From Rubripirellula sp. (GTDB lineage Bacteria > Planctomycetota > Planctomycetia > Pirellulales > Pirellulaceae), in assembly GCA_012270065.1 (NCBI GenBank), contig JAAXJB010000039.1, forward strand, positions 159,924-213,449: DNA of 53,526 nucleotides, in the 5' to 3' direction. Of this stretch, positions 1 through 53,526 are shown in pieces. The notes under the pieces are model-generated. The model searched no databases, had not been told where the DNA came from, and was given only the letters and a program-made list of their open reading frames with translations. Every line of letters starts with the position of its first letter. The stretch's first letter is position 1. The position numbers were made by a program, and so were the translations under genes.

Positions 1-3000
1 TCAACCGAAGGCGAAGCCAGCGTCAGCGTCAGTGCCGAAACATCATCGTCCTCAATGAGTATTGTCTGTTGTGCAAAGTCGTACCCATTTGCAATGGCAG
101 TGAAAGTAACTGGACGCGCATTATCGGAAACGAAATCGTCGATGATTTCCCAAACCACACCAACAGACGATTCACCGGCAGGAATGACAACATTCGACTG
201 AACAACCGCTTCGGAATGATCGGACGTGTACAACTGAACCAGCAGATCATCAGTCTGGTTGATTGAGTTTCTCGTCACTGTCACTTGGGGCTGTGCTTCA
301 TCGTCCTCGAACTTGATATTGTCCAGCGCAAAGTACCCGGGTGTGTTCATGCCGTATTGACCGATGTCTGACGACACCAGACCGAAGGTCAAGGTGGTTG
401 CATCGCCAATTGAGGAGACGTCAACACTGCTCCAGACATCAACAATGTAATCGAGGCTCTGATCCGCAAATCGGAAGTCAGCCAATGGGAACTCGACACT
501 CCCAATCGACAGACCATTTGCATCAAAACCCTCGATTGTGAGAATAAAAAAGTCAGGATCATCTCCTGACGCCCCACCGAACTTTTTGGCTCCGAAGGAA
601 TCACCTTCGCGCATCGACAAAGCAGCGTAGGTTGTATTTGTGATATCCAGACTACTGAACGGACCAACCTGTGATGGGTCTCGGGTTATCGTGGGCACTG
701 AAAACCCCGAGTAGGCATAGCCCACCAGATAAGTATCTGACTCCACCGCACCACCGCCCGTGAAGCTGCTGTACTGGTTCAGATAACCCCTGGTTGTTAC
801 ATCGGTCGTATTGGAATAGGCCCAACCAGTCCAACTACCATAGCTCGGGTTGTATTCGTTATTGAAAGAAAGCCCAGCAGCGGAAAACCCACCCGCACTG
901 TCGGCACCATTGTACGCAGATTCAGGTGCCAGCCGTTGCCCCAGCAACTCAAAACCTTCCGTTGGTTTGGCTTCCTGCTCGGAGAATTCCGACTGCGTGA
1001 ATGAGAAACCCAACGCAGGCGTGTCATTGTCCAAAACGAACAATGTGTCGCTACCTTCTTCATAGCCACCAGCATTTGCATTGATCAACACGGTCACATC
1101 AAGGTGATCGACATCATCTTCTGGAGCAGTGATCTCGAAAGAAGCAGTCAACTCTCCGGCAGGGATGACAACGGGTGACGAAAAGCTCAGTCTTCCGTTA
1201 ATCGAAGCAGTTAAATCAACCGTCAGTGCCTCATGGGGAACTGCGTCATTCCGCATCACTGAACCGGAGACAGTGCCACCTTCATCGATCTGGTTCGCAG
1301 AGAATTCCAGCGTTAGTCTCAACGGATCATCATCCACGATCTCCAGAGTTCTCTCAGTTTCCGCGTAGCCATCTGCTTGAACACGGATCACGATGTCCCG
1401 GTTACCGTCCGCGCTGGCGTTGTCAACAACACCAATCGGAAAATCAACGTGCTGTACACCGGCAGGGATGACAACACTGGTCGGCAGAATTGCCTGCGAC
1501 TCATCCACGGGCTCAATGGTGAATTCAATCGCTTCGGTGGAATCCCCTCCGATGCGAGTCAAACGGGCAGTCGTTGCATGATCACCATCGTTCTCGTGCA
1601 CTGACGTGTCCTGAATGTCCAATGCAACAACCGGTGTCAGCATGACGATGTCATCCACCGCAAAGTAACTTGGGGTGTTCATGCCAAAAACACCTACATC
1701 CGAGGAACTCAGGGAAAATGACAAACTCCTCGCACTCGAAACCGGCCCCAAATCGACTGTGATCCAGTCATCAAGGATGTAGTCCTGTGTGTTATCAGAG
1801 AAACGGTAATCCGCCAGAAAGACGTCCACACTCCCAACGGGCTGCCCTGTGGCGTCCAATCCTTCGATGGTTAACGTAAAAAAGTCCTGATCATCACCAG
1901 AATCACCACCAAACTTCTTGGCAAACGAGTCGCCCAAGAGCATCGATAAAGCCGCATAGGTGGTGTTCGTTACAGCGAGAGAACCAAAGGACCGTAAATC
2001 ATCATCATCGCGAGTGATCAAAGGCAGGTCATAAAAATCACCTTGAGAAGCAAAAGCAACTCCAAACGTGGCAGAACCATCTGCACCGACACCGGGATAC
2101 GCACTGAACTGATTCAAATAACCAGCAGTTACCGTATCCGTCTTGTTGGAGTATGCCCATTGATTCCATGAGTCAAAATCAACCGAGTAAGCATTATTGA
2201 AAGTCAGTGATTCGGATCGAAAATCTCCCAGAACCACGACGTCATCATAAGGCCCGGTAACAATGGTGCCATCCGGATCAGGACCGTTGAAATAATCCTG
2301 GGGATCCAATCCGGCACCAACATCTTCAAAATCCACCAGATCACGTTCGAACTCGATCTGGTTCAAAACACCTATTCCGTCAAGATCGAATCCAGCACTA
2401 CCTTCTGTTGGGCTTGGATCATAGATCACGTCTCCACTTGAATCCAAAGCTGAGCCATCTCCCACGACGTCGATCAGGCGAACATGTGTTACAGCTGCGG
2501 TATTCAACAGTGGGCTGACATCCCGCAAATCTTCAAGATCAAAGGGCGTGCCTTGTCCTCGACGGTATTTGCCAGCAAGATTATGAACATTGGTTGGGTC
2601 AACGGCTCCAAAAGAACCCACTGGTGATGACGTCAGCGAATCGTTGTCAAACCGGAAGAAATTCACACCATCTGAAGACACCTCTACATAGGCAAGTTCA
2701 AGAAAAGTATCACTGAAACTGTTCTCAAAAACGGCGAAATCGCTGCCAAAGCCATCCCGAAGGGGTGAATCAAAAGTCAGGGTTATCTGTCCATTTCGTC
2801 CAAGGGTAACCGCATCGGACGTTGTTCCTTCAGCCGGCCCCAAGGCTTTCATGGGCTGTTGAAAAGTTACGTCGACATGGGACCCGGGCTGATAGTCCTG
2901 ATAGCCACTGGCCCATCCGATGAACGCTGCGTCATCATTTGCAATCGCGGTCGAACCTGCTTGTCCCGCGGCTGGAGCATAGGGACCTGCAAGCAGCCTG

Positions 3001-3098
3001 CGATCTTCCAGCTGCTCCGCCAACATTTTTCTTTTCACTGTGTTTTTCATAAGACGGTTCCCACTATCTCCTGTCAAACTCAATCGCAGTCGCTTCAT
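1..3098 (-). CDS. Giant LEPR-XLL secreted protein with two DUF4465 domains (C-terminus beyond window)
   Basis: An open frame of 1032 codons runs off the left edge without a stop. The ATG at 3098 overlaps the upstream pseudopilin stop as ATGA; an in-frame ATG at 3050 is an alternative start. Residues about 28-38 (EQLEDRRLLAG) match the planctomycete LEPR-XLL signature after a short basic N-terminus. Residues about 53-240 form a beta-rich domain (GFGSDFAVFEN, later GFDLDGIG) of the kind seen in bacterial surface proteins. DUF4465-like domains lie at about 279-486 (FLADYRF, SSSDVGVFGMNTPSYFAVDD) and 737-925 (PLADFRF, SSDIGQYGMNTPGYFALDN). Calx-beta-like segments (for example TILIEDDDVSALTLTLASP) follow each. 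The gene lies downstream of a cobalamin riboswitch, so expression is probably controlled by B12. From memory, DUF4465 proteins occur in B12 loci of Bacteroidetes; a role in cobamide capture is an inference. Domain assignments come from reading, not a search. Confidence 0.85.
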   Translation of the reverse strand, partial: MKRLRLSLTGDSGNRLMKNTVKRKMLAEQLEDRRLLAGPYAPAAGQAGSTAIANDDAAFIGWASGYQDYQPGSHVDVTFQQPMKALGPAEGTTSDAVTLGRNGQITLTFDSPLRDGFGSDFAVFENSFSDTFLELAYVEVSSDGVNFFRFDNDSLTSSPVGSFGAVDPTNVHNLAGKYRRGQGTPFDLEDLRDVSPLLNTAAVTHVRLIDVVGDGSALDSSGDVIYDPSPTEGSAGFDLDGIGVLNQIEFERDLVDFEDVGAGLDPQDYFNGPDPDGTIVTGPYDDVVVLGDFRSESLTFNNAYSVDFDSWNQWAYSNKTDTVTAGYLNQFSAYPGVGADGSATFGVAFASQGDFYDLPLITRDDDDLRSFGSLAVTNTTYAALSMLLGDSFAKKFGGDSGDDQDFFTLTIEGLDATGQPVGSVDVFLADYRFSDNTQDYILDDWITVDLGPVSSARSLSFSLSSSDVGVFGMNTPSYFAVDDIVMLTPVVALDIQDTSVHENDGDHATTARLTRIGGDSTEAIEFTIEPVDESQAILPTSVVIPAGVQHVDFPIGVVDNASADGNRDIVIRVQADGYAETERTLEIVDDDPLRLTLEFSANQIDEGGTVSGSVMRNDAVPHEALTVDLTASINGRLSFSSPVVIPAGELTASFEITAPEDDVDHLDVTVLINANAGGYEEGSDTLFVLDNDTPALGFSFTQSEFSEQEAKPTEGFELLGQRLAPESAYNGADSAGGFSAAGLSFNNEYNPSYGSWTGWAYSNTTDVTTRGYLNQYSSFTGGGAVESDTYLVGYAYSGFSVPTITRDPSQVGPFSSLDITNTTYAALSMREGDSFGAKKFGGASGDDPDFFILTIEGFDANGLSIGSVEFPLADFRFADQSLDYIVDVWSSVDVSSIGDATTLTFGLVSSDIGQYGMNTPGYFALDNIKFEDDEAQPQVTVTRNSINQTDDLLVQLYTSDHSEAVVQSNVVIPAGESSVGVVWEIIDDFVSDNARPVTFTAIANGYDFAQQTILIEDDDVSALTLTLASPSV

Positions 3099-3904
3099 CG
3101 TTTCAGATCCGGTGTATTTTCATTTCCATTTCTTGTGCAAATCGCAGCCAACAAAACCAGTTCCATGCTCTCATTCATGAACACAACCGAACCATCTGCA
3201 AAGAGACCGTTGGCACCCTGCGGATGCATACTTCTGATATCGTTTTCGAACGAAGGTGCACGATTGATTGGAAAGGCCTGATCGAACAGGTTCCAGGCGT
3301 TGATCCACTGGCCATCACGAAAATTGGCATCCTCAGAGATCATCAGTGTTCTCGACAGACCATCGGTAACATCACGAAAACGAATCGCTTGATCGTGTAT
3401 CAACACACCACGAGGTGGATAATTCGTTGTGAGTATCCTCTCTCCATAAATTCCGCCATAATCGGTTGCTCCCTTGCCGCGGTTGAGCACTTGTGGTCGT
3501 GACGTACTTGGACAGAGATACGTTTCGATCGGGGTAGCAGCTGCCTCGGCATTGACTGGGTGATCAAACGCGTAATTAAAATCAATTTGTGAATAAACTG
3601 CCGGTTGCTCAAGGAATGGCAGTACCATCGCTGACCAGGCGATCTGCTTTCCCCGCGGCGTCTCCGGACGCACTTCGATTCCACCAGGAGGCAGCTTTCG
3701 AAAAGCCGCATGGTAATTGTGCAACGCGATTCCAATTTGATGCAGATGATTCTGACACTGCATACGGCGTGCGGTCTCACGAACTGCCTGAATCGCCGGT
3801 AGCAAGAGTCCGATCAGCAAGCCGATGATCGCGACCACGACCATCAATTCAACGACGGTAAACCCTGATCGCGCGGTCGTTCCGGGTTGCTTGCAGCGGC
3901 TCAT
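3095..3904 (-). CDS. DUF1559 family pseudopilin (H-X9-DG protein)
   Basis: This 269-residue protein begins with a type IV pilin-like prepilin signal: after a short polar leader, SGFTVVELMVVVAIIGLLIG fits the G/F-T-x-x-E cleavage motif followed by a hydrophobic helix. The DUF1559 core follows (RRMQCQNHLHQIGIALHNYH). Near the C-terminus HPQGANGLFADG gives the H-X9-DG motif. I chose the ATG at 3904 because GGGAG lies 5 nt upstream; a GTG at 3949 would add 15 residues but lacks a good ribosome site. The stop overlaps the ATG of the downstream giant gene (ATGA), so the two are probably co-translated. The cobalamin riboswitch lies 174 nt upstream. DUF1559 proteins are greatly expanded in planctomycetes and are thought to be secreted or assembled through a type II/IV pilus-like route; their specific role is unknown. 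Confidence 0.92.
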   Translation of the reverse strand: MSRCKQPGTTARSGFTVVELMVVVAIIGLLIGLLLPAIQAVRETARRMQCQNHLHQIGIALHNYHAAFRKLPPGGIEVRPETPRGKQIAWSAMVLPFLEQPAVYSQIDFNYAFDHPVNAEAAATPIETYLCPSTSRPQVLNRGKGATDYGGIYGERILTTNYPPRGVLIHDQAIRFRDVTDGLSRTLMISEDANFRDGQWINAWNLFDQAFPINRAPSFENDIRSMHPQGANGLFADGSVVFMNESMELVLLAAICTRNGNENTPDLKR

Positions 3905-4078
3905 CGACACTCCCGTTGCGCAAACGCCTTGCCCACCAAAACCTATCACCGCATTCAGGTGGAAATAATGATCAATTCAAACTACAAGCCTAAGCAGTGA
4001 TGACTGCACATTGCCCTCATGGCAACTCAGCTTTGGCACGGACCTCACCCAAGAAAGTCACATCGCACCCGGTTGTGT
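3905..4078 (-). promoter_or_regulatory. Leader between riboswitch and DUF1559 gene
   Basis: The 174-nt leader holds only a weak 5-bp hairpin (TTGCC/GGCAA, 4025-4011) without a following T run. The ribosome site GGGAG sits just before the ATG at 3904. No anti-terminator/terminator pair is apparent, so the expression platform is either translational or Rho-dependent, or lies in pairing not visible by eye. Confidence 0.4.
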
Positions 4079-4301
4079 GGTAGGTCTTCTGACTTCCGAT
4101 GGGTCCATCGCACTGCCTTCTCGTGAGTCAAGCCGGCAGCACTTTGCTGCAAGACCTTTCCTCTACAATGGCTCAGAGAGAATGCGATATCTGACGGGAG
4201 AACTCTCCTGTCACATCGGTCACAGCGGCCGGGCCGTCCCGGGGTTTCACCGGAGTTCCCTGTACACGCGTTCGCTCTTGCGATACGCGTCACCACCAAC
4301 C
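4079..4301 (-). ncRNA. Cobalamin (B12) riboswitch
   Basis: Read on the minus strand, the conserved core appears in order. GGTTGGT (4301-4295) is the 5' closing strand. GGGAACTCCGGTGAAA with CCCCGGGACGG and GCCGCTGTGA (4260-4220) matches the family core. A GAGCCATTG/AGGAAAGGT block lies near 4173-4152, and a B12 box AGTCAGAAGACCTACC (4094-4079) compares well with the AGCCAGGAGACCTGCC consensus. The terminal strand pairs with GGTTGGT except for one mismatch. Size (about 223 nt) and order fit RF00174. A promoter lies just upstream and the DUF1559 start is 174 nt downstream. I see no intrinsic terminator in the leader, so the mode of control is unclear. This family normally turns genes off when adenosylcobalamin is abundant. 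Confidence 0.93.
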
Positions 4302-4314
4302 GTATTGGCTGCAG

Positions 4315-4343
4315 AGCGTAACTACCGCATCTTAACGTGTCAA
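4315..4343 (-). promoter_or_regulatory. Sigma70-type promoter for the B12 riboswitch transcript
   Basis: A perfect -35 box TTGACA (4343-4338) is followed by a 17-nt spacer and TACGCT (4320-4315), which keeps the key T, A and final T of the -10 box. The predicted transcription start near 4308 falls just before the riboswitch begins. Confidence 0.6.
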
Positions 4344-4519
4344 ACACCCAAGCCGGCTCTTTGCATGTCTTTTCAGCTCGTCATTGCCGCAACAAGGGTC
4401 GAAAGCGACAATTCCTGACGCAATAGCAGCCAACCGATGCTGAATTTTTTTCGGTAACATCATGGCATGAGCCTTCATGCCTGTTCTTCACTGTCCGTTC
4501 CGAGTGATTCTCCAACGCC

Positions 4520-5284
4520 ATGCTCAATCGATGCCAAATCGTTCTGCCTGCCCGCCTTGCTTCCTCACGCCTCAAAGAAAAGCTCCTACTCAAAGCGGGT
4601 GGAAAGAGCATCCTCCATCATACGTACGAAGCGGCATCACGGGTCTCATTGGATGCAAATGTGGTAGTTGCTGTGGATGACCCAAGACTGGCTCAAGAGG
4701 TCGAGTCTTTTGGCGGACGGTGGCTGATGACGAGTGAAAACTGCGCAAGCGGAACGGACCGACTTGCCGAAGTCGCAGATGCCTTTCCTGAGACTGAGAT
4801 TTTCATCAACGTTCAAGCGGATGAACCAGAAATCAACCCCGTGACGGTCGAACTGGTTGCCAAGACGCTGCTTGATCACCCTGATGCGGAAATAGCTACG
4901 GCTGGCACGCCCATCCGCCATGAAGACCAGCTGCACGATCCTGCCTGCGTCAAAATTCTCGTTTCAGAAAGGGAAGGGCAGAGAAGGGCAGTCTACTTCA
5001 GTCGAGCTGCCATTCCGTATGTGCGAGATGGTATTGACGCCTCATTGTTCAATGCCCATCCGCCCATTTTCTGGCACCACATTGGACTCTATGCGTATCG
5101 ACGCGATTTCCTTTCCTGGTTTGCATCGCAATCTCCCAGCCGATTCGAGCAACTTGAAAAGTTGGAGCAACTGCGAGCCATTGAAGCCGGAAAAAAAATC
5201 GTTGTCGCGTTGGTCGATGCTGCGACCTCCGGGATTGATACAACGGACGATTTTCAACGCTTCAAGCAAAAATTTGAGCGTTGA
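4520..5284 (+). CDS. kdsB: 3-deoxy-manno-octulosonate cytidylyltransferase (CMP-Kdo synthetase)
   Basis: This 254-residue protein matches the usual KdsB length. The enzyme activates Kdo with CTP to give CMP-Kdo for lipopolysaccharide inner core synthesis in the cytoplasm. Recognisable motifs are the N-terminal nucleotide loop PARLASSRLKEKLL, the NVQADEPEI block (family usually NVQGDEP), HHIGLYAYRRDFL, and EQLEKLEQLRAIEAG near the C-terminus. The ATG at 4520 places the loop at the expected distance from the N-terminus; no strong Shine-Dalgarno is visible. A 7-bp hairpin (4464-4481) lies in the region upstream. The gene is transcribed away from the B12-regulated unit. The CTP synthase gene lies 740 nt downstream on the same strand and makes its substrate. 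The presence of kdsB implies LPS-type outer membrane glycolipid. Confidence 0.95.
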   Translation: MLNRCQIVLPARLASSRLKEKLLLKAGGKSILHHTYEAASRVSLDANVVVAVDDPRLAQEVESFGGRWLMTSENCASGTDRLAEVADAFPETEIFINVQADEPEINPVTVELVAKTLLDHPDAEIATAGTPIRHEDQLHDPACVKILVSEREGQRRAVYFSRAAIPYVRDGIDASLFNAHPPIFWHHIGLYAYRRDFLSWFASQSPSRFEQLEKLEQLRAIEAGKKIVVALVDAATSGIDTTDDFQRFKQKFER

Positions 5285-6024
5285 TGTTGATACAGCATCT
5301 CAACTGGAAAGCTGAACATCACTTGATTTTGACCGGAGCGCGCAATCGCCGAACACACCATTGCCCCTGAAATCCGGAAGCCGGAACCTCAAAGCCAATG
5401 CGATCACTACACCGGCTACCAAACGGGTATTTCCCGGATCCGTATTTGAAAGTTTGCGTCGTCAATCCCACGTAAGAACTGCGATGATATCGCGCCGGTT
5501 TTGCAGCCCTCGTTCCGTGCAAGCAACCAAAGTGCAAATCCAGAGCGGAACAGGAATCAAGATTTTTCGACGATGAAGGACTCCCTGTTCGTCAACTCCG
5601 AGCAGGTAGAATCAGAAGTTTTCCGTCGTGGAATGAACGAAAGTCCCAATTCCGGGGATCACAAGGGGAAAGACAAACACGTTGAACCAGGAACTCGTCA
5701 GAAAACAGGTGGAAGCCGGGATTTCCAACAAGCTTGACGTCATGCCCTCTGGAAACAGAAAAGCGTCACCTTGTGAATTCATGATCCCTCTGGCGGTCGG
5801 CGACACTCCAGCCAGCGTCACCAAGGGAGAGTTCAGACTCCGATATTTGCCGCAAAAAACGTGTTTTTTTCGATTCAAGCGGTATCGCTGCCCAGCTCCA
5901 TGTCAAAAAAATGCCTGAAAGGCTCTCTGGGGACTCCAACCGGGCTGGATGTGATCATCCCATTCAAGAAACTGCCAATCGCAGACACTTCCGAAATCAT
6001 GGAAGCATGGTATGATCCCATTCC
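5285..6024 (+). other. Non-coding stretch between kdsB and pyrG
   Basis: About 740 nt without a convincing gene. Short open frames on both strands (for example 5319-5537 and 5612-5878, minus) lack recognisable motifs, overlap each other and have no clear ribosome sites. An A/T-only palindrome near 5854-5870 could act as a weak bidirectional terminator. The last 15 nt contain the candidate pyrG promoter. Confidence 0.5.
6011..6016 (+). promoter_or_regulatory. Candidate -10 box for a leaderless pyrG transcript
   Basis: TATGAT (5 of 6 consensus) lies 8 nt before the pyrG ATG, so transcription would begin at or next to the start codon. A weak -35 match (TTCCGA, 5989-5994) sits 16 nt upstream. 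There is no Shine-Dalgarno before the ATG, which agrees with leaderless translation. Confidence 0.4.
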
Positions 6025-7674
6025 ATGACGAAACATATCTTTGTAACAGGCGGCGTGGTCAGTTCCCTTGGCAAAGGCTTAACCAGCGCATCGATTGGGA
6101 TGTTACTGGAACAGCGTGGGCTCCGCGTCCGGATGCAGAAACTGGATCCCTACATCAATGTCGATCCAGGCACGATGAGTCCATACCAGCACGGCGAGGT
6201 TTATGTGCTGGATGATGGGAGTGAAACGGATCTTGATCTGGGACACTACGAACGATTTACCTCTGGCGCACTCACTCGCGACTGCAACTATACAACTGGT
6301 CAGATCTACCTCTCAGTCATTGAGAAAGAGAGGAAGGGGCAATTTCTGGGAAAGACAGTTCAGGTCATTCCTCACATCACCAACGAGATAAAGTCTGTCA
6401 TCAAGCGGATGGGTGGCGATGATGTTGATGTCGTCATCACCGAAATTGGTGGAACGGTGGGTGACATTGAAAGTCTGCCCTTTCTCGAGGCGATTCGACA
6501 GTTCTCTCTCGACGTCGGACGAGAGAATTGTTTGTACATGCATTTGACGTTGGTGCCATATCTGAAGGCAGCCGATGAACTGAAGACGAAGCCAACACAA
6601 CACTCCGTAGGGCAGCTTCGGGAAATTGGTATTCAGCCTGATGTTCTTGTCTGTCGTTGCGAACACTCCATCAGTAGGGAAGACCGCGAAAAAATTGCTT
6701 TGTTCTGCAACGTTCCATCGGAAGCGGTAATCGAGGAAAAGGACAAAGACTTTTCAATCTATGAGGTGCCGCTGTCTCTGGTTGAAAACAAACTGGACGA
6801 GCTAATCGTAAAAAAACTTGGCTTGGTGACCGCGCAAGACCTGGATATCACACCATGGACTGACTTGCTGCACGGACTGCGGAATCCAAGGCATGAAATA
6901 TCGATTGCCGTGGTAGGCAAATATGCAGAGCACAAAGATGCCTACAAATCCATTTACGAGGCAATCGACCATGCCGGAATGCATCACCAGACCCAGATAC
7001 GGATTGGTCGAATCCAGAGCGCAGACATAGAACGAGAGGGTGCCGAGCGTCTGCTTAGTGGATACCACGGCGTACTTGTACCGGGCGGTTTCGGCGAGCG
7101 GGGAATCGAAGGGAAAGTTCAAGCCATTCGCTTTGCAAGAGAGCGAGGTATACCTTTCTTCGGCATCTGCCTCGGAATGCAGTGTGCGGTCATTGAATAC
7201 GGGCGACAGGTCGTGGGGCTGGAGGGCGCTCACTCAAGTGAATTTGACAAGGACACAAGACATCCTGTGATTTGTTTGCTTGACGAACAGCAGAATATCA
7301 CGCAAATGGGTGGCACGATGCGATTGGGTTCCCAACCTTCCGTGCTGGATCTCAACAGCATCGCCGGCAAAGCTTATGACGCTGAAAATATCGATGAGCG
7401 TCATCGCCACCGATACGAGTTCAACAATCAATACCGGCAACAATTTGAAGCGAATGGATTGAGGTTCGCTGGAACCAGCCCCAATGGTGGTCTGGTTGAA
7501 ATCGTTGAGATTCCCGACCATCCCTGGTTTGTTGCAGTTCAATTCCACCCCGAATTTAAAAGCAAACCGCTGAAAGCCCATCCGCTCTTCGCGGGATTCG
7601 TCGGTGCAGCTATTGAGCGTCGCTCAGAAAAGCAGACTAGCGATGAAGCTTCCCCTGTTGCCCAACCACGCTGA
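6025..7674 (+). CDS. pyrG: CTP synthase
   Basis: The 549-residue protein aminates UTP to CTP with ATP and glutamine-derived ammonia, the last step of de novo pyrimidine nucleotide synthesis. The N-terminal synthetase domain (about 1-270) starts with [18 protein letters not shown], carrying the ATP loop, then [20 protein letters not shown]. The C-terminal class I glutamine amidotransferase domain has the nucleophile in GICLGMQ (Cys382) and the rest of the triad in FHPEF (His508, Glu510). Length and motif spacing are normal and all key residues are present. A hyphenated inverted repeat 25 nt after the stop may terminate the transcript. The gene sits between kdsB, which consumes CTP, and a DUF1844 gene. 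Confidence 0.98.
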
Positions 7675-7699
7675 AAACCGCATGCGTGCAAGCGAGATG

Positions 7700-7750
7700 A
7701 AGCCTCAATCGGCATTTCGAACCGGGAACAGGTTCCATTGATTGAGGCTT
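7700..7750. repeat. Inverted repeat after pyrG, possible terminator
   Basis: An 11-bp perfect inverted repeat (7700-7710 AAGCCTCAATC with 7740-7750 GATTGAGGCTT) encloses a second 5-bp hairpin (GAACC 7719-7723 with GGTTC 7731-7735). This gives a stacked two-stem structure. There is no T run, so it is not a classical intrinsic terminator. It could stabilise or end the pyrG mRNA. Confidence 0.5.
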
Positions 7751-7924
7751 GCAGGGGCAAGACTGTCATGGACTAATTCTTGCGGGCAGAGCCCCACATC
7801 GGCCAAACCCCACATCCGCCATCAGTTAACAAGAAAACAATCATCCCGCACATTGAAACCGGGCAACCCAAGGGCATGCCCACGAATCACTCACTTTCGT
7901 CACCTGTTAAATTGCGAGCGAAAC

Positions 7925-8362
7925 ATGAACGCGGCTGAAACTCCAGAAGAAGAAAACGGTCAGGACAACATCGAGCCAAAAATCGAAGTTGACGATGACT
8001 GGAAAGAACAAGTTGCAACTGAAAAAGCAAGTGACACCATCCAACAGGATGATCCTCAGCCAGCTACAAGCTCAAGTGATTCAGAAAAGGCAGAGTCCTC
8101 GGAATCCACTCCGGAACCACCGCCTGCTTCATTCTCCGTTCTGGTGACCATGCTTTTTACTCAGGCAATGGCGATGCTTGGCCAGATGCCGGACCCGAAC
8201 ACGGGAGAGGCGAAAGTGAACAAGCCATTCGCCAAGCACTACATCGACACACTGGAAATGCTTGAGATGAAAACAAAAGGCAATCTCGATGAGCAGGAAA
8301 CAGCCATGCTCAATGAAGCACTCCATGCTTTGCGAATGATGTATGTCGACACCCGCAACTGA
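7925..8362 (+). CDS. DUF1844 domain protein
   Basis: A 145-residue acidic protein. Residues 1-75 are low-complexity and rich in Glu, Asp, Ser and Pro, and are probably disordered. Residues about 80-140 carry the DUF1844 pattern: SFSVLVTMLFTQAMAMLG, then IDTLEMLEMKTKGNLDEQE and a C-terminal helix ALHALRMMYVD. I chose the ATG at 7925; the upstream frame to 7742 reads through the inverted repeat region and has no conserved character. DUF1844 proteins are widespread in planctomycetes and other bacteria, usually as small cytoplasmic proteins of unknown function. Nothing in the neighbourhood fixes its role. Confidence 0.85.
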   Translation: MNAAETPEEENGQDNIEPKIEVDDDWKEQVATEKASDTIQQDDPQPATSSSDSEKAESSESTPEPPPASFSVLVTMLFTQAMAMLGQMPDPNTGEAKVNKPFAKHYIDTLEMLEMKTKGNLDEQETAMLNEALHALRMMYVDTRN

Positions 8363-8420
8363 TGTCCAACCACCGAGGCTGAGCATGTCGGGACAGCCGC
8401 CTGCAGAAATGGCATCGGTT

Positions 8421-8448
8421 GTCGACGTGCATCAGTCGACGTGCATCA
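8421..8448. repeat. Two-copy 14-bp direct tandem repeat
   Basis: GTCGACGTGCATCA occurs twice in direct succession (8421-8434 and 8435-8448), between the convergent DUF1844 and epimerase genes. It is probably a small tandem duplication; no function is apparent. Confidence 0.7.
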
Positions 8449-8507
8449 GATGGTTGCTACACCACCTGGTTGATTGGGCTGCGAGCAATTCCAATTCGCA
8501 GGACCTG

Positions 8508-9500
8508 TTACGCTGAAGCTCTCTGGTACTCAGCAACAGAATCGATAATGTCATCGAGATCTTTCCGGGGCTGATAGTCAATTGCTTCCCGAATTCGAGA
8601 CAAGACTGGTACACGCCTGCGGATGTCCTCGAAAGATTCATCATACGCCTCGGCGTAACTGGTGAATTCGATCGTGGCCGACGGATTCACTCTTGAGATG
8701 ACTCGCTCAGCAAGTTCGAGAATCGAAACTGGCACATCGCTTCCGATGTTATAAACACGCCCCGCTGCTGCTGGCGTATCCACAAGACCAACAACAGCAG
8801 AAATGACATCATCCACATGTGCGAAACAGCGAACCTGTGCGCCGTCATCATGCACAACCAGTGAGTCACCTCGTAATGCAGCTTCTACGAAACGTGGCAA
8901 CACCATTCCATAGGCACCGGTCTGTCTCGGCCCAACGACATTGAAAAATCTCCCCACGACCACCGGCAAGCCATAGTCTTTGTTATGTGCGAGAGCCAGA
9001 AACTCATCAATAGCTTTTGACACTCCGTAACTCCAGCGTGGCCGTGTCGTAGCCCCGAACACCAGATCATCCTCTTCCATCCACGTCTCCTTCGGATTCT
9101 TACCGTATACTTCACTGGTACTGGCAATGAATGTCGGTATGTACTCGCCTCTGGAAGCTCTCTTGCCCAATCGATCAAGAATCAACTGGGTGGGGTAGAT
9201 GTTGCGTTCAATGGTTTGGATAGGCTGCTTGGCAATCAGGGCAACCCCAACTGCCGCTGCAAGGTGGTAAACCCGATCAGCGCGGTCAACCACGCTGCTC
9301 ACCAGATTGTCATCCTCGACCGTTCCCTGAATGTACTCCAGCCGTTCATGGCCCATGACACTTGCGAGGTTTTCGGCCTGCCCTGTCGATAAGTCATCGA
9401 CGACAATGACACGGTGTCCCTGGCTCAGCAGCATCTCGGTCAGATGAGAGCCGATAAAACCAGCTCCTCCTGTAATCAAGCAGGTTGCGGGAGACTTCAC
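8508..9500 (-). CDS. NAD-dependent epimerase/dehydratase (extended SDR, sugar nucleotide)
   Basis: A 330-residue extended short-chain dehydrogenase. The Rossmann NAD site is GGAGFIGSH (about 11-19). Asp35-Asp36 at the end of strand 2 favours NAD. The active site has STS (127-129) and YGVSK (Tyr158, Lys162). Substrate-domain motifs include VVGRFFNVVGPRQ and RCFAHVDDV, with GRVYNIGSD later. Such enzymes epimerise, dehydrate or decarboxylate UDP-, GDP- or dTDP-sugars for polysaccharide or LPS synthesis. The exact substrate cannot be read from sequence; it resembles GalE and UDP-glucuronate decarboxylase-like branches. The start codon is GTG at 9500, without a clear ribosome site and without a nearby ATG. 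It stands alone, convergent with the DUF1844 gene and divergent from the TPR/ExbBD operon. Confidence 0.9.
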   Translation of the reverse strand: MKSPATCLITGGAGFIGSHLTEMLLSQGHRVIVVDDLSTGQAENLASVMGHERLEYIQGTVEDDNLVSSVVDRADRVYHLAAAVGVALIAKQPIQTIERNIYPTQLILDRLGKRASRGEYIPTFIASTSEVYGKNPKETWMEEDDLVFGATTRPRWSYGVSKAIDEFLALAHNKDYGLPVVVGRFFNVVGPRQTGAYGMVLPRFVEAALRGDSLVVHDDGAQVRCFAHVDDVISAVVGLVDTPAAAGRVYNIGSDVPVSILELAERVISRVNPSATIEFTSYAEAYDESFEDIRRRVPVLSRIREAIDYQPRKDLDDIIDSVAEYQRASA

Positions 9501-9938
9501 GTTATGGATGCTCGGGAGAAATGGTGGAGTGGGTAGCTAAAGCACGCTTTCATCATGATGATTCGAATAATCGCCCAATCCAGACAAAAGAAAAGAACCA
9601 AGCCGGAAGAGGGAAACAGATCAGTGGGGCAGACAAACTGTCCTGCAGCTAGTACGCCTTACCAGAAACAGATCATGAAGGGTTGTAAAGGCAGGCGTGG
9701 CGGAATGTGGTACTTGTACGGTTCAAAACGCTGCCCTGTTCGGCCAGAACCCCGAATAATTTACTGCCAAACACGTCGGGATGGGCAAAACACGACGATT
9801 AGCGAGTTTTCCGAACAGGTAACTTTTCCGGCGAACTATCGACTTATTCCCCAGCCCGCTAAGATAGTAGGGTAGTGGTCTCGTCCCTCCCCCAGCGGAC
9901 AAGCTGGAAATCGTTGCAGTGTGCAAGGGAGAAAGTTA
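9501..9938. other. Divergent intergenic region, epimerase / TPR operon
   Basis: About 440 nt without a convincing gene; short frames on both strands have no motifs. It must hold the promoters of the epimerase (minus) and of the TPR-ExbBD operon (plus). I do not see a strong match to a sigma70 consensus. GGGAGA, 8 nt before the GTG at 9939, is the ribosome site of the operon's first gene. Confidence 0.5.
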
Positions 9939-12900
9939 GTGAATAAGCAGTTGGCTTCAATCAGCTGGCCGCTCATGCGACGGTCTATGCCACCCCCATG
10001 GTCGCGAGCGGTGTTTGTATTTTTCTTGTTGTTTCTGCAACCATGCATTGGGCAGTCACAAGCTTGGGGGCAGGACAGCCAGGACGACGCTGCCATGGCA
10101 GCATACGCCGACGCTGCCAATTTCCAAACTGGCAACGCCCTCAATTTGGCGATCGACGCTTGGCAATCCTTCCTGTCCAAGTATCCCAAACATCCCATGT
10201 CTGCTGATGCCGCTCACTATCTGGGTGTTTGCTACATGCAACTGGAAAAGCCTGATTATGCAGCTGCAGCAAAAGCATTTGAGAGGGCACTGAAGAAAAC
10301 GAAGTATGACCTGCGTGAAGAGTCGCTTGCAAATTTTGGCTGGTGCAACTTCATTGCGTCAGGAGAAGGTGCGAACCGCGATCAGGCGAAACTGAAAGTA
10401 TCACTCAATGCATTCCAGCAACTGCTCAAGGAATCGCCAAATACACGTTTTCTGGACCGAGCTCTGTTCTACAGTGGCGAGGCTGCCTATGGCATGGGTG
10501 ATGCCAAGCGTGCGATCGAATTCTATGACCGCCTACTGGCAATGCCAAAAGCAAAGACGTCACAACTGCGATGCGATGCTCTTTACGCACGAGGAGTTGC
10601 CTACGAAGAACTGAAGCAGTTTGAGCGGGCACTTAACTCATTTAATCAGTTGCTTACCAGTTGCGAACGAAGTGAACTGATCACTGATGTGCAACTTCGC
10701 ATGGGTGACATGCTCATCCTCCAACAGGATTATGCTGCAGCAGTTCGAGCATTCGGCAAGGCAATGGACTCCGCAAACGCTGAAGATGATCGCGCTTATG
10801 CACTTTTCCGGCAGGCATTTGCCCATGTCCAAGCTGATAATCCAGCAGAAGCGGCCAAAAAATATGATCGGTTGCTGGCGGAATATCCAACTTCGAATTA
10901 TGCGACGGATGCAATTCTGGCTTCTGCTCAAAGCACGTACCGCAGTGGGAATATCAACGAAGCAGCGACACGTTTCCGCAAGGTGATGGATCAGAATAAT
11001 CTGGTCGCTGCCACTGAAGCCGCGCACTGGCTTGCCAGAATTGAAATCAACAGGAACCGCCCGGCAGAAGCAATTCAGATTACACGTGCTCAAATCGGAC
11101 GGGGGCTGAAGGGCAGGTTCGCAATCGATTTGCAACTCGACTTCGCAGAAGCACTTTCGATGCAGCCGAAGACTCTCGAAGAGTCGATGAAGGAGTTTGA
11201 ACGCATTTATCGCGAGAATCTCGATAGCACCCTTGCACCGCGGGCCCTTTATAACGCCGCTTTTTCTGCTTTGCAGCTCCAGAATCCGAGAAAGGCTCTT
11301 AGCCTCGCACTTGAGTTCATCAAGCGTTTTCCAAAGGACGAGCTTGTACCCGATATCAAATTCGTCGCCGCAGAGAGCCAACTCCTGACCAGTCAGGAAT
11401 CAGCCGCTGCAGACACGTACAAGCACCTGTTGGAATCAACACGCAAAGACAACATCCAGCGACCGATTTGGGTACTGGGAGCTGGATCAGCATTCATGAC
11501 GGCCGAACGTTTTCAGGATGTCATTCGGATCATCGGTCCCGAATTGGACAACCTTCCTGAGCCAGCCCAAAGAGCAGAAGCTCATTTTCTGATCGGACAG
11601 GCATTTTCCAAGCTAGGAAATTACCAGCAAGCGGCCGATTCTTTGCAAGACAGCATCACATCTGCTCCCGACTGGTCCAGATTAGATGAAGTGCTACTTC
11701 TTTCCGGTCAATGCAAGGCAAGTCTTGGAAACAATCAGGGTGCTAGCAGAGATTGGCGACGGGTCATTGAACGTAATCAGAACCGACAAATGACCGCGCA
11801 AGCACAATACAAGCTCGGGCAGTTGGCAAATTCAGCCGGTAAGTACCCTGATGCAATCAGATATTATGATCAGGTGCTTCAGAATAAATCGAACCCGAAG
11901 CTTGTTCCCTATGCGCTTTACGGCAAGGGAGGCGCATTGATGCAAACTCAGCAGTTCGCCGAAGCAATCGCGCCGCTTAGCGAAATGTTACTGGAATATC
12001 CTGACCATCCTCTGCACAGCGATGCCTTGCTTGCCCGTGGAATTGCAAGACGCAACAGTGGCCAGAGCGCCGAGGCTGGTGAAGACCTGAAGACTTATCT
12101 TGAAACGAAACCAAAAGGGTTAAACCTCGGTCACGCCCTGTACGAAGCTGCGTTGATTGACCAGACGAACAAGCAACCTGGCATGGCTGCTGCGAAACTT
12201 GAAGCACTGATACGTCAAGTTCCGGAGTACCCAACAATGGATGAAGTGCTTTATGAACTTGGTTGGTCACTCGAGGAAAGCGGAAACGAGTCCGCTGCAA
12301 TCAAGTACTTCTCCATGCTGACCAGGAATCATTCTTCCTCACCGCTGTTCGCCGAAGCAGCCTACTATCTGGGTCAAAAGGCTTATTTGAAAGAAAAGTG
12401 GCGGGAAGCCGCAAATCTTTTCCGGCTTGCAAGCGGAGAGTCGGAAGACCCAAAGTTGGCCGAGAACTCTTACTACCGTCTTGGCTGGTCCCTGTTCAAA
12501 GCGATGGATTACGCTGCGTCCGAAAAAGCTTTCAGCGAGATGGCGAAGCTGTTTCCCAAAGGTCAGTTCACTTTCGACGCGAAAACGATGACCGCGGAAT
12601 GCCGATTCAAACGGGGTGAATATCAATCGGCGTATGATGCGTACGCAGTGGCAAGGTCCGCCATCCTTTCGCGAAATGAAACTGCAAAAAACATTCTCGA
12701 TAAATCGGAACGTCAGGTACGCGAACTGGTTTTTCTACATGGAGGGCAGAGTGCTGCTCAACTGAAAAAGTGGCAAACGGCGATTGAGTGGTATAACGAA
12801 TTGAGAGAAAGGTTCCCTTCGTCGGAGTACCTTCCACAGATCTTTTACGAAACTGGTTTTGCCTATCAACAACTGAACAAACCCACTGAAGCTTTGGGTT

Positions 12901-13256
12901 TCTATCAGGAGTTGGCGGACAAATATCGCAATGCAACTGCGGCGCGGGCAAGATTCATGATGGGAGAAATTCACTTTGCTAATCGTGAATACGATCAGGC
13001 GATTCCCGAATTTCAGCGAGTCATGTACGGATTTGGAGCAGATCAGGCACCAGATGAGATCAAAAACTGGCAAGCCAAGAGTGGATTTGAAGCTGGAAGA
13101 TGCAGTGATTTGCTGCTGCAGAATGCAAAAACAGACAATGCGAGAAACAAGGCGAGAAACTATGCAACTGACTTCTACCGATATGTGATCGAGAAACATC
13201 CCGATCATGAATTGGCTGATAAGTCTCGCGACCGCTTGGAGAAATTGAAACAGTGA
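9939..13256 (+). CDS. Large periplasmic TPR-repeat protein, first gene of ExbBD operon
   Basis: A 1105-residue protein. The GTG at 9939 was chosen because GGGAGA precedes it at good spacing; GTG 9921 and ATG 9975 are alternatives. A hydrophobic segment (residues about 23-40, RAVFVFFLLFLQPCIGQ) looks like a signal peptide. The rest is an almost continuous array of tetratricopeptide repeats of the YbgF/BamD outer-membrane-assembly type, seen as repeats ending in patterns such as A.Y.LG..Y.....Y..A...F and PKHPMSADAAHYLGVCY. The stop overlaps the ATG of the exbB-like gene (TGATG), so translation is coupled. The protein probably serves as a periplasmic scaffold for the ExbB/ExbD machine encoded next (inference from operon structure). 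No enzymatic motif is present. Confidence 0.9.
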   Translation: MNKQLASISWPLMRRSMPPPWSRAVFVFFLLFLQPCIGQSQAWGQDSQDDAAMAAYADAANFQTGNALNLAIDAWQSFLSKYPKHPMSADAAHYLGVCYMQLEKPDYAAAAKAFERALKKTKYDLREESLANFGWCNFIASGEGANRDQAKLKVSLNAFQQLLKESPNTRFLDRALFYSGEAAYGMGDAKRAIEFYDRLLAMPKAKTSQLRCDALYARGVAYEELKQFERALNSFNQLLTSCERSELITDVQLRMGDMLILQQDYAAAVRAFGKAMDSANAEDDRAYALFRQAFAHVQADNPAEAAKKYDRLLAEYPTSNYATDAILASAQSTYRSGNINEAATRFRKVMDQNNLVAATEAAHWLARIEINRNRPAEAIQITRAQIGRGLKGRFAIDLQLDFAEALSMQPKTLEESMKEFERIYRENLDSTLAPRALYNAAFSALQLQNPRKALSLALEFIKRFPKDELVPDIKFVAAESQLLTSQESAAADTYKHLLESTRKDNIQRPIWVLGAGSAFMTAERFQDVIRIIGPELDNLPEPAQRAEAHFLIGQAFSKLGNYQQAADSLQDSITSAPDWSRLDEVLLLSGQCKASLGNNQGASRDWRRVIERNQNRQMTAQAQYKLGQLANSAGKYPDAIRYYDQVLQNKSNPKLVPYALYGKGGALMQTQQFAEAIAPLSEMLLEYPDHPLHSDALLARGIARRNSGQSAEAGEDLKTYLETKPKGLNLGHALYEAALIDQTNKQPGMAAAKLEALIRQVPEYPTMDEVLYELGWSLEESGNESAAIKYFSMLTRNHSSSPLFAEAAYYLGQKAYLKEKWREAANLFRLASGESEDPKLAENSYYRLGWSLFKAMDYAASEKAFSEMAKLFPKGQFTFDAKTMTAECRFKRGEYQSAYDAYAVARSAILSRNETAKNILDKSERQVRELVFLHGGQSAAQLKKWQTAIEWYNELRERFPSSEYLPQIFYETGFAYQQLNKPTEALGFYQELADKYRNATAARARFMMGEIHFANREYDQAIPEFQRVMYGFGADQAPDEIKNWQAKSGFEAGRCSDLLLQNAKTDNARNKARNYATDFYRYVIEKHPDHELADKSRDRLEKLKQ

Positions 13257-14209
13257 TGCACCGCAACAATGACCACAAAATGGCAAGCCGCTCGTTGGTC
13301 TTGGCGATCCTGCTATTCATCGTGGCAGATTTCATTACACCGTTGTCCATCGCTCAAGATGCACCAGAAATCGGAGCAGATGAAATCAAGGCTGTGATGC
13401 AGGATGCTCCGCCGCCTGGGGAAGAAACGCCTCAGATCGATTCACCCGGCATCGATCTGCTCACACTTGTCACCCGTGGTGGGGCCTTCATGATCCCAAT
13501 CGGAATCATGAGCCTGATGGTCGTGGCTCTGGCATTTGACAAGTTCATGAGCCTGCGGCCAGAAAAAATACTGCCATCTGGATTCACGAGAGAACTGGAG
13601 AATCTCGCAAACCCTCTGGATCGTTTCAGCCCCGGAGTTGCGTTACAGAGTTGCCGGGAATTTGACTCCCCAGCAAGCCGTGTCGTTACCTCAATGCTGC
13701 TCAGGACAGGACAGCCGCTGGCGGAAATCGAACGTACTGCTCAGGAGACACTTGAGCGCGAAGCAGACCGCCAGGCATCTTCCATTCGCTGGCTGACGCT
13801 TGCGGCTGCAGCAACTCCACTGATGGGGCTGCTGGGTACCGTTTGGGGCATGATCGTCGCATTTCACGAATCCACTTCCTTGACGGCAGACCGTAGTCGA
13901 AGCGAACAACTTTCCGAGGGTATCTACACGGCCTTGGTCACCACATTATCCGGATTGCTTGTCGCGATTCCAGCAGCAATTCTCGCTCTCTACCTTGAGA
14001 ACCGTCTGGCAAAACTGTTTCACGAAATCGAGGAATTCGCATTTCGTATCGCCCCTGCGTTGGCACCCTATGCCGGTTTGCAGCGGCTCGACGAAGACGG
14101 AGTACTGCATTCCCTGGACCGGAAAAAAAGCATGACCACTGATGTTCCACAGCCTCCGCCACCACCAAAAGCCGTCAAAGAACAACGCAGTGGAGCCAAG
14201 GTAGGGTAA
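13256..14209 (+). CDS. MotA/TolQ/ExbB proton channel family protein
   Basis: A 317-residue inner-membrane protein. An N-terminal hydrophobic stretch (about 13-33) ending near SIAQDAPE looks like a signal peptide, giving the extended form common in planctomycetes. Three core helices follow at about 77-95 (MIPIGIMSLMVVALAF), 179-203 (WLTLAAAATPLMGLLGTVWG) and 226-247 (ALVTTLSGLLVAIPAAILAL). GLLGTVWGMI and the TTLSGLLVAIP motif are diagnostic of the ExbB/TolQ channel. The ATG at 13256 shares its A with the upstream TGA. It forms a proton-driven pentameric motor with ExbD-type partners; the next gene encodes one, 2 nt downstream. The target is unknown but is probably the large proteins of the same operon. 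Confidence 0.95.
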   Translation: MHRNNDHKMASRSLVLAILLFIVADFITPLSIAQDAPEIGADEIKAVMQDAPPPGEETPQIDSPGIDLLTLVTRGGAFMIPIGIMSLMVVALAFDKFMSLRPEKILPSGFTRELENLANPLDRFSPGVALQSCREFDSPASRVVTSMLLRTGQPLAEIERTAQETLEREADRQASSIRWLTLAAAATPLMGLLGTVWGMIVAFHESTSLTADRSRSEQLSEGIYTALVTTLSGLLVAIPAAILALYLENRLAKLFHEIEEFAFRIAPALAPYAGLQRLDEDGVLHSLDRKKSMTTDVPQPPPPPKAVKEQRSGAKVG

Positions 14210-14211
14210 GA

Positions 14212-14631
14212 ATGGCAAAGATCAAGCGTTCCAGTATCGCCAGCACCCTGAGCCTGACGCCGCTCATTGATGTGGTGTTTCTGTTGCTCATTTTCTTCCT
14301 CGTGACCAGCGAATTCGAGGAAGAAGAAAGGCGACTTGACATCGTGCTTCCAACAGCGACCAGCGCCGTGCCGATGACAAGTAAACCACGGGAAGTTGTC
14401 GTGGACATCAACAACACCGGTGATCTTTACCTATCAGGAAAATCGATCAACCTGGATGAACTCCAGGAATTCCTTGAAGCCGCAGTCGCCAACAATCCGA
14501 CCAGCCAGACGGTCATCATTCGGGCAGACCGCACAACAGCATTCCAGCCCGTTGTAAGTGTGATGGATGTTTGCAACCAGACGGGAGTAAGCGACTACAG
14601 CGTCACCACCAAAGAGGGGCCAGAGGGTTAA
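14212..14631 (+). CDS. ExbD/TolR family biopolymer transport protein
   Basis: A 139-residue protein with a single N-terminal membrane helix. TPLIDVVFLLLIFFLVTSEF (16-35) carries Asp20, the residue that in ExbD/TolR carries protons. The periplasmic domain (about 36-139) contains the family pattern VVVDINNTGDLYLSGK and VIIRADRTTAFQPVVSVMD, as in TolR/ExbD fold domains. The start lies 2 nt after the exbB-like stop, with GGTAAG just upstream. It couples the ExbB-type channel to a periplasmic partner. No TonB or TolA gene is present nearby; the next gene, with N-terminal helices and a long periplasmic part, may take that place (inference). Confidence 0.95.
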   Translation: MAKIKRSSIASTLSLTPLIDVVFLLLIFFLVTSEFEEEERRLDIVLPTATSAVPMTSKPREVVVDINNTGDLYLSGKSINLDELQEFLEAAVANNPTSQTVIIRADRTTAFQPVVSVMDVCNQTGVSDYSVTTKEGPEG

Positions 14632-14657
14632 GTGACCTTCCTGCACATTCTCGCCCC

Positions 14658-17384
14658 TTGAATCCTTCAGTCAGTGAATCCTTGAATCCTTCAAAAGCAC
14701 CACCGATCGAACGCGACAGTCACGTAGCAGAACGCACGTGGACGCTGGATGTGTTCATTGCCGCATTTGCAGGGCTCGTTCTGTATCTTGCTGTCACCCA
14801 GCTGCGATATGATGATCCACGGTGGATGTTGAATGCGTGGACTTACACCATAGCGGTTCCATCGGTCGCCCTGTTGATGGCATTTTTTTCCCGCAGTTTT
14901 ATCTCAACATACGTCCGACGAACGATACAACTGGGCGTTCTGTTCAGTCTGTTTGTTCATCTTTTGTTGATGATGCTCGCGATCAATGTGATCATTTTCA
15001 GCCGTTATTTTCCGGAAGCTTTTTCAGGGGTCAAACAGGAGCGTTCTCCGGTCCGTCGGACTGTACCTGAACACCTCTTTCGAACTCCATCACAAAAAGC
15101 CAAAGCCCCAGACTGGTCCGAGCCAGTCGACGCAGAAACTGCGTCAAGGGTAACACCGCTCGAAGAACGACAGTTGCCTCCCGTCGACAAAACAGCACCG
15201 AGGCTCGAGATTCCCAAAAATCGGGAACCACAACCGGAGTCCTTGAAGGAATTCCTGGTGAAGAGAAGAAAGCCAAGTGAATCGAAACCGCAACCGACTG
15301 ACGCGCCGGCGAAACTTGCCCGACAGACATCGAACAATACACAAACACCTGATTGGAATAACCAGGCTCCAAAGGCACCGTCTGTTCCTGTTGAGGCAAC
15401 CGTTGTTGCCAGTCCTGTTGAACAGGAGGTGGAAACTCAACCACGAGCCAGACCAGTCTCACGTTCAGCAGCACCCTCGACAGCATCTGTCGAACTTGAA
15501 TTCCGTCAGACACGCCAAGAATCGCTCTCTGGTGCCAGAAGCCGTAGCGCCTCTCTCCCCGATGTTGCGCAAGCAAACCAGCAACAGCAACGCCAACGTG
15601 CAACTGCTGATCGAAAGCTGGAACCCGCAGGCGCTGCACCATCAGTTCAAGTTGTTGCGACAGGGAAGCAAGTGCCGAGCGCGGAACGGGTCATCGCCAG
15701 TGGTGATTTTTCGATCACACGCAGAAATGTTGATCGTAAATTCGACCTGAGCTTCGCACAGGCAACGGGCTCTGATTTTCCTTCAACATCACAGTCCCAG
15801 ATCACAACCTCAGGTGCACGAAACAACAACGCGGCTGACGTTGGATTGCCCACAGTCAATGCAGGATCGGTCGAAAGAACACCAGGAAGAACGCGCCGAA
15901 GCACGACCGGGTTTGCGATGGAGGCCTCCAGTCCACCGGCCGTGTCCAATGGCAACTTCAGCAACACTTCCGGTTCCGCAGATGCTCCGGCTGACACGAT
16001 AGGTGACCGACTCGCTGACGGTTCTGTGACAAAACGGATCACAAGACCTGGACGAGGATCAGCAGCTGCAAGAATGGCATCAGCGGGTGGCCCCAAGCTT
16101 GATGTGATGCTTGACGATGGTCCCGGTGGAATCACAAAACTGGCGACAGGACGTACTGGAATTGTCCCATCCAACCTCCAACCTGAAATCTCGGTTGTCG
16201 ATTTCTCACGTGGCCAGCGGCCCCGCCGGGACCTTGGTGGACCGGCAACACCGTTTGGTACGCAAGTGGCTTCTGTCGAGTCCTTCAATCGACGAGTGAT
16301 GCGAACCAAAGGCGGAACACCTGCCACCGCTGCTGGAAATGTCGGGCCAAAAACAGAGGAAGCAATCGAATTGGGGCTGTCTTATCTCGCGGGCACCCAA
16401 AATGAAGATGGCAGCTGGTCACTGCAAGGGCATGGCGAAAATGTTCTGCTGCGAAGCGACACTGCTGCTACCGGATTGTGCCTGCTGGCTTTTCAGGGTG
16501 CAGGTTACACCCACCGTCAACATCAGTACGCTGGTACCATCAGTCGTGGCCTTGAGTTTTTAATCAACCATCAGCAGGACAATGGCGATCTGTATGTCCC
16601 TGAGGACGCTATCAGCAACCAGAATGTCGCTTTTTACAGTCACGGGATCGCAGCATTGGCCATGTGTGAAGCCTACGGGATGACACAGGATCCGGAGCTC
16701 AAAGATCACGCACAACGGAGCCTTGACTTCATCGTCAACACGCAGCACCAACAACGGGGAGGCTGGCGTTATACAGCTCAAGTCAGCTCCGACACCAGCG
16801 TAACCGGATGGATGATGATGGCTCTGAAAAGTGGACAGCTTTCCGGGTTGCAGGTACCGGAAAAAACTTACCAGGGAATTCAACGCTGGCTTGGCTTGTC
16901 ACAAATTCCTCAACAGCCGGATCGTTACCGATACAACCCTTTCGCTCCCGACACACCAACACAACGGCATGGCCGCATGGCTACGCCAACCATGACCTCC
17001 GTAGGGATGCTGATGCGGATGTACTCGGGATGGCGACGTGATAACGAGGCGATGAAGTCAGCCGCTGAATACCTGTTGGAATATCCGCCACAGATCGGCA
17101 CGGCCCAAGCCCCGCAAAAAGACACCTACTATTGGTATTACGCTACTCAGGTCATGTTTCACATGGGTGGTGAATACTGGAATCGGTGGAATGAATCACT
17201 GAACCCGATCCTACTGCAAAGTCAGGTCAAGGAGGGGGCGACTGCTGGCAGCTGGGAACCGGGCGGAACGATTCCAGACCGTTGGTCTGCTCATGCTGGG
17301 CGTCTTTATCTGACAACGATGAATCTGCTCAATCTGGAAGTCTACTATCGTCATCTTCCGATTTACGACGATACGGCAGAGTGA
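14658..17384 (+). CDS. Membrane-anchored alpha-toroid (prenyltransferase/squalene oxidase repeat) protein
   Basis: About 908 residues from TTG 14658. The start is uncertain: TTG 14571 would overlap exbD by 61 nt, and no in-frame ATG lies before the first membrane helix. Three hydrophobic helices follow within the first 120 residues (DVFIAAFAGLVLYLAV, YTIAVPSVALLMAFF, LFSLFVHLLLMMLAINVII). A low-complexity linker of about 450 residues rich in Pro, Gln, Arg, Ser and Thr comes next. The last 330 residues (from about 16350) form an alpha-toroid of prenyltransferase/squalene-cyclase repeats: LSYLAGTQNEDGSWS, LEFLINHQQDNGDLY, GGWRYTAQVSSDTSVTGWM. I see no DXDD cyclase acid motif, so it is probably not a cyclase. 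Cotranscription with ExbB/ExbD and TPR genes points to an envelope function. Confidence 0.85.
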   Translation: MNPSVSESLNPSKAPPIERDSHVAERTWTLDVFIAAFAGLVLYLAVTQLRYDDPRWMLNAWTYTIAVPSVALLMAFFSRSFISTYVRRTIQLGVLFSLFVHLLLMMLAINVIIFSRYFPEAFSGVKQERSPVRRTVPEHLFRTPSQKAKAPDWSEPVDAETASRVTPLEERQLPPVDKTAPRLEIPKNREPQPESLKEFLVKRRKPSESKPQPTDAPAKLARQTSNNTQTPDWNNQAPKAPSVPVEATVVASPVEQEVETQPRARPVSRSAAPSTASVELEFRQTRQESLSGARSRSASLPDVAQANQQQQRQRATADRKLEPAGAAPSVQVVATGKQVPSAERVIASGDFSITRRNVDRKFDLSFAQATGSDFPSTSQSQITTSGARNNNAADVGLPTVNAGSVERTPGRTRRSTTGFAMEASSPPAVSNGNFSNTSGSADAPADTIGDRLADGSVTKRITRPGRGSAAARMASAGGPKLDVMLDDGPGGITKLATGRTGIVPSNLQPEISVVDFSRGQRPRRDLGGPATPFGTQVASVESFNRRVMRTKGGTPATAAGNVGPKTEEAIELGLSYLAGTQNEDGSWSLQGHGENVLLRSDTAATGLCLLAFQGAGYTHRQHQYAGTISRGLEFLINHQQDNGDLYVPEDAISNQNVAFYSHGIAALAMCEAYGMTQDPELKDHAQRSLDFIVNTQHQQRGGWRYTAQVSSDTSVTGWMMMALKSGQLSGLQVPEKTYQGIQRWLGLSQIPQQPDRYRYNPFAPDTPTQRHGRMATPTMTSVGMLMRMYSGWRRDNEAMKSAAEYLLEYPPQIGTAQAPQKDTYYWYYATQVMFHMGGEYWNRWNESLNPILLQSQVKEGATAGSWEPGGTIPDRWSAHAGRLYLTTMNLLNLEVYYRHLPIYDDTAE

Positions 17385-17522
17385 TTTTGAGGCACGCCAT
17401 GATTGGCGACGATGGTACAGAGCAAATCCACTGAGCACATACCCAGAGCTCGCCGACCAGAAAAAACAGAAGAGACTCATGTCATGAGATCGACGCCAGC
17501 GGGCTCGAGCAAAATCTGCCAC

Positions 17523-18377
17523 TCAAGTATCCGCATCTGTCTTGGGCGATGTAAATTTGAGCAGTAACCAGTCACCCAACCTTGGTACTGCGTGCCCCAG
17601 CGTGATCAGCAAGCGAAGATACCGTGGTAAGACAACATCGGGCTTTCGTTTTTGAATCGCCTTCAATACGGCCTCAGCAACTCTTTCTGGGGGCAGGCCT
17701 TTGACACGTGTTCCTCCCCCTGGTTGAGCAGCCTGCGGCGGCAGGCCAGCCACCGACTCCTGATACCGCTGACCTCCATCTTCACGGCGAATCGGCCCCG
17801 GGCTCACCAAACAGACATGAATTCCACGCGGCTTCAACTCGAGTCTCAACTGCTGCGTCATGCCCGCTAAGGCATGCTTTGCCATCGCGTAACCACCGAT
17901 GTACCGCGCCCCAACTTTCGAAGCCAACGATCCAATGTTCACAATCACGCCACCGGTTGCCTCCAAAGCAGAAAGAGCATGCTGGGAGCAGAGCAGGGCA
18001 GTGACAACGTTTTGCCGGAATAGTAATTCCGCCTGATCGATTTCCAAAGTTTCAAGAACGCCTCGATCGCTGGCCCCGACACAATTGATGAGAACGTCCA
18101 ATCTCCCAAAGGTTTCGAGACAGTCGACGATCAGTTGCTTGACATCAGAATCACTTGTGACATCGCAACCACGACAAGTCAAACGCTGCCGGCCACCATC
18201 CGAATCACGCGCAGTTCCTTCGGGATCCAGACGAAGCATTGCCTGATTCAATCGGTCACCGTCCCTGCCAGTGATCATCACCCGGTAGCCTGCTTTCATG
18301 AGTGTTCGTGCAATCACAAAACCCAAGCCAGCTGAGCCGCCTGTGACGAGGGCCACCGGAATTGCGTTTGAATCCAT
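17523..18377 (-). CDS. Short-chain dehydrogenase/reductase, membrane-associated
   Basis: A 284-residue classical SDR from ATG 18377; an upstream TTG at 18431 is less likely. The cofactor loop is TGGSAGLG (12-19), with GRDGDR suggesting NADP preference. The catalytic set is Asn123, Ser150, Tyr163 and Lys167 (YAMAK). CDVTSDSDV and NCVGASDRG are normal family blocks. The C-terminus has a hydrophobic segment (PRYLRLLITLGHAVPRLGDWLL) that may bind the membrane, as in reductases acting on lipid substrates such as 3-ketodihydrosphingosine or acyl ketones. The substrate cannot be fixed. It is divergent from the pyruvate kinase gene and not in an evident operon. Confidence 0.9.
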   Translation of the reverse strand: MDSNAIPVALVTGGSAGLGFVIARTLMKAGYRVMITGRDGDRLNQAMLRLDPEGTARDSDGGRQRLTCRGCDVTSDSDVKQLIVDCLETFGRLDVLINCVGASDRGVLETLEIDQAELLFRQNVVTALLCSQHALSALEATGGVIVNIGSLASKVGARYIGGYAMAKHALAGMTQQLRLELKPRGIHVCLVSPGPIRREDGGQRYQESVAGLPPQAAQPGGGTRVKGLPPERVAEAVLKAIQKRKPDVVLPRYLRLLITLGHAVPRLGDWLLLKFTSPKTDADT

Positions 18378-18555
18378 GAATCCACAGTAAAAGAGACTTG
18401 AAGGGCTGAATCGGCAACGTCCTGACCGCAAATTCTAGTACGATCAAAGCAGTTTCGGTATCGCTGCTTGGGCTTTCTTGATCAATTCCCGCCAAACCGC
18501 CATGAGTCGCGCTACCAGAAATCATCCTCCCCCAACATCCTCGTGGAGTTTATCG

Positions 18556-19986
18556 ATGTCGCGGCCTACTCTTGATGAAGCCTGCACCAAAATTGTCGCT
18601 ACCGTTGGCCCGGCGTGCGAAAGTCCTGAACAGATTGAAGAACTCATTGAAGCTGGAGTGGATATTTTCCGGATCAATACAGCACATGGAGATCGCCTAC
18701 AACACGAGACAATTGTGAATCGCATCCGGGAAGCTTCGGCAAAATGCGGATTTCCGGTTGGTATCCTGCTCGACCTCGCGGGTCCGAAGATCAGACTGGG
18801 GCAACTGACGCATGAACCTCTTGTATGCGAAACAGGAACAAAGCTCACCTTTGTAGCAGAAGCCACCAACGAACCGACCGACGTCACCAGTACCTACCCT
18901 CGACTGATTGAGGAATTGCAACCGGGAGACCGTGTCCTACTTGCCGATGGTACCGTATCACTTCTGGTTGAAAGCGTGACAGCAGACCGTGCTGAGTGCC
19001 TGGTCACTGGAGGTGGCAAAATACGAAGTCGACAGGGCATCAATTTACCCGGTGTTCGTCTTTCGGTTCCGGCATTACTGGAACGCGACATCGACAATGC
19101 CATCTGGGCAGCACAGAACGACATTGATTTCATCAGTCTTTCCTTCGTTCGATCAGCTGATGACGTGCTGCAACTCAAAACACTGATTCATTCCAACGGA
19201 TCAAGTGCATTGGTGATCGCAAAGATTGAAAAACCGGAAGCGCTTGATCAAATCGAAGACATTGTCGAGATGGCCGACGGCATCATGGTGGCCAGAGGCG
19301 ATCTCGGGGTTGAAATCGATGTTGCCAAAACTCCCGTCGCACAGAAACGCATCATTCAGGTCTGTCGTGAGAGGATGAAGCCTGTCATCGTGGCAACACA
19401 GATGCTCGAATCGATGCATTCCAGCACACGACCTACACGCGCCGAAGCAAGTGACGTAGCCAATGCGATTCTGGATGGTGCGGATGCCTGCATGCTAAGT
19501 GGTGAAACCGCGATTGGCGATCATCCGGAACTTGCAGTGAACATGATGTCGAGAATCATGAAGTGCACCGAGCAGGAAATGATGCGAGACCGAAATCGCA
19601 CCAATCAAGTCAACCACCGGGTTCACCCTGTGACCAGTGCAGTTACTCAGGCCGCAACCCACGTTGCAGAAACAATCGATGCCAAGCTGATTGTCATTGG
19701 GACGCGTAGTGGCAATACAGCGTGGGTCAACAGTCAAAGCCGGAGTCTGATACCAACAGTCGGGGTCAGCACTTCGCAATCTACGTTACGCCGGATGAAT
19801 CTGCTCTGGGGCATCAAACCTCTGGCGTCCCAGGAACTGGAAGACACACCACAATTCATCGAACACATGTGTTGCTGGGGTCACGAAAACATCAATCTTC
19901 AACCCAATGACCATCTTGTCTTTGTTACCGGCTCGGGTGTATTGGACAAAGCCCACAATATGATGGTGGTGCACACAGTGGAGTGA
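18556..19986 (+). CDS. pyk: Pyruvate kinase
   Basis: A 476-residue enzyme converting phosphoenolpyruvate and ADP to pyruvate and ATP, the last step of glycolysis. The ATG at 18556 has GGAG 7 nt upstream and gives normal family length; 18502 and TTG 18478 are in frame but lack ribosome sites. Catalytic blocks are intact: IDFISLSFVRSADD, IAKIEKPEAL, MVARGDLGVE (244-253), and RPTRAEASDVANAILDGADACMLSGETAIG. In the potassium site the usual NFSHG reads NTAHG (41-45), and the GPEIR motif reads GPKIR (76-80). The Lys at that place is the hallmark of potassium-independent pyruvate kinases, so this one is predicted not to need K+. The C-terminal regulatory domain (about 350-476) is present. Confidence 0.97.
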   Translation: MSRPTLDEACTKIVATVGPACESPEQIEELIEAGVDIFRINTAHGDRLQHETIVNRIREASAKCGFPVGILLDLAGPKIRLGQLTHEPLVCETGTKLTFVAEATNEPTDVTSTYPRLIEELQPGDRVLLADGTVSLLVESVTADRAECLVTGGGKIRSRQGINLPGVRLSVPALLERDIDNAIWAAQNDIDFISLSFVRSADDVLQLKTLIHSNGSSALVIAKIEKPEALDQIEDIVEMADGIMVARGDLGVEIDVAKTPVAQKRIIQVCRERMKPVIVATQMLESMHSSTRPTRAEASDVANAILDGADACMLSGETAIGDHPELAVNMMSRIMKCTEQEMMRDRNRTNQVNHRVHPVTSAVTQAATHVAETIDAKLIVIGTRSGNTAWVNSQSRSLIPTVGVSTSQSTLRRMNLLWGIKPLASQELEDTPQFIEHMCCWGHENINLQPNDHLVFVTGSGVLDKAHNMMVVHTVE

Positions 19987-20020
19987 ATGTCAGCTGAAAG
20001 GCGAATCCCCGTTCATCCAA

Positions 20021-20416
20021 TCAACGAGACTCCGCGGATTCCTTTATCCCCAACAGAACTTCGCCCGTCAAACGCGGTTCCTGTGACAAACCTGCGTTGA
20101 TTGTGATTTCGATTCGATTGAATCGTTGCATGACATTCGCGAGATCGACGACCAAAGGTGATTCTGTTATTGGAAAATTGATTCCATTGATGGATACAGA
20201 TTTCAAATCACCGTGCCATGCTCTGATGATCAACTCGACCATCTCAGTACCCGTCAAACCACTCGGTAGATTAAACCCCCGCTGGTAAACAACACAGGCT
20301 TCACTTCCTTCAGGAAATCCACTCAACGGAGTTTCATCCGGCACGTCAACCACGACAGATTCCGGTTCGGTATCCGAAGTTCGAGTCCACGGTTTCCTCA
20401 GCCTGATCTCATGCAT
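20021..20416 (-). CDS. Hypothetical small protein downstream of the surface-protein cluster
   Basis: A 131-residue protein starting at ATG 20416. The frame stays open to 20512, but that part is the translated terminator of the upstream gene, so the start must lie further in. The protein looks beta-rich and soluble, with no signal peptide or membrane helix: ETPLSGFPEGSEACVVYQRGFNLPSGL, in part, then MVELIIRAWHGDLKSVSING and FNRIEITINAGL. The pattern vaguely recalls the galactose-binding-like sandwich found in glycoside hydrolases, but I cannot assign a family. The terminator suggests its own promoter or read-through. Convergent with pyruvate kinase. Confidence 0.6.
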   Translation of the reverse strand: MHEIRLRKPWTRTSDTEPESVVVDVPDETPLSGFPEGSEACVVYQRGFNLPSGLTGTEMVELIIRAWHGDLKSVSINGINFPITESPLVVDLANVMQRFNRIEITINAGLSQEPRLTGEVLLGIKESAESR

Positions 20417-20474
20417 GCAATCAACGCCTACGCAAATCTTGTAAGCCCGGGAACCCAGATAAATGTGACTCGGT

Positions 20475-20504
20475 AAAAAAAGCCCGAAACGATCGTTTCG
20501 GGCT
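20475..20504 (-). terminator. Intrinsic terminator of the LEPR-XLL cluster
   Basis: On the minus strand a perfect 10-bp stem (AGCCCGAAAC/GTTTCGGGCT, 20504-20481) with loop GATC is followed directly by seven Ts (20481-20475). It lies about 70 nt after the stop of the VCBS-repeat gene. Confidence 0.9.
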
Positions 20505-20574
20505 CGAAGCAACGGGTTCCTCAGGCAGCACGTTGCTCAGCCACCTCAAGAACAACCCAGTGGATCTCAGCAGT

Positions 20575-23500
20575 CTATTCCTCGTTGTTATTGTCTTGAT
20601 AATCCTCGACAGCAGTTCGAGTATTGTCAAACGTGGTCCCGTCCGTTGATCCGTTTTCAGTAAAGAAGTGATCGTTCAGACTTCCGAAGAATTGAATTCC
20701 GCATTGATCATTACTCAAGACGAAGTATTCATCAGTCAGAATCGTAGAACGCAACTCGCCTGCCTCAGTCAGCAGAGTCAGCAAGGCAGCATCCTTGGTT
20801 GCATTGAGTTCGAGTTCAGCAAATTCGATACCTTCAAAACCGGACCCCAACACTATGAAACTCTGCTGGCCCGTCTCATCAAGACAAACCAGACCACCCT
20901 CGCGGCCCCCATCAGAGATCTGGGCGATGGTCGCATCGGTACGCAGGTAACTGCTGGCAAGCAGACCAACACTCGCCATCGCCGCACCCTTGGTTCCAAT
21001 CAATCCGAAATTCAGATCACTGCGTTGCACATCACCCAGAGCAGGAATCGAAACATCATATTCACCCGGTCCTTCGTACCGGACCTGTTCTGGGTGCTCA
21101 TAAACCACTTTGTACTCACCGGGTACGACATTGGTGAATTCAAAATTGCCTTCGGAATCAGTCAAGACTTCGCGTTCAATCGGACTGTTGGTGTAGTTAT
21201 TATCTGAGACCAACTTGATTCGCACGCTGGCAAAACCTTTCTCGTCTTCCTCTTTGATGCCATTACGTATTGGATCAGCCCCCTTGTCGCGAACATCCCG
21301 GAAATTCTCGACATGGTCAATGAACACATAGCCACTCAAGGTCGATGGTACAAAATCGACGACATCAATCGTCACCGTACCCTGAGCCGTCAGGCTGCCG
21401 TCACTGATTGTGTAAAGAATGGTTGCAGTACCTTCGAAACCGGTGTTCGGTATGTATCGGATCTCGCCATTCTCGATGGTCGCGCTGCCCCCCTGGGTTC
21501 CCTCAAACGTTGGATCAGGTGTTTCCGTGAGGTTATCAATCGACACCAACGTAAGGGTCTGATTCTCCAACCCAGCTGCCCCTGCATTGTCGTTGGACAG
21601 CGCGTCGATCAGAATTCCTGTGGCATCATCTCTCAACGCCAAGCGTTCATCCGGATTCGCCTCAGGAGCATCGTTATTGCCGTTGATGATGATGGTCACG
21701 GCCTGAGTCTCACTCCCATCAATGGACGTGATAGTGAAGATTTCAGTAATTTGCTCACCATCCACAAGAGCCTGAATGTCATCGAGTGAGTTATCTACCG
21801 TGTAGGTCCAAGCACCATTTGAATCTACTGTGAGACTGCCGAGGGTCACGCCAGAAGAAACAGAAGTATCAACCAGCGATTCACCCGTATCAACATCGTT
21901 GATCGTGAGTGTTCCCGAAGTGCTCAGAGTCGTGTTATCGTCTTCGGTAACTTGACCTTGCGTGTCACCGCCAAATACGGGCACATCATTGACACCTGTG
22001 ATCGTAACCGTGATCGTCTCTGTTGTTGCCCCATCAAACGACTCAACTTCAAACTTGTCAACGAGTTGTGCCCCCTCGGGCAATTGCTGAACAGCAGCCA
22101 GAGTATTATCGAGGGTATAATTCCAAGCACCAGAAGCATCTATGGTCAAGTTGCCCAGAGGCGTATCGATATCGTCAACGGATGTGCTGAACACTGCTTC
22201 CCCTGCATCGGCGTCAGTGATGGCGAGGTTTCCTGACGTTGATAAAGTCGGATTCGAGGCATCTTCGGTAACGCCTCCCTCATTGTTCCCTGAGATCACC
22301 GCAATGTCGTTCACACCCGTGATCGTAATCACGATGTTCTGCACAGCAGTACCATCAACTGATTCAACAGTAAACTCATCAGTAATCTGAGCGCCGTCTG
22401 CCAGTTGCTGGATCGCCTGCAAATCGTTCTGCACGCTGTAGGACCACAAGCCAGCTTCTGTAATTTCCAGCGATCCAATGTTCCCTGCCTGCCCAGTAAC
22501 CGAAGTTGAGAATAAGGCCTGACCATTGTCCACATCATTCACTGACAAAACGCCATTGGCTGTCAACTGACCGTCAGTGACTGCTGTATCTTCCACAACG
22601 CCTCCGGTCGTGTCACCAGTGATCGTCGCGCTATCGTTCAAACCGGTGATTGTGATGGTAGCGGTTTGCTGAGCGGTCTGATTTCCGGCACCGTCATCGA
22701 TGACATAGTTGATTTCGACGACAGCCTGTTCACCGGCGTTGAGAGAAACATAGGCCGAAGGTGTCACTTCGACGGAATCTCCATTGACAATTTGGAATCC
22801 AGCCGGAGCTGCTGGATTGAAGGAGACATTTGCAACGGTCAGCGGGTCGTTATCAGGGTCGGTTGCTCCCGTGATCAGGCTGACGGTCGTCACACCATCG
22901 TTCTGGGTGAAGGTTTCGGAGATAGCAGGCCCTGGCACTGGTGGATCGTTGACACCATTGAAAGTCAAGGTCGCGGTATGCTCAACTGAGCCACCGTTTC
23001 CATCAACAAGCGTGTAAGCGACCTCTACAACCTCTGTCTCACCTGGAAGAAGCGAGTCATACGCTGCGGGGTTTACCGTTACCAAACCACTGGCTTCGTC
23101 CACTGTTACCCCGCTTGCGTCTCCACCCCCAACAGAAACCGAACCTGTTTCAACAGTGAGTACGTCACCATCGATATCAAGTCCCGCACTCACCAGATCA
23201 ATGTCCTCATCCGACAGGAGTGAATTGAAGGTTCGATTGATCGGGTTTGCAATCTGTGGTTGGTCATTCTCACCGTTGAGCGTAATGATGACCTGCCTGA
23301 CTCCAGTGCCGCCATTGCTGTCAGTAACCGTAACATCGTAGACCTGCTGCCTCTGCTCGCCATCGGAAAGTTCGTCCAAGTCAGCATCGGTGGCCGAGAA
23401 ACTCCAGGCAACTTCCCCATCCAGACCATTGACTGCAGGGGTAAGAGTTGCACTGAATGTACCAATGTATCCCGCCCCAGTTTCCGCGGTGGAAACTGAA

Positions 23501-26067
23501 TGCGTGTCATCAGGATCCTGATCTGTGAAACTCAACGTTCCTGAGGCGGTGAGTACAGTGCTCTGATCGCCAGTAACATTCACCTGCTCGGTGACTGCAC
23601 CTGTATCAGCATCTCCCACCTCAACGGTAACAACTGGAGAGAAGTTGGACACACCCGTAATCGTGATGGTTGCTGTCTGACCAACCGAACCGCCGTTACC
23701 GTCCACAATGTCGTAATTCAGAACGACAACCTCAGATTGTCCATCTTCAAGGAATGCATAGGCTCCTGGATCAACGTCTACATTATTGCCATCCTGAGTG
23801 ACACCAACTGCGTTCCCACTTGTCACGACATAGTTGGCGACATTGAGGACATCACCCTGATCCACATCGGATGCCCCAGTCAGCAAGTCGACGGGGGTAA
23901 CATCCTCTTCCTCGCTGAAGGTAGCGGTTACGGGTGCACCAATGGTAGGAGCATCATTGGTGCCGTTTACCGTAATGATCACATCAACGGAGAAAGTGCC
24001 ATCCTTTGAAACAACCGAGAATGTTTCGGTGGGTGCATCGCCTGCAGCCAATGCCTGCACGACCGGGTCGGAGTTATTCAGCGTGTAGCTCCAGGATCCC
24101 GCGGCGTTGATCGAAAAGTCGCCGTATACGCCACTCACATCCGTTTGTGGCTGAACTTCACTTTCACCATTGTCAATATCAGCAACCGTTAACGAACCAG
24201 TAGCTACAAAAGTTGTGACCTCGTCCTCCGTCACGCTACCAGTCGTGTCTCCGGTGATGCCGGTCGCATCATCGTTGAGACCATTGATGGTGATTGTCGC
24301 GGTCTGTGCAACAGACCCGCCGGCACCATCCACGATGTTGTAACTGATCGTGATGACTTCGCTCTCGGAAGCAGCAAGCGACGAATACAAACCGGGATCA
24401 ACGATCGCCTCGTTGCCGGAAACTAGAATTCCGGACAGGTCACCAGTGAAAGTGACACTGTCGGCGTCCACCGACAATGTGTTGTTATCAGGGTCCGAAG
24501 CAAATTCCAGCAAGTCAACGTTTGTCTGACTATCGTTCTGCGTGAAGGTCTGGGTGATCGGGCTACTGACCTCGGGGTCGCGGTTTTCACCAATTCCATT
24601 GATAATCGCGTAAGCGACTGCACCCTGAACACCGTTGTCCGTCGGCGGATTGACACCGTCGTACGAGTCCAGAATCACCTCAGCCGGGGTCAATGGCCCA
24701 GGAGGTACCCGGTTGTACAAAAGGACAGACTCAACTTCAGTCAGGAACGAAGGAGTCACATTCAGAATCAGCCCCTGTACCGGTTGAACAATTTGTACCG
24801 GAATGCTGAATGCGTCGTTCAAGCTGGCGCCAACGAATCCCGGATCCGCTGCCTTCACACCACCTGGGTTCAGTTGACCAACACCGCCCAACTCGATGAA
24901 GCCTGGCCGCGGGCCGAATGCCTGACCATTGAGGTCGACGCCTCCATCACGCTGGGTATCGAACTCACCGGTATTCAAATCAGTGAACCAGGGATCGTCC
25001 ACATTACCACCAGTGGCCAAGTAAAAACTGCTCCACGTGCGAACTCCCAGATCGAGATTGAACTGCACCGCATCCGAGTTGGGAACATCATCACTCGTTC
25101 CCATGATGCCGTCCGGACCTGGAAGGTAAGGAGAAAACTCCGTCATGCTGGCTTCAATCAGAGCGCCACCACTCTGCTGAACACTGACATTAATGTCGGG
25201 AACATCGACATCATCGTAGCTATCACCGATCCACTGGATCAAAAAGCCCTGATCACCATCACTGAACGCCAGCCCTGGTGTGTATTCGTAATCTGTGCCA
25301 AACGTGTACCCAAAAGAGGTCATGGCGCTAAAGACTTCAATAAAGCTGTTCGACTGCCAGTTCGCGGCGTCAGAGACGTAAGTTGCTCCAGTTCCTTCTT
25401 GAGTGAAGGTGATACTTGTCAGCGACGGGTCGGTGAAAGCCGTCTCATCGAACCGGAACCTCTGTGTCTCAGTCATCACTGGCACAATGTAGTCCGGCAA
25501 GTTCGCAATGATATCGGCTCTAATCTGGAAAGCACCGGTAGCATCTGTTCCGCCTCGCAAGTCGGCATAACCGACCTCCAGAGTGAATTTCTCTCCGACA
25601 GGGATGTTGTACTCGCCATTGACCTGCGTGATTTCCTGATCATCAGCAGTCCGAGGAGTGAGAAAAAACTCAGCTAACTCGCCTACACCCTCACCGCGGC
25701 CAAGTGCATTGATCACTCCGAGCGCATCGGATGCTGATAGGATGCCATCGTCATTGGTGTCCGGAAAAGTCTGATAACTCGAATCTGCAGCGGCTTCGCC
25801 AGAGACTCCAACTCGTGCCAATTCATGGAGTACTGCGAGCGCGTCTCCAGCGGTGATCTTGTAATCACGGTTGACATCATAGGCAGTGTGATAATTGTGC
25901 AGGTCATTTTCCCACAGGTCTCCGGCAAGCAACTCGCGCCTTTCGAGAGCCTCGCTCGTCAGTTGCCGGCCGAGCGAACCGTTTGCCCGTCGGCGCGTCG
26001 CCGATCTACGGCGTTTTGTGGCTCCGGAAATCCAACCACGGGTCAAGAACTTACGCAAATTTCTCAT
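20575..26067 (-). CDS. Giant LEPR-XLL VCBS/cadherin-like surface protein with N-terminal dockerin
   Basis: An 1830-residue acidic protein from ATG 26067. A basic N-terminus (to about 38) leads to the LEPR-XLL signature EALERRELLAGD (39-50). A dockerin-like pair of calcium loops (DVNRDYKITAGDAL and DTNDDGILSASDAL, about 63-130) ends in GRGEGVGE. A region of about 430 residues without recognised domain follows. From about 600 to 1465 five VCBS-type repeats (for example ITGDTTGSVTEDE, SGNNEGGVTEDA, GGDTQGQVTEDD) alternate with cadherin-like repeats of the ATITINGLNDD type. An SdrD/CnaB-like domain (about 1577-1690, SGYVFIDHVENFRD, GNFEFTNVVPGEYKVVY) and a unique acidic C-terminus close the protein. 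It is probably a secreted, calcium-binding adhesin or matrix protein. Last of three tandem LEPR-XLL genes; a strong terminator follows. Confidence 0.93.
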   Translation of the reverse strand: MRNLRKFLTRGWISGATKRRRSATRRRANGSLGRQLTSEALERRELLAGDLWENDLHNYHTAYDVNRDYKITAGDALAVLHELARVGVSGEAAADSSYQTFPDTNDDGILSASDALGVINALGRGEGVGELAEFFLTPRTADDQEITQVNGEYNIPVGEKFTLEVGYADLRGGTDATGAFQIRADIIANLPDYIVPVMTETQRFRFDETAFTDPSLTSITFTQEGTGATYVSDAANWQSNSFIEVFSAMTSFGYTFGTDYEYTPGLAFSDGDQGFLIQWIGDSYDDVDVPDINVSVQQSGGALIEASMTEFSPYLPGPDGIMGTSDDVPNSDAVQFNLDLGVRTWSSFYLATGGNVDDPWFTDLNTGEFDTQRDGGVDLNGQAFGPRPGFIELGGVGQLNPGGVKAADPGFVGASLNDAFSIPVQIVQPVQGLILNVTPSFLTEVESVLLYNRVPPGPLTPAEVILDSYDGVNPPTDNGVQGAVAYAIINGIGENRDPEVSSPITQTFTQNDSQTNVDLLEFASDPDNNTLSVDADSVTFTGDLSGILVSGNEAIVDPGLYSSLAASESEVITISYNIVDGAGGSVAQTATITINGLNDDATGITGDTTGSVTEDEVTTFVATGSLTVADIDNGESEVQPQTDVSGVYGDFSINAAGSWSYTLNNSDPVVQALAAGDAPTETFSVVSKDGTFSVDVIITVNGTNDAPTIGAPVTATFSEEEDVTPVDLLTGASDVDQGDVLNVANYVVTSGNAVGVTQDGNNVDVDPGAYAFLEDGQSEVVVLNYDIVDGNGGSVGQTATITITGVSNFSPVVTVEVGDADTGAVTEQVNVTGDQSTVLTASGTLSFTDQDPDDTHSVSTAETGAGYIGTFSATLTPAVNGLDGEVAWSFSATDADLDELSDGEQRQQVYDVTVTDSNGGTGVRQVIITLNGENDQPQIANPINRTFNSLLSDEDIDLVSAGLDIDGDVLTVETGSVSVGGGDASGVTVDEASGLVTVNPAAYDSLLPGETEVVEVAYTLVDGNGGSVEHTATLTFNGVNDPPVPGPAISETFTQNDGVTTVSLITGATDPDNDPLTVANVSFNPAAPAGFQIVNGDSVEVTPSAYVSLNAGEQAVVEINYVIDDGAGNQTAQQTATITITGLNDSATITGDTTGGVVEDTAVTDGQLTANGVLSVNDVDNGQALFSTSVTGQAGNIGSLEITEAGLWSYSVQNDLQAIQQLADGAQITDEFTVESVDGTAVQNIVITITGVNDIAVISGNNEGGVTEDASNPTLSTSGNLAITDADAGEAVFSTSVDDIDTPLGNLTIDASGAWNYTLDNTLAAVQQLPEGAQLVDKFEVESFDGATTETITVTITGVNDVPVFGGDTQGQVTEDDNTTLSTSGTLTINDVDTGESLVDTSVSSGVTLGSLTVDSNGAWTYTVDNSLDDIQALVDGEQITEIFTITSIDGSETQAVTIIINGNNDAPEANPDERLALRDDATGILIDALSNDNAGAAGLENQTLTLVSIDNLTETPDPTFEGTQGGSATIENGEIRYIPNTGFEGTATILYTISDGSLTAQGTVTIDVVDFVPSTLSGYVFIDHVENFRDVRDKGADPIRNGIKEEDEKGFASVRIKLVSDNNYTNSPIEREVLTDSEGNFEFTNVVPGEYKVVYEHPEQVRYEGPGEYDVSIPALGDVQRSDLNFGLIGTKGAAMASVGLLASSYLRTDATIAQISDGGREGGLVCLDETGQQSFIVLGSGFEGIEFAELELNATKDAALLTLLTEAGELRSTILTDEYFVLSNDQCGIQFFGSLNDHFFTENGSTDGTTFDNTRTAVEDYQDNNNEE

Positions 26068-26297
26068 CTATTTTCTCGACAAGATGCGGGGGTCATGTGG
26101 GAAATTGTGGGCAAACCGATACTTCGATGCTTTGAGCCGGCGAGCAACTCGAAGCTCTATTAACGTCAAACCAATGGCCTATTTGGCCAGCCTTCTATCC
26201 TACTCAGACTATCCATTTTCTCAACTCGCGCATCCGTTCGCGACGGGCGCAAAAGCCCGACTGGCCTTTAGACCGACGAGTAAGAAAAAGGTTCCGA

Positions 26298-28868
26298 TTA
26301 TTCTGATAATTGAGGGTCAATCGCTGAGTCCAATTGGTCATTTGGCAGCTCCAAATCAACCGGCTCGGATGATTCACCCACTGGCACATCTACAGTATTC
26401 GAAAGGAAAACCGCCTTTGTACCAACGTCCGCTACCTGCTGGAGCGGCCCGTAGAGGGGGGTATCGGCATTCTTCCCACCGATACTTTCGGAACCCCTGC
26501 GGGAATCGTCATAGTTCAACACCCCTCTTTCGGGGTAACTTGAATCCACTCGGTAATGGCATGGAGCCAAAGCCTCAAATTCCTGCCCTGAACCCGGGTC
26601 CATGGTGCTGCGATTGAGCGTACCAGCGGCGATTGAAAAACTTGCCAACTCCCCCTCGCCACCGCCAGAGATCACGCTCAATTGATTGAGCACCAGAAGT
26701 GCATCAAAGCTTGATACACGGCCATCGTTTGAAACATCGACGTAGTTACTCGAAGTTTCCCCCGCCTGCAGGATCCTGGCTCCATTACGAGCGATATCAT
26801 TGATGATTTCCAATGCATCCAACACAGTCACATCACCGCTGGCGTTCACATCCTCGGGGATGACGGTGTTGTACCGTGGAGAGTCCACGCGAGAGGCGGC
26901 CGATTGAACCATTCCGCTTCCGCTCGCCGTTACATCAATCGTGAAACTGCCTTGATCAAACTGATGAATCAAAAGTTCTGGAGTGAGTTCGACGTTGTAT
27001 TGACCAATGGGAAGATTTTCAAAAGCCCAGCCTCCACCGTTCCCTGATGTGACAACCGGGTTCGTTCCGTAGCTGACACCAGTGATGAGAGCCTGACTCT
27101 CGGCATGACCAAATGCCTGCACACTCGCAATTCGCCCAAGCGGATCAATGACCCGAACGGTATCTGAAGCTCCTGAGGCGATCAGATCGCTCGTTGTCCG
27201 TTGTAACAAGTTGCCCAAAGCATCCCTCGCCTCCACCCGTACGTAGCTTCCTGCAGTTGCGCCGATGACATCAACGGTGACTTCTCCCACCGGCAGATCA
27301 AACGTGGCATTCAGTGGTTGGTCCTGTGTCCACGAATCCCTCAATACCAGCGGACCAAAACTGGAATCAAACTGTTGAAAAATACGAACACCTGCCGATG
27401 ACGAATCACCCACCGAGACCACATTCAAAGTTGGGTGCTGAGAGGTCAACGTCACATTTGGGAGATTTGAGGGAAGGAAACCGGCCGGATAATTCGCTGC
27501 CTGCACCTGATTGAAGACAATATCACTACCGTCTCCATTCGTGATGGCAACTGTTGTGCCACCGAGGACGGCCTCAAGGCTGTCGCGTTGGCCATCGTTG
27601 TTATCATCCAGAAATACGATTCCTGAACCGCTATTCTGGGAGAAGGCTGGCAAGTCAGGCCCACCATCGATCACCGAACTCGTCACCCCCGTTGTGTCGT
27701 CGACCGCGCGCCACTGGATTGAAGAAAAGGGTGTTCCGATCGGAATACTCAGGTCAAAGTCAACCTTCTGCTGATCTGGCTGAGAAGCAGTAATCCAGCT
27801 GCCGCCGTCCAGTCGGTACTGCAGTCGGCTAACTCGATTGAGAGTGATGTCGCTTTGCGGACCCGATGAATTCTGGTTAACCAGCGGAACTGCCGATGCA
27901 GAGCCAGAAAAACGGTAATTGGATGATGCGGCATCAAAATAGCCCTCACCCGTCAGTTCCAATGGCACGTCTGCCAAGTCGAAAATCCCATCACCATCCG
28001 TATCCCGCCAGCCCACCATTGCCAAAGTAGAGTCGGGGCTTTCGTTCGCAGCATAGGCGTTGGCCAAAACGATTCCACCGCTCATGATGCTGTCTTCCTG
28101 CACGAATCCCGACGTGGGGTTGTCAGCTGCATTGAGGTTTTGGGCGTTGTAGTAACCACGACGATCGGTCCACGATCCACCTCCCGGATACTCATCTCTC
28201 GCCCAGAAGATGTGCCCCATTTCGTGAGCAATCGTCGAAGCAGGTCGTGTTGACGGTGTAACGACAAACAAGCCACCTGCATAAGCAAAAGCGGTTTGAA
28301 AAAAGCCACCTGAGAGAAACTGCCCATCAGCATCATCCGATGAATCAACCATGAAGATGGTGAAAGCCCAGTCCGTTCCCAACTGCTCTCGCTGGTGAGC
28401 GTTGAACTGCTTCATCCCTTCCTCAATGCTGCTTACATTGCCGAAGCCCTGAGCATGCAAGAACTCGCCCACATAAAGGTTGAAATTGTTGCTGATGCGG
28501 TCAATTGGCTCATAAGCGGTCTCGAACGGACTGAGCGCAAAGGTATTGTCATGAACAAAGCTGATTGAGTGAACGGTATTGAGTTGATCAAGTGTGTCAC
28601 TCCACCAGTTCACACCCTCGCCGATTTTGGCAAGGGCTTCATCGATCTCTGCACTCGTCCAATTCTGTGATTCCGGGTCGACGGTCCCATTGCTTTCAAA
28701 AAGCACGGGAGTCACCGCAACACTACCGAGCAGAAACTCTCCCGTATCAAGATGGGTGACTCCCAGCGAGTTCGCAGCCAACAATCGACGGTTCTCCAGC
28801 GATTCCACGGTCAGGCGGCGTCCTGACCGTCGTCGGCTGGATTTCGATTTCGGGCGACGTCTTTTCAT
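26298..28868 (-). CDS. Secreted metzincin-like metalloprotease with LEPR-XLL signature and dockerin
   Basis: An 856-residue protein from ATG 28868; ATG 28922 is possible. A basic N-terminus is followed by ESLENRRLLAAN (LEPR-XLL). The zinc site is HEMGHIFWARDEY (215 onward): His215, Glu216, His219, with Asp225 in the place of the third metzincin ligand, as in snapalysin. A Met-turn SIMSGG lies about 46 residues further on (Met near 261). So the motif is HExxHxxWxxD, with Trp instead of the usual Gly. Downstream are beta-sandwich parts, with a CnaB-like block (GWAFENLPIGQYNVELT) and a dockerin pair (DVNASGDVTVLDAL, DVSNDGRVSSFDAL, about 670-735) ending in GGGEGE. The C-terminal 100 residues are unlike any family I know. 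It may process neighbouring giants (inference). Confidence 0.9.
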   Translation of the reverse strand: MKRRRPKSKSSRRRSGRRLTVESLENRRLLAANSLGVTHLDTGEFLLGSVAVTPVLFESNGTVDPESQNWTSAEIDEALAKIGEGVNWWSDTLDQLNTVHSISFVHDNTFALSPFETAYEPIDRISNNFNLYVGEFLHAQGFGNVSSIEEGMKQFNAHQREQLGTDWAFTIFMVDSSDDADGQFLSGGFFQTAFAYAGGLFVVTPSTRPASTIAHEMGHIFWARDEYPGGGSWTDRRGYYNAQNLNAADNPTSGFVQEDSIMSGGIVLANAYAANESPDSTLAMVGWRDTDGDGIFDLADVPLELTGEGYFDAASSNYRFSGSASAVPLVNQNSSGPQSDITLNRVSRLQYRLDGGSWITASQPDQQKVDFDLSIPIGTPFSSIQWRAVDDTTGVTSSVIDGGPDLPAFSQNSGSGIVFLDDNNDGQRDSLEAVLGGTTVAITNGDGSDIVFNQVQAANYPAGFLPSNLPNVTLTSQHPTLNVVSVGDSSSAGVRIFQQFDSSFGPLVLRDSWTQDQPLNATFDLPVGEVTVDVIGATAGSYVRVEARDALGNLLQRTTSDLIASGASDTVRVIDPLGRIASVQAFGHAESQALITGVSYGTNPVVTSGNGGGWAFENLPIGQYNVELTPELLIHQFDQGSFTIDVTASGSGMVQSAASRVDSPRYNTVIPEDVNASGDVTVLDALEIINDIARNGARILQAGETSSNYVDVSNDGRVSSFDALLVLNQLSVISGGGEGELASFSIAAGTLNRSTMDPGSGQEFEALAPCHYRVDSSYPERGVLNYDDSRRGSESIGGKNADTPLYGPLQQVADVGTKAVFLSNTVDVPVGESSEPVDLELPNDQLDSAIDPQLSE

Positions 28869-29191
28869 CGACGATTCGGGGATGGCGACGAGAGAAGCAT
28901 AGAAAGACAAGTTCACATCCATTTGGCACAATGGAAGTTAGATTCACAAAACCGCAGATTGTCTCAAAAAATCCTCCTCAAATTTTGAAAATCTGCGTGA
29001 TCAACGCATAAACCCACGCGAATTGTGTCTGAATCGCATAACTGGCTGTCGGATATGCTTCGCCCCATGCCTGAACATTCACCGTCAATCCAACTGACTG
29101 CGTTCAAGCCAGCCAGAACGACTCCCATGGAACTCCCCGTCAAAATTCAAATCCGGATCCCCAATCCGGGGCACTCAACCATGCCTCCGGA
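28869..29191 (-). other. Intergenic region between giant gene and metalloprotease gene
   Basis: About 320 nt. It has a 6-bp hairpin CCGGAT/ATCCGG (29169-29153) followed on the minus strand by an A/T-rich stretch, a weak terminator candidate for the giant gene. I find no convincing promoter or small gene. Confidence 0.4.
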
Positions 29192-32100
29192 CTAAAGCGA
29201 TGCGAACAAGTCATCAAGTGAGTTGGTCTCCTGGGCATCTCGTGCGCTGGCCGTATCGATTGCCAGTGAATCAACCACTTCATCAAGATCGACCACAGCC
29301 GGACTGTCAAAGACACTGACTGACGATTTCGATTCTTGCTGCTGCAGATCCACAGCGGTCTGTTGAGCCTCTCTTCTGAGCAGATCATCGCCCAGTGCAG
29401 TTGCTCCAGACGCCATCACACCACCAGCAACGGGCACATAAGTACTGGCTTCGCCTTCTCCACTTCCAGAGTTGTAAATGGATGCCAGATAGTCAATCAC
29501 ATCCAGTGCGTCACTTGGACTGACTCTTCCGTCACCATTCACGTCGGGGAAGGCCGGAAGATCTTCCGGCAATGGAAGTACATCAAGGAAAATGTTGGTG
29601 GTGTTGTTGCGTGCCAGAGCATTGATCACCTGCAGACCGTCAATTGGCGTGGTTGCCCCGGATCCATTCACATCCGTCGACATTGCCTGGTTCTGGAAAG
29701 GATTCGCTTCGACTGTCAAAGCCCAGTCTTCCACTTCACCAGAAGCAACGTCGCCGTTCGGACCCAAACTGGCAACTTCACTCAGTCGGAATCGGCTGTA
29801 GACTTCGCCCAACGCGGTATCACTTGGGATAGCAACAGAAATGGTCGTATCACCCGATGCGATCGGAATGATGCCCGGTGCCAGAACCGAACCATATCGT
29901 GTGACCTCGTCGGCATCAAAGGTGCCGCTTTGATCCCAGTCAAACCAGGCATCAACATAGAAATCACGGTTGTCATCATTGGTGACTGAAATCTGGAAGT
30001 TCCCAGTGAAACCTGCCACCAATGAATTGGTGACGAGCACACCGTTGTCTTCATCAAGATTATCCAGACGTGGCTCGCTGTCAGCCGTTATCGCCCTATC
30101 ACTTCCGATTGGTGAGAGTGCAAAACTGGGGTCAACACCATGACGTGGTCCACCATCGACCACGCTCGTCACATACGGGCTTGGAGCATCGCCGTAGTCA
30201 AATCCACCGCCCACGTAAATCACAAGCTCCGTGCGTCCATTGGCCTGATTACTTTGAAGCAGATTACCCACCTCATCACGCACAGGGATAACCTCAACGG
30301 CTCCAACACCACTGACGCTAGAGGTACCCTCGAGGAAAATCTTACGATCCACAACCGATACGACGACTTCAGGGATTGCTGCCGATTCTATGGCTGCAGC
30401 AATCCGCACCGCATTTTCATCATCACTGGAATCGATTTCGATGACGACCGGCACGCTGGCGGCTTCACCCGGTACACCAATCTGCGTCAAAACGGTTTGA
30501 CTGAGATCAACAGAGTAGTTGGCATCTCCACCAAGTGTAATCTGCCCCGAACCTACGTTGAACGGATTCAGCCCGAGTGGAGCATTACCAATTGCCAGTG
30601 CAATTGCATCAGCAAGGCTATCAAGCGTCGACACCTCTGAGAATGGAATCGCAGTGTTTGGAACACCAGCGTCATTACTTTCTACGTTGTTATCACTGTC
30701 AAATTCAAAAGTGATATTGTTGAGCGATCCCTGACGAACGCTGAAAGTCTGGCCTTCTTCCAACGTAGCGGAAATACCAGTTCCATCATTCGGGATACGC
30801 AGCCCGAACCCAGGTGAAACACCAATCTCTCCCTGAACCGAAATCAATGCAGCACTCGGGGTGGCACTGGAAAGTGGATCCGAACCAAGGATCTGAACCA
30901 GGTTACCAGTGGAATTTGAAGTGAGATTCAAGCTTGATGCATTGATCGCATCTGAAATTGATGCTGCAAGCAGATCAACCGTGCTTGGGATCGGTATCGT
31001 CGTATTCAGTTCGTCACTGACATCATTGTCATCAAGCTCAAATGTCACGGTCGACGAGCCGTCAAACACGGCAATGGTGAGGCCATCTGCAAGGCCAAGA
31101 TCAATCAGCAACGGGTTGATGTCCAGCGTCAGGCCAGTCTCGTACTCGAAGGTTGTTGTGTTGCCCTCCAAGTCCATGATGTTCAATCGCTCACCATCAC
31201 GGTACGTCACACCGTCGTTGGCACTTACGATGGCATCCGTCGCGTCAATCATGCGTATGACATAAGTTGACGCTGGTTCCCAAACACCCGCAATCGGTGT
31301 CAAACGGATGACGTTTGTACTTGGGTGATAGCCAAACCGGTAATCCACACCCTCAACCTGTGCGACACCGTCTTTGAGCAACAGGACGGACTGACTTGAA
31401 ATGCTGTAATCATCGATTCCTGTACCGGGAACTACATCCGCAGGAGCAATCCCGTCAATCAATTGGACTTCGAAGAATTGAGGGATGTCACCCCTCACCT
31501 CGGCAACACCGGCGTCTGGTCCCAAACTCGGCGCACGCGGTGTGAGCAAGACAACTCTTGGTCCTACGACATCACCCCGGTCGAATGCTCCACGGTCCTT
31601 GAATACCTGTTCACCAAGACCATTTGGAGTCTGGACTGTGGGGTCATCAACCCGCAACTGCCCATTGACATCAAACTGAGGTGCAAGAATCGGTGATGGG
31701 CTCAAACCGAGAGGATTCTTGACAGCGGTCAGACTTGCCCGATCTTCGAGTGAGTCAATGGAACTGTCGATGATCGAAGCATTGGAAGCAGGCGCGAATA
31801 CAAGTGTCGGTGCACCGACGAATACAACCTCGGCGTCGGTCAACTCCTGGGCGAACTGTCCCACGCTGGCGTCCGTGGTCACATTCTGTGTGTTTCGATA
31901 ATAAGAATTCCCTCCCAACAGCGGAAGTCCGTAGTTTGGATCCAACGATATACCGACATCGGAATTCGAAATCACATTATTGAGCAACACAGGTGCGGCA
32001 TTGCCGGTCAGCTCAACACCGATTCCACCGGGCGTATAAGCCTCAACCGAAGCAGAACTGATAGCGCCGATCGCATCGATGTCGGCTCCTGCTGATGTGC

Positions 32101-35100
32101 TATTCGGATCACCCTGACGAAGGTCAGTCACCCTCACAAAGGCGAATCGATCCTGAACTCCGAATCCGTACGCATCAATGTCGAGACTGTTGGCAAGGCC
32201 GCCAACCACACCAACATCAAAGAACGTTGATCCATCACGACTGATCTCAACTCGAACCGACTCGATCTCACCGGACTCGAACACGACCAGATCAGGTTGA
32301 GAGTTACCGCTACCTGCCAACAGATTGTCGACAAACTGCAATGTCAGCGTACCACCGAATCCAAGTGAAACGGTTGTGTCCCCAACATCTGGCTCAGCTC
32401 CGATTCCGGGAGCATCTGGAACACCCAAAGCGTTGGATGGATCCTGATGAATCGTGATCGGCGGAACACCACCAGCATTTGGATCATAATCCACGACCGA
32501 ATCCGCAAAGGAAACAACCCCGGATGGGAACAGGATTCCGTTGAAGGATTCAGGCGGTGAAGTCCGTCCGGGAGAAATGTCACCACCGATAATGGTGTTG
32601 TTGACGATACGGTCATACCAGACAGGATCACGTGCCGTCTCGTCAGCTCCCTGAGGAACCCCAACAATTCTCAGACCGCCAAGATCATTGAACGCGATCA
32701 CGTTGCTCTGAACAACAACTCCACTTGCAAGATTTTCCGTGTTCAGTTCCACAAGGTCACGTGGATATCTCGTGATGACCGGCGTGATCTGGCCATCGAC
32801 CTCGGCAGCGAACCCATGATCAATGACGATTCCATGGTCTTCGTTGAAGAGGAAACGGCTGTTTTCTACAAGAACAACACCTTGACTGTCACGTGCCCGA
32901 TTCTGGTCACCACGGAACCGAGCCTGCTCGACTGAAGCAAGCGCTGCGTCGGGATTTCCGACGATCACATCGCCTACCAGATCAATGCGATTGCCCTCGG
33001 TGCTGTCGACTCCACCGGCTGGCATGGCAGGAATCTGCAGAACAGCCTGAACGTCTGATCGGTTGATCGCCGTTGCAATACTTCTCGCCACCTCGGCGGC
33101 AGTTTCTGGTCTCGCGAATCCGGAAATCAGGTCCGATTTTTCAAGGGTAAATGGCACGGGTACTCTGCCCGGCTGAACACCATTTCCAAGCTCGACCTGC
33201 TCGAACTCAAATACAACCTCTGCACGACCATCCGAAAGGGTGAACGTATCACCATCTCTGAGTTCAGCGGCACCCAGCGCGGTGATTGCCACAGACTCAG
33301 ACAACCGTTCATTGGAATCAAACGCGCGGAACTGTGTACTGTCGATCGACCTGACGTACTCGCTGCTATCCCTGATTTCCACACTGTAGGAACCAGTTAC
33401 CAAACCTGAAGTGGGATCTGCTGGAGTCGAGAATGCTGGACGCAAATCAGTCGTAAACGGAGTGTCGACGACGTTTGAACCAGTGACAATCTCACCGCGT
33501 TCAGCAGGTGCGATGATAAAGTCGTCAAGATAGACACCTTCATGGGCATTATCACGGGCTCCTGCGATAGCGCCTGTGGCAAACTGCTCCCCATGACGTT
33601 CATCCTGAGAACTGAATGGCCCGGGGTCCACGATACTGAAGCCAGGAAGTCGAAGGCTCGGACCGGATGTCGGCAGATAGGACGTGTCACCACCAACAAA
33701 ACGGTTGGCAACGGCTCTCTGGACTTGCTCCGCTATCTCACCAGCTGACATGAATCGGCTTACGGGTACGTCGATCGCATCGGACGCTGACGACTCGATG
33801 ACGCTGAACAGTCCCGGCTGTGAAACGGTGATATCCTGCTGGCCACCAGCAAACTCGATGACATTTTCATCGGACTGGTAGACGCTTGGTACCGTCAGGC
33901 TGATCGTTGCATCGTAAGTACCCATCTGACCAGCTTGGGCACTGAGTTCGATTCGTGGATCGTAAGAACCGTTGCCGACACCACTGAAACCAATGTAAAT
34001 CAAACCGTCAGCAGGAGCTGTCAATTCGACGGTATCTTCGGCAGGATTGGGCAAGCCAGAAAGTTCATTCCCCTCCGAATCGAAGAATCGGATGACCGAA
34101 TCGAGTGGAGTCTGGGCCAAGTCATCGGCCAAGAGATCAAGGTCGACTGCAACCACTGTTCCCGCTCTGACATTCAATCGCAGCAAATCGACGTCATCAA
34201 CATTCGTGGGTGGATTCACTCCGTTCAGTGTGCCAAGCCGGCCTGAACCCTGAATTGTAAGATTTCCACCTTCATACGGAAGTGAAGTAGCCTCATACAG
34301 GAAGTCGTTGCGTCCCACTGCTGGTGGAACATCTTCCGGATCCGAAAGTGCAAGGCCTGAAACAACCTGATTGGCTGGCAGATTGGCATTGATGGCAGCG
34401 GTAATCGCAGACGCGACCTGAGTCGCATTCAGGTCTCCCAACGTCGTTCCCGGTTCAGTACCCGCAAGCAGATCAATATCAATCTGCAGCGCGGTTGGAG
34501 CCCGTGTTCCGTCATTGAGCAGATATTCCTGTCCATCAATGGTTATCAAAGCCACTTCGGCAGGATCAGTATACAGCTCAGCGAGTTCGCTACCCGAAGG
34601 TACAGTGACAACGGGAGCCAACTGCATGACAAACGTCTCGGCATCTGCCGTAATCTGACTCCCCTCAACGATGAACTCGCGATCCACCGTATTGGCAAGA
34701 ATCTTTCCACTCACTGTCCGCAATGCATCCGAGGAACTCAGAGCCGTACCACCAGTGGAGTACTCGACACGCAATTGCAGATTCTCCATACCAGCAAAGC
34801 TACTGAGGTCTACGCGTGCCTGCCGCCAGGATCCTGTATTGTCAAATGACTGCTGCACTGAGACATCAATCGAATCGTCGTACTGACCTTCCTCGGCCGG
34901 ATCATCGAACTCATCATCTTCAACATCAGCACCACGCGTAAGCGTGTTGGAAGTCACCAGATGCTGTGCACCACTTTCCGTGATTACATAGACACGAAGG
35001 CGGTCATCACTCCCATCGTTTGCAGCAAAATAGTTGTAGTACAACGTCGGCTTGTCCGCTGCAGAATAGGGTTCCAGACTGAAAGCGTTTGTCTCCACGA

Positions 35101-38100
35101 CTCCACGAGCACCGCCGGGAACATTGAATGAAGCTTCAACGGCAGTGCCATCAGTTCGAACTTCTGCTACCGGCTGTTCTGAAGCAGACGGGAAGTTGCC
35201 TGCGAAGGCGGCGTTCTCATAGTTGAACGCCAGGCTTGTACCACCAGCAACCGCTTCACGTGTTCCATTGGGTAAAGCGGGAATTCCGTGCCCCGGATCC
35301 GCCGCACCACCACGTGTTTCGGTGGTATGCCACAAGTTGAAGTCCACAGTAGCGAAGTCAAGTCCAAGAGCACCGGCGATACCGGTGGAGACCATCGTAC
35401 GTCCACCTGAAAAGACCGGTTGCAACTCACCTCGCGTATTGAAGGCATGGATGTCTCCATTGGCAGTCACACCAAACAATACATCACTGAACACGCCGTC
35501 CTCAACGGACATCGGGCCAGCTCGCAAACCAGTGAAATTGATCCCAATCAGATCCGTTGCCGTGGCCACGTAAGTTCCGACCTCTGCATTACCCTCACTG
35601 ACATTCAACTCGGCCGCGCTAACCTCATACAGTCCTCCCGTATCCGAGATCGCGTAGAGTCTGTCATTCACCAGTTCAATTCCGGTGATGGTTCCTCCAT
35701 TTGGCAAACCACCCGCCGTAAGGTTCCCGGTAGAGTCACCCACAAAGCCACCGAGAATGGTCATGGATCGGCCATTGGGAACTGCAGTGACGTTTGGCAA
35801 ATCACCTGCCAAGTTCGCCTGTTGAACTGCTGTTGCGATTCGTGAAGCAACGACATCTACCGTGTCGGTAGGCCGCAACGTGATTGGAACATTTCCTGCT
35901 GCCACTCCCGGCGTGCCCGTAATCGTCAATGCCGACGGTGTGGTTGCAGGATCTGGCTGAACGGTCAGAGAGACTGCGTTGGGCAAACTCAGCTGTGCAC
36001 CTTTTGCCGAAACTGCCATTCCCTGCCCGCGAATCGCGTCGGCGAGGACGGCGATTAGATCTTCCTGACCAACAGTTGATGAAATATCTACCAAAATTGC
36101 CGCTGGATCGCTCAATCCCGAGGAACCAACGATACTGACTCCAGGCCCGAGTGTGGTCAAGGAAATCGCTGGCTCGGAGAAGTGGACTTCGTCATCCACA
36201 GCGATCACATCCACATCGTTCACATTCGCATTGATCTGGGCAACCAGGTCCGCGGTAATCACATTCGCAGTCAACGGCGTGCCAATAGCATCAACAATCG
36301 CGATTCCAATGTTGCCCTCGGCCGGATCCGCCAAACGGACGAATTCGAAAGTGGTAACCCCTTCGCTGTCCTCGATACTGATCGTTGTTCCTTCGGTGAG
36401 CAAGCCGAGCGGAGACACTTCGGTCAACTGCAATCTCTGAGCTGTCTCAAATTCAAATTTGACGCCATCAACCACAACACCGTCACCATCGCGAACGGGC
36501 TGGGCACCGTCAGCAAAGAGTGAGTATCCCTGATCAAACTCGAAGGTCACAAAATCTGTGACATTGGACAGAGTGAAGAAATCTCCATCGAACAAACTCG
36601 GAACAGCAATACCGTTTGAGTTCACTTCCGTAGCGTTGGTGATACCAAGCTGATTTGCGAAAGTGGTGTTGGCTGTTGTATTGATTTGGCCGATTTCACG
36701 GGGAACGGTACCCGCACCCGCATCGGTGACGGGAATATCGACAACGGGGCCAAGGATCTCACCCGTTGCATCATCGAACTCGTAGAGAACGTTTTCGATG
36801 TAATCCAAGCCAAGCTGCAAGGAAGCACGTTCACCAATGAGAAACCCTCGCTCGGCACCCTCAAAGTCGCGGATTGTCAGGCCATTGACCTGGAATCCAT
36901 CATTACTGACCTCGGTCAACAGAGGCTCTTCCGGATCAGTACCACGATGGCGTGTCTCCATGCCCATCGTGCCGATGACAGTCAAAGATCCATCCCCGGT
37001 ATCAATGCGGACATACTCGGCGGAAACGTCCGTACCACCATTCTCCGTGTAACCGAACAATTCACCATTGGCTCGGAATGCAACGTCATCAATTCTGGCA
37101 CCAAGACCGCCGATCGTTCCGTACTGAACGCCGGTAGCCGGGTTCACCAACAACAAGCCTGTCGCGGTGTTGACATACAGCAGGGTGTCATCGAATGAAT
37201 GAGTCTGGATGGAATCAGCATCAAACAGCAGAGGAGTTTCCGTGTTATCACCGGTGCCACCTCCTACTGAGCCAATGCGATCCTCCACGATTCGCTTCAC
37301 TGAATCAATTGGCTCCACACGCAGCAGTGGATTCAGGCTGTTCGCATTGAAGAACTGATCCAATGGAAGCGGCACCTGCTGTTGATTCGCAACGGCAACA
37401 AAATAAGTGCCTTCTGCAAGCTCAGCTGCTCCGATAAACGGATCCTGCACGGCCGCACTGCCTCGGGCCAGGTCGTCAGTGCTATTGCCAAGAGCAGAAC
37501 TCGGTAAATCTTCGGCGATATTGCTATCGTTACCCATCAACACCAGTTCGCCATTTCCATTGAACACGTACAGTGCCATGTCAGCCCGGGCAAAACCACT
37601 GGCATAATCGAGGTCAAATACAGTTGACAGATACATCGCGGCATCATCACGAGTGATGTTCTGGTATGTAACATCAAACCGATACCAATCAACATCAGTG
37701 GCCGAATCAATACGGCCAGAGAATGACTTTGCCAACTTGTCACTCTGCAGTGGACCGGCTGGTGCAACCAAATCACCGGCTACATTGTGCAACCCAAGCG
37801 GCTGCGCCTCTGCCAACGAGTCATTGCTCGCGGTCGTCTCATAATCTTCACCGAGCAGCGGAGAGTGCAAAGGCTGACCGATGATCTGGAGTCCGGTTGT
37901 CGCAAAGCGTACGTCCGAAAGGCGGATCTGTGTTCCCGCCCGCTCATTTTCTTCCTGAAGCCGGATCTGCAGTTCATAACCGCCGTAGGTCAGACCATCA
38001 CGAACCATCGATGGATCATTCAGTGTCGCGAAATCAAGCGGATCAGTCGTGTTACTGCTTCGCACACGAACGTGATAAAGATTCCGCGTCCCCAATTCAC

Positions 38101-41100
38101 CTGGCAAACGAACCCGGAAACCTGCGTCTCTGACGTTCGTGCTGTAATCGTCCTGCAACTGGGACAACAGTACCGTCTCAGTCGCACTGCCGGTCACAAC
38201 TGCACCTACAACACTACTCCCATCAACCGTGATTTGCGGTAACGTATCCAGAGTGAATACCTGATCATCAAACGATAACTGGATCACAAAATCATCGGTT
38301 GACTCACGCTCGAGCAGAATACTTTCGGTAGTCCCCAATTCAGCCGGATAAGCAGTAATCATCGCTGCCCGGACAGCAGCTGCCGGGTTGAGCTTGAAAT
38401 CTTCAACAGGAACAGCAATCGGATCTTCGAAACCCGTCAGTGTGAGCAGCAGTTCTCCATCGGTTGCATCTTCAATGGCCTGATCGATAGTCAATAGCTG
38501 AACAGGCAGCGGCTGACTTGCAATCGTGAGCGGCTGGGCGGCATCGGACGGCATGGAAGCGGCGGGAGTCACCGCTGCCGGGGTCGTCTCGGCAAGATTG
38601 GATTCATGCGAGGTGGCCCCAACGACGCCGTTGGCGTTGATGAGTTCAACCACGGAATCCAACCGACTGCCCGCCATGTCGATGTCAAGGAACACCTCCG
38701 TTCCGCTCTCGGCCATGAACGAGTAGACATCAAGGTCGTCGCGTTGAGCCACCGTACCATTGACAATGAAACCAAGACGCCGGTTCTCATCGCCAGACTG
38801 GAGATCGGGGGCTATTTCCCCGAGGAATTGGGACTGACCCGGGATCGCATTGGTATCAACAAAACCGGACCGAAGGGGCTCACTTTCAGCAAACGCAGCA
38901 ACATTGCGATCATCAGCTGCCTCACGAACAACAACACCATCCCAAAGCCCCGCTTCAAAGTCGAACAACGGTGGTGCTACGGCGGGGTCACGCGACAACA
39001 ATTCAAGGAACGTCGTCACTCTGGCCGTGTTTGAGATCGCATCCGTATCCCAAGCGAAAGCTGTGGTGACGTCATTGGGACCATATTGCTGACCAAAGAC
39101 TGGATCAGCACTCGCTGGCAGATCGTCAAAATCGATTTCGCCAGCGACGCTGAATGTCTGCGTTCCGGCATCAATCGCGTTCTCCAACTCAGGGAACTGG
39201 TCTGCCGCCCAGCCAGCGTAAGATGCGTTGACCAGATTAATTCCGTCTTCGGTGTAGTATCCACCCTGCGAGAAACCAATTCTTCGAACGCCATCGAGCG
39301 TAAAGGCCCGGAAACCTTCGGCGCCTGGAATGCCAGTCGTGACCAGGATGTCATCTGAAATCCCCTCAACATCCTCATCCAGATAAGAAACAACCTGAAT
39401 GTTGCCCAACGTTGCTTGCCCACTGTCCAAATCGAGAGTGGTCACCAAACGACTGACGCCGTCCTCAAACGATGACGTTGCAATCCACGAGACAACTCCG
39501 TTAGGACCAGCAAAGGTACCCCGGCTTTCGACAACATCGTCACCAACCAGCGTCGCAGGCTGTGTGATCGTCGTATCACTCAGTCTTTCGACGCCAGTGG
39601 CCGTTGTGACGAACGTACTGTATGCGAAGATGTAATCCTGATTGATCAGGATGGTGCTGGTGGAGAGGTCTTCAACGGTTACTCCAGAGCCTGAAACGTC
39701 TCCCGCGTCAGCGATCGTGGCCTCGAAGTAGCCGGGTAGATTGACATCAACATCGTTGTCGATTGTCAGTCCCCGATTTACCTCTGGGCCGGTTGGCAAT
39801 ACGGGCAGACCACCGATGCCGCCGTTGACCAGGTCATCGAAGGCAATCCCGTCACCATTGGTATCACGCTGTGATCTGCCCTCAAGGGTGAATCCTGCAC
39901 CTACGGTGTCATCCGCCAGCGTCGTCAGAACCACTGGAAAATCAGGGTGACCCAGCATTTGCAGACTGCCACCAATTCGATCCGCAATATCGACGAACTG
40001 CTGGTCACCGCTCAAAAGGCTGCCACCAATTACCAGCCCGGCATTTTCGTTCTCGTCGCTCTCGAACTTGACGACAAGACTTCCCCTTGCATCACTCTCA
40101 AGTCGCAGACCACCGTGGATGTGTTTATTAGGAACTTCAATCGCATCGCGGACGATGTGAACGATATCAACATCATCCATAACCCCAGCGGTCGCCAATT
40201 GCCCACCACGGACGATCAGTCCATTGAGTCCGTTATCCTGAAGCTCGTTGCCTTGAACCAAAGGCCCTGAATTTCCGACAACAGACAACGCATCAATTCC
40301 ACCGGTAGCACGGCCCGAATCAACTACCTCGGCAGCAGAGAAGGAATTGATGTCGACGGAAATGGCGGCGGCCGCATTATCAACAAACTCGTTGTTTACG
40401 ATCACCGGTTGCGATGCACGAACAAAGATAGTCGCATCCCCGTTGTCCAATCGACCAACTCGATCTCCATTGTTCTGGCCGCGGCCATCGGCATTCAGTT
40501 CAAGGCGGGTATTGGCAAGACGCAGATCCGCCTGCTGCACCTCAATGGCATTGAAAGAAGCAAACCCACCCTCGATCCGGGTCGTTCCACCCGCACCGGC
40601 GATAACCGCCTGATCAATACTCGCTGACGCAGTCTGGCCAACGTAGATTCCACCCCAGTCACCCGGTGTTAAAGTCGCTTCTTCAGGGCGATCATTTGTG
40701 TTAAACGTACCACCGCCACCATATCGCTGGTCTTCCAGCGAGGTGAATATCACCGGAACACCCGGAATGCCCTCAGCGATCAGGTTGCCACCGAATCGTG
40801 CTTCAATTCGAGAACCATCAATCTTGACGACCGTGCCAGGGTCAATGACCAGACTGGCATCAGGGCGGCTGCGCAAAACACTTTCGGCAGTTGACAGCAA
40901 GGTCGTTCCTGCTGCCGCGCGATCCACCGCAACCGTATCTGTTGCATTCAGTTCCTGAACCAGCAGATAGTCGCCGACAATATCCTCACCACCTGGAACC
41001 GGTGTAACATCCGCCCGGTACAAGCGTCGACTGATGTAACCACTTTCACTGCTGACCGCTGGCAATTGATCCAGCTGAACGCCGCCTGTTGCCGACAGTT

Positions 41101-44100
41101 CGATCGAGACTGTTGGCAAGCTTGATGCTGACTCAAGTCCATTACCATCGACATTGGTAATTCGATACACATAGCTGCCTGCGGGAACATCGCCCACCGG
41201 GGTATCACTCAAACGCACCAGCAGAGACGAGGGAGCTGTTGACTGCAACACAGGGCCACCGGGTGTGCCTTCGATTCGCAGCGTCTCGGTGAGAACAATG
41301 GGTATATCGCCGTCATCAAATCGAGCCGCCGTGGAAATTGTTTCCAGCGTATCGCCCGCCCGCGTCCGCACTCGGACAAACAGCCCGTTGATCGTATTGT
41401 CTACGATCGTGTTTCCCCAAATATTGGGACCGACCCGATCATAATCGGGTGAGAATGATCCGCCAGCCTGGTAAGAAGGATCAGTGAATCTTGTCTCACT
41501 GAAGGTATCTGGTGTCGCTGCAATGGCAGCATCAGCACTCTCCGTGATCGACGAATTGATAATCGTCGGGCGAGTTACAGCCATGTCAATCGGAGAAACA
41601 ACAACGGGTTGGCCACCGATCAATACCTGACCACCACCATAACGGATATCGGCATGCTGAATGTGGTTGAGGAATACACCTTCCAGTTCGGTGTTTCGGC
41701 GCGATTCATCTTCAACGTCAAGATCCCCACGCAGATCGATTCCGCCCCACTCGCCTGCTGCTGGATTTGCACCAGTCGTATTTCCATTTCCGACGGAATC
41801 ATCGTTGATGCTGGTCAGGAATACACTCCCGGGAATGATCGCATTCAGAGAATCACGAGCGGGAAGACCACTATCAGTAATGATGCTCGGGGTACCCAGA
41901 ACCTGCAGTGAGCCACCACTTTGATCTTGAAGCGACGCGCTGCCAACGCCGATTCGGCTGCGACTCATTTTCAGAATCGCACCCGAGTCGATTACCAATC
42001 GGACGCCCTTGGGAACATCCAGAGTTGTCCCATCAGGAAGTGGCACGCCATTGGACGTGAAGCCTATCTGGTAGCTGTAATTGTCAGACAGCGTTTCCAT
42101 CTGACCATCGGTGCCACCATTACCCAGAACACGGATCGTCATGCCTTCAGTCGCGGCGGCAATCGCCTGGTCAATTTCCCGATACGGATTGCTGACCGTG
42201 CCGAGATTCCCCAAAGCAGAGGTCGCGGCCTTATCGACGTAAAGCGTGTCGTTTACATCGCTGGGAACAAACCAGAAGTTGAATACATCCCCCGGCCGGC
42301 CATCACCGTCGCCATCCAAAGCGACCCCGGTCGTGTCCGTGAGACCACCGACCTGACTGGGCTGAAAATCCAGCAACAGCTCGTAACTGCCTTCCGTCAG
42401 TCCACCGAATCCGGTTCCTTCAATGGTCGGATCATAATTCTCGTTTCCACGAGCGCTGACGCCCACCATGTACGTACCAGCATTGACCTCCAAATCGAGC
42501 AACGAGTCATTACTGAAATAATCATCGTTCGATGCGATTTCTTCAAAAGCACCATCTTGACCGAGTTGATAAACGCGAATGACTGTATCGAGCAGACTGG
42601 GAGTGCCAAGTCGCTCTGCGACGGTTTCCACTGCGAGCTTGCCACTGGTTGGCACTTCAAATCGGTAAAGATCGATATCAGTGCTGTCTGGCCGATACAA
42701 ATATTGGCCATGAACAATATCTGCAACGCTTGGAAACGCCGCTTCATTATCGGTTCCCGGTGCGAAAATGAAATCAGAACTCTGTGTCACAGGCTGAGGC
42801 AAGTCATCGGCGTAGCCGTACCCAAGCAGTTGACCTACCGCGAACATCCCACCACGAAAGAACTCACTGCCGAACGCGTCATCATCGGACTCATCAAAAT
42901 CCTGAAAATCCATGACGGCGAGATCATCAATGCCGTCTCCATTGCGGTCACGCGTGGCAACGGCCAGGCCACCATCGCCGCTCACGGCAGTCTCATCGGC
43001 ACCATAAAGATCGCCGACCGCAATTGACATGAATGCATCACTGGTTGGAGCACCTTCAACCTCCATGAAGCTGATTCCCAGGTACTCGCTGTACTGGGTC
43101 ATCACCTCACGGATGCGTTCTTTCTGCTGCTCACTGATCACATTGAAGTAAGTAAGATCTTCTTCAATCCCGGGAGAGGTAGGATCGTCACCCAACCACG
43201 ACGAGACAAAGTCGTACTGGATCACGGAAATGCCATCAACGGCATCGGCCCCGTTACGCAGATAATCCAGTGGCACGGTGCGTTCCAGACGCGACGGATC
43301 GTCCGCTCGAATTTCTCTCACACCTTCAACATCCGGTCCTGGCAAGTCCAATCCGAACGGCGTTGTGTTGAAAATCTCACTGTTGAGACGCACCGATGTT
43401 GTCTCTGTCGCACTGACAGGATCGACCATCACGCTCGACACGTCGAAAGCCGTGGCGAAAGAATCACCCGGCTCCTGCGTGACTGGATCGAGTGGAACCT
43501 CCAAAGGCTCCACATAGGGTTCGTAAACTTCGTCTCCAGGATCTCTAGCGATATCCGCGCCCACCCGCAGTCTCGCGGCTCCGGTCAAAAACTCCGGATT
43601 CAGTGGATCAGGGTGAACAATCCGTGCCAGCGGACTTCCGAAATCGAGTGTAACGATGTTCGTCGTGCTGCTGTAAGTAATTCCCTGTGGCTGAACCAGG
43701 ATATCGTCGGTATTGTTCGCCGTATCCTGAGTGAAGATCAACGCGTAATAACTTGGGTCAACTGCGCGTGCAGGATCGAGCGTGTCGTTGTTGAAATAGA
43801 TTTCTATCGTGCCAACCGCAGGTTCAAGATCGCCATTGGCGTTCCTCTTGACGGGCTCTGGTACGACTGCAGCAACTTTTGGCCCAAGATTGACACTGAA
43901 CTGCTGGCTGAAATCAGTTCCATTCTGAAACAACTCGCCATCCAGATTCCGCAGGGCACCGGGTCCACTGCCTGTGATATCGATCTGGTAAAGATCATCC
44001 TCGAGAGGTGCAGCAAAGCGGAATACAACTTCTCGGGAGGAATTTCCGAAACCTATGAATCCGGGCTCGACCGCTACATCCGCAACGCCGCTCAGAGCCA

Positions 44101-45076
44101 AAACTGATGGCAGCGCAAGCGATGCCCCAATCAACGTCTGCAGATCACCTTGCTGGAATGAAGCCGAGACCAGCGCGGAGGCAGCCGGATTGTTGTTGAT
44201 GGAATTCAGAAACTCCTGTGCACTGGTCTCATTACCAGGGGTACTGTTGAGTTGCACGCGGATGGACTTGTCATTGACAACAATCACAGGAGACGCGGGT
44301 CCCCCAAAATTGCGCTGCTCAAACTCCAACTCAATCCCCAGTCCGTCCGGACCGGGTGTCTGGGCAACGAACCGAACCTGCACAGAACCATTGGTTCCAA
44401 AGTCGGTTACTGCTTCAGCCGAATTCGCACCCTGCAATGTCACATTCAGACCACTGCCGATCTGCTGACCAAATGGTGAAAGGGAAGATCCTGTGACCTG
44501 GATGACCTCAAGCAATGCAGAGGCAGATGAGTCAGCGGCGACGCTGGAGATCAAATCCTGCATCGTCGTTTCGGCAGCGGGATTACCGCTCACCTCGATT
44601 CCAACAATGTTGTCCGTGACCGTAATGACCGGAGTTGTCACTAACGCCAGCGGATTGGACGTGAACTGAACCTCAATCCCGTTCCCGACGCTACCGGCTT
44701 CCACCGCCCTGAACTCAACGCTCAATGCGTTCTGGGTACCCAGATCACTGATCGCAGTGGCAGTATCAAACGCACCACCCTCACCAGCTTGTGTGATGCG
44801 GATCGCTGACAGCGTATTGGGATCCAGATTGGCTTCATCGTCAAACTGAAAAACCAGCTCACGCGGTGATACGCTCAGTACAGTGCCTTCATCGAGCAGT
44901 GAGCCCTCGTTGGGTTGGATTCCCGAAACCTCGGGACCAGCCAGCAATTGCCGCTGTTCCAAAGATTCTGACAACAGACGTCGTTCCATACGGCGACGCT
45001 TGTCACGAAGTCGCCCGCTGGTTTTGCGGTCGCCTTTGCGGAGAACGTTGCGAACACTCGAGTCACGGAGAGTCAT
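29192..45076 (-). CDS. Giant 5294-residue LEPR-XLL surface protein (pseudo-metzincin, PPC, beta-helix, GEVED, dockerin)
   Basis: Start ATG 45076, preceded by AGAGG at 7 nt. LEPR-XLL lies at about 38-48 (ESLEQRQLLAG) after a basic N-terminus. Residues about 640-760 resemble the protease domain of related planctomycete giants, but the zinc motif HEIGHLLGLGH is replaced by FAVGQLLGYGY (about 745-755): all ligands and the Glu are lost. PPC-like beta domains follow (about 799-880, DIDLYRFEVPTSG; 2107-2146; 2460-2520; 3626-3670). Parallel beta-helix regions lie at about 960-1700 and 4066-4400 (NIWGNTIVDNTINGLFV, VRIVNN-type turns). Many repeats of a TFEFD-ending motif fill the middle. A GEVED domain (about 4957-5115, GEVEDWALTVE) and a C-terminal dockerin pair (5130-5205) with SGSGEGE close it. 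Probably secreted and calcium-dependent; function unknown. Confidence 0.93.
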   Translation of the reverse strand: MTLRDSSVRNVLRKGDRKTSGRLRDKRRRMERRLLSESLEQRQLLAGPEVSGIQPNEGSLLDEGTVLSVSPRELVFQFDDEANLDPNTLSAIRITQAGEGGAFDTATAISDLGTQNALSVEFRAVEAGSVGNGIEVQFTSNPLALVTTPVITVTDNIVGIEVSGNPAAETTMQDLISSVAADSSASALLEVIQVTGSSLSPFGQQIGSGLNVTLQGANSAEAVTDFGTNGSVQVRFVAQTPGPDGLGIELEFEQRNFGGPASPVIVVNDKSIRVQLNSTPGNETSAQEFLNSINNNPAASALVSASFQQGDLQTLIGASLALPSVLALSGVADVAVEPGFIGFGNSSREVVFRFAAPLEDDLYQIDITGSGPGALRNLDGELFQNGTDFSQQFSVNLGPKVAAVVPEPVKRNANGDLEPAVGTIEIYFNNDTLDPARAVDPSYYALIFTQDTANNTDDILVQPQGITYSSTTNIVTLDFGSPLARIVHPDPLNPEFLTGAARLRVGADIARDPGDEVYEPYVEPLEVPLDPVTQEPGDSFATAFDVSSVMVDPVSATETTSVRLNSEIFNTTPFGLDLPGPDVEGVREIRADDPSRLERTVPLDYLRNGADAVDGISVIQYDFVSSWLGDDPTSPGIEEDLTYFNVISEQQKERIREVMTQYSEYLGISFMEVEGAPTSDAFMSIAVGDLYGADETAVSGDGGLAVATRDRNGDGIDDLAVMDFQDFDESDDDAFGSEFFRGGMFAVGQLLGYGYADDLPQPVTQSSDFIFAPGTDNEAAFPSVADIVHGQYLYRPDSTDIDLYRFEVPTSGKLAVETVAERLGTPSLLDTVIRVYQLGQDGAFEEIASNDDYFSNDSLLDLEVNAGTYMVGVSARGNENYDPTIEGTGFGGLTEGSYELLLDFQPSQVGGLTDTTGVALDGDGDGRPGDVFNFWFVPSDVNDTLYVDKAATSALGNLGTVSNPYREIDQAIAAATEGMTIRVLGNGGTDGQMETLSDNYSYQIGFTSNGVPLPDGTTLDVPKGVRLVIDSGAILKMSRSRIGVGSASLQDQSGGSLQVLGTPSIITDSGLPARDSLNAIIPGSVFLTSINDDSVGNGNTTGANPAAGEWGGIDLRGDLDVEDESRRNTELEGVFLNHIQHADIRYGGGQVLIGGQPVVVSPIDMAVTRPTIINSSITESADAAIAATPDTFSETRFTDPSYQAGGSFSPDYDRVGPNIWGNTIVDNTINGLFVRVRTRAGDTLETISTAARFDDGDIPIVLTETLRIEGTPGGPVLQSTAPSSLLVRLSDTPVGDVPAGSYVYRITNVDGNGLESASSLPTVSIELSATGGVQLDQLPAVSSESGYISRRLYRADVTPVPGGEDIVGDYLLVQELNATDTVAVDRAAAGTTLLSTAESVLRSRPDASLVIDPGTVVKIDGSRIEARFGGNLIAEGIPGVPVIFTSLEDQRYGGGGTFNTNDRPEEATLTPGDWGGIYVGQTASASIDQAVIAGAGGTTRIEGGFASFNAIEVQQADLRLANTRLELNADGRGQNNGDRVGRLDNGDATIFVRASQPVIVNNEFVDNAAAAISVDINSFSAAEVVDSGRATGGIDALSVVGNSGPLVQGNELQDNGLNGLIVRGGQLATAGVMDDVDIVHIVRDAIEVPNKHIHGGLRLESDARGSLVVKFESDENENAGLVIGGSLLSGDQQFVDIADRIGGSLQMLGHPDFPVVLTTLADDTVGAGFTLEGRSQRDTNGDGIAFDDLVNGGIGGLPVLPTGPEVNRGLTIDNDVDVNLPGYFEATIADAGDVSGSGVTVEDLSTSTILINQDYIFAYSTFVTTATGVERLSDTTITQPATLVGDDVVESRGTFAGPNGVVSWIATSSFEDGVSRLVTTLDLDSGQATLGNIQVVSYLDEDVEGISDDILVTTGIPGAEGFRAFTLDGVRRIGFSQGGYYTEDGINLVNASYAGWAADQFPELENAIDAGTQTFSVAGEIDFDDLPASADPVFGQQYGPNDVTTAFAWDTDAISNTARVTTFLELLSRDPAVAPPLFDFEAGLWDGVVVREAADDRNVAAFAESEPLRSGFVDTNAIPGQSQFLGEIAPDLQSGDENRRLGFIVNGTVAQRDDLDVYSFMAESGTEVFLDIDMAGSRLDSVVELINANGVVGATSHESNLAETTPAAVTPAASMPSDAAQPLTIASQPLPVQLLTIDQAIEDATDGELLLTLTGFEDPIAVPVEDFKLNPAAAVRAAMITAYPAELGTTESILLERESTDDFVIQLSFDDQVFTLDTLPQITVDGSSVVGAVVTGSATETVLLSQLQDDYSTNVRDAGFRVRLPGELGTRNLYHVRVRSSNTTDPLDFATLNDPSMVRDGLTYGGYELQIRLQEENERAGTQIRLSDVRFATTGLQIIGQPLHSPLLGEDYETTASNDSLAEAQPLGLHNVAGDLVAPAGPLQSDKLAKSFSGRIDSATDVDWYRFDVTYQNITRDDAAMYLSTVFDLDYASGFARADMALYVFNGNGELVLMGNDSNIAEDLPSSALGNSTDDLARGSAAVQDPFIGAAELAEGTYFVAVANQQQVPLPLDQFFNANSLNPLLRVEPIDSVKRIVEDRIGSVGGGTGDNTETPLLFDADSIQTHSFDDTLLYVNTATGLLLVNPATGVQYGTIGGLGARIDDVAFRANGELFGYTENGGTDVSAEYVRIDTGDGSLTVIGTMGMETRHRGTDPEEPLLTEVSNDGFQVNGLTIRDFEGAERGFLIGERASLQLGLDYIENVLYEFDDATGEILGPVVDIPVTDAGAGTVPREIGQINTTANTTFANQLGITNATEVNSNGIAVPSLFDGDFFTLSNVTDFVTFEFDQGYSLFADGAQPVRDGDGVVVDGVKFEFETAQRLQLTEVSPLGLLTEGTTISIEDSEGVTTFEFVRLADPAEGNIGIAIVDAIGTPLTANVITADLVAQINANVNDVDVIAVDDEVHFSEPAISLTTLGPGVSIVGSSGLSDPAAILVDISSTVGQEDLIAVLADAIRGQGMAVSAKGAQLSLPNAVSLTVQPDPATTPSALTITGTPGVAAGNVPITLRPTDTVDVVASRIATAVQQANLAGDLPNVTAVPNGRSMTILGGFVGDSTGNLTAGGLPNGGTITGIELVNDRLYAISDTGGLYEVSAAELNVSEGNAEVGTYVATATDLIGINFTGLRAGPMSVEDGVFSDVLFGVTANGDIHAFNTRGELQPVFSGGRTMVSTGIAGALGLDFATVDFNLWHTTETRGGAADPGHGIPALPNGTREAVAGGTSLAFNYENAAFAGNFPSASEQPVAEVRTDGTAVEASFNVPGGARGVVETNAFSLEPYSAADKPTLYYNYFAANDGSDDRLRVYVITESGAQHLVTSNTLTRGADVEDDEFDDPAEEGQYDDSIDVSVQQSFDNTGSWRQARVDLSSFAGMENLQLRVEYSTGGTALSSSDALRTVSGKILANTVDREFIVEGSQITADAETFVMQLAPVVTVPSGSELAELYTDPAEVALITIDGQEYLLNDGTRAPTALQIDIDLLAGTEPGTTLGDLNATQVASAITAAINANLPANQVVSGLALSDPEDVPPAVGRNDFLYEATSLPYEGGNLTIQGSGRLGTLNGVNPPTNVDDVDLLRLNVRAGTVVAVDLDLLADDLAQTPLDSVIRFFDSEGNELSGLPNPAEDTVELTAPADGLIYIGFSGVGNGSYDPRIELSAQAGQMGTYDATISLTVPSVYQSDENVIEFAGGQQDITVSQPGLFSVIESSASDAIDVPVSRFMSAGEIAEQVQRAVANRFVGGDTSYLPTSGPSLRLPGFSIVDPGPFSSQDERHGEQFATGAIAGARDNAHEGVYLDDFIIAPAERGEIVTGSNVVDTPFTTDLRPAFSTPADPTSGLVTGSYSVEIRDSSEYVRSIDSTQFRAFDSNERLSESVAITALGAAELRDGDTFTLSDGRAEVVFEFEQVELGNGVQPGRVPVPFTLEKSDLISGFARPETAAEVARSIATAINRSDVQAVLQIPAMPAGGVDSTEGNRIDLVGDVIVGNPDAALASVEQARFRGDQNRARDSQGVVLVENSRFLFNEDHGIVIDHGFAAEVDGQITPVITRYPRDLVELNTENLASGVVVQSNVIAFNDLGGLRIVGVPQGADETARDPVWYDRIVNNTIIGGDISPGRTSPPESFNGILFPSGVVSFADSVVDYDPNAGGVPPITIHQDPSNALGVPDAPGIGAEPDVGDTTVSLGFGGTLTLQFVDNLLAGSGNSQPDLVVFESGEIESVRVEISRDGSTFFDVGVVGGLANSLDIDAYGFGVQDRFAFVRVTDLRQGDPNSTSAGADIDAIGAISSASVEAYTPGGIGVELTGNAAPVLLNNVISNSDVGISLDPNYGLPLLGGNSYYRNTQNVTTDASVGQFAQELTDAEVVFVGAPTLVFAPASNASIIDSSIDSLEDRASLTAVKNPLGLSPSPILAPQFDVNGQLRVDDPTVQTPNGLGEQVFKDRGAFDRGDVVGPRVVLLTPRAPSLGPDAGVAEVRGDIPQFFEVQLIDGIAPADVVPGTGIDDYSISSQSVLLLKDGVAQVEGVDYRFGYHPSTNVIRLTPIAGVWEPASTYVIRMIDATDAIVSANDGVTYRDGERLNIMDLEGNTTTFEYETGLTLDINPLLIDLGLADGLTIAVFDGSSTVTFELDDNDVSDELNTTIPIPSTVDLLAASISDAINASSLNLTSNSTGNLVQILGSDPLSSATPSAALISVQGEIGVSPGFGLRIPNDGTGISATLEEGQTFSVRQGSLNNITFEFDSDNNVESNDAGVPNTAIPFSEVSTLDSLADAIALAIGNAPLGLNPFNVGSGQITLGGDANYSVDLSQTVLTQIGVPGEAASVPVVIEIDSSDDENAVRIAAAIESAAIPEVVVSVVDRKIFLEGTSSVSGVGAVEVIPVRDEVGNLLQSNQANGRTELVIYVGGGFDYGDAPSPYVTSVVDGGPRHGVDPSFALSPIGSDRAITADSEPRLDNLDEDNGVLVTNSLVAGFTGNFQISVTNDDNRDFYVDAWFDWDQSGTFDADEVTRYGSVLAPGIIPIASGDTTISVAIPSDTALGEVYSRFRLSEVASLGPNGDVASGEVEDWALTVEANPFQNQAMSTDVNGSGATTPIDGLQVINALARNNTTNIFLDVLPLPEDLPAFPDVNGDGRVSPSDALDVIDYLASIYNSGSGEGEASTYVPVAGGVMASGATALGDDLLRREAQQTAVDLQQQESKSSVSVFDSPAVVDLDEVVDSLAIDTASARDAQETNSLDDLFASL

Positions 45077-45565
45077 CAAGCAGCCTCTGTATTCAAGGTG
45101 CCAAATTCAATTGGCAATCGTGTTAAACAACTCCACTGCCTTCCTTGTGCGATGGAGCTGTCATCGGTGTAAATTTCGGGTCCTGCCGGGCACCTGCGGG
45201 TGTCCAACCGGTGATTTATTGAAAAAAGACGATGGTCAAATGATCAATCTGTTCAATGGATTCCTCTGCCAAAGCCAGCGTAGGAGTGTAATTGGACAGC
45301 GTAATTAAGCAACGAAAATCGTCTGTGGTACTGGGTTTAGGTCAGTTTGGCGCGGTTGTAGGTGGTATTACGGCACGGTCCCGCTCCAGCCGTCTTTGAC
45401 GGATGACTCGGGGCAAAAGTTCCGGTCTTGCAAGGTTTGACGTCGGGTTGATACCGTCCGGACGATAACCACCCTTGAATTTGGATAAAACTAGCTCCCA
45501 ACCGAGTGAACAAACCCCCTCTTCGGAGCTATTTAACTGCCACCCGCGTCAGGAAGACACGAAAA
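45077..45565. other. Divergent intergenic region, giant surface protein / TPR lipoprotein
   Basis: About 490 nt between two divergent genes. It contains a 7-bp hairpin near 45187-45204 without a T run. No small gene or known RNA family is visible. Promoters for both genes must lie here, but none matches the consensus well. Confidence 0.4.
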
Positions 45566-46384
45566 ATGGCCCGTCTGAACCTAGTTCGTCACCAAACCTC
45601 AGGCTCACTTAATACCTTCGGCAGTCGATGGGTAAATCGAGCACAGATCCGCGCTCCTTTCAGAATTTTTGTTCTTGCCTTGCCCGCAAGCTTGCTGCTG
45701 ACAGCCGCAGGCTGCCAATGGGCCGCCAGCGGCCACAATACGACTGGGACGCAACTTTATGAGCAAGGGCAGTACACAGCAGCCCTGCAGCGGTTTCAGA
45801 AGGTAATTGCTACCGATCCGCAAAACGCTGACGGTTATTACAACCTTGCGGCCACCACCCACCGACTTGGCAACCAAAGAGGCGATCGCGAGATGCTGAC
45901 GCAAGCCGAGTCTCTCTACAACCAGTGTCTCGATCATGATCCTGACCATCTGGAATGCCATCGTGGATTGGCGGTTCTGCTCGTGGATACAGGCCGAAAT
46001 GACCGTGCATTTGCCTTGATGAAGAACTGGGCGACGCAGAACCCTGCCAATGCAGAAGCCAGAATCGAATTGGCGCGGCTCTATGAGGAAGCCAATGATC
46101 CTGACACAGCCATGAAATATCTCGAGGACGCGGTTCAAAAAGATGCCAATAACCCGCGTGCCTGGCTGGCGCTTGCCAAATTACGCCAACAATCCGGTGA
46201 TTTGCAGCAGGCGCTGCGCAACTACCAGCAAAGCCTCGCCATCAACCCGGCTCAGCCCATGGCGGCGGCAGAGGTTGCCAAGCTGAACCATCAGATCAGT
46301 GGTAACGCCCAGGCAACATCAGTACCGGGACAGACGCAGATCGCTGCCCCTAACTATGGCGGTGGCTTTTTGAACAGGTATTAA
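45566..46384 (+). CDS. TPR-repeat lipoprotein
   Basis: A 272-residue protein from ATG 45566, with AGGAAG 10-12 nt upstream; a GTG at 45506 would lengthen it by 20 residues. The N-terminal 30 residues are polar and basic. A hydrophobic stretch then ends in the lipobox LTAAGC with Cys50, so it is probably lipid-anchored in the envelope. Four to five tetratricopeptide repeats follow (for example LYEQGQYTAALQRFQKVIATD, in part; YYNLAATTHRLGN; ARLYEEANDPDTAMKYLEDA; LAKLRQQSGDLQQALRNYQQ). The C-terminus is short and polar. It resembles generic TPR lipoproteins that act as assembly or interaction platforms; the partner is unknown. glyS follows 313 nt downstream. Confidence 0.88.
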   Translation: MARLNLVRHQTSGSLNTFGSRWVNRAQIRAPFRIFVLALPASLLLTAAGCQWAASGHNTTGTQLYEQGQYTAALQRFQKVIATDPQNADGYYNLAATTHRLGNQRGDREMLTQAESLYNQCLDHDPDHLECHRGLAVLLVDTGRNDRAFALMKNWATQNPANAEARIELARLYEEANDPDTAMKYLEDAVQKDANNPRAWLALAKLRQQSGDLQQALRNYQQSLAINPAQPMAAAEVAKLNHQISGNAQATSVPGQTQIAAPNYGGGFLNRY

Positions 46385-46697
46385 CCCGAGAACCCGCGCC
46401 AGTGACCGGCACCAACGGCAGTCACCTGCAGCGATGCGTACGGAAAACGACTGCTAATCGGGTCCGAAATCAATGCCCTGACAGCAAAATCTCGACAGCA
46501 AATCTGGTTAGCCACATTGGCAAGGTCGCTGTACGAGTTGATCCTTCTGCAGCAAGTCGATTGGAGGCTTCAGACAGGAGGAGTACGTCAGCAAATTCAC
46601 TTTCTGACGCTGCACTGGCCTACGAAGACAGCATCAAAACCTCTACAGTTTGCCAAGACCCGCAATCCCCCCAAAGCTCAACTACCAACACGAAGTC
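46385..46697 (+). other. Non-coding stretch before glyS
   Basis: About 313 nt. An open frame overlapping it (46402-46701) has no motif and a composition unlike neighbouring proteins. I see no T-box or other leader RNA, and no clear promoter. Confidence 0.4.
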
Positions 46698-48317
<1,620 letters not shown>

Positions 48318-48359
48318 TTCAAACGCAGCAACTCGCCGAGGGCAGGTGCTGCGGTGGTT

Positions 48360-48400
48360 GCCGTGCTGGCCTCTCTGCCGTGCTGGCCTCTCTACCGTGC
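48360..48400. repeat. 17-bp tandem repeat after glyS
   Basis: GCCGTGCTGGCCTCTCT occurs twice in perfect tandem (48360-48376, 48377-48393) with a partial third copy (ACCGTGC, to 48400). It lies in the short gap between the convergent glyS and photolyase-fusion genes. No hairpin or T run is evident. Confidence 0.8.
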
Positions 48401-48468
48401 TCGCAGTTCTGAAACGGCTAACTCAACCACCCAGTGAAGTTTCTCAGCAGGAGCAGCCTCGGTGGTTC

Positions 48469-50985
48469 TCATCCTGCTTCGTCGTGCTGCTGACTGGTCA
48501 ATGCACCCGTGCGAGCCAACTGCGATGGGGGCATTTCGGATCGCTCTGAAGCGGGGGCACGATCGATTGTCAACTGCCGAAGCACCGTACCCGCGAGCGC
48601 CAAACCACTCAAAAATGCGCCCTCAACCCTCGGACTGGAACACCAGTCCCCACAAGCGCCAACCCCGGCCACCGGATCCCAGAGACATTGTTCATCGAGG
48701 GGATTGGCTGGCAATGCATACCTCCACCGGTGCACTCGGCGGTGAATCGGAGTGATCTTCCTCTGTATCACTTCCTCAAATGCCTGCAAGAGTTCCTTTT
48801 CGACAAGCGACGGACAGCATTCCAGATGATTCCGCGACCAGTCGGCCGAGGCATGCAAAATCCAACCAGTCACACCTTCTGCTTCGCATCGCCCAGGCTT
48901 ACTACCATCGTGTGCCACCCACGAAAGCGGCCCGTGGTCGACGTACGCAGCATCAAAGTCCAGGTCGTTAAGATCCGATGTTGTCAACATCATGGCCCAG
49001 CAAGGGTTCATGATCACCGAATCCATTCGTTGAGCAAGTGAGGTATTGCCGTTGAGTATTTTCTTACTCTGGTTCGGGGGGCAGTTGAGAATCACGCAAT
49101 CATACGTTCCGGCATCGCTACCCGATGTATCGGTAAGCTTCCAGCCTCCATCAGCGGGATCGATTCTGGAAATGCAGGTGTTGGTGCGTAGATCAAGATC
49201 TACCGCCAAATGTTCCGCAAGACTGTTCATTCCCGGAACAGCCACGTATCGCGGCGTCCCAAACTGATTCTCGGAACCACCGTCGGCACTCAACTTCACG
49301 ATCCGGCCCATCCAGGGTTGAACCAGCCCCTGCTGAATCCAACTCCTCACATACCTCGTGAAACGGCTGTCTTTCGCAGTGAAATACTGTGCTCCATGGT
49401 CAAACGACAGACCATTCTCTTGACGCGTGGATAAACGCCCGCCCACACCGCGTGACTTGTCAAAGACCGTGACCCCCAGACCATGGTCTTGAAGACAACG
49501 GGACGCCATCAGCCCACCAACCCCCGCACCAACCACCGCGATTCGCGGTACTTTGGCGGCGATCGGTCGATCAACCACCTCCATGTATTTGCTGAGATTC
49601 AGACGCGACTGGTGACTCTCACAAGAACGATCCCGGACGCTACCAAAAATCTTCTCTTCCGGCTTGAAGGGGCGGTCAAACAAACCAAAGCACCAAAGGA
49701 CTCCACCATAACTACACGGGTCTCTGCCATCCAAAGCGTATCGGTGATTCAAATCCATGGTGAGTTGCATTGCTGCTGCAGGCGTCGAGGCCCAACGCAG
49801 GAACGCTTTCCCCCAAGTCATGCGAACATTGTTGTGCAACTCTCCATGTTTCAAAAGACTTCGCTGGCACGCATCCCAGAGTGGTTGCTCCGTCCTTCCA
49901 CGCGCCAAGGTTTCCCATGCATACTGGTTTTCTCTCTGGTCTGCAGCGTGTTCTTGCAGAGTTTGCGTTGCCCAGTCCGGCAGGGCATCCAGAGAATCGA
50001 GCACATCGAGATTGTGAAAACAGAAATTGAAAGACAACTCCCTCCAGATGAGCAATTCGTCAAGATACTTTTCAGCTCCTGCTGCTTGAGCCTCTCTGGC
50101 GATCCGGAATGGACTGACCATTCCAAAATGCAGGTAGGCACTCATCCTGCTTACGCCACCACGATCGCTGGCGTCGTTACGTCGCTCGCCATACTGCTTC
50201 AAACCACGAAGACGAAAGCGATTCCAACGAGCATAGCCAGCTCTCGTTCCCCCCGGAGTATCAGCTACCGGAGCAATCGAGTGATCGATCTGGCACTGGG
50301 ACACCAACGACGCAAGACAGACATCCTGAAGATCAACTGACTCGAAGGGCAGAGGTCCACGATAGAATTCGCAATCGACCTGCTGTTCCTGATATTGACG
50401 CGAAATCCTCGCTTCGTAGAGTTCCTCGGTTGCTCGCCTGAACTCGAAAGCACGGCGGTATGACTTTGAATTCAGTTGCATGGGCACGATACAGGACGCA
50501 TCGACCATGGCAATTGGTGTGTCAGTCCGGCTGACGAGACGTTCCATCCAGCCAGCGAGTGGCTGAACCGGCATGTCCTCGGTCACCAACACTGCCGCCT
50601 CGCGGGTAAGATCGCGGAGATGAGGACCACGGTCCCCGTTTCTCGCAAGATGGAAGTGTGCCTCAATGCCTCGATCCTTCATTTCCCGCTGGACATCGCG
50701 CTGACCTTGCAGAATGAAGGCATGAAACCTGTCCGACGAATAGGGATAATCCTCCGAAAGGGCGTGGTAGACGAGCAACGGAAGCCCATTCTGACGTGCC
50801 AGACAAATCGCAACGTCGAGGGCTGGATTTTCGTGCGCTCGCATCGCACTGTGCATCCAGTACAGCACGAACTTGCCTGGCTGAGACGAAGCATCCTCTG
50901 GACTGACAAGCCAGCGAAATCGTTCGTTCAAGACGGGTGGCAGGGAAACATCCACAACATGACTCACGTGGTTAACTAATGACAC
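48469..50985 (-). CDS. Class II CPD photolyase fused to a renalase-like FAD oxidoreductase
   Basis: An 838-residue fusion from GTG 50985. Residues about 35-470 are a class II deoxyribodipyrimidine photolyase that uses light and reduced FAD to split cyclobutane pyrimidine dimers. Typical blocks are FVLYWMHSAMRAHENPALD, MSAYLHFGMVSPFRIA, LDELLIWRELSFNFC, and DLNHRYALDGRDPCSYGG with FGLFDRPFKPEEKIFG. Residues about 485-815 are a second complete flavoprotein: dinucleotide loop AVVGAGVGGLMASRCL, FDKSRGVGGRLSTR, FDHGAQYFTAKD, and a C-terminal FAD block GACGDWCSSPRVEGAFLSGL. This resembles bacterial renalase/amine-oxidase-like proteins. Translation is continuous with no stop or frameshift. It lies 27 nt after hpnE and is probably in that operon. 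The purpose of the second domain is unknown; supplying electrons to the photolyase flavin is a guess. Confidence 0.93.
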   Translation of the reverse strand: MSLVNHVSHVVDVSLPPVLNERFRWLVSPEDASSQPGKFVLYWMHSAMRAHENPALDVAICLARQNGLPLLVYHALSEDYPYSSDRFHAFILQGQRDVQREMKDRGIEAHFHLARNGDRGPHLRDLTREAAVLVTEDMPVQPLAGWMERLVSRTDTPIAMVDASCIVPMQLNSKSYRRAFEFRRATEELYEARISRQYQEQQVDCEFYRGPLPFESVDLQDVCLASLVSQCQIDHSIAPVADTPGGTRAGYARWNRFRLRGLKQYGERRNDASDRGGVSRMSAYLHFGMVSPFRIAREAQAAGAEKYLDELLIWRELSFNFCFHNLDVLDSLDALPDWATQTLQEHAADQRENQYAWETLARGRTEQPLWDACQRSLLKHGELHNNVRMTWGKAFLRWASTPAAAMQLTMDLNHRYALDGRDPCSYGGVLWCFGLFDRPFKPEEKIFGSVRDRSCESHQSRLNLSKYMEVVDRPIAAKVPRIAVVGAGVGGLMASRCLQDHGLGVTVFDKSRGVGGRLSTRQENGLSFDHGAQYFTAKDSRFTRYVRSWIQQGLVQPWMGRIVKLSADGGSENQFGTPRYVAVPGMNSLAEHLAVDLDLRTNTCISRIDPADGGWKLTDTSGSDAGTYDCVILNCPPNQSKKILNGNTSLAQRMDSVIMNPCWAMMLTTSDLNDLDFDAAYVDHGPLSWVAHDGSKPGRCEAEGVTGWILHASADWSRNHLECCPSLVEKELLQAFEEVIQRKITPIHRRVHRWRYALPANPLDEQCLWDPVAGVGACGDWCSSPRVEGAFLSGLALAGTVLRQLTIDRAPASERSEMPPSQLARTGALTSQQHDEAG

Positions 50986-51012
50986 CTCATCTTATCAAGC
51001 GGGCAAACATGC

Positions 51013-52449
51013 TCAGGGCTTGATCAATAGCCGCGTCAGCCAGTTTCGGGGCAAACCAGAGTTCAGACCCTCTTTTTGGCCAAATTCACTCGCCAGAATG
51101 CTGGATGCAGCCATTCCGCCACTGATCACGGCACTTTCCATGGTCGCTGGCCAGCCCGTGGAAATCCAATCGCCCGCCAGGTGAAGCCATGGCTGAGCAG
51201 TTCGAGCAGATGGACGAATTGCCTCAAATTGCGGGCTGATGGAAAAAACGGATTTTGGGTCCGTGACAACCTTGCTCTCCAATAATTTGGCCTTCCGAGC
51301 CAGAGGAAAGGCGTGACGCAACTCGGCGATAACCTGCTCAATCAACTGGGGCCTGGACAAACGACGAGCTGACTGTGATGCACTGATTACCACCTGGTAA
51401 TAAAAGCCTTCCGCTGCCTGTTCGTCCACCCACGGTTGCCGAAAAACCCATTGCGCCATCGTTCCCACCATGACTGCATGGGGGAGATCAGTTATCTGCC
51501 GATCGAACCACAAATGCAAGCCACTGATTGGTGAGGAAGGTGCATCTGTAAAACGATCAACATGTTTCAACGTTCCATCGGGCAGCAGATCACCGACAGC
51601 GTGCCAGGGAACAGCAACCACCACGTGATCTGCATGATGGGTCACACCATCGGCCGTGCTGATCAACGCAAACTTTCCATCATGAGCTATCTTTCGAACG
51701 ACCTGCCCGGTTTTGATGTCCACTCCCTGCTGCTCAATCGCCTCGGCCAAATGCCCGCCAATCAGCTTGATGAGTGGTAATTTCGGAACCAGTACATCAG
51801 ACGCCCCACGGGCGGCCGCAAATCCATCTACAAATACTTTTCTGGCAGCGGCAAGCGAAACCCGTTCTATCGACTCGCCTAGCGCACTGACGACAATAAC
51901 ACTCCAGAAGTCATTGATGGTAGTCTCGTCCTGGCCGTTAGCACGCAACCAGGCGCCTGCCACTGCATCGTCCAGTTCTGACGAAGCCTGCCGGAAAAGC
52001 CGGAATAACGCGTATTTGATTTGCCTCCTCTGGGTCCGGTTCAAAAATCGTAATCCAGCAAGAGCAGGCAAGAGGTGAAAAGGTGCCGGAAGCCAGCGAG
52101 ACGGCTTGAAGGTGCTTTCGGAATAATCTGGATGCAAGAACTTCAAGCGAGTGTATCGATGCAGGTATCCGTCTAACCCCTGCCTTTCGAGCAGCCCAAG
52201 AAAATTTGTGCAACAGCCCATGGCAACATGCTGGCAATAGTCAACGGTTCCACCGGTCCTATTGTCCAGAAAAGATCCGGCCCTTCCTCCCGTTGTCCGC
52301 TTCGCTTCGAGCAGCTGGATCTCAAAATGATTCCGGGATTTCGCCGCAAGATTTTCTGCTGCTGCCAGCCCCGCGAGCCCCCCACCAACGATCAACACCG
52401 TTGGCCTGGTGGCCGTATTCTGTTTGACAGCTCGGGTACTTGTGTTCAC
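51013..52449 (-). CDS. hpnE: Hydroxysqualene dehydroxylase HpnE-like FAD oxidoreductase
   Basis: A 478-residue FAD-dependent oxidoreductase of the phytoene desaturase/amine oxidase group. The N-terminal dinucleotide loop is IVGGGLAGLAAAENLA (about 20-35), followed by LEAKRTTGGRAGSF. The C-terminal FAD block is HLAGDWISTGWPATMESAVISGG. Internal motifs (VDYCQHVAMGCC, LHLWFDRQITDLPHAVMVG) fit HpnE, which reduces hydroxysqualene to squalene in the bacterial HpnCDE route. Its start is GTG at 52449, overlapping the upstream hpnD stop as GTGA, so the two are translationally coupled. An alternative is a carotenoid desaturase-like role, since planctomycetes are reported to make carotenoids from squalene. 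The neighbouring squalene synthase gene favours HpnE. Confidence 0.9.
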   Translation of the reverse strand: MNTSTRAVKQNTATRPTVLIVGGGLAGLAAAENLAAKSRNHFEIQLLEAKRTTGGRAGSFLDNRTGGTVDYCQHVAMGCCTNFLGLLERQGLDGYLHRYTRLKFLHPDYSESTFKPSRWLPAPFHLLPALAGLRFLNRTQRRQIKYALFRLFRQASSELDDAVAGAWLRANGQDETTINDFWSVIVVSALGESIERVSLAAARKVFVDGFAAARGASDVLVPKLPLIKLIGGHLAEAIEQQGVDIKTGQVVRKIAHDGKFALISTADGVTHHADHVVVAVPWHAVGDLLPDGTLKHVDRFTDAPSSPISGLHLWFDRQITDLPHAVMVGTMAQWVFRQPWVDEQAAEGFYYQVVISASQSARRLSRPQLIEQVIAELRHAFPLARKAKLLESKVVTDPKSVFSISPQFEAIRPSARTAQPWLHLAGDWISTGWPATMESAVISGGMAASSILASEFGQKEGLNSGLPRNWLTRLLIKP

Positions 52450-53510
52450 GATTCGACTTCCGAAATCCCCAACTCCGTCGGCGGCACAGGAAGGCGCCGA
52501 AAAAGCGGAGCGCAGAAGTGCCTCGAAACGATGCCCAATTTTGCACGAGGAGTCAATCGAACACGATGCAACGCGACTGACCGTGGGGACTCAGCAATCC
52601 GTTCAAGCAACTGGCGGTAAGTTCTCCACATCATGCTGAACATCGGTCTTCCGTCCGGATGCAGGGAATCCCAAACAGCCCAACCGGAGTCAAACAGACG
52701 CCGAGCCCTTTGAACCTCGTCCAATACAAGACACTGCAAACGATCGTCGGGGCGTGGTTTCAAGAGATCATCTTCGCTGAGACCATGCTGTTCATAATGC
52801 TGTCGGGGTAAGTAAATACGGCCTCTCTGAGCATCCTCAAGCACATCTCGAAGAATATTCGTCAGCTGAAATGCCAAGCCGCAATCGATCGCCGCGGAAG
52901 TGGGGATTGGTTCCTCGTATTCCCAGATATGAATGCATGCCAAGCCGACAGCAGACGCAACAAGGTAGCAGTAATGCTCAACTTGCTCGTAAGTGTCAAA
53001 GCGTGTCTTTTGCTGGTCAGCAAGGACACCATCTACTATTTCCAGCAGGTAACGCGAGGGAATGTCATACCGTCCTGCTGTATCTCGCAATGCGGGAAGG
53101 ATCTCCTTGGCACGACGATGCAAATCAATCGGCCAGCCCTCCGTTCCGGAAAGTGCTCCTTCGGGTGTCAAACCATCCGGCAGGATGACCTGATCTGCGG
53201 CTCCGTCACCGATGAGATTCATCGCGACAGTCTGACGCCACCAATCGAGCCAACGTGTTCGCAGAGATATCGGTTCGGCGCAGTCACCCAAATCATCGGT
53301 TGTCCGGGCAAAAGCGTAAAGCGCACACATCGCCTCGCGTTTGGGCTTGGGCAACAACCAAAACGATCGATAGAAATTGCTACCACTTCGCCGTGAAATC
53401 CGGCGAACATGACGGTAGCTTGCAGTGACGGAACTACTGGCATCCATGCCTACATGATAACCACACGTCGAGGGAATGGCTGCGGGGGAATGGCTCGAAG
53501 CGACTTTCAT
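52446..53510 (-). CDS. hpnD: Squalene/phytoene synthase family, presqualene diphosphate synthase HpnD-like
   Basis: A 354-residue head-to-head prenyl synthase joining two farnesyl diphosphates. The two aspartate motifs that bind magnesium-diphosphate are TTDDLGD (near 70) and NILRDVLEDAQRGRIYLP (near 220). SNFYRSFWLLPKPKREAMCALYAFAR, seen in part before the first motif, is typical of HpnD rather than HpnC. ATG 53510 is given; ATG 53447 would remove 21 poorly conserved residues and is equally possible. It overlaps hpnE by GTGA. A partner hpnC (hydroxysqualene synthase) is not in the window but could lie just upstream, beyond the right edge (53510-53526 is only a short leader). Product squalene would feed hopanoid, sterol or carotenoid synthesis. 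Confidence 0.9.
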   Translation of the reverse strand: MKVASSHSPAAIPSTCGYHVGMDASSSVTASYRHVRRISRRSGSNFYRSFWLLPKPKREAMCALYAFARTTDDLGDCAEPISLRTRWLDWWRQTVAMNLIGDGAADQVILPDGLTPEGALSGTEGWPIDLHRRAKEILPALRDTAGRYDIPSRYLLEIVDGVLADQQKTRFDTYEQVEHYCYLVASAVGLACIHIWEYEEPIPTSAAIDCGLAFQLTNILRDVLEDAQRGRIYLPRQHYEQHGLSEDDLLKPRPDDRLQCLVLDEVQRARRLFDSGWAVWDSLHPDGRPMFSMMWRTYRQLLERIAESPRSVALHRVRLTPRAKLGIVSRHFCAPLFRRLPVPPTELGISEVES

Positions 53511-53526
53511 CTACCCATGAAAGGGA

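Follow-up and report, generated by a model that had tools for sequence, protein, structure and literature searches.

A predicted cobamide-capture operon of Rubripirellula pairs a pseudopilin with a giant DUF4465 protein behind a cobalamin riboswitch

Organization of the riboswitch-controlled unit

The window analysed here is a stretch of 53,526 nucleotides from a Rubripirellula sp., and the unit of interest occupies its positions 1-4343. A cobalamin riboswitch, a pseudopilin gene and the gene of a giant extracellular protein lie there on the minus strand as a single unit without a transporter gene, at the coordinates and in the arrangement that an initial annotation had given. The covariance-model search for RF00174 located the aptamer at 4312-4062 (minus), likewise in agreement with that annotation, scoring 59.8 bits where the gathering score is 31.5 (E 2.2e-12); this match is full length (model positions 1-189) and is the only Rfam match above its threshold within the window. 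The aptamer sits in the 5' leader of a same-strand gene, an arrangement shared by the relatives L098-L100. The promoter that had also been proposed fares less evenly. Its candidate -35 element, TTGACA (4343-4338, minus), read in the sequence, is invariant in the window and these three nearest relatives (L098, L099, L100); however, TACGCT (4320-4315, minus), 17 nt after TTGACA and directly before the aptamer, makes a poor -10 candidate and a consensus scan found no promoter. Between the aptamer and the likely start of the pseudopilin, the leader (4061-3905, minus) is strongly conserved in its first part in the three closest relatives. When the entire leader was folded, z was -1.48 and 7 of 100 shuffles did equally well; we therefore make no statement on an expression platform.

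The pseudopilin open reading frame (3949-3095, minus) carries the prepilin motif SGFTVVEL and an H-X9-DG tail; its likely start, judged by eye, is the ATG at 3904, preceded by GGGAG. With PF07596 (DUF1559) matched at E 8.6e-59 and the prepilin methylation motif (N_methyl, PF07963) at 22.3 bits (cut-off 21.2), the protein is a DUF1559 pseudopilin, as had been annotated, and its tail scores 31.2 against 19 for TIGR04294. Methylation motif, DUF1559 body and H-X9-DG tail are common to it and to the DUF1559 / SBP_bac_10 pseudopilins at large, whereas its membership of a locus-specific clade and its position under a B12 riboswitch set it apart. It does not reach the equivalog cut-off of GspG, the type II major pseudopilin (TIGR01710; 37.1 against 88.85), and the operon encodes no pilus machinery genes. 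Its predicted structure (mean pLDDT 81) found no PDB match at E <= 0.001 and thus gives no hint of a B12 site; gonococcal pilin came closest (E 0.14 over 82 aligned columns).

The ATG of the giant protein (3098) overlaps the pseudopilin stop as ATGA. The N-terminal 1032 residues are encoded at 3098-3 (minus), where the frame leaves the window into an assembly gap, since a run of 100 N directly adjoins window base 1 (L003 14825-14924); it resumes on the same strand to the left of the window (L003 14824-11992). An LEPR-XLL-type export motif, LEDRRLLAG, lies at 3035-2985 (minus), although Planc_extracel (PF07595) remains under its cut-off of 25.5 with 22.5 bits (E 8.7e-5). There follow, all on the minus strand, an N-terminal domain (NTD) that matches no Pfam family and is a candidate BtuH-like domain (2987-2334), a first DUF4465 domain (PF14717; MNTPSYF, 2213-1629), a linker of repeats (1628-909) and a second DUF4465 domain (PF14717; MNTPGYF, 908-294). 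By resemblance the linker may be Calx-beta-like; the one Calx-beta match, below threshold, came from Rhodopirellula solitaria CA85 (L108), a relative whose giant reads through. The PF14717 search suggested by the initial annotation matched the giant in two stretches within the window (E 6.9e-109, 362.4 bits against 25). Beyond the gap, a third DUF4465 domain (E 1.7e-53, 182.1 bits against 25) and a dockerin match that narrowly misses its cut-off (20.4 against 22.9) make the annotated figure of two, correct for the window, an undercount for the gene.

DUF4465 and N-terminal domains as predicted cobamide binders

DUF4465 is a demonstrated B12-binding family according to two papers of 2025-26 (PMC12751083, PMC13398666), the second of which reports that the eight members tested bound B12. 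By sequence, the domains of the giant match the B12-bound structures 9hmu, 9fct and 9i2l. The contact tyrosines of BtuJ1, Y245 in the HI-loop motif NTPxY and Y146 in the DE-loop, are tyrosines in each of the giant's three domains, and among the aligned DUF4465 domains the HI column holds tyrosine in 14/14 and the DE column in 13/14. On this conservation, the domains of the giant probably bind cobamides themselves. BtuJ1 and BtuJ2 of Bacteroides thetaiotaomicron, as described in PMC12751083, are similar in being DUF4465 binders with HI- and DE-loop tyrosines in a B12-riboswitch operon. Yet they are single-domain lipoproteins whose operon includes the TonB receptor BtuB, whereas the giant combines three DUF4465 domains and the NTD in a single chain of about 2,000 residues and is coupled to a pseudopilin.

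The NTD sequence alone had no PDB match up to E 1, and a 41-row profile matched residues 396-473 of 8blw (E 0.0025). The two best PDB matches of its predicted model were 8blw (E 3.6e-4) and 7biz (E 7.0e-4), with TM about 0.5 and a poor rmsd of about 10 Å, and a muskelin discoidin domain (4oyu) scored nearly as well (E 7.4e-4, rmsd 5.8). The likeness to BtuH2 (7biz) and to BtuG1 with its BtuH domain (8blw), both of B. thetaiotaomicron, is thus remote. The family to which the NTD belongs does occur at B12-riboswitch loci, so that the NTD is another B12-locus protein, perhaps one like BtuH.

Discoidin and CBM32 folds among the structural matches of the NTD also invite the thought that the giant is chiefly an adhesin, by which B12 starvation would lead to attachment to algae or bacteria that produce B12, with DUF4465 and NTD recognizing the partner and the pseudopilin forming an attachment pilus. 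Giants with LEPR-XLL and dockerin sequences would indeed seem to resemble matrix or adhesion proteins. However, B12 binding by all eight tested members (PMC13398666), the retained contact tyrosines and the small stand-alone DUF4465 proteins that occupy the operon place of the giant in relatives make this reading very improbable. Surface capture of cobamides, taken by itself, we hold with high confidence: DUF4465 binds B12, the tyrosines are kept, B12 riboswitches precede the operon and its relatives and the NTD has its own B12-locus family. The initial annotation had joined to it a delivery along a pseudopilus-like route, and this second half is the conjectural one.

Pairing of pseudopilin and DUF4465 across the Planctomycetota

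Among 392 Planctomycetota genomes, DUF4465 is present in only 11 and so is not the general B12 route of the phylum. Within those 11, Rubripirellula included, 11 of 12 loci have a pseudopilin with DUF4465, eight on the same strand and three divergent. Among named Planctomycetota loci, a pseudopilin gene stands beside DUF4465 in 31 of 37, eight of the 31 by a weak match (E 1e-6 to 1e-11), as against 1/42 other loci; L120, an unlabelled 'uncultured bacterium' that has a pseudopilin, is left out of these counts, which become 32/38 with it. Where at least 1.5 kb was available on both sides, the figures, again without L120, are 21/22 for Planctomycetota and 0/34 for other loci. The four weak-match proteins tested, from other genomes, have the N_methyl motif alone without DUF1559, so that 'pseudopilin' denotes a looser class at those loci. 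The survey for RF00174 with DUF1559 and DUF4465, which the initial annotation had called for, thus returned a pairing that is real and recurrent, and for which we found no report in the literature.

A same-strand riboswitch accompanies the DUF4465 module in 32 of the 37 named Planctomycetota loci and in 11/12 other loci checked. One relative has riboswitch, DUF4465, NTD, pseudopilin, BtuF, ABC and BtuC in a row, and in one relative the pseudopilin stands under a riboswitch of its own. In Paludisphaera soli (L128), riboswitch and DUF4465 occur without a pseudopilin.

In the phylogenetic tree, 29 of 30 locus pseudopilins fall, together with one long-branch paralogue, in one supported clade, so that those of DUF1559 type form a nearly exclusive group; the divergent pseudopilin of L087 falls outside. 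A second pseudopilin clade (9/10 loci, chosen before their genes were read) heads cobalamin-salvage operons in which DUF4465 was not found. The trees were built without par_L200 (26 aa) and without the pseudopilins of eight named Phycisphaerae-type loci and of L120; the second tree also lacks the long branches par_L199 and par_L193.

DUF1559 is so common in planctomycetes that a member might adjoin B12 genes by accident. The Rubripirellula genome has 26 PF07596 matches, passages of the literature report 68 paralogues in Planctopirus limnophila (PMC10632474), two members being essential there, and 74 in Rhodopirellula baltica. In the passages of two papers on the family, no member is assigned a tested function. 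Nevertheless, a pseudopilin filled only 2/101 control slots against 31/37 loci, the locus pseudopilins form clades of their own and one has its own riboswitch. Chance is thereby refuted as a general explanation and retains next to no credence, while single cases such as L087 may be of this kind.

TonB receptors and B12 metabolism of the host

Thirty top-scoring planctomycete B12 riboswitches lead to a TonB receptor in 14 cases and to a pseudopilin in nine. Given that a 1.5-kb flank fits one gene, longer stretches were used for comparison: no pseudopilin was found at the 14 TonB loci over the 3.6-11.5 kb examined, and no TonB receptor gene at 18 pseudopilin loci over 3.3-8.8 kb downstream, where queries were extended upstream and the one TonB-like match, in L223 (an 86-aa frame across the aptamer, E 1.7e-6) was read as an artefact. 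Pseudopilin-headed riboswitch operons come mostly from one family (f4), and their distribution is confounded with lineage, as is the absence of a TonB plug from 36 of 156 genomes in the phylum sample. At least one TonB plug occurs in 23 of 49 DUF4465 genomes checked, and in genome G057 one lies about 5 kb past the second of the B12 riboswitches. The unit resembles BtuB-BtuFCD uptake in that a riboswitch controls the gene at the head of a B12 operon, and in one relative that operon continues with BtuF, ABC and BtuC; the difference is that a pseudopilin occupies the place of the receptor gene of other planctomycetes.

The Rubripirellula genome (99.53% complete, 122 contigs) yielded no match to the TonB plug (PF07715) and no CbiC; it has B12-dependent MetH. 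Its best BtuC (PF01032) match (E 1.7e-7, 31.7 bits) exceeds the cut-off of 26.5, but BtuC scores 188-311 bits in 18 of 49 DUF4465 genomes, and the Rubripirellula matches may be cross-matches of other ABC permeases. A second B12 riboswitch lies upstream of DUF6580. This family is seen in longer Planctomycetia operons at B12 riboswitches; among 30 short loci it was found at none, which did not support the idea that it is common at planctomycete B12 riboswitches.

Proposed mechanism and its implications

Taken together, the unit is most likely a BtuB-independent cobamide-capture system. We propose a scavenging operon in a host that requires B12 and is probably unable to synthesize the corrin ring. 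At low cellular cobalamin, the riboswitch is predicted to permit expression. The giant would be exported by virtue of its LEPR-XLL start, with a dockerin-type end, and would display at the surface its BtuH-like domain and three BtuJ-type DUF4465 domains, up to four cobamide traps per chain. The dedicated pseudopilin, presumably translated in coupling with the giant, would join the traps in a pseudopilus assembly resembling type II secretion or type IV pili. This assembly would keep them at the cell surface and assist bound cobamide in reaching or crossing the outer membrane, a task that falls to BtuB with TonB elsewhere. Inner-membrane import would probably fall to another riboswitch-controlled unit, for which DUF6580 behind the second B12 riboswitch is a candidate.

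That the pseudopilin has some direct part in acquiring cobamide seems to us moderately probable; that this part is transport we consider possible, at somewhat under even chances. Its fullest form is put forward tentatively: an outer-membrane route for a vitamin, independent of TonB and BtuB, in which B12 starvation switches on a dedicated pseudopilin that forms or tips a pseudopilus. This pseudopilus would bind cobamide, either directly or by way of the DUF4465 and BtuH-like traps, and pull it into the periplasm. The role would be shared by the two pseudopilin clades, at the operon position that a TonB receptor has in other planctomycetes.

The main rival casts the pseudopilin as a secretion adaptor, minor type II-like, that recruits or pushes out the giant or DUF4465 protein and moves no B12, in which case uptake needs another outer-membrane route. 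Type II secretion has pseudopilins as its moving part. The ATGA overlap of the two genes, seven secretin-domain matches in the Rubripirellula genome and the extracellular look of the cargo (LEPR-XLL-type starts of giants, PEP-CTERM-like tails on many stand-alone DUF4465 proteins of relatives) all fit such a role. Against it, the second clade heads B12 operons in which DUF4465 was not found, although a small protein after that pseudopilin, lipoprotein-like by eye, could be the cargo; and it is a TonB receptor gene that follows the B12 riboswitch instead in other planctomycetes. Furthermore, we had considered that DUF1559 might generally pair with LEPR-XLL giants, and found none among the neighbouring ORFs listed for 20 other DUF1559 loci in Rubripirellula, so that the pairing is no general rule in this genome. 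On balance, we judge the adaptor role rather unlikely.

To our knowledge, BtuB with TonB is the only known outer-membrane route for B12, a molecule of about 1,355 Da. It is too large for ordinary porins, given the limit of about 600 Da cited by Boedeker 2017 (PMC5394234). That study describes pili-like fibres of planctomycete crateriform structures that likewise bind an external nutrient, gold-labelled dextran, at the surface; its passages on them leave the outer-membrane step open, name no fibre protein and mention neither pilin nor B12. Should the transport reading be true, a riboswitch-controlled pseudopilin in a TonB-less B12 auxotroph would represent a different vitamin route across the outer membrane, a fibre-based nutrient importer and the first substrate for the large DUF1559 family, and a small labelled ligand would allow the old question of surface-fibre feeding in planctomycetes to be tested. 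Even if no transport takes place, the giant would be a rare kind of surface protein, one whose single chain carries several predicted cobamide sites.

A riboswitch, a pseudopilin and a giant protein with predicted B12-binding domains

At the left end of the window, the minus strand carries in succession a TTGACA hexamer (4343-4338), a full-length cobalamin riboswitch (4312-4062), a DUF1559 pseudopilin gene (ORF 3949-3095) and the gene for a giant extracellular protein. The hexamer is a candidate -35 element, at which a consensus scan for promoters returned nothing. The riboswitch, which the initial annotation had placed ahead of the pseudopilin, was borne out by RF00174 (59.8 bits against a threshold of 31.5; E 2.2e-12). 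The pseudopilin matches PF07596 (E 8.6e-59), exceeds the cut-off for N_methyl and has an H-X9-DG tail; its stop codon overlaps the start of the giant gene (ATGA, 3098-3095), which runs off the window's left edge. The leader 3' of the aptamer (4061-4000; TGTGACTTTCTTGGGTGAGGTCCGTGCC...) is near-identical across four relatives, beyond the need of a spacer, and is perhaps the expression platform. A divergent plus-strand neighbour (4520-5284), encoding a CMP-KDO synthetase-like cytidylyltransferase (PF02348), lies outside the unit.

The window stops inside the giant gene because an assembly gap of 100 N adjoins base 1 (14825-14924 of L003, a stretch of the same genome). Beyond it the frame continues with a third DUF4465 domain (PF14717) and a dockerin match that falls slightly short of its cut-off. 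Uninterrupted giants with the N-terminal domain and three DUF4465 domains occur in relatives (L101, 2003 aa; L102, 2011; L103, 2020; L104, 2021; L113, 2014; L108, 1922), those of L103 and L108 with dockerin over its cut-off; the giant of L107 (1950 aa) has one DUF4465 and that of L105 (1517 aa) two. In the window's genome and its three nearest relatives (L098-L100) the gene is interrupted after the second DUF4465, here by the gap and in the relatives at a contig end or directly beside one, probably owing to near-identical repeats in the part that follows. Many stand-alone DUF4465 proteins of named Planctomycetota loci have PEP-CTERM-like tails, and the giants have a LEPR-XLL start instead; judged by sequence, the two would present one capture domain on different surface anchors.

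The initial annotation placed DUF4465 in B12 loci, and published work goes further in that family members bind B12. In B. thetaiotaomicron the DUF4465 proteins BtuJ1 and BtuJ2 bind cobalamin very tightly (PMC12751083), and eight distant members in all, one from the planctomycete Mucisphaera calidilacus, bind B12 (PMC13398666). The giant's sequence matches the B12-bound structures 9hmu (E 1.8e-29), 9fct and 9i2l, and all three of its DUF4465 domains have tyrosine at the positions of BtuJ1 Y97, Y146 and Y245, residues named in PMC12751083. Across 14 aligned planctomycete domains, the Y245 column is tyrosine throughout and the Y146 column in all but one (13). The family is rare in the phylum (11 of 392 Planctomycetota genomes).

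A second domain, residues 38-255 of the giant, belongs to no Pfam family. Present in 29 of 392 Planctomycetota genomes, it often adjoins DUF4465 and a riboswitch, and outside planctomycetes it is a common neighbour of DUF4465 (19 of 42 loci). Genome G167 has riboswitch, pseudopilin, N-terminal domain and DUF4465 in the window's order with the latter two as separate genes; hence the giant is a fusion. RF00174 also lies at eight of nine loci where the domain has no adjacent DUF4465 (L079, L090-L097). At the exception, L097 (G274, contig C242), an open frame of 5243 aa matches the domain weakly (E 6.3e-5), with no riboswitch found nearby. An AlphaFold2 model (mean pLDDT 88.7) compared with the PDB best matched 8blw, a BtuG1 chain that includes the BtuH domain (E 3.6e-4, TM 0.49), then BtuH2 (7biz; E 7.0e-4, TM 0.50). 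Because a muskelin discoidin domain comes close in score (E 7.4e-4) and superposes better (rmsd 5.8 Å against 10.6-10.8 Å), the modelled fold class is surer than kinship to BtuH. A profile of 41 such domains matches residues 396-473 of 8blw (E 0.0025), near the start of the C-terminal BtuH extension, which is some 250 residues long (PMC10404256); BtuH2 binds B12 through its BtuH domain (PMC8941943).

The pseudopilin recurs beside DUF4465

The proposed unit of riboswitch, pseudopilin and DUF4465 recurs in planctomycete genomes. Among 12 DUF4465 loci from 11 Planctomycetota genomes, the window's included, 11 hold a pseudopilin gene within the sequence examined: eight have it on the same strand and three have it divergent (L086, L087, L088). 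The L088 gene comes with a riboswitch of its own (68.9 bits), and L089, which lacks the gene, meets a contig end. G057 runs from riboswitch through DUF4465, N-terminal domain and pseudopilin to a BtuF-type binding protein, an ABC ATPase and a BtuC-type permease.

In the best 80 of 573 DUF4465 relatives from a GTDB collection, scoring same-strand genes within 4 kb, a pseudopilin accompanied 31 of 37 loci titled Planctomycetota and 1 of 42 others; an unlabelled locus outside both counts (L120) also has one. The single non-planctomycete case is L175 (Opitutaceae, Verrucomicrobiota), with DUF4465, the N-terminal domain and two pseudopilin matches. Of the six Planctomycetota negatives, five reach a contig edge (L109, L115, L119, L124, L164), the exception being Paludisphaera soli (L128). 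With at least 1.5 kb on both sides, the counts in this sample become 21 of 22 against 0 of 34, and of 101 control slots, each 1.5 kb long and well away from DUF4465 within these loci, 2 hold a pseudopilin gene. Eight of the 31 positives match the window's pseudopilin weakly (E 1e-6 to 1e-11), and four pseudopilins of this type from other genomes show the N_methyl motif only. The association is no accident.

A tree of 51 DUF1559-type proteins places 29 of 30 locus pseudopilins in one clade (support 98/81), which also takes in the long-branch paralogue par_L195 and leaves out the divergent L087. A second, quicker tree groups 28 of 30 (SH-aLRT 81), with L107 and L087 outside.

Pseudopilins at riboswitches without DUF4465

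Among the 30 top-scoring planctomycete B12 riboswitches without DUF4465 (1.5 kb flanks), which served as a control, nine have a DUF1559-type pseudopilin, the first gene in eight. Of the rest, 20 have an ORF, and in 14 of these a TonB receptor is the main one downstream; in the remaining six it carries PKD repeats, encodes a BtuF-type protein or CbiK, or is not recognised, and L041 has no ORF. Ten further loci of the same class were chosen blind to gene content, and a pseudopilin heads nine (exception, L239). No pseudopilin was found in the 14 TonB-receptor loci (3.6-11.5 kb searched), nor a TonB receptor gene in 18 pseudopilin loci (3.3-8.8 kb downstream); since the two kinds come from different lineages, this is a swap between lineages and not a controlled test.

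In longer context, one operon type comprises riboswitch, pseudopilin, small protein, PP-loop ATPase (PF01902), DUF6580 and a BtuF-type protein; the alternative has pseudopilin, small protein, nitroreductase, CobQ-type amidotransferase and BtuR adenosyltransferase. The 18 pseudopilins group in a second clade of their own (SH-aLRT 99), distinct from that of the DUF4465 loci.

The second clade bears on the main rival explanation, that the pseudopilin serves secretion: its operons, in which no DUF4465 was found, weigh against that role, although the small protein after the pseudopilin could be cargo. The operon of the window probably works through direct participation of the pseudopilin: low B12 would switch on expression, the giant would display traps at the cell surface, and pseudopilin and traps would act jointly at a pseudopilus. 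A B12-controlled pseudopilin fits the picture given by Boedeker et al. (PMC5394234), who saw dextran labelled with gold on the pili-like fibres of crateriform structures and left the outer-membrane step open. Riboswitch-controlled DUF4465 B12 binders are already known; for the pairing of pseudopilin and B12 riboswitch, no report was found in the open-licence papers searched. PMC13398666 reports TonB and ABC neighbours, and its main text does not mention pseudopilin, pili, planctomyc or DUF1559.

B12 need and uptake genes

The window's genome (99.53% complete) encodes the MetH B12 domain (E 4.6e-122); CbiC was not found there (0 of 49 DUF4465 genomes, against 7 of 14 controls). Nor does it yield a TonB plug, and its best FecCD permease match is not strong (31.7 bits), whereas 18 of the 49 genomes reach 188-311 bits. 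The plug is absent from 26 of the 49 and from 36 of 156 genomes in a phylum sample; among 12 DUF4465 genomes of other phyla, two lack it and ten have 5-64. Many of the genomes counted are MAGs in draft form, and those without TonB group by lineage.

At L004 10737-12142 (contig C57, outside the window), the second B12 riboswitch of this genome (108 bits) is followed by a DUF1289 ORF and a gene for a membrane protein with DUF6580. This domain, present in Planctomycetia B12 operons as well, marks a candidate inner-membrane component of a cobamide transporter; no mention of it was found in the open-licence papers searched.

The PP-loop ATPase, of diphthamide-synthase type by a Pfam assignment made on the copy in L221, comes after the pseudopilin in B12 operons of Planctomycetia (L221, L222, L232, L236 and others). 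To our knowledge, a role for it in corrinoid salvage would be new. In G098, the first gene after the B12 riboswitch, ahead of the pseudopilin, encodes 227 aa ending in a PEP-CTERM-like tail (L229 3903-4586, oriented; the same locus as L048), and at the corresponding position L044 has a 219-aa frame that matches no Pfam family; these are possibly another surface cobamide binder.
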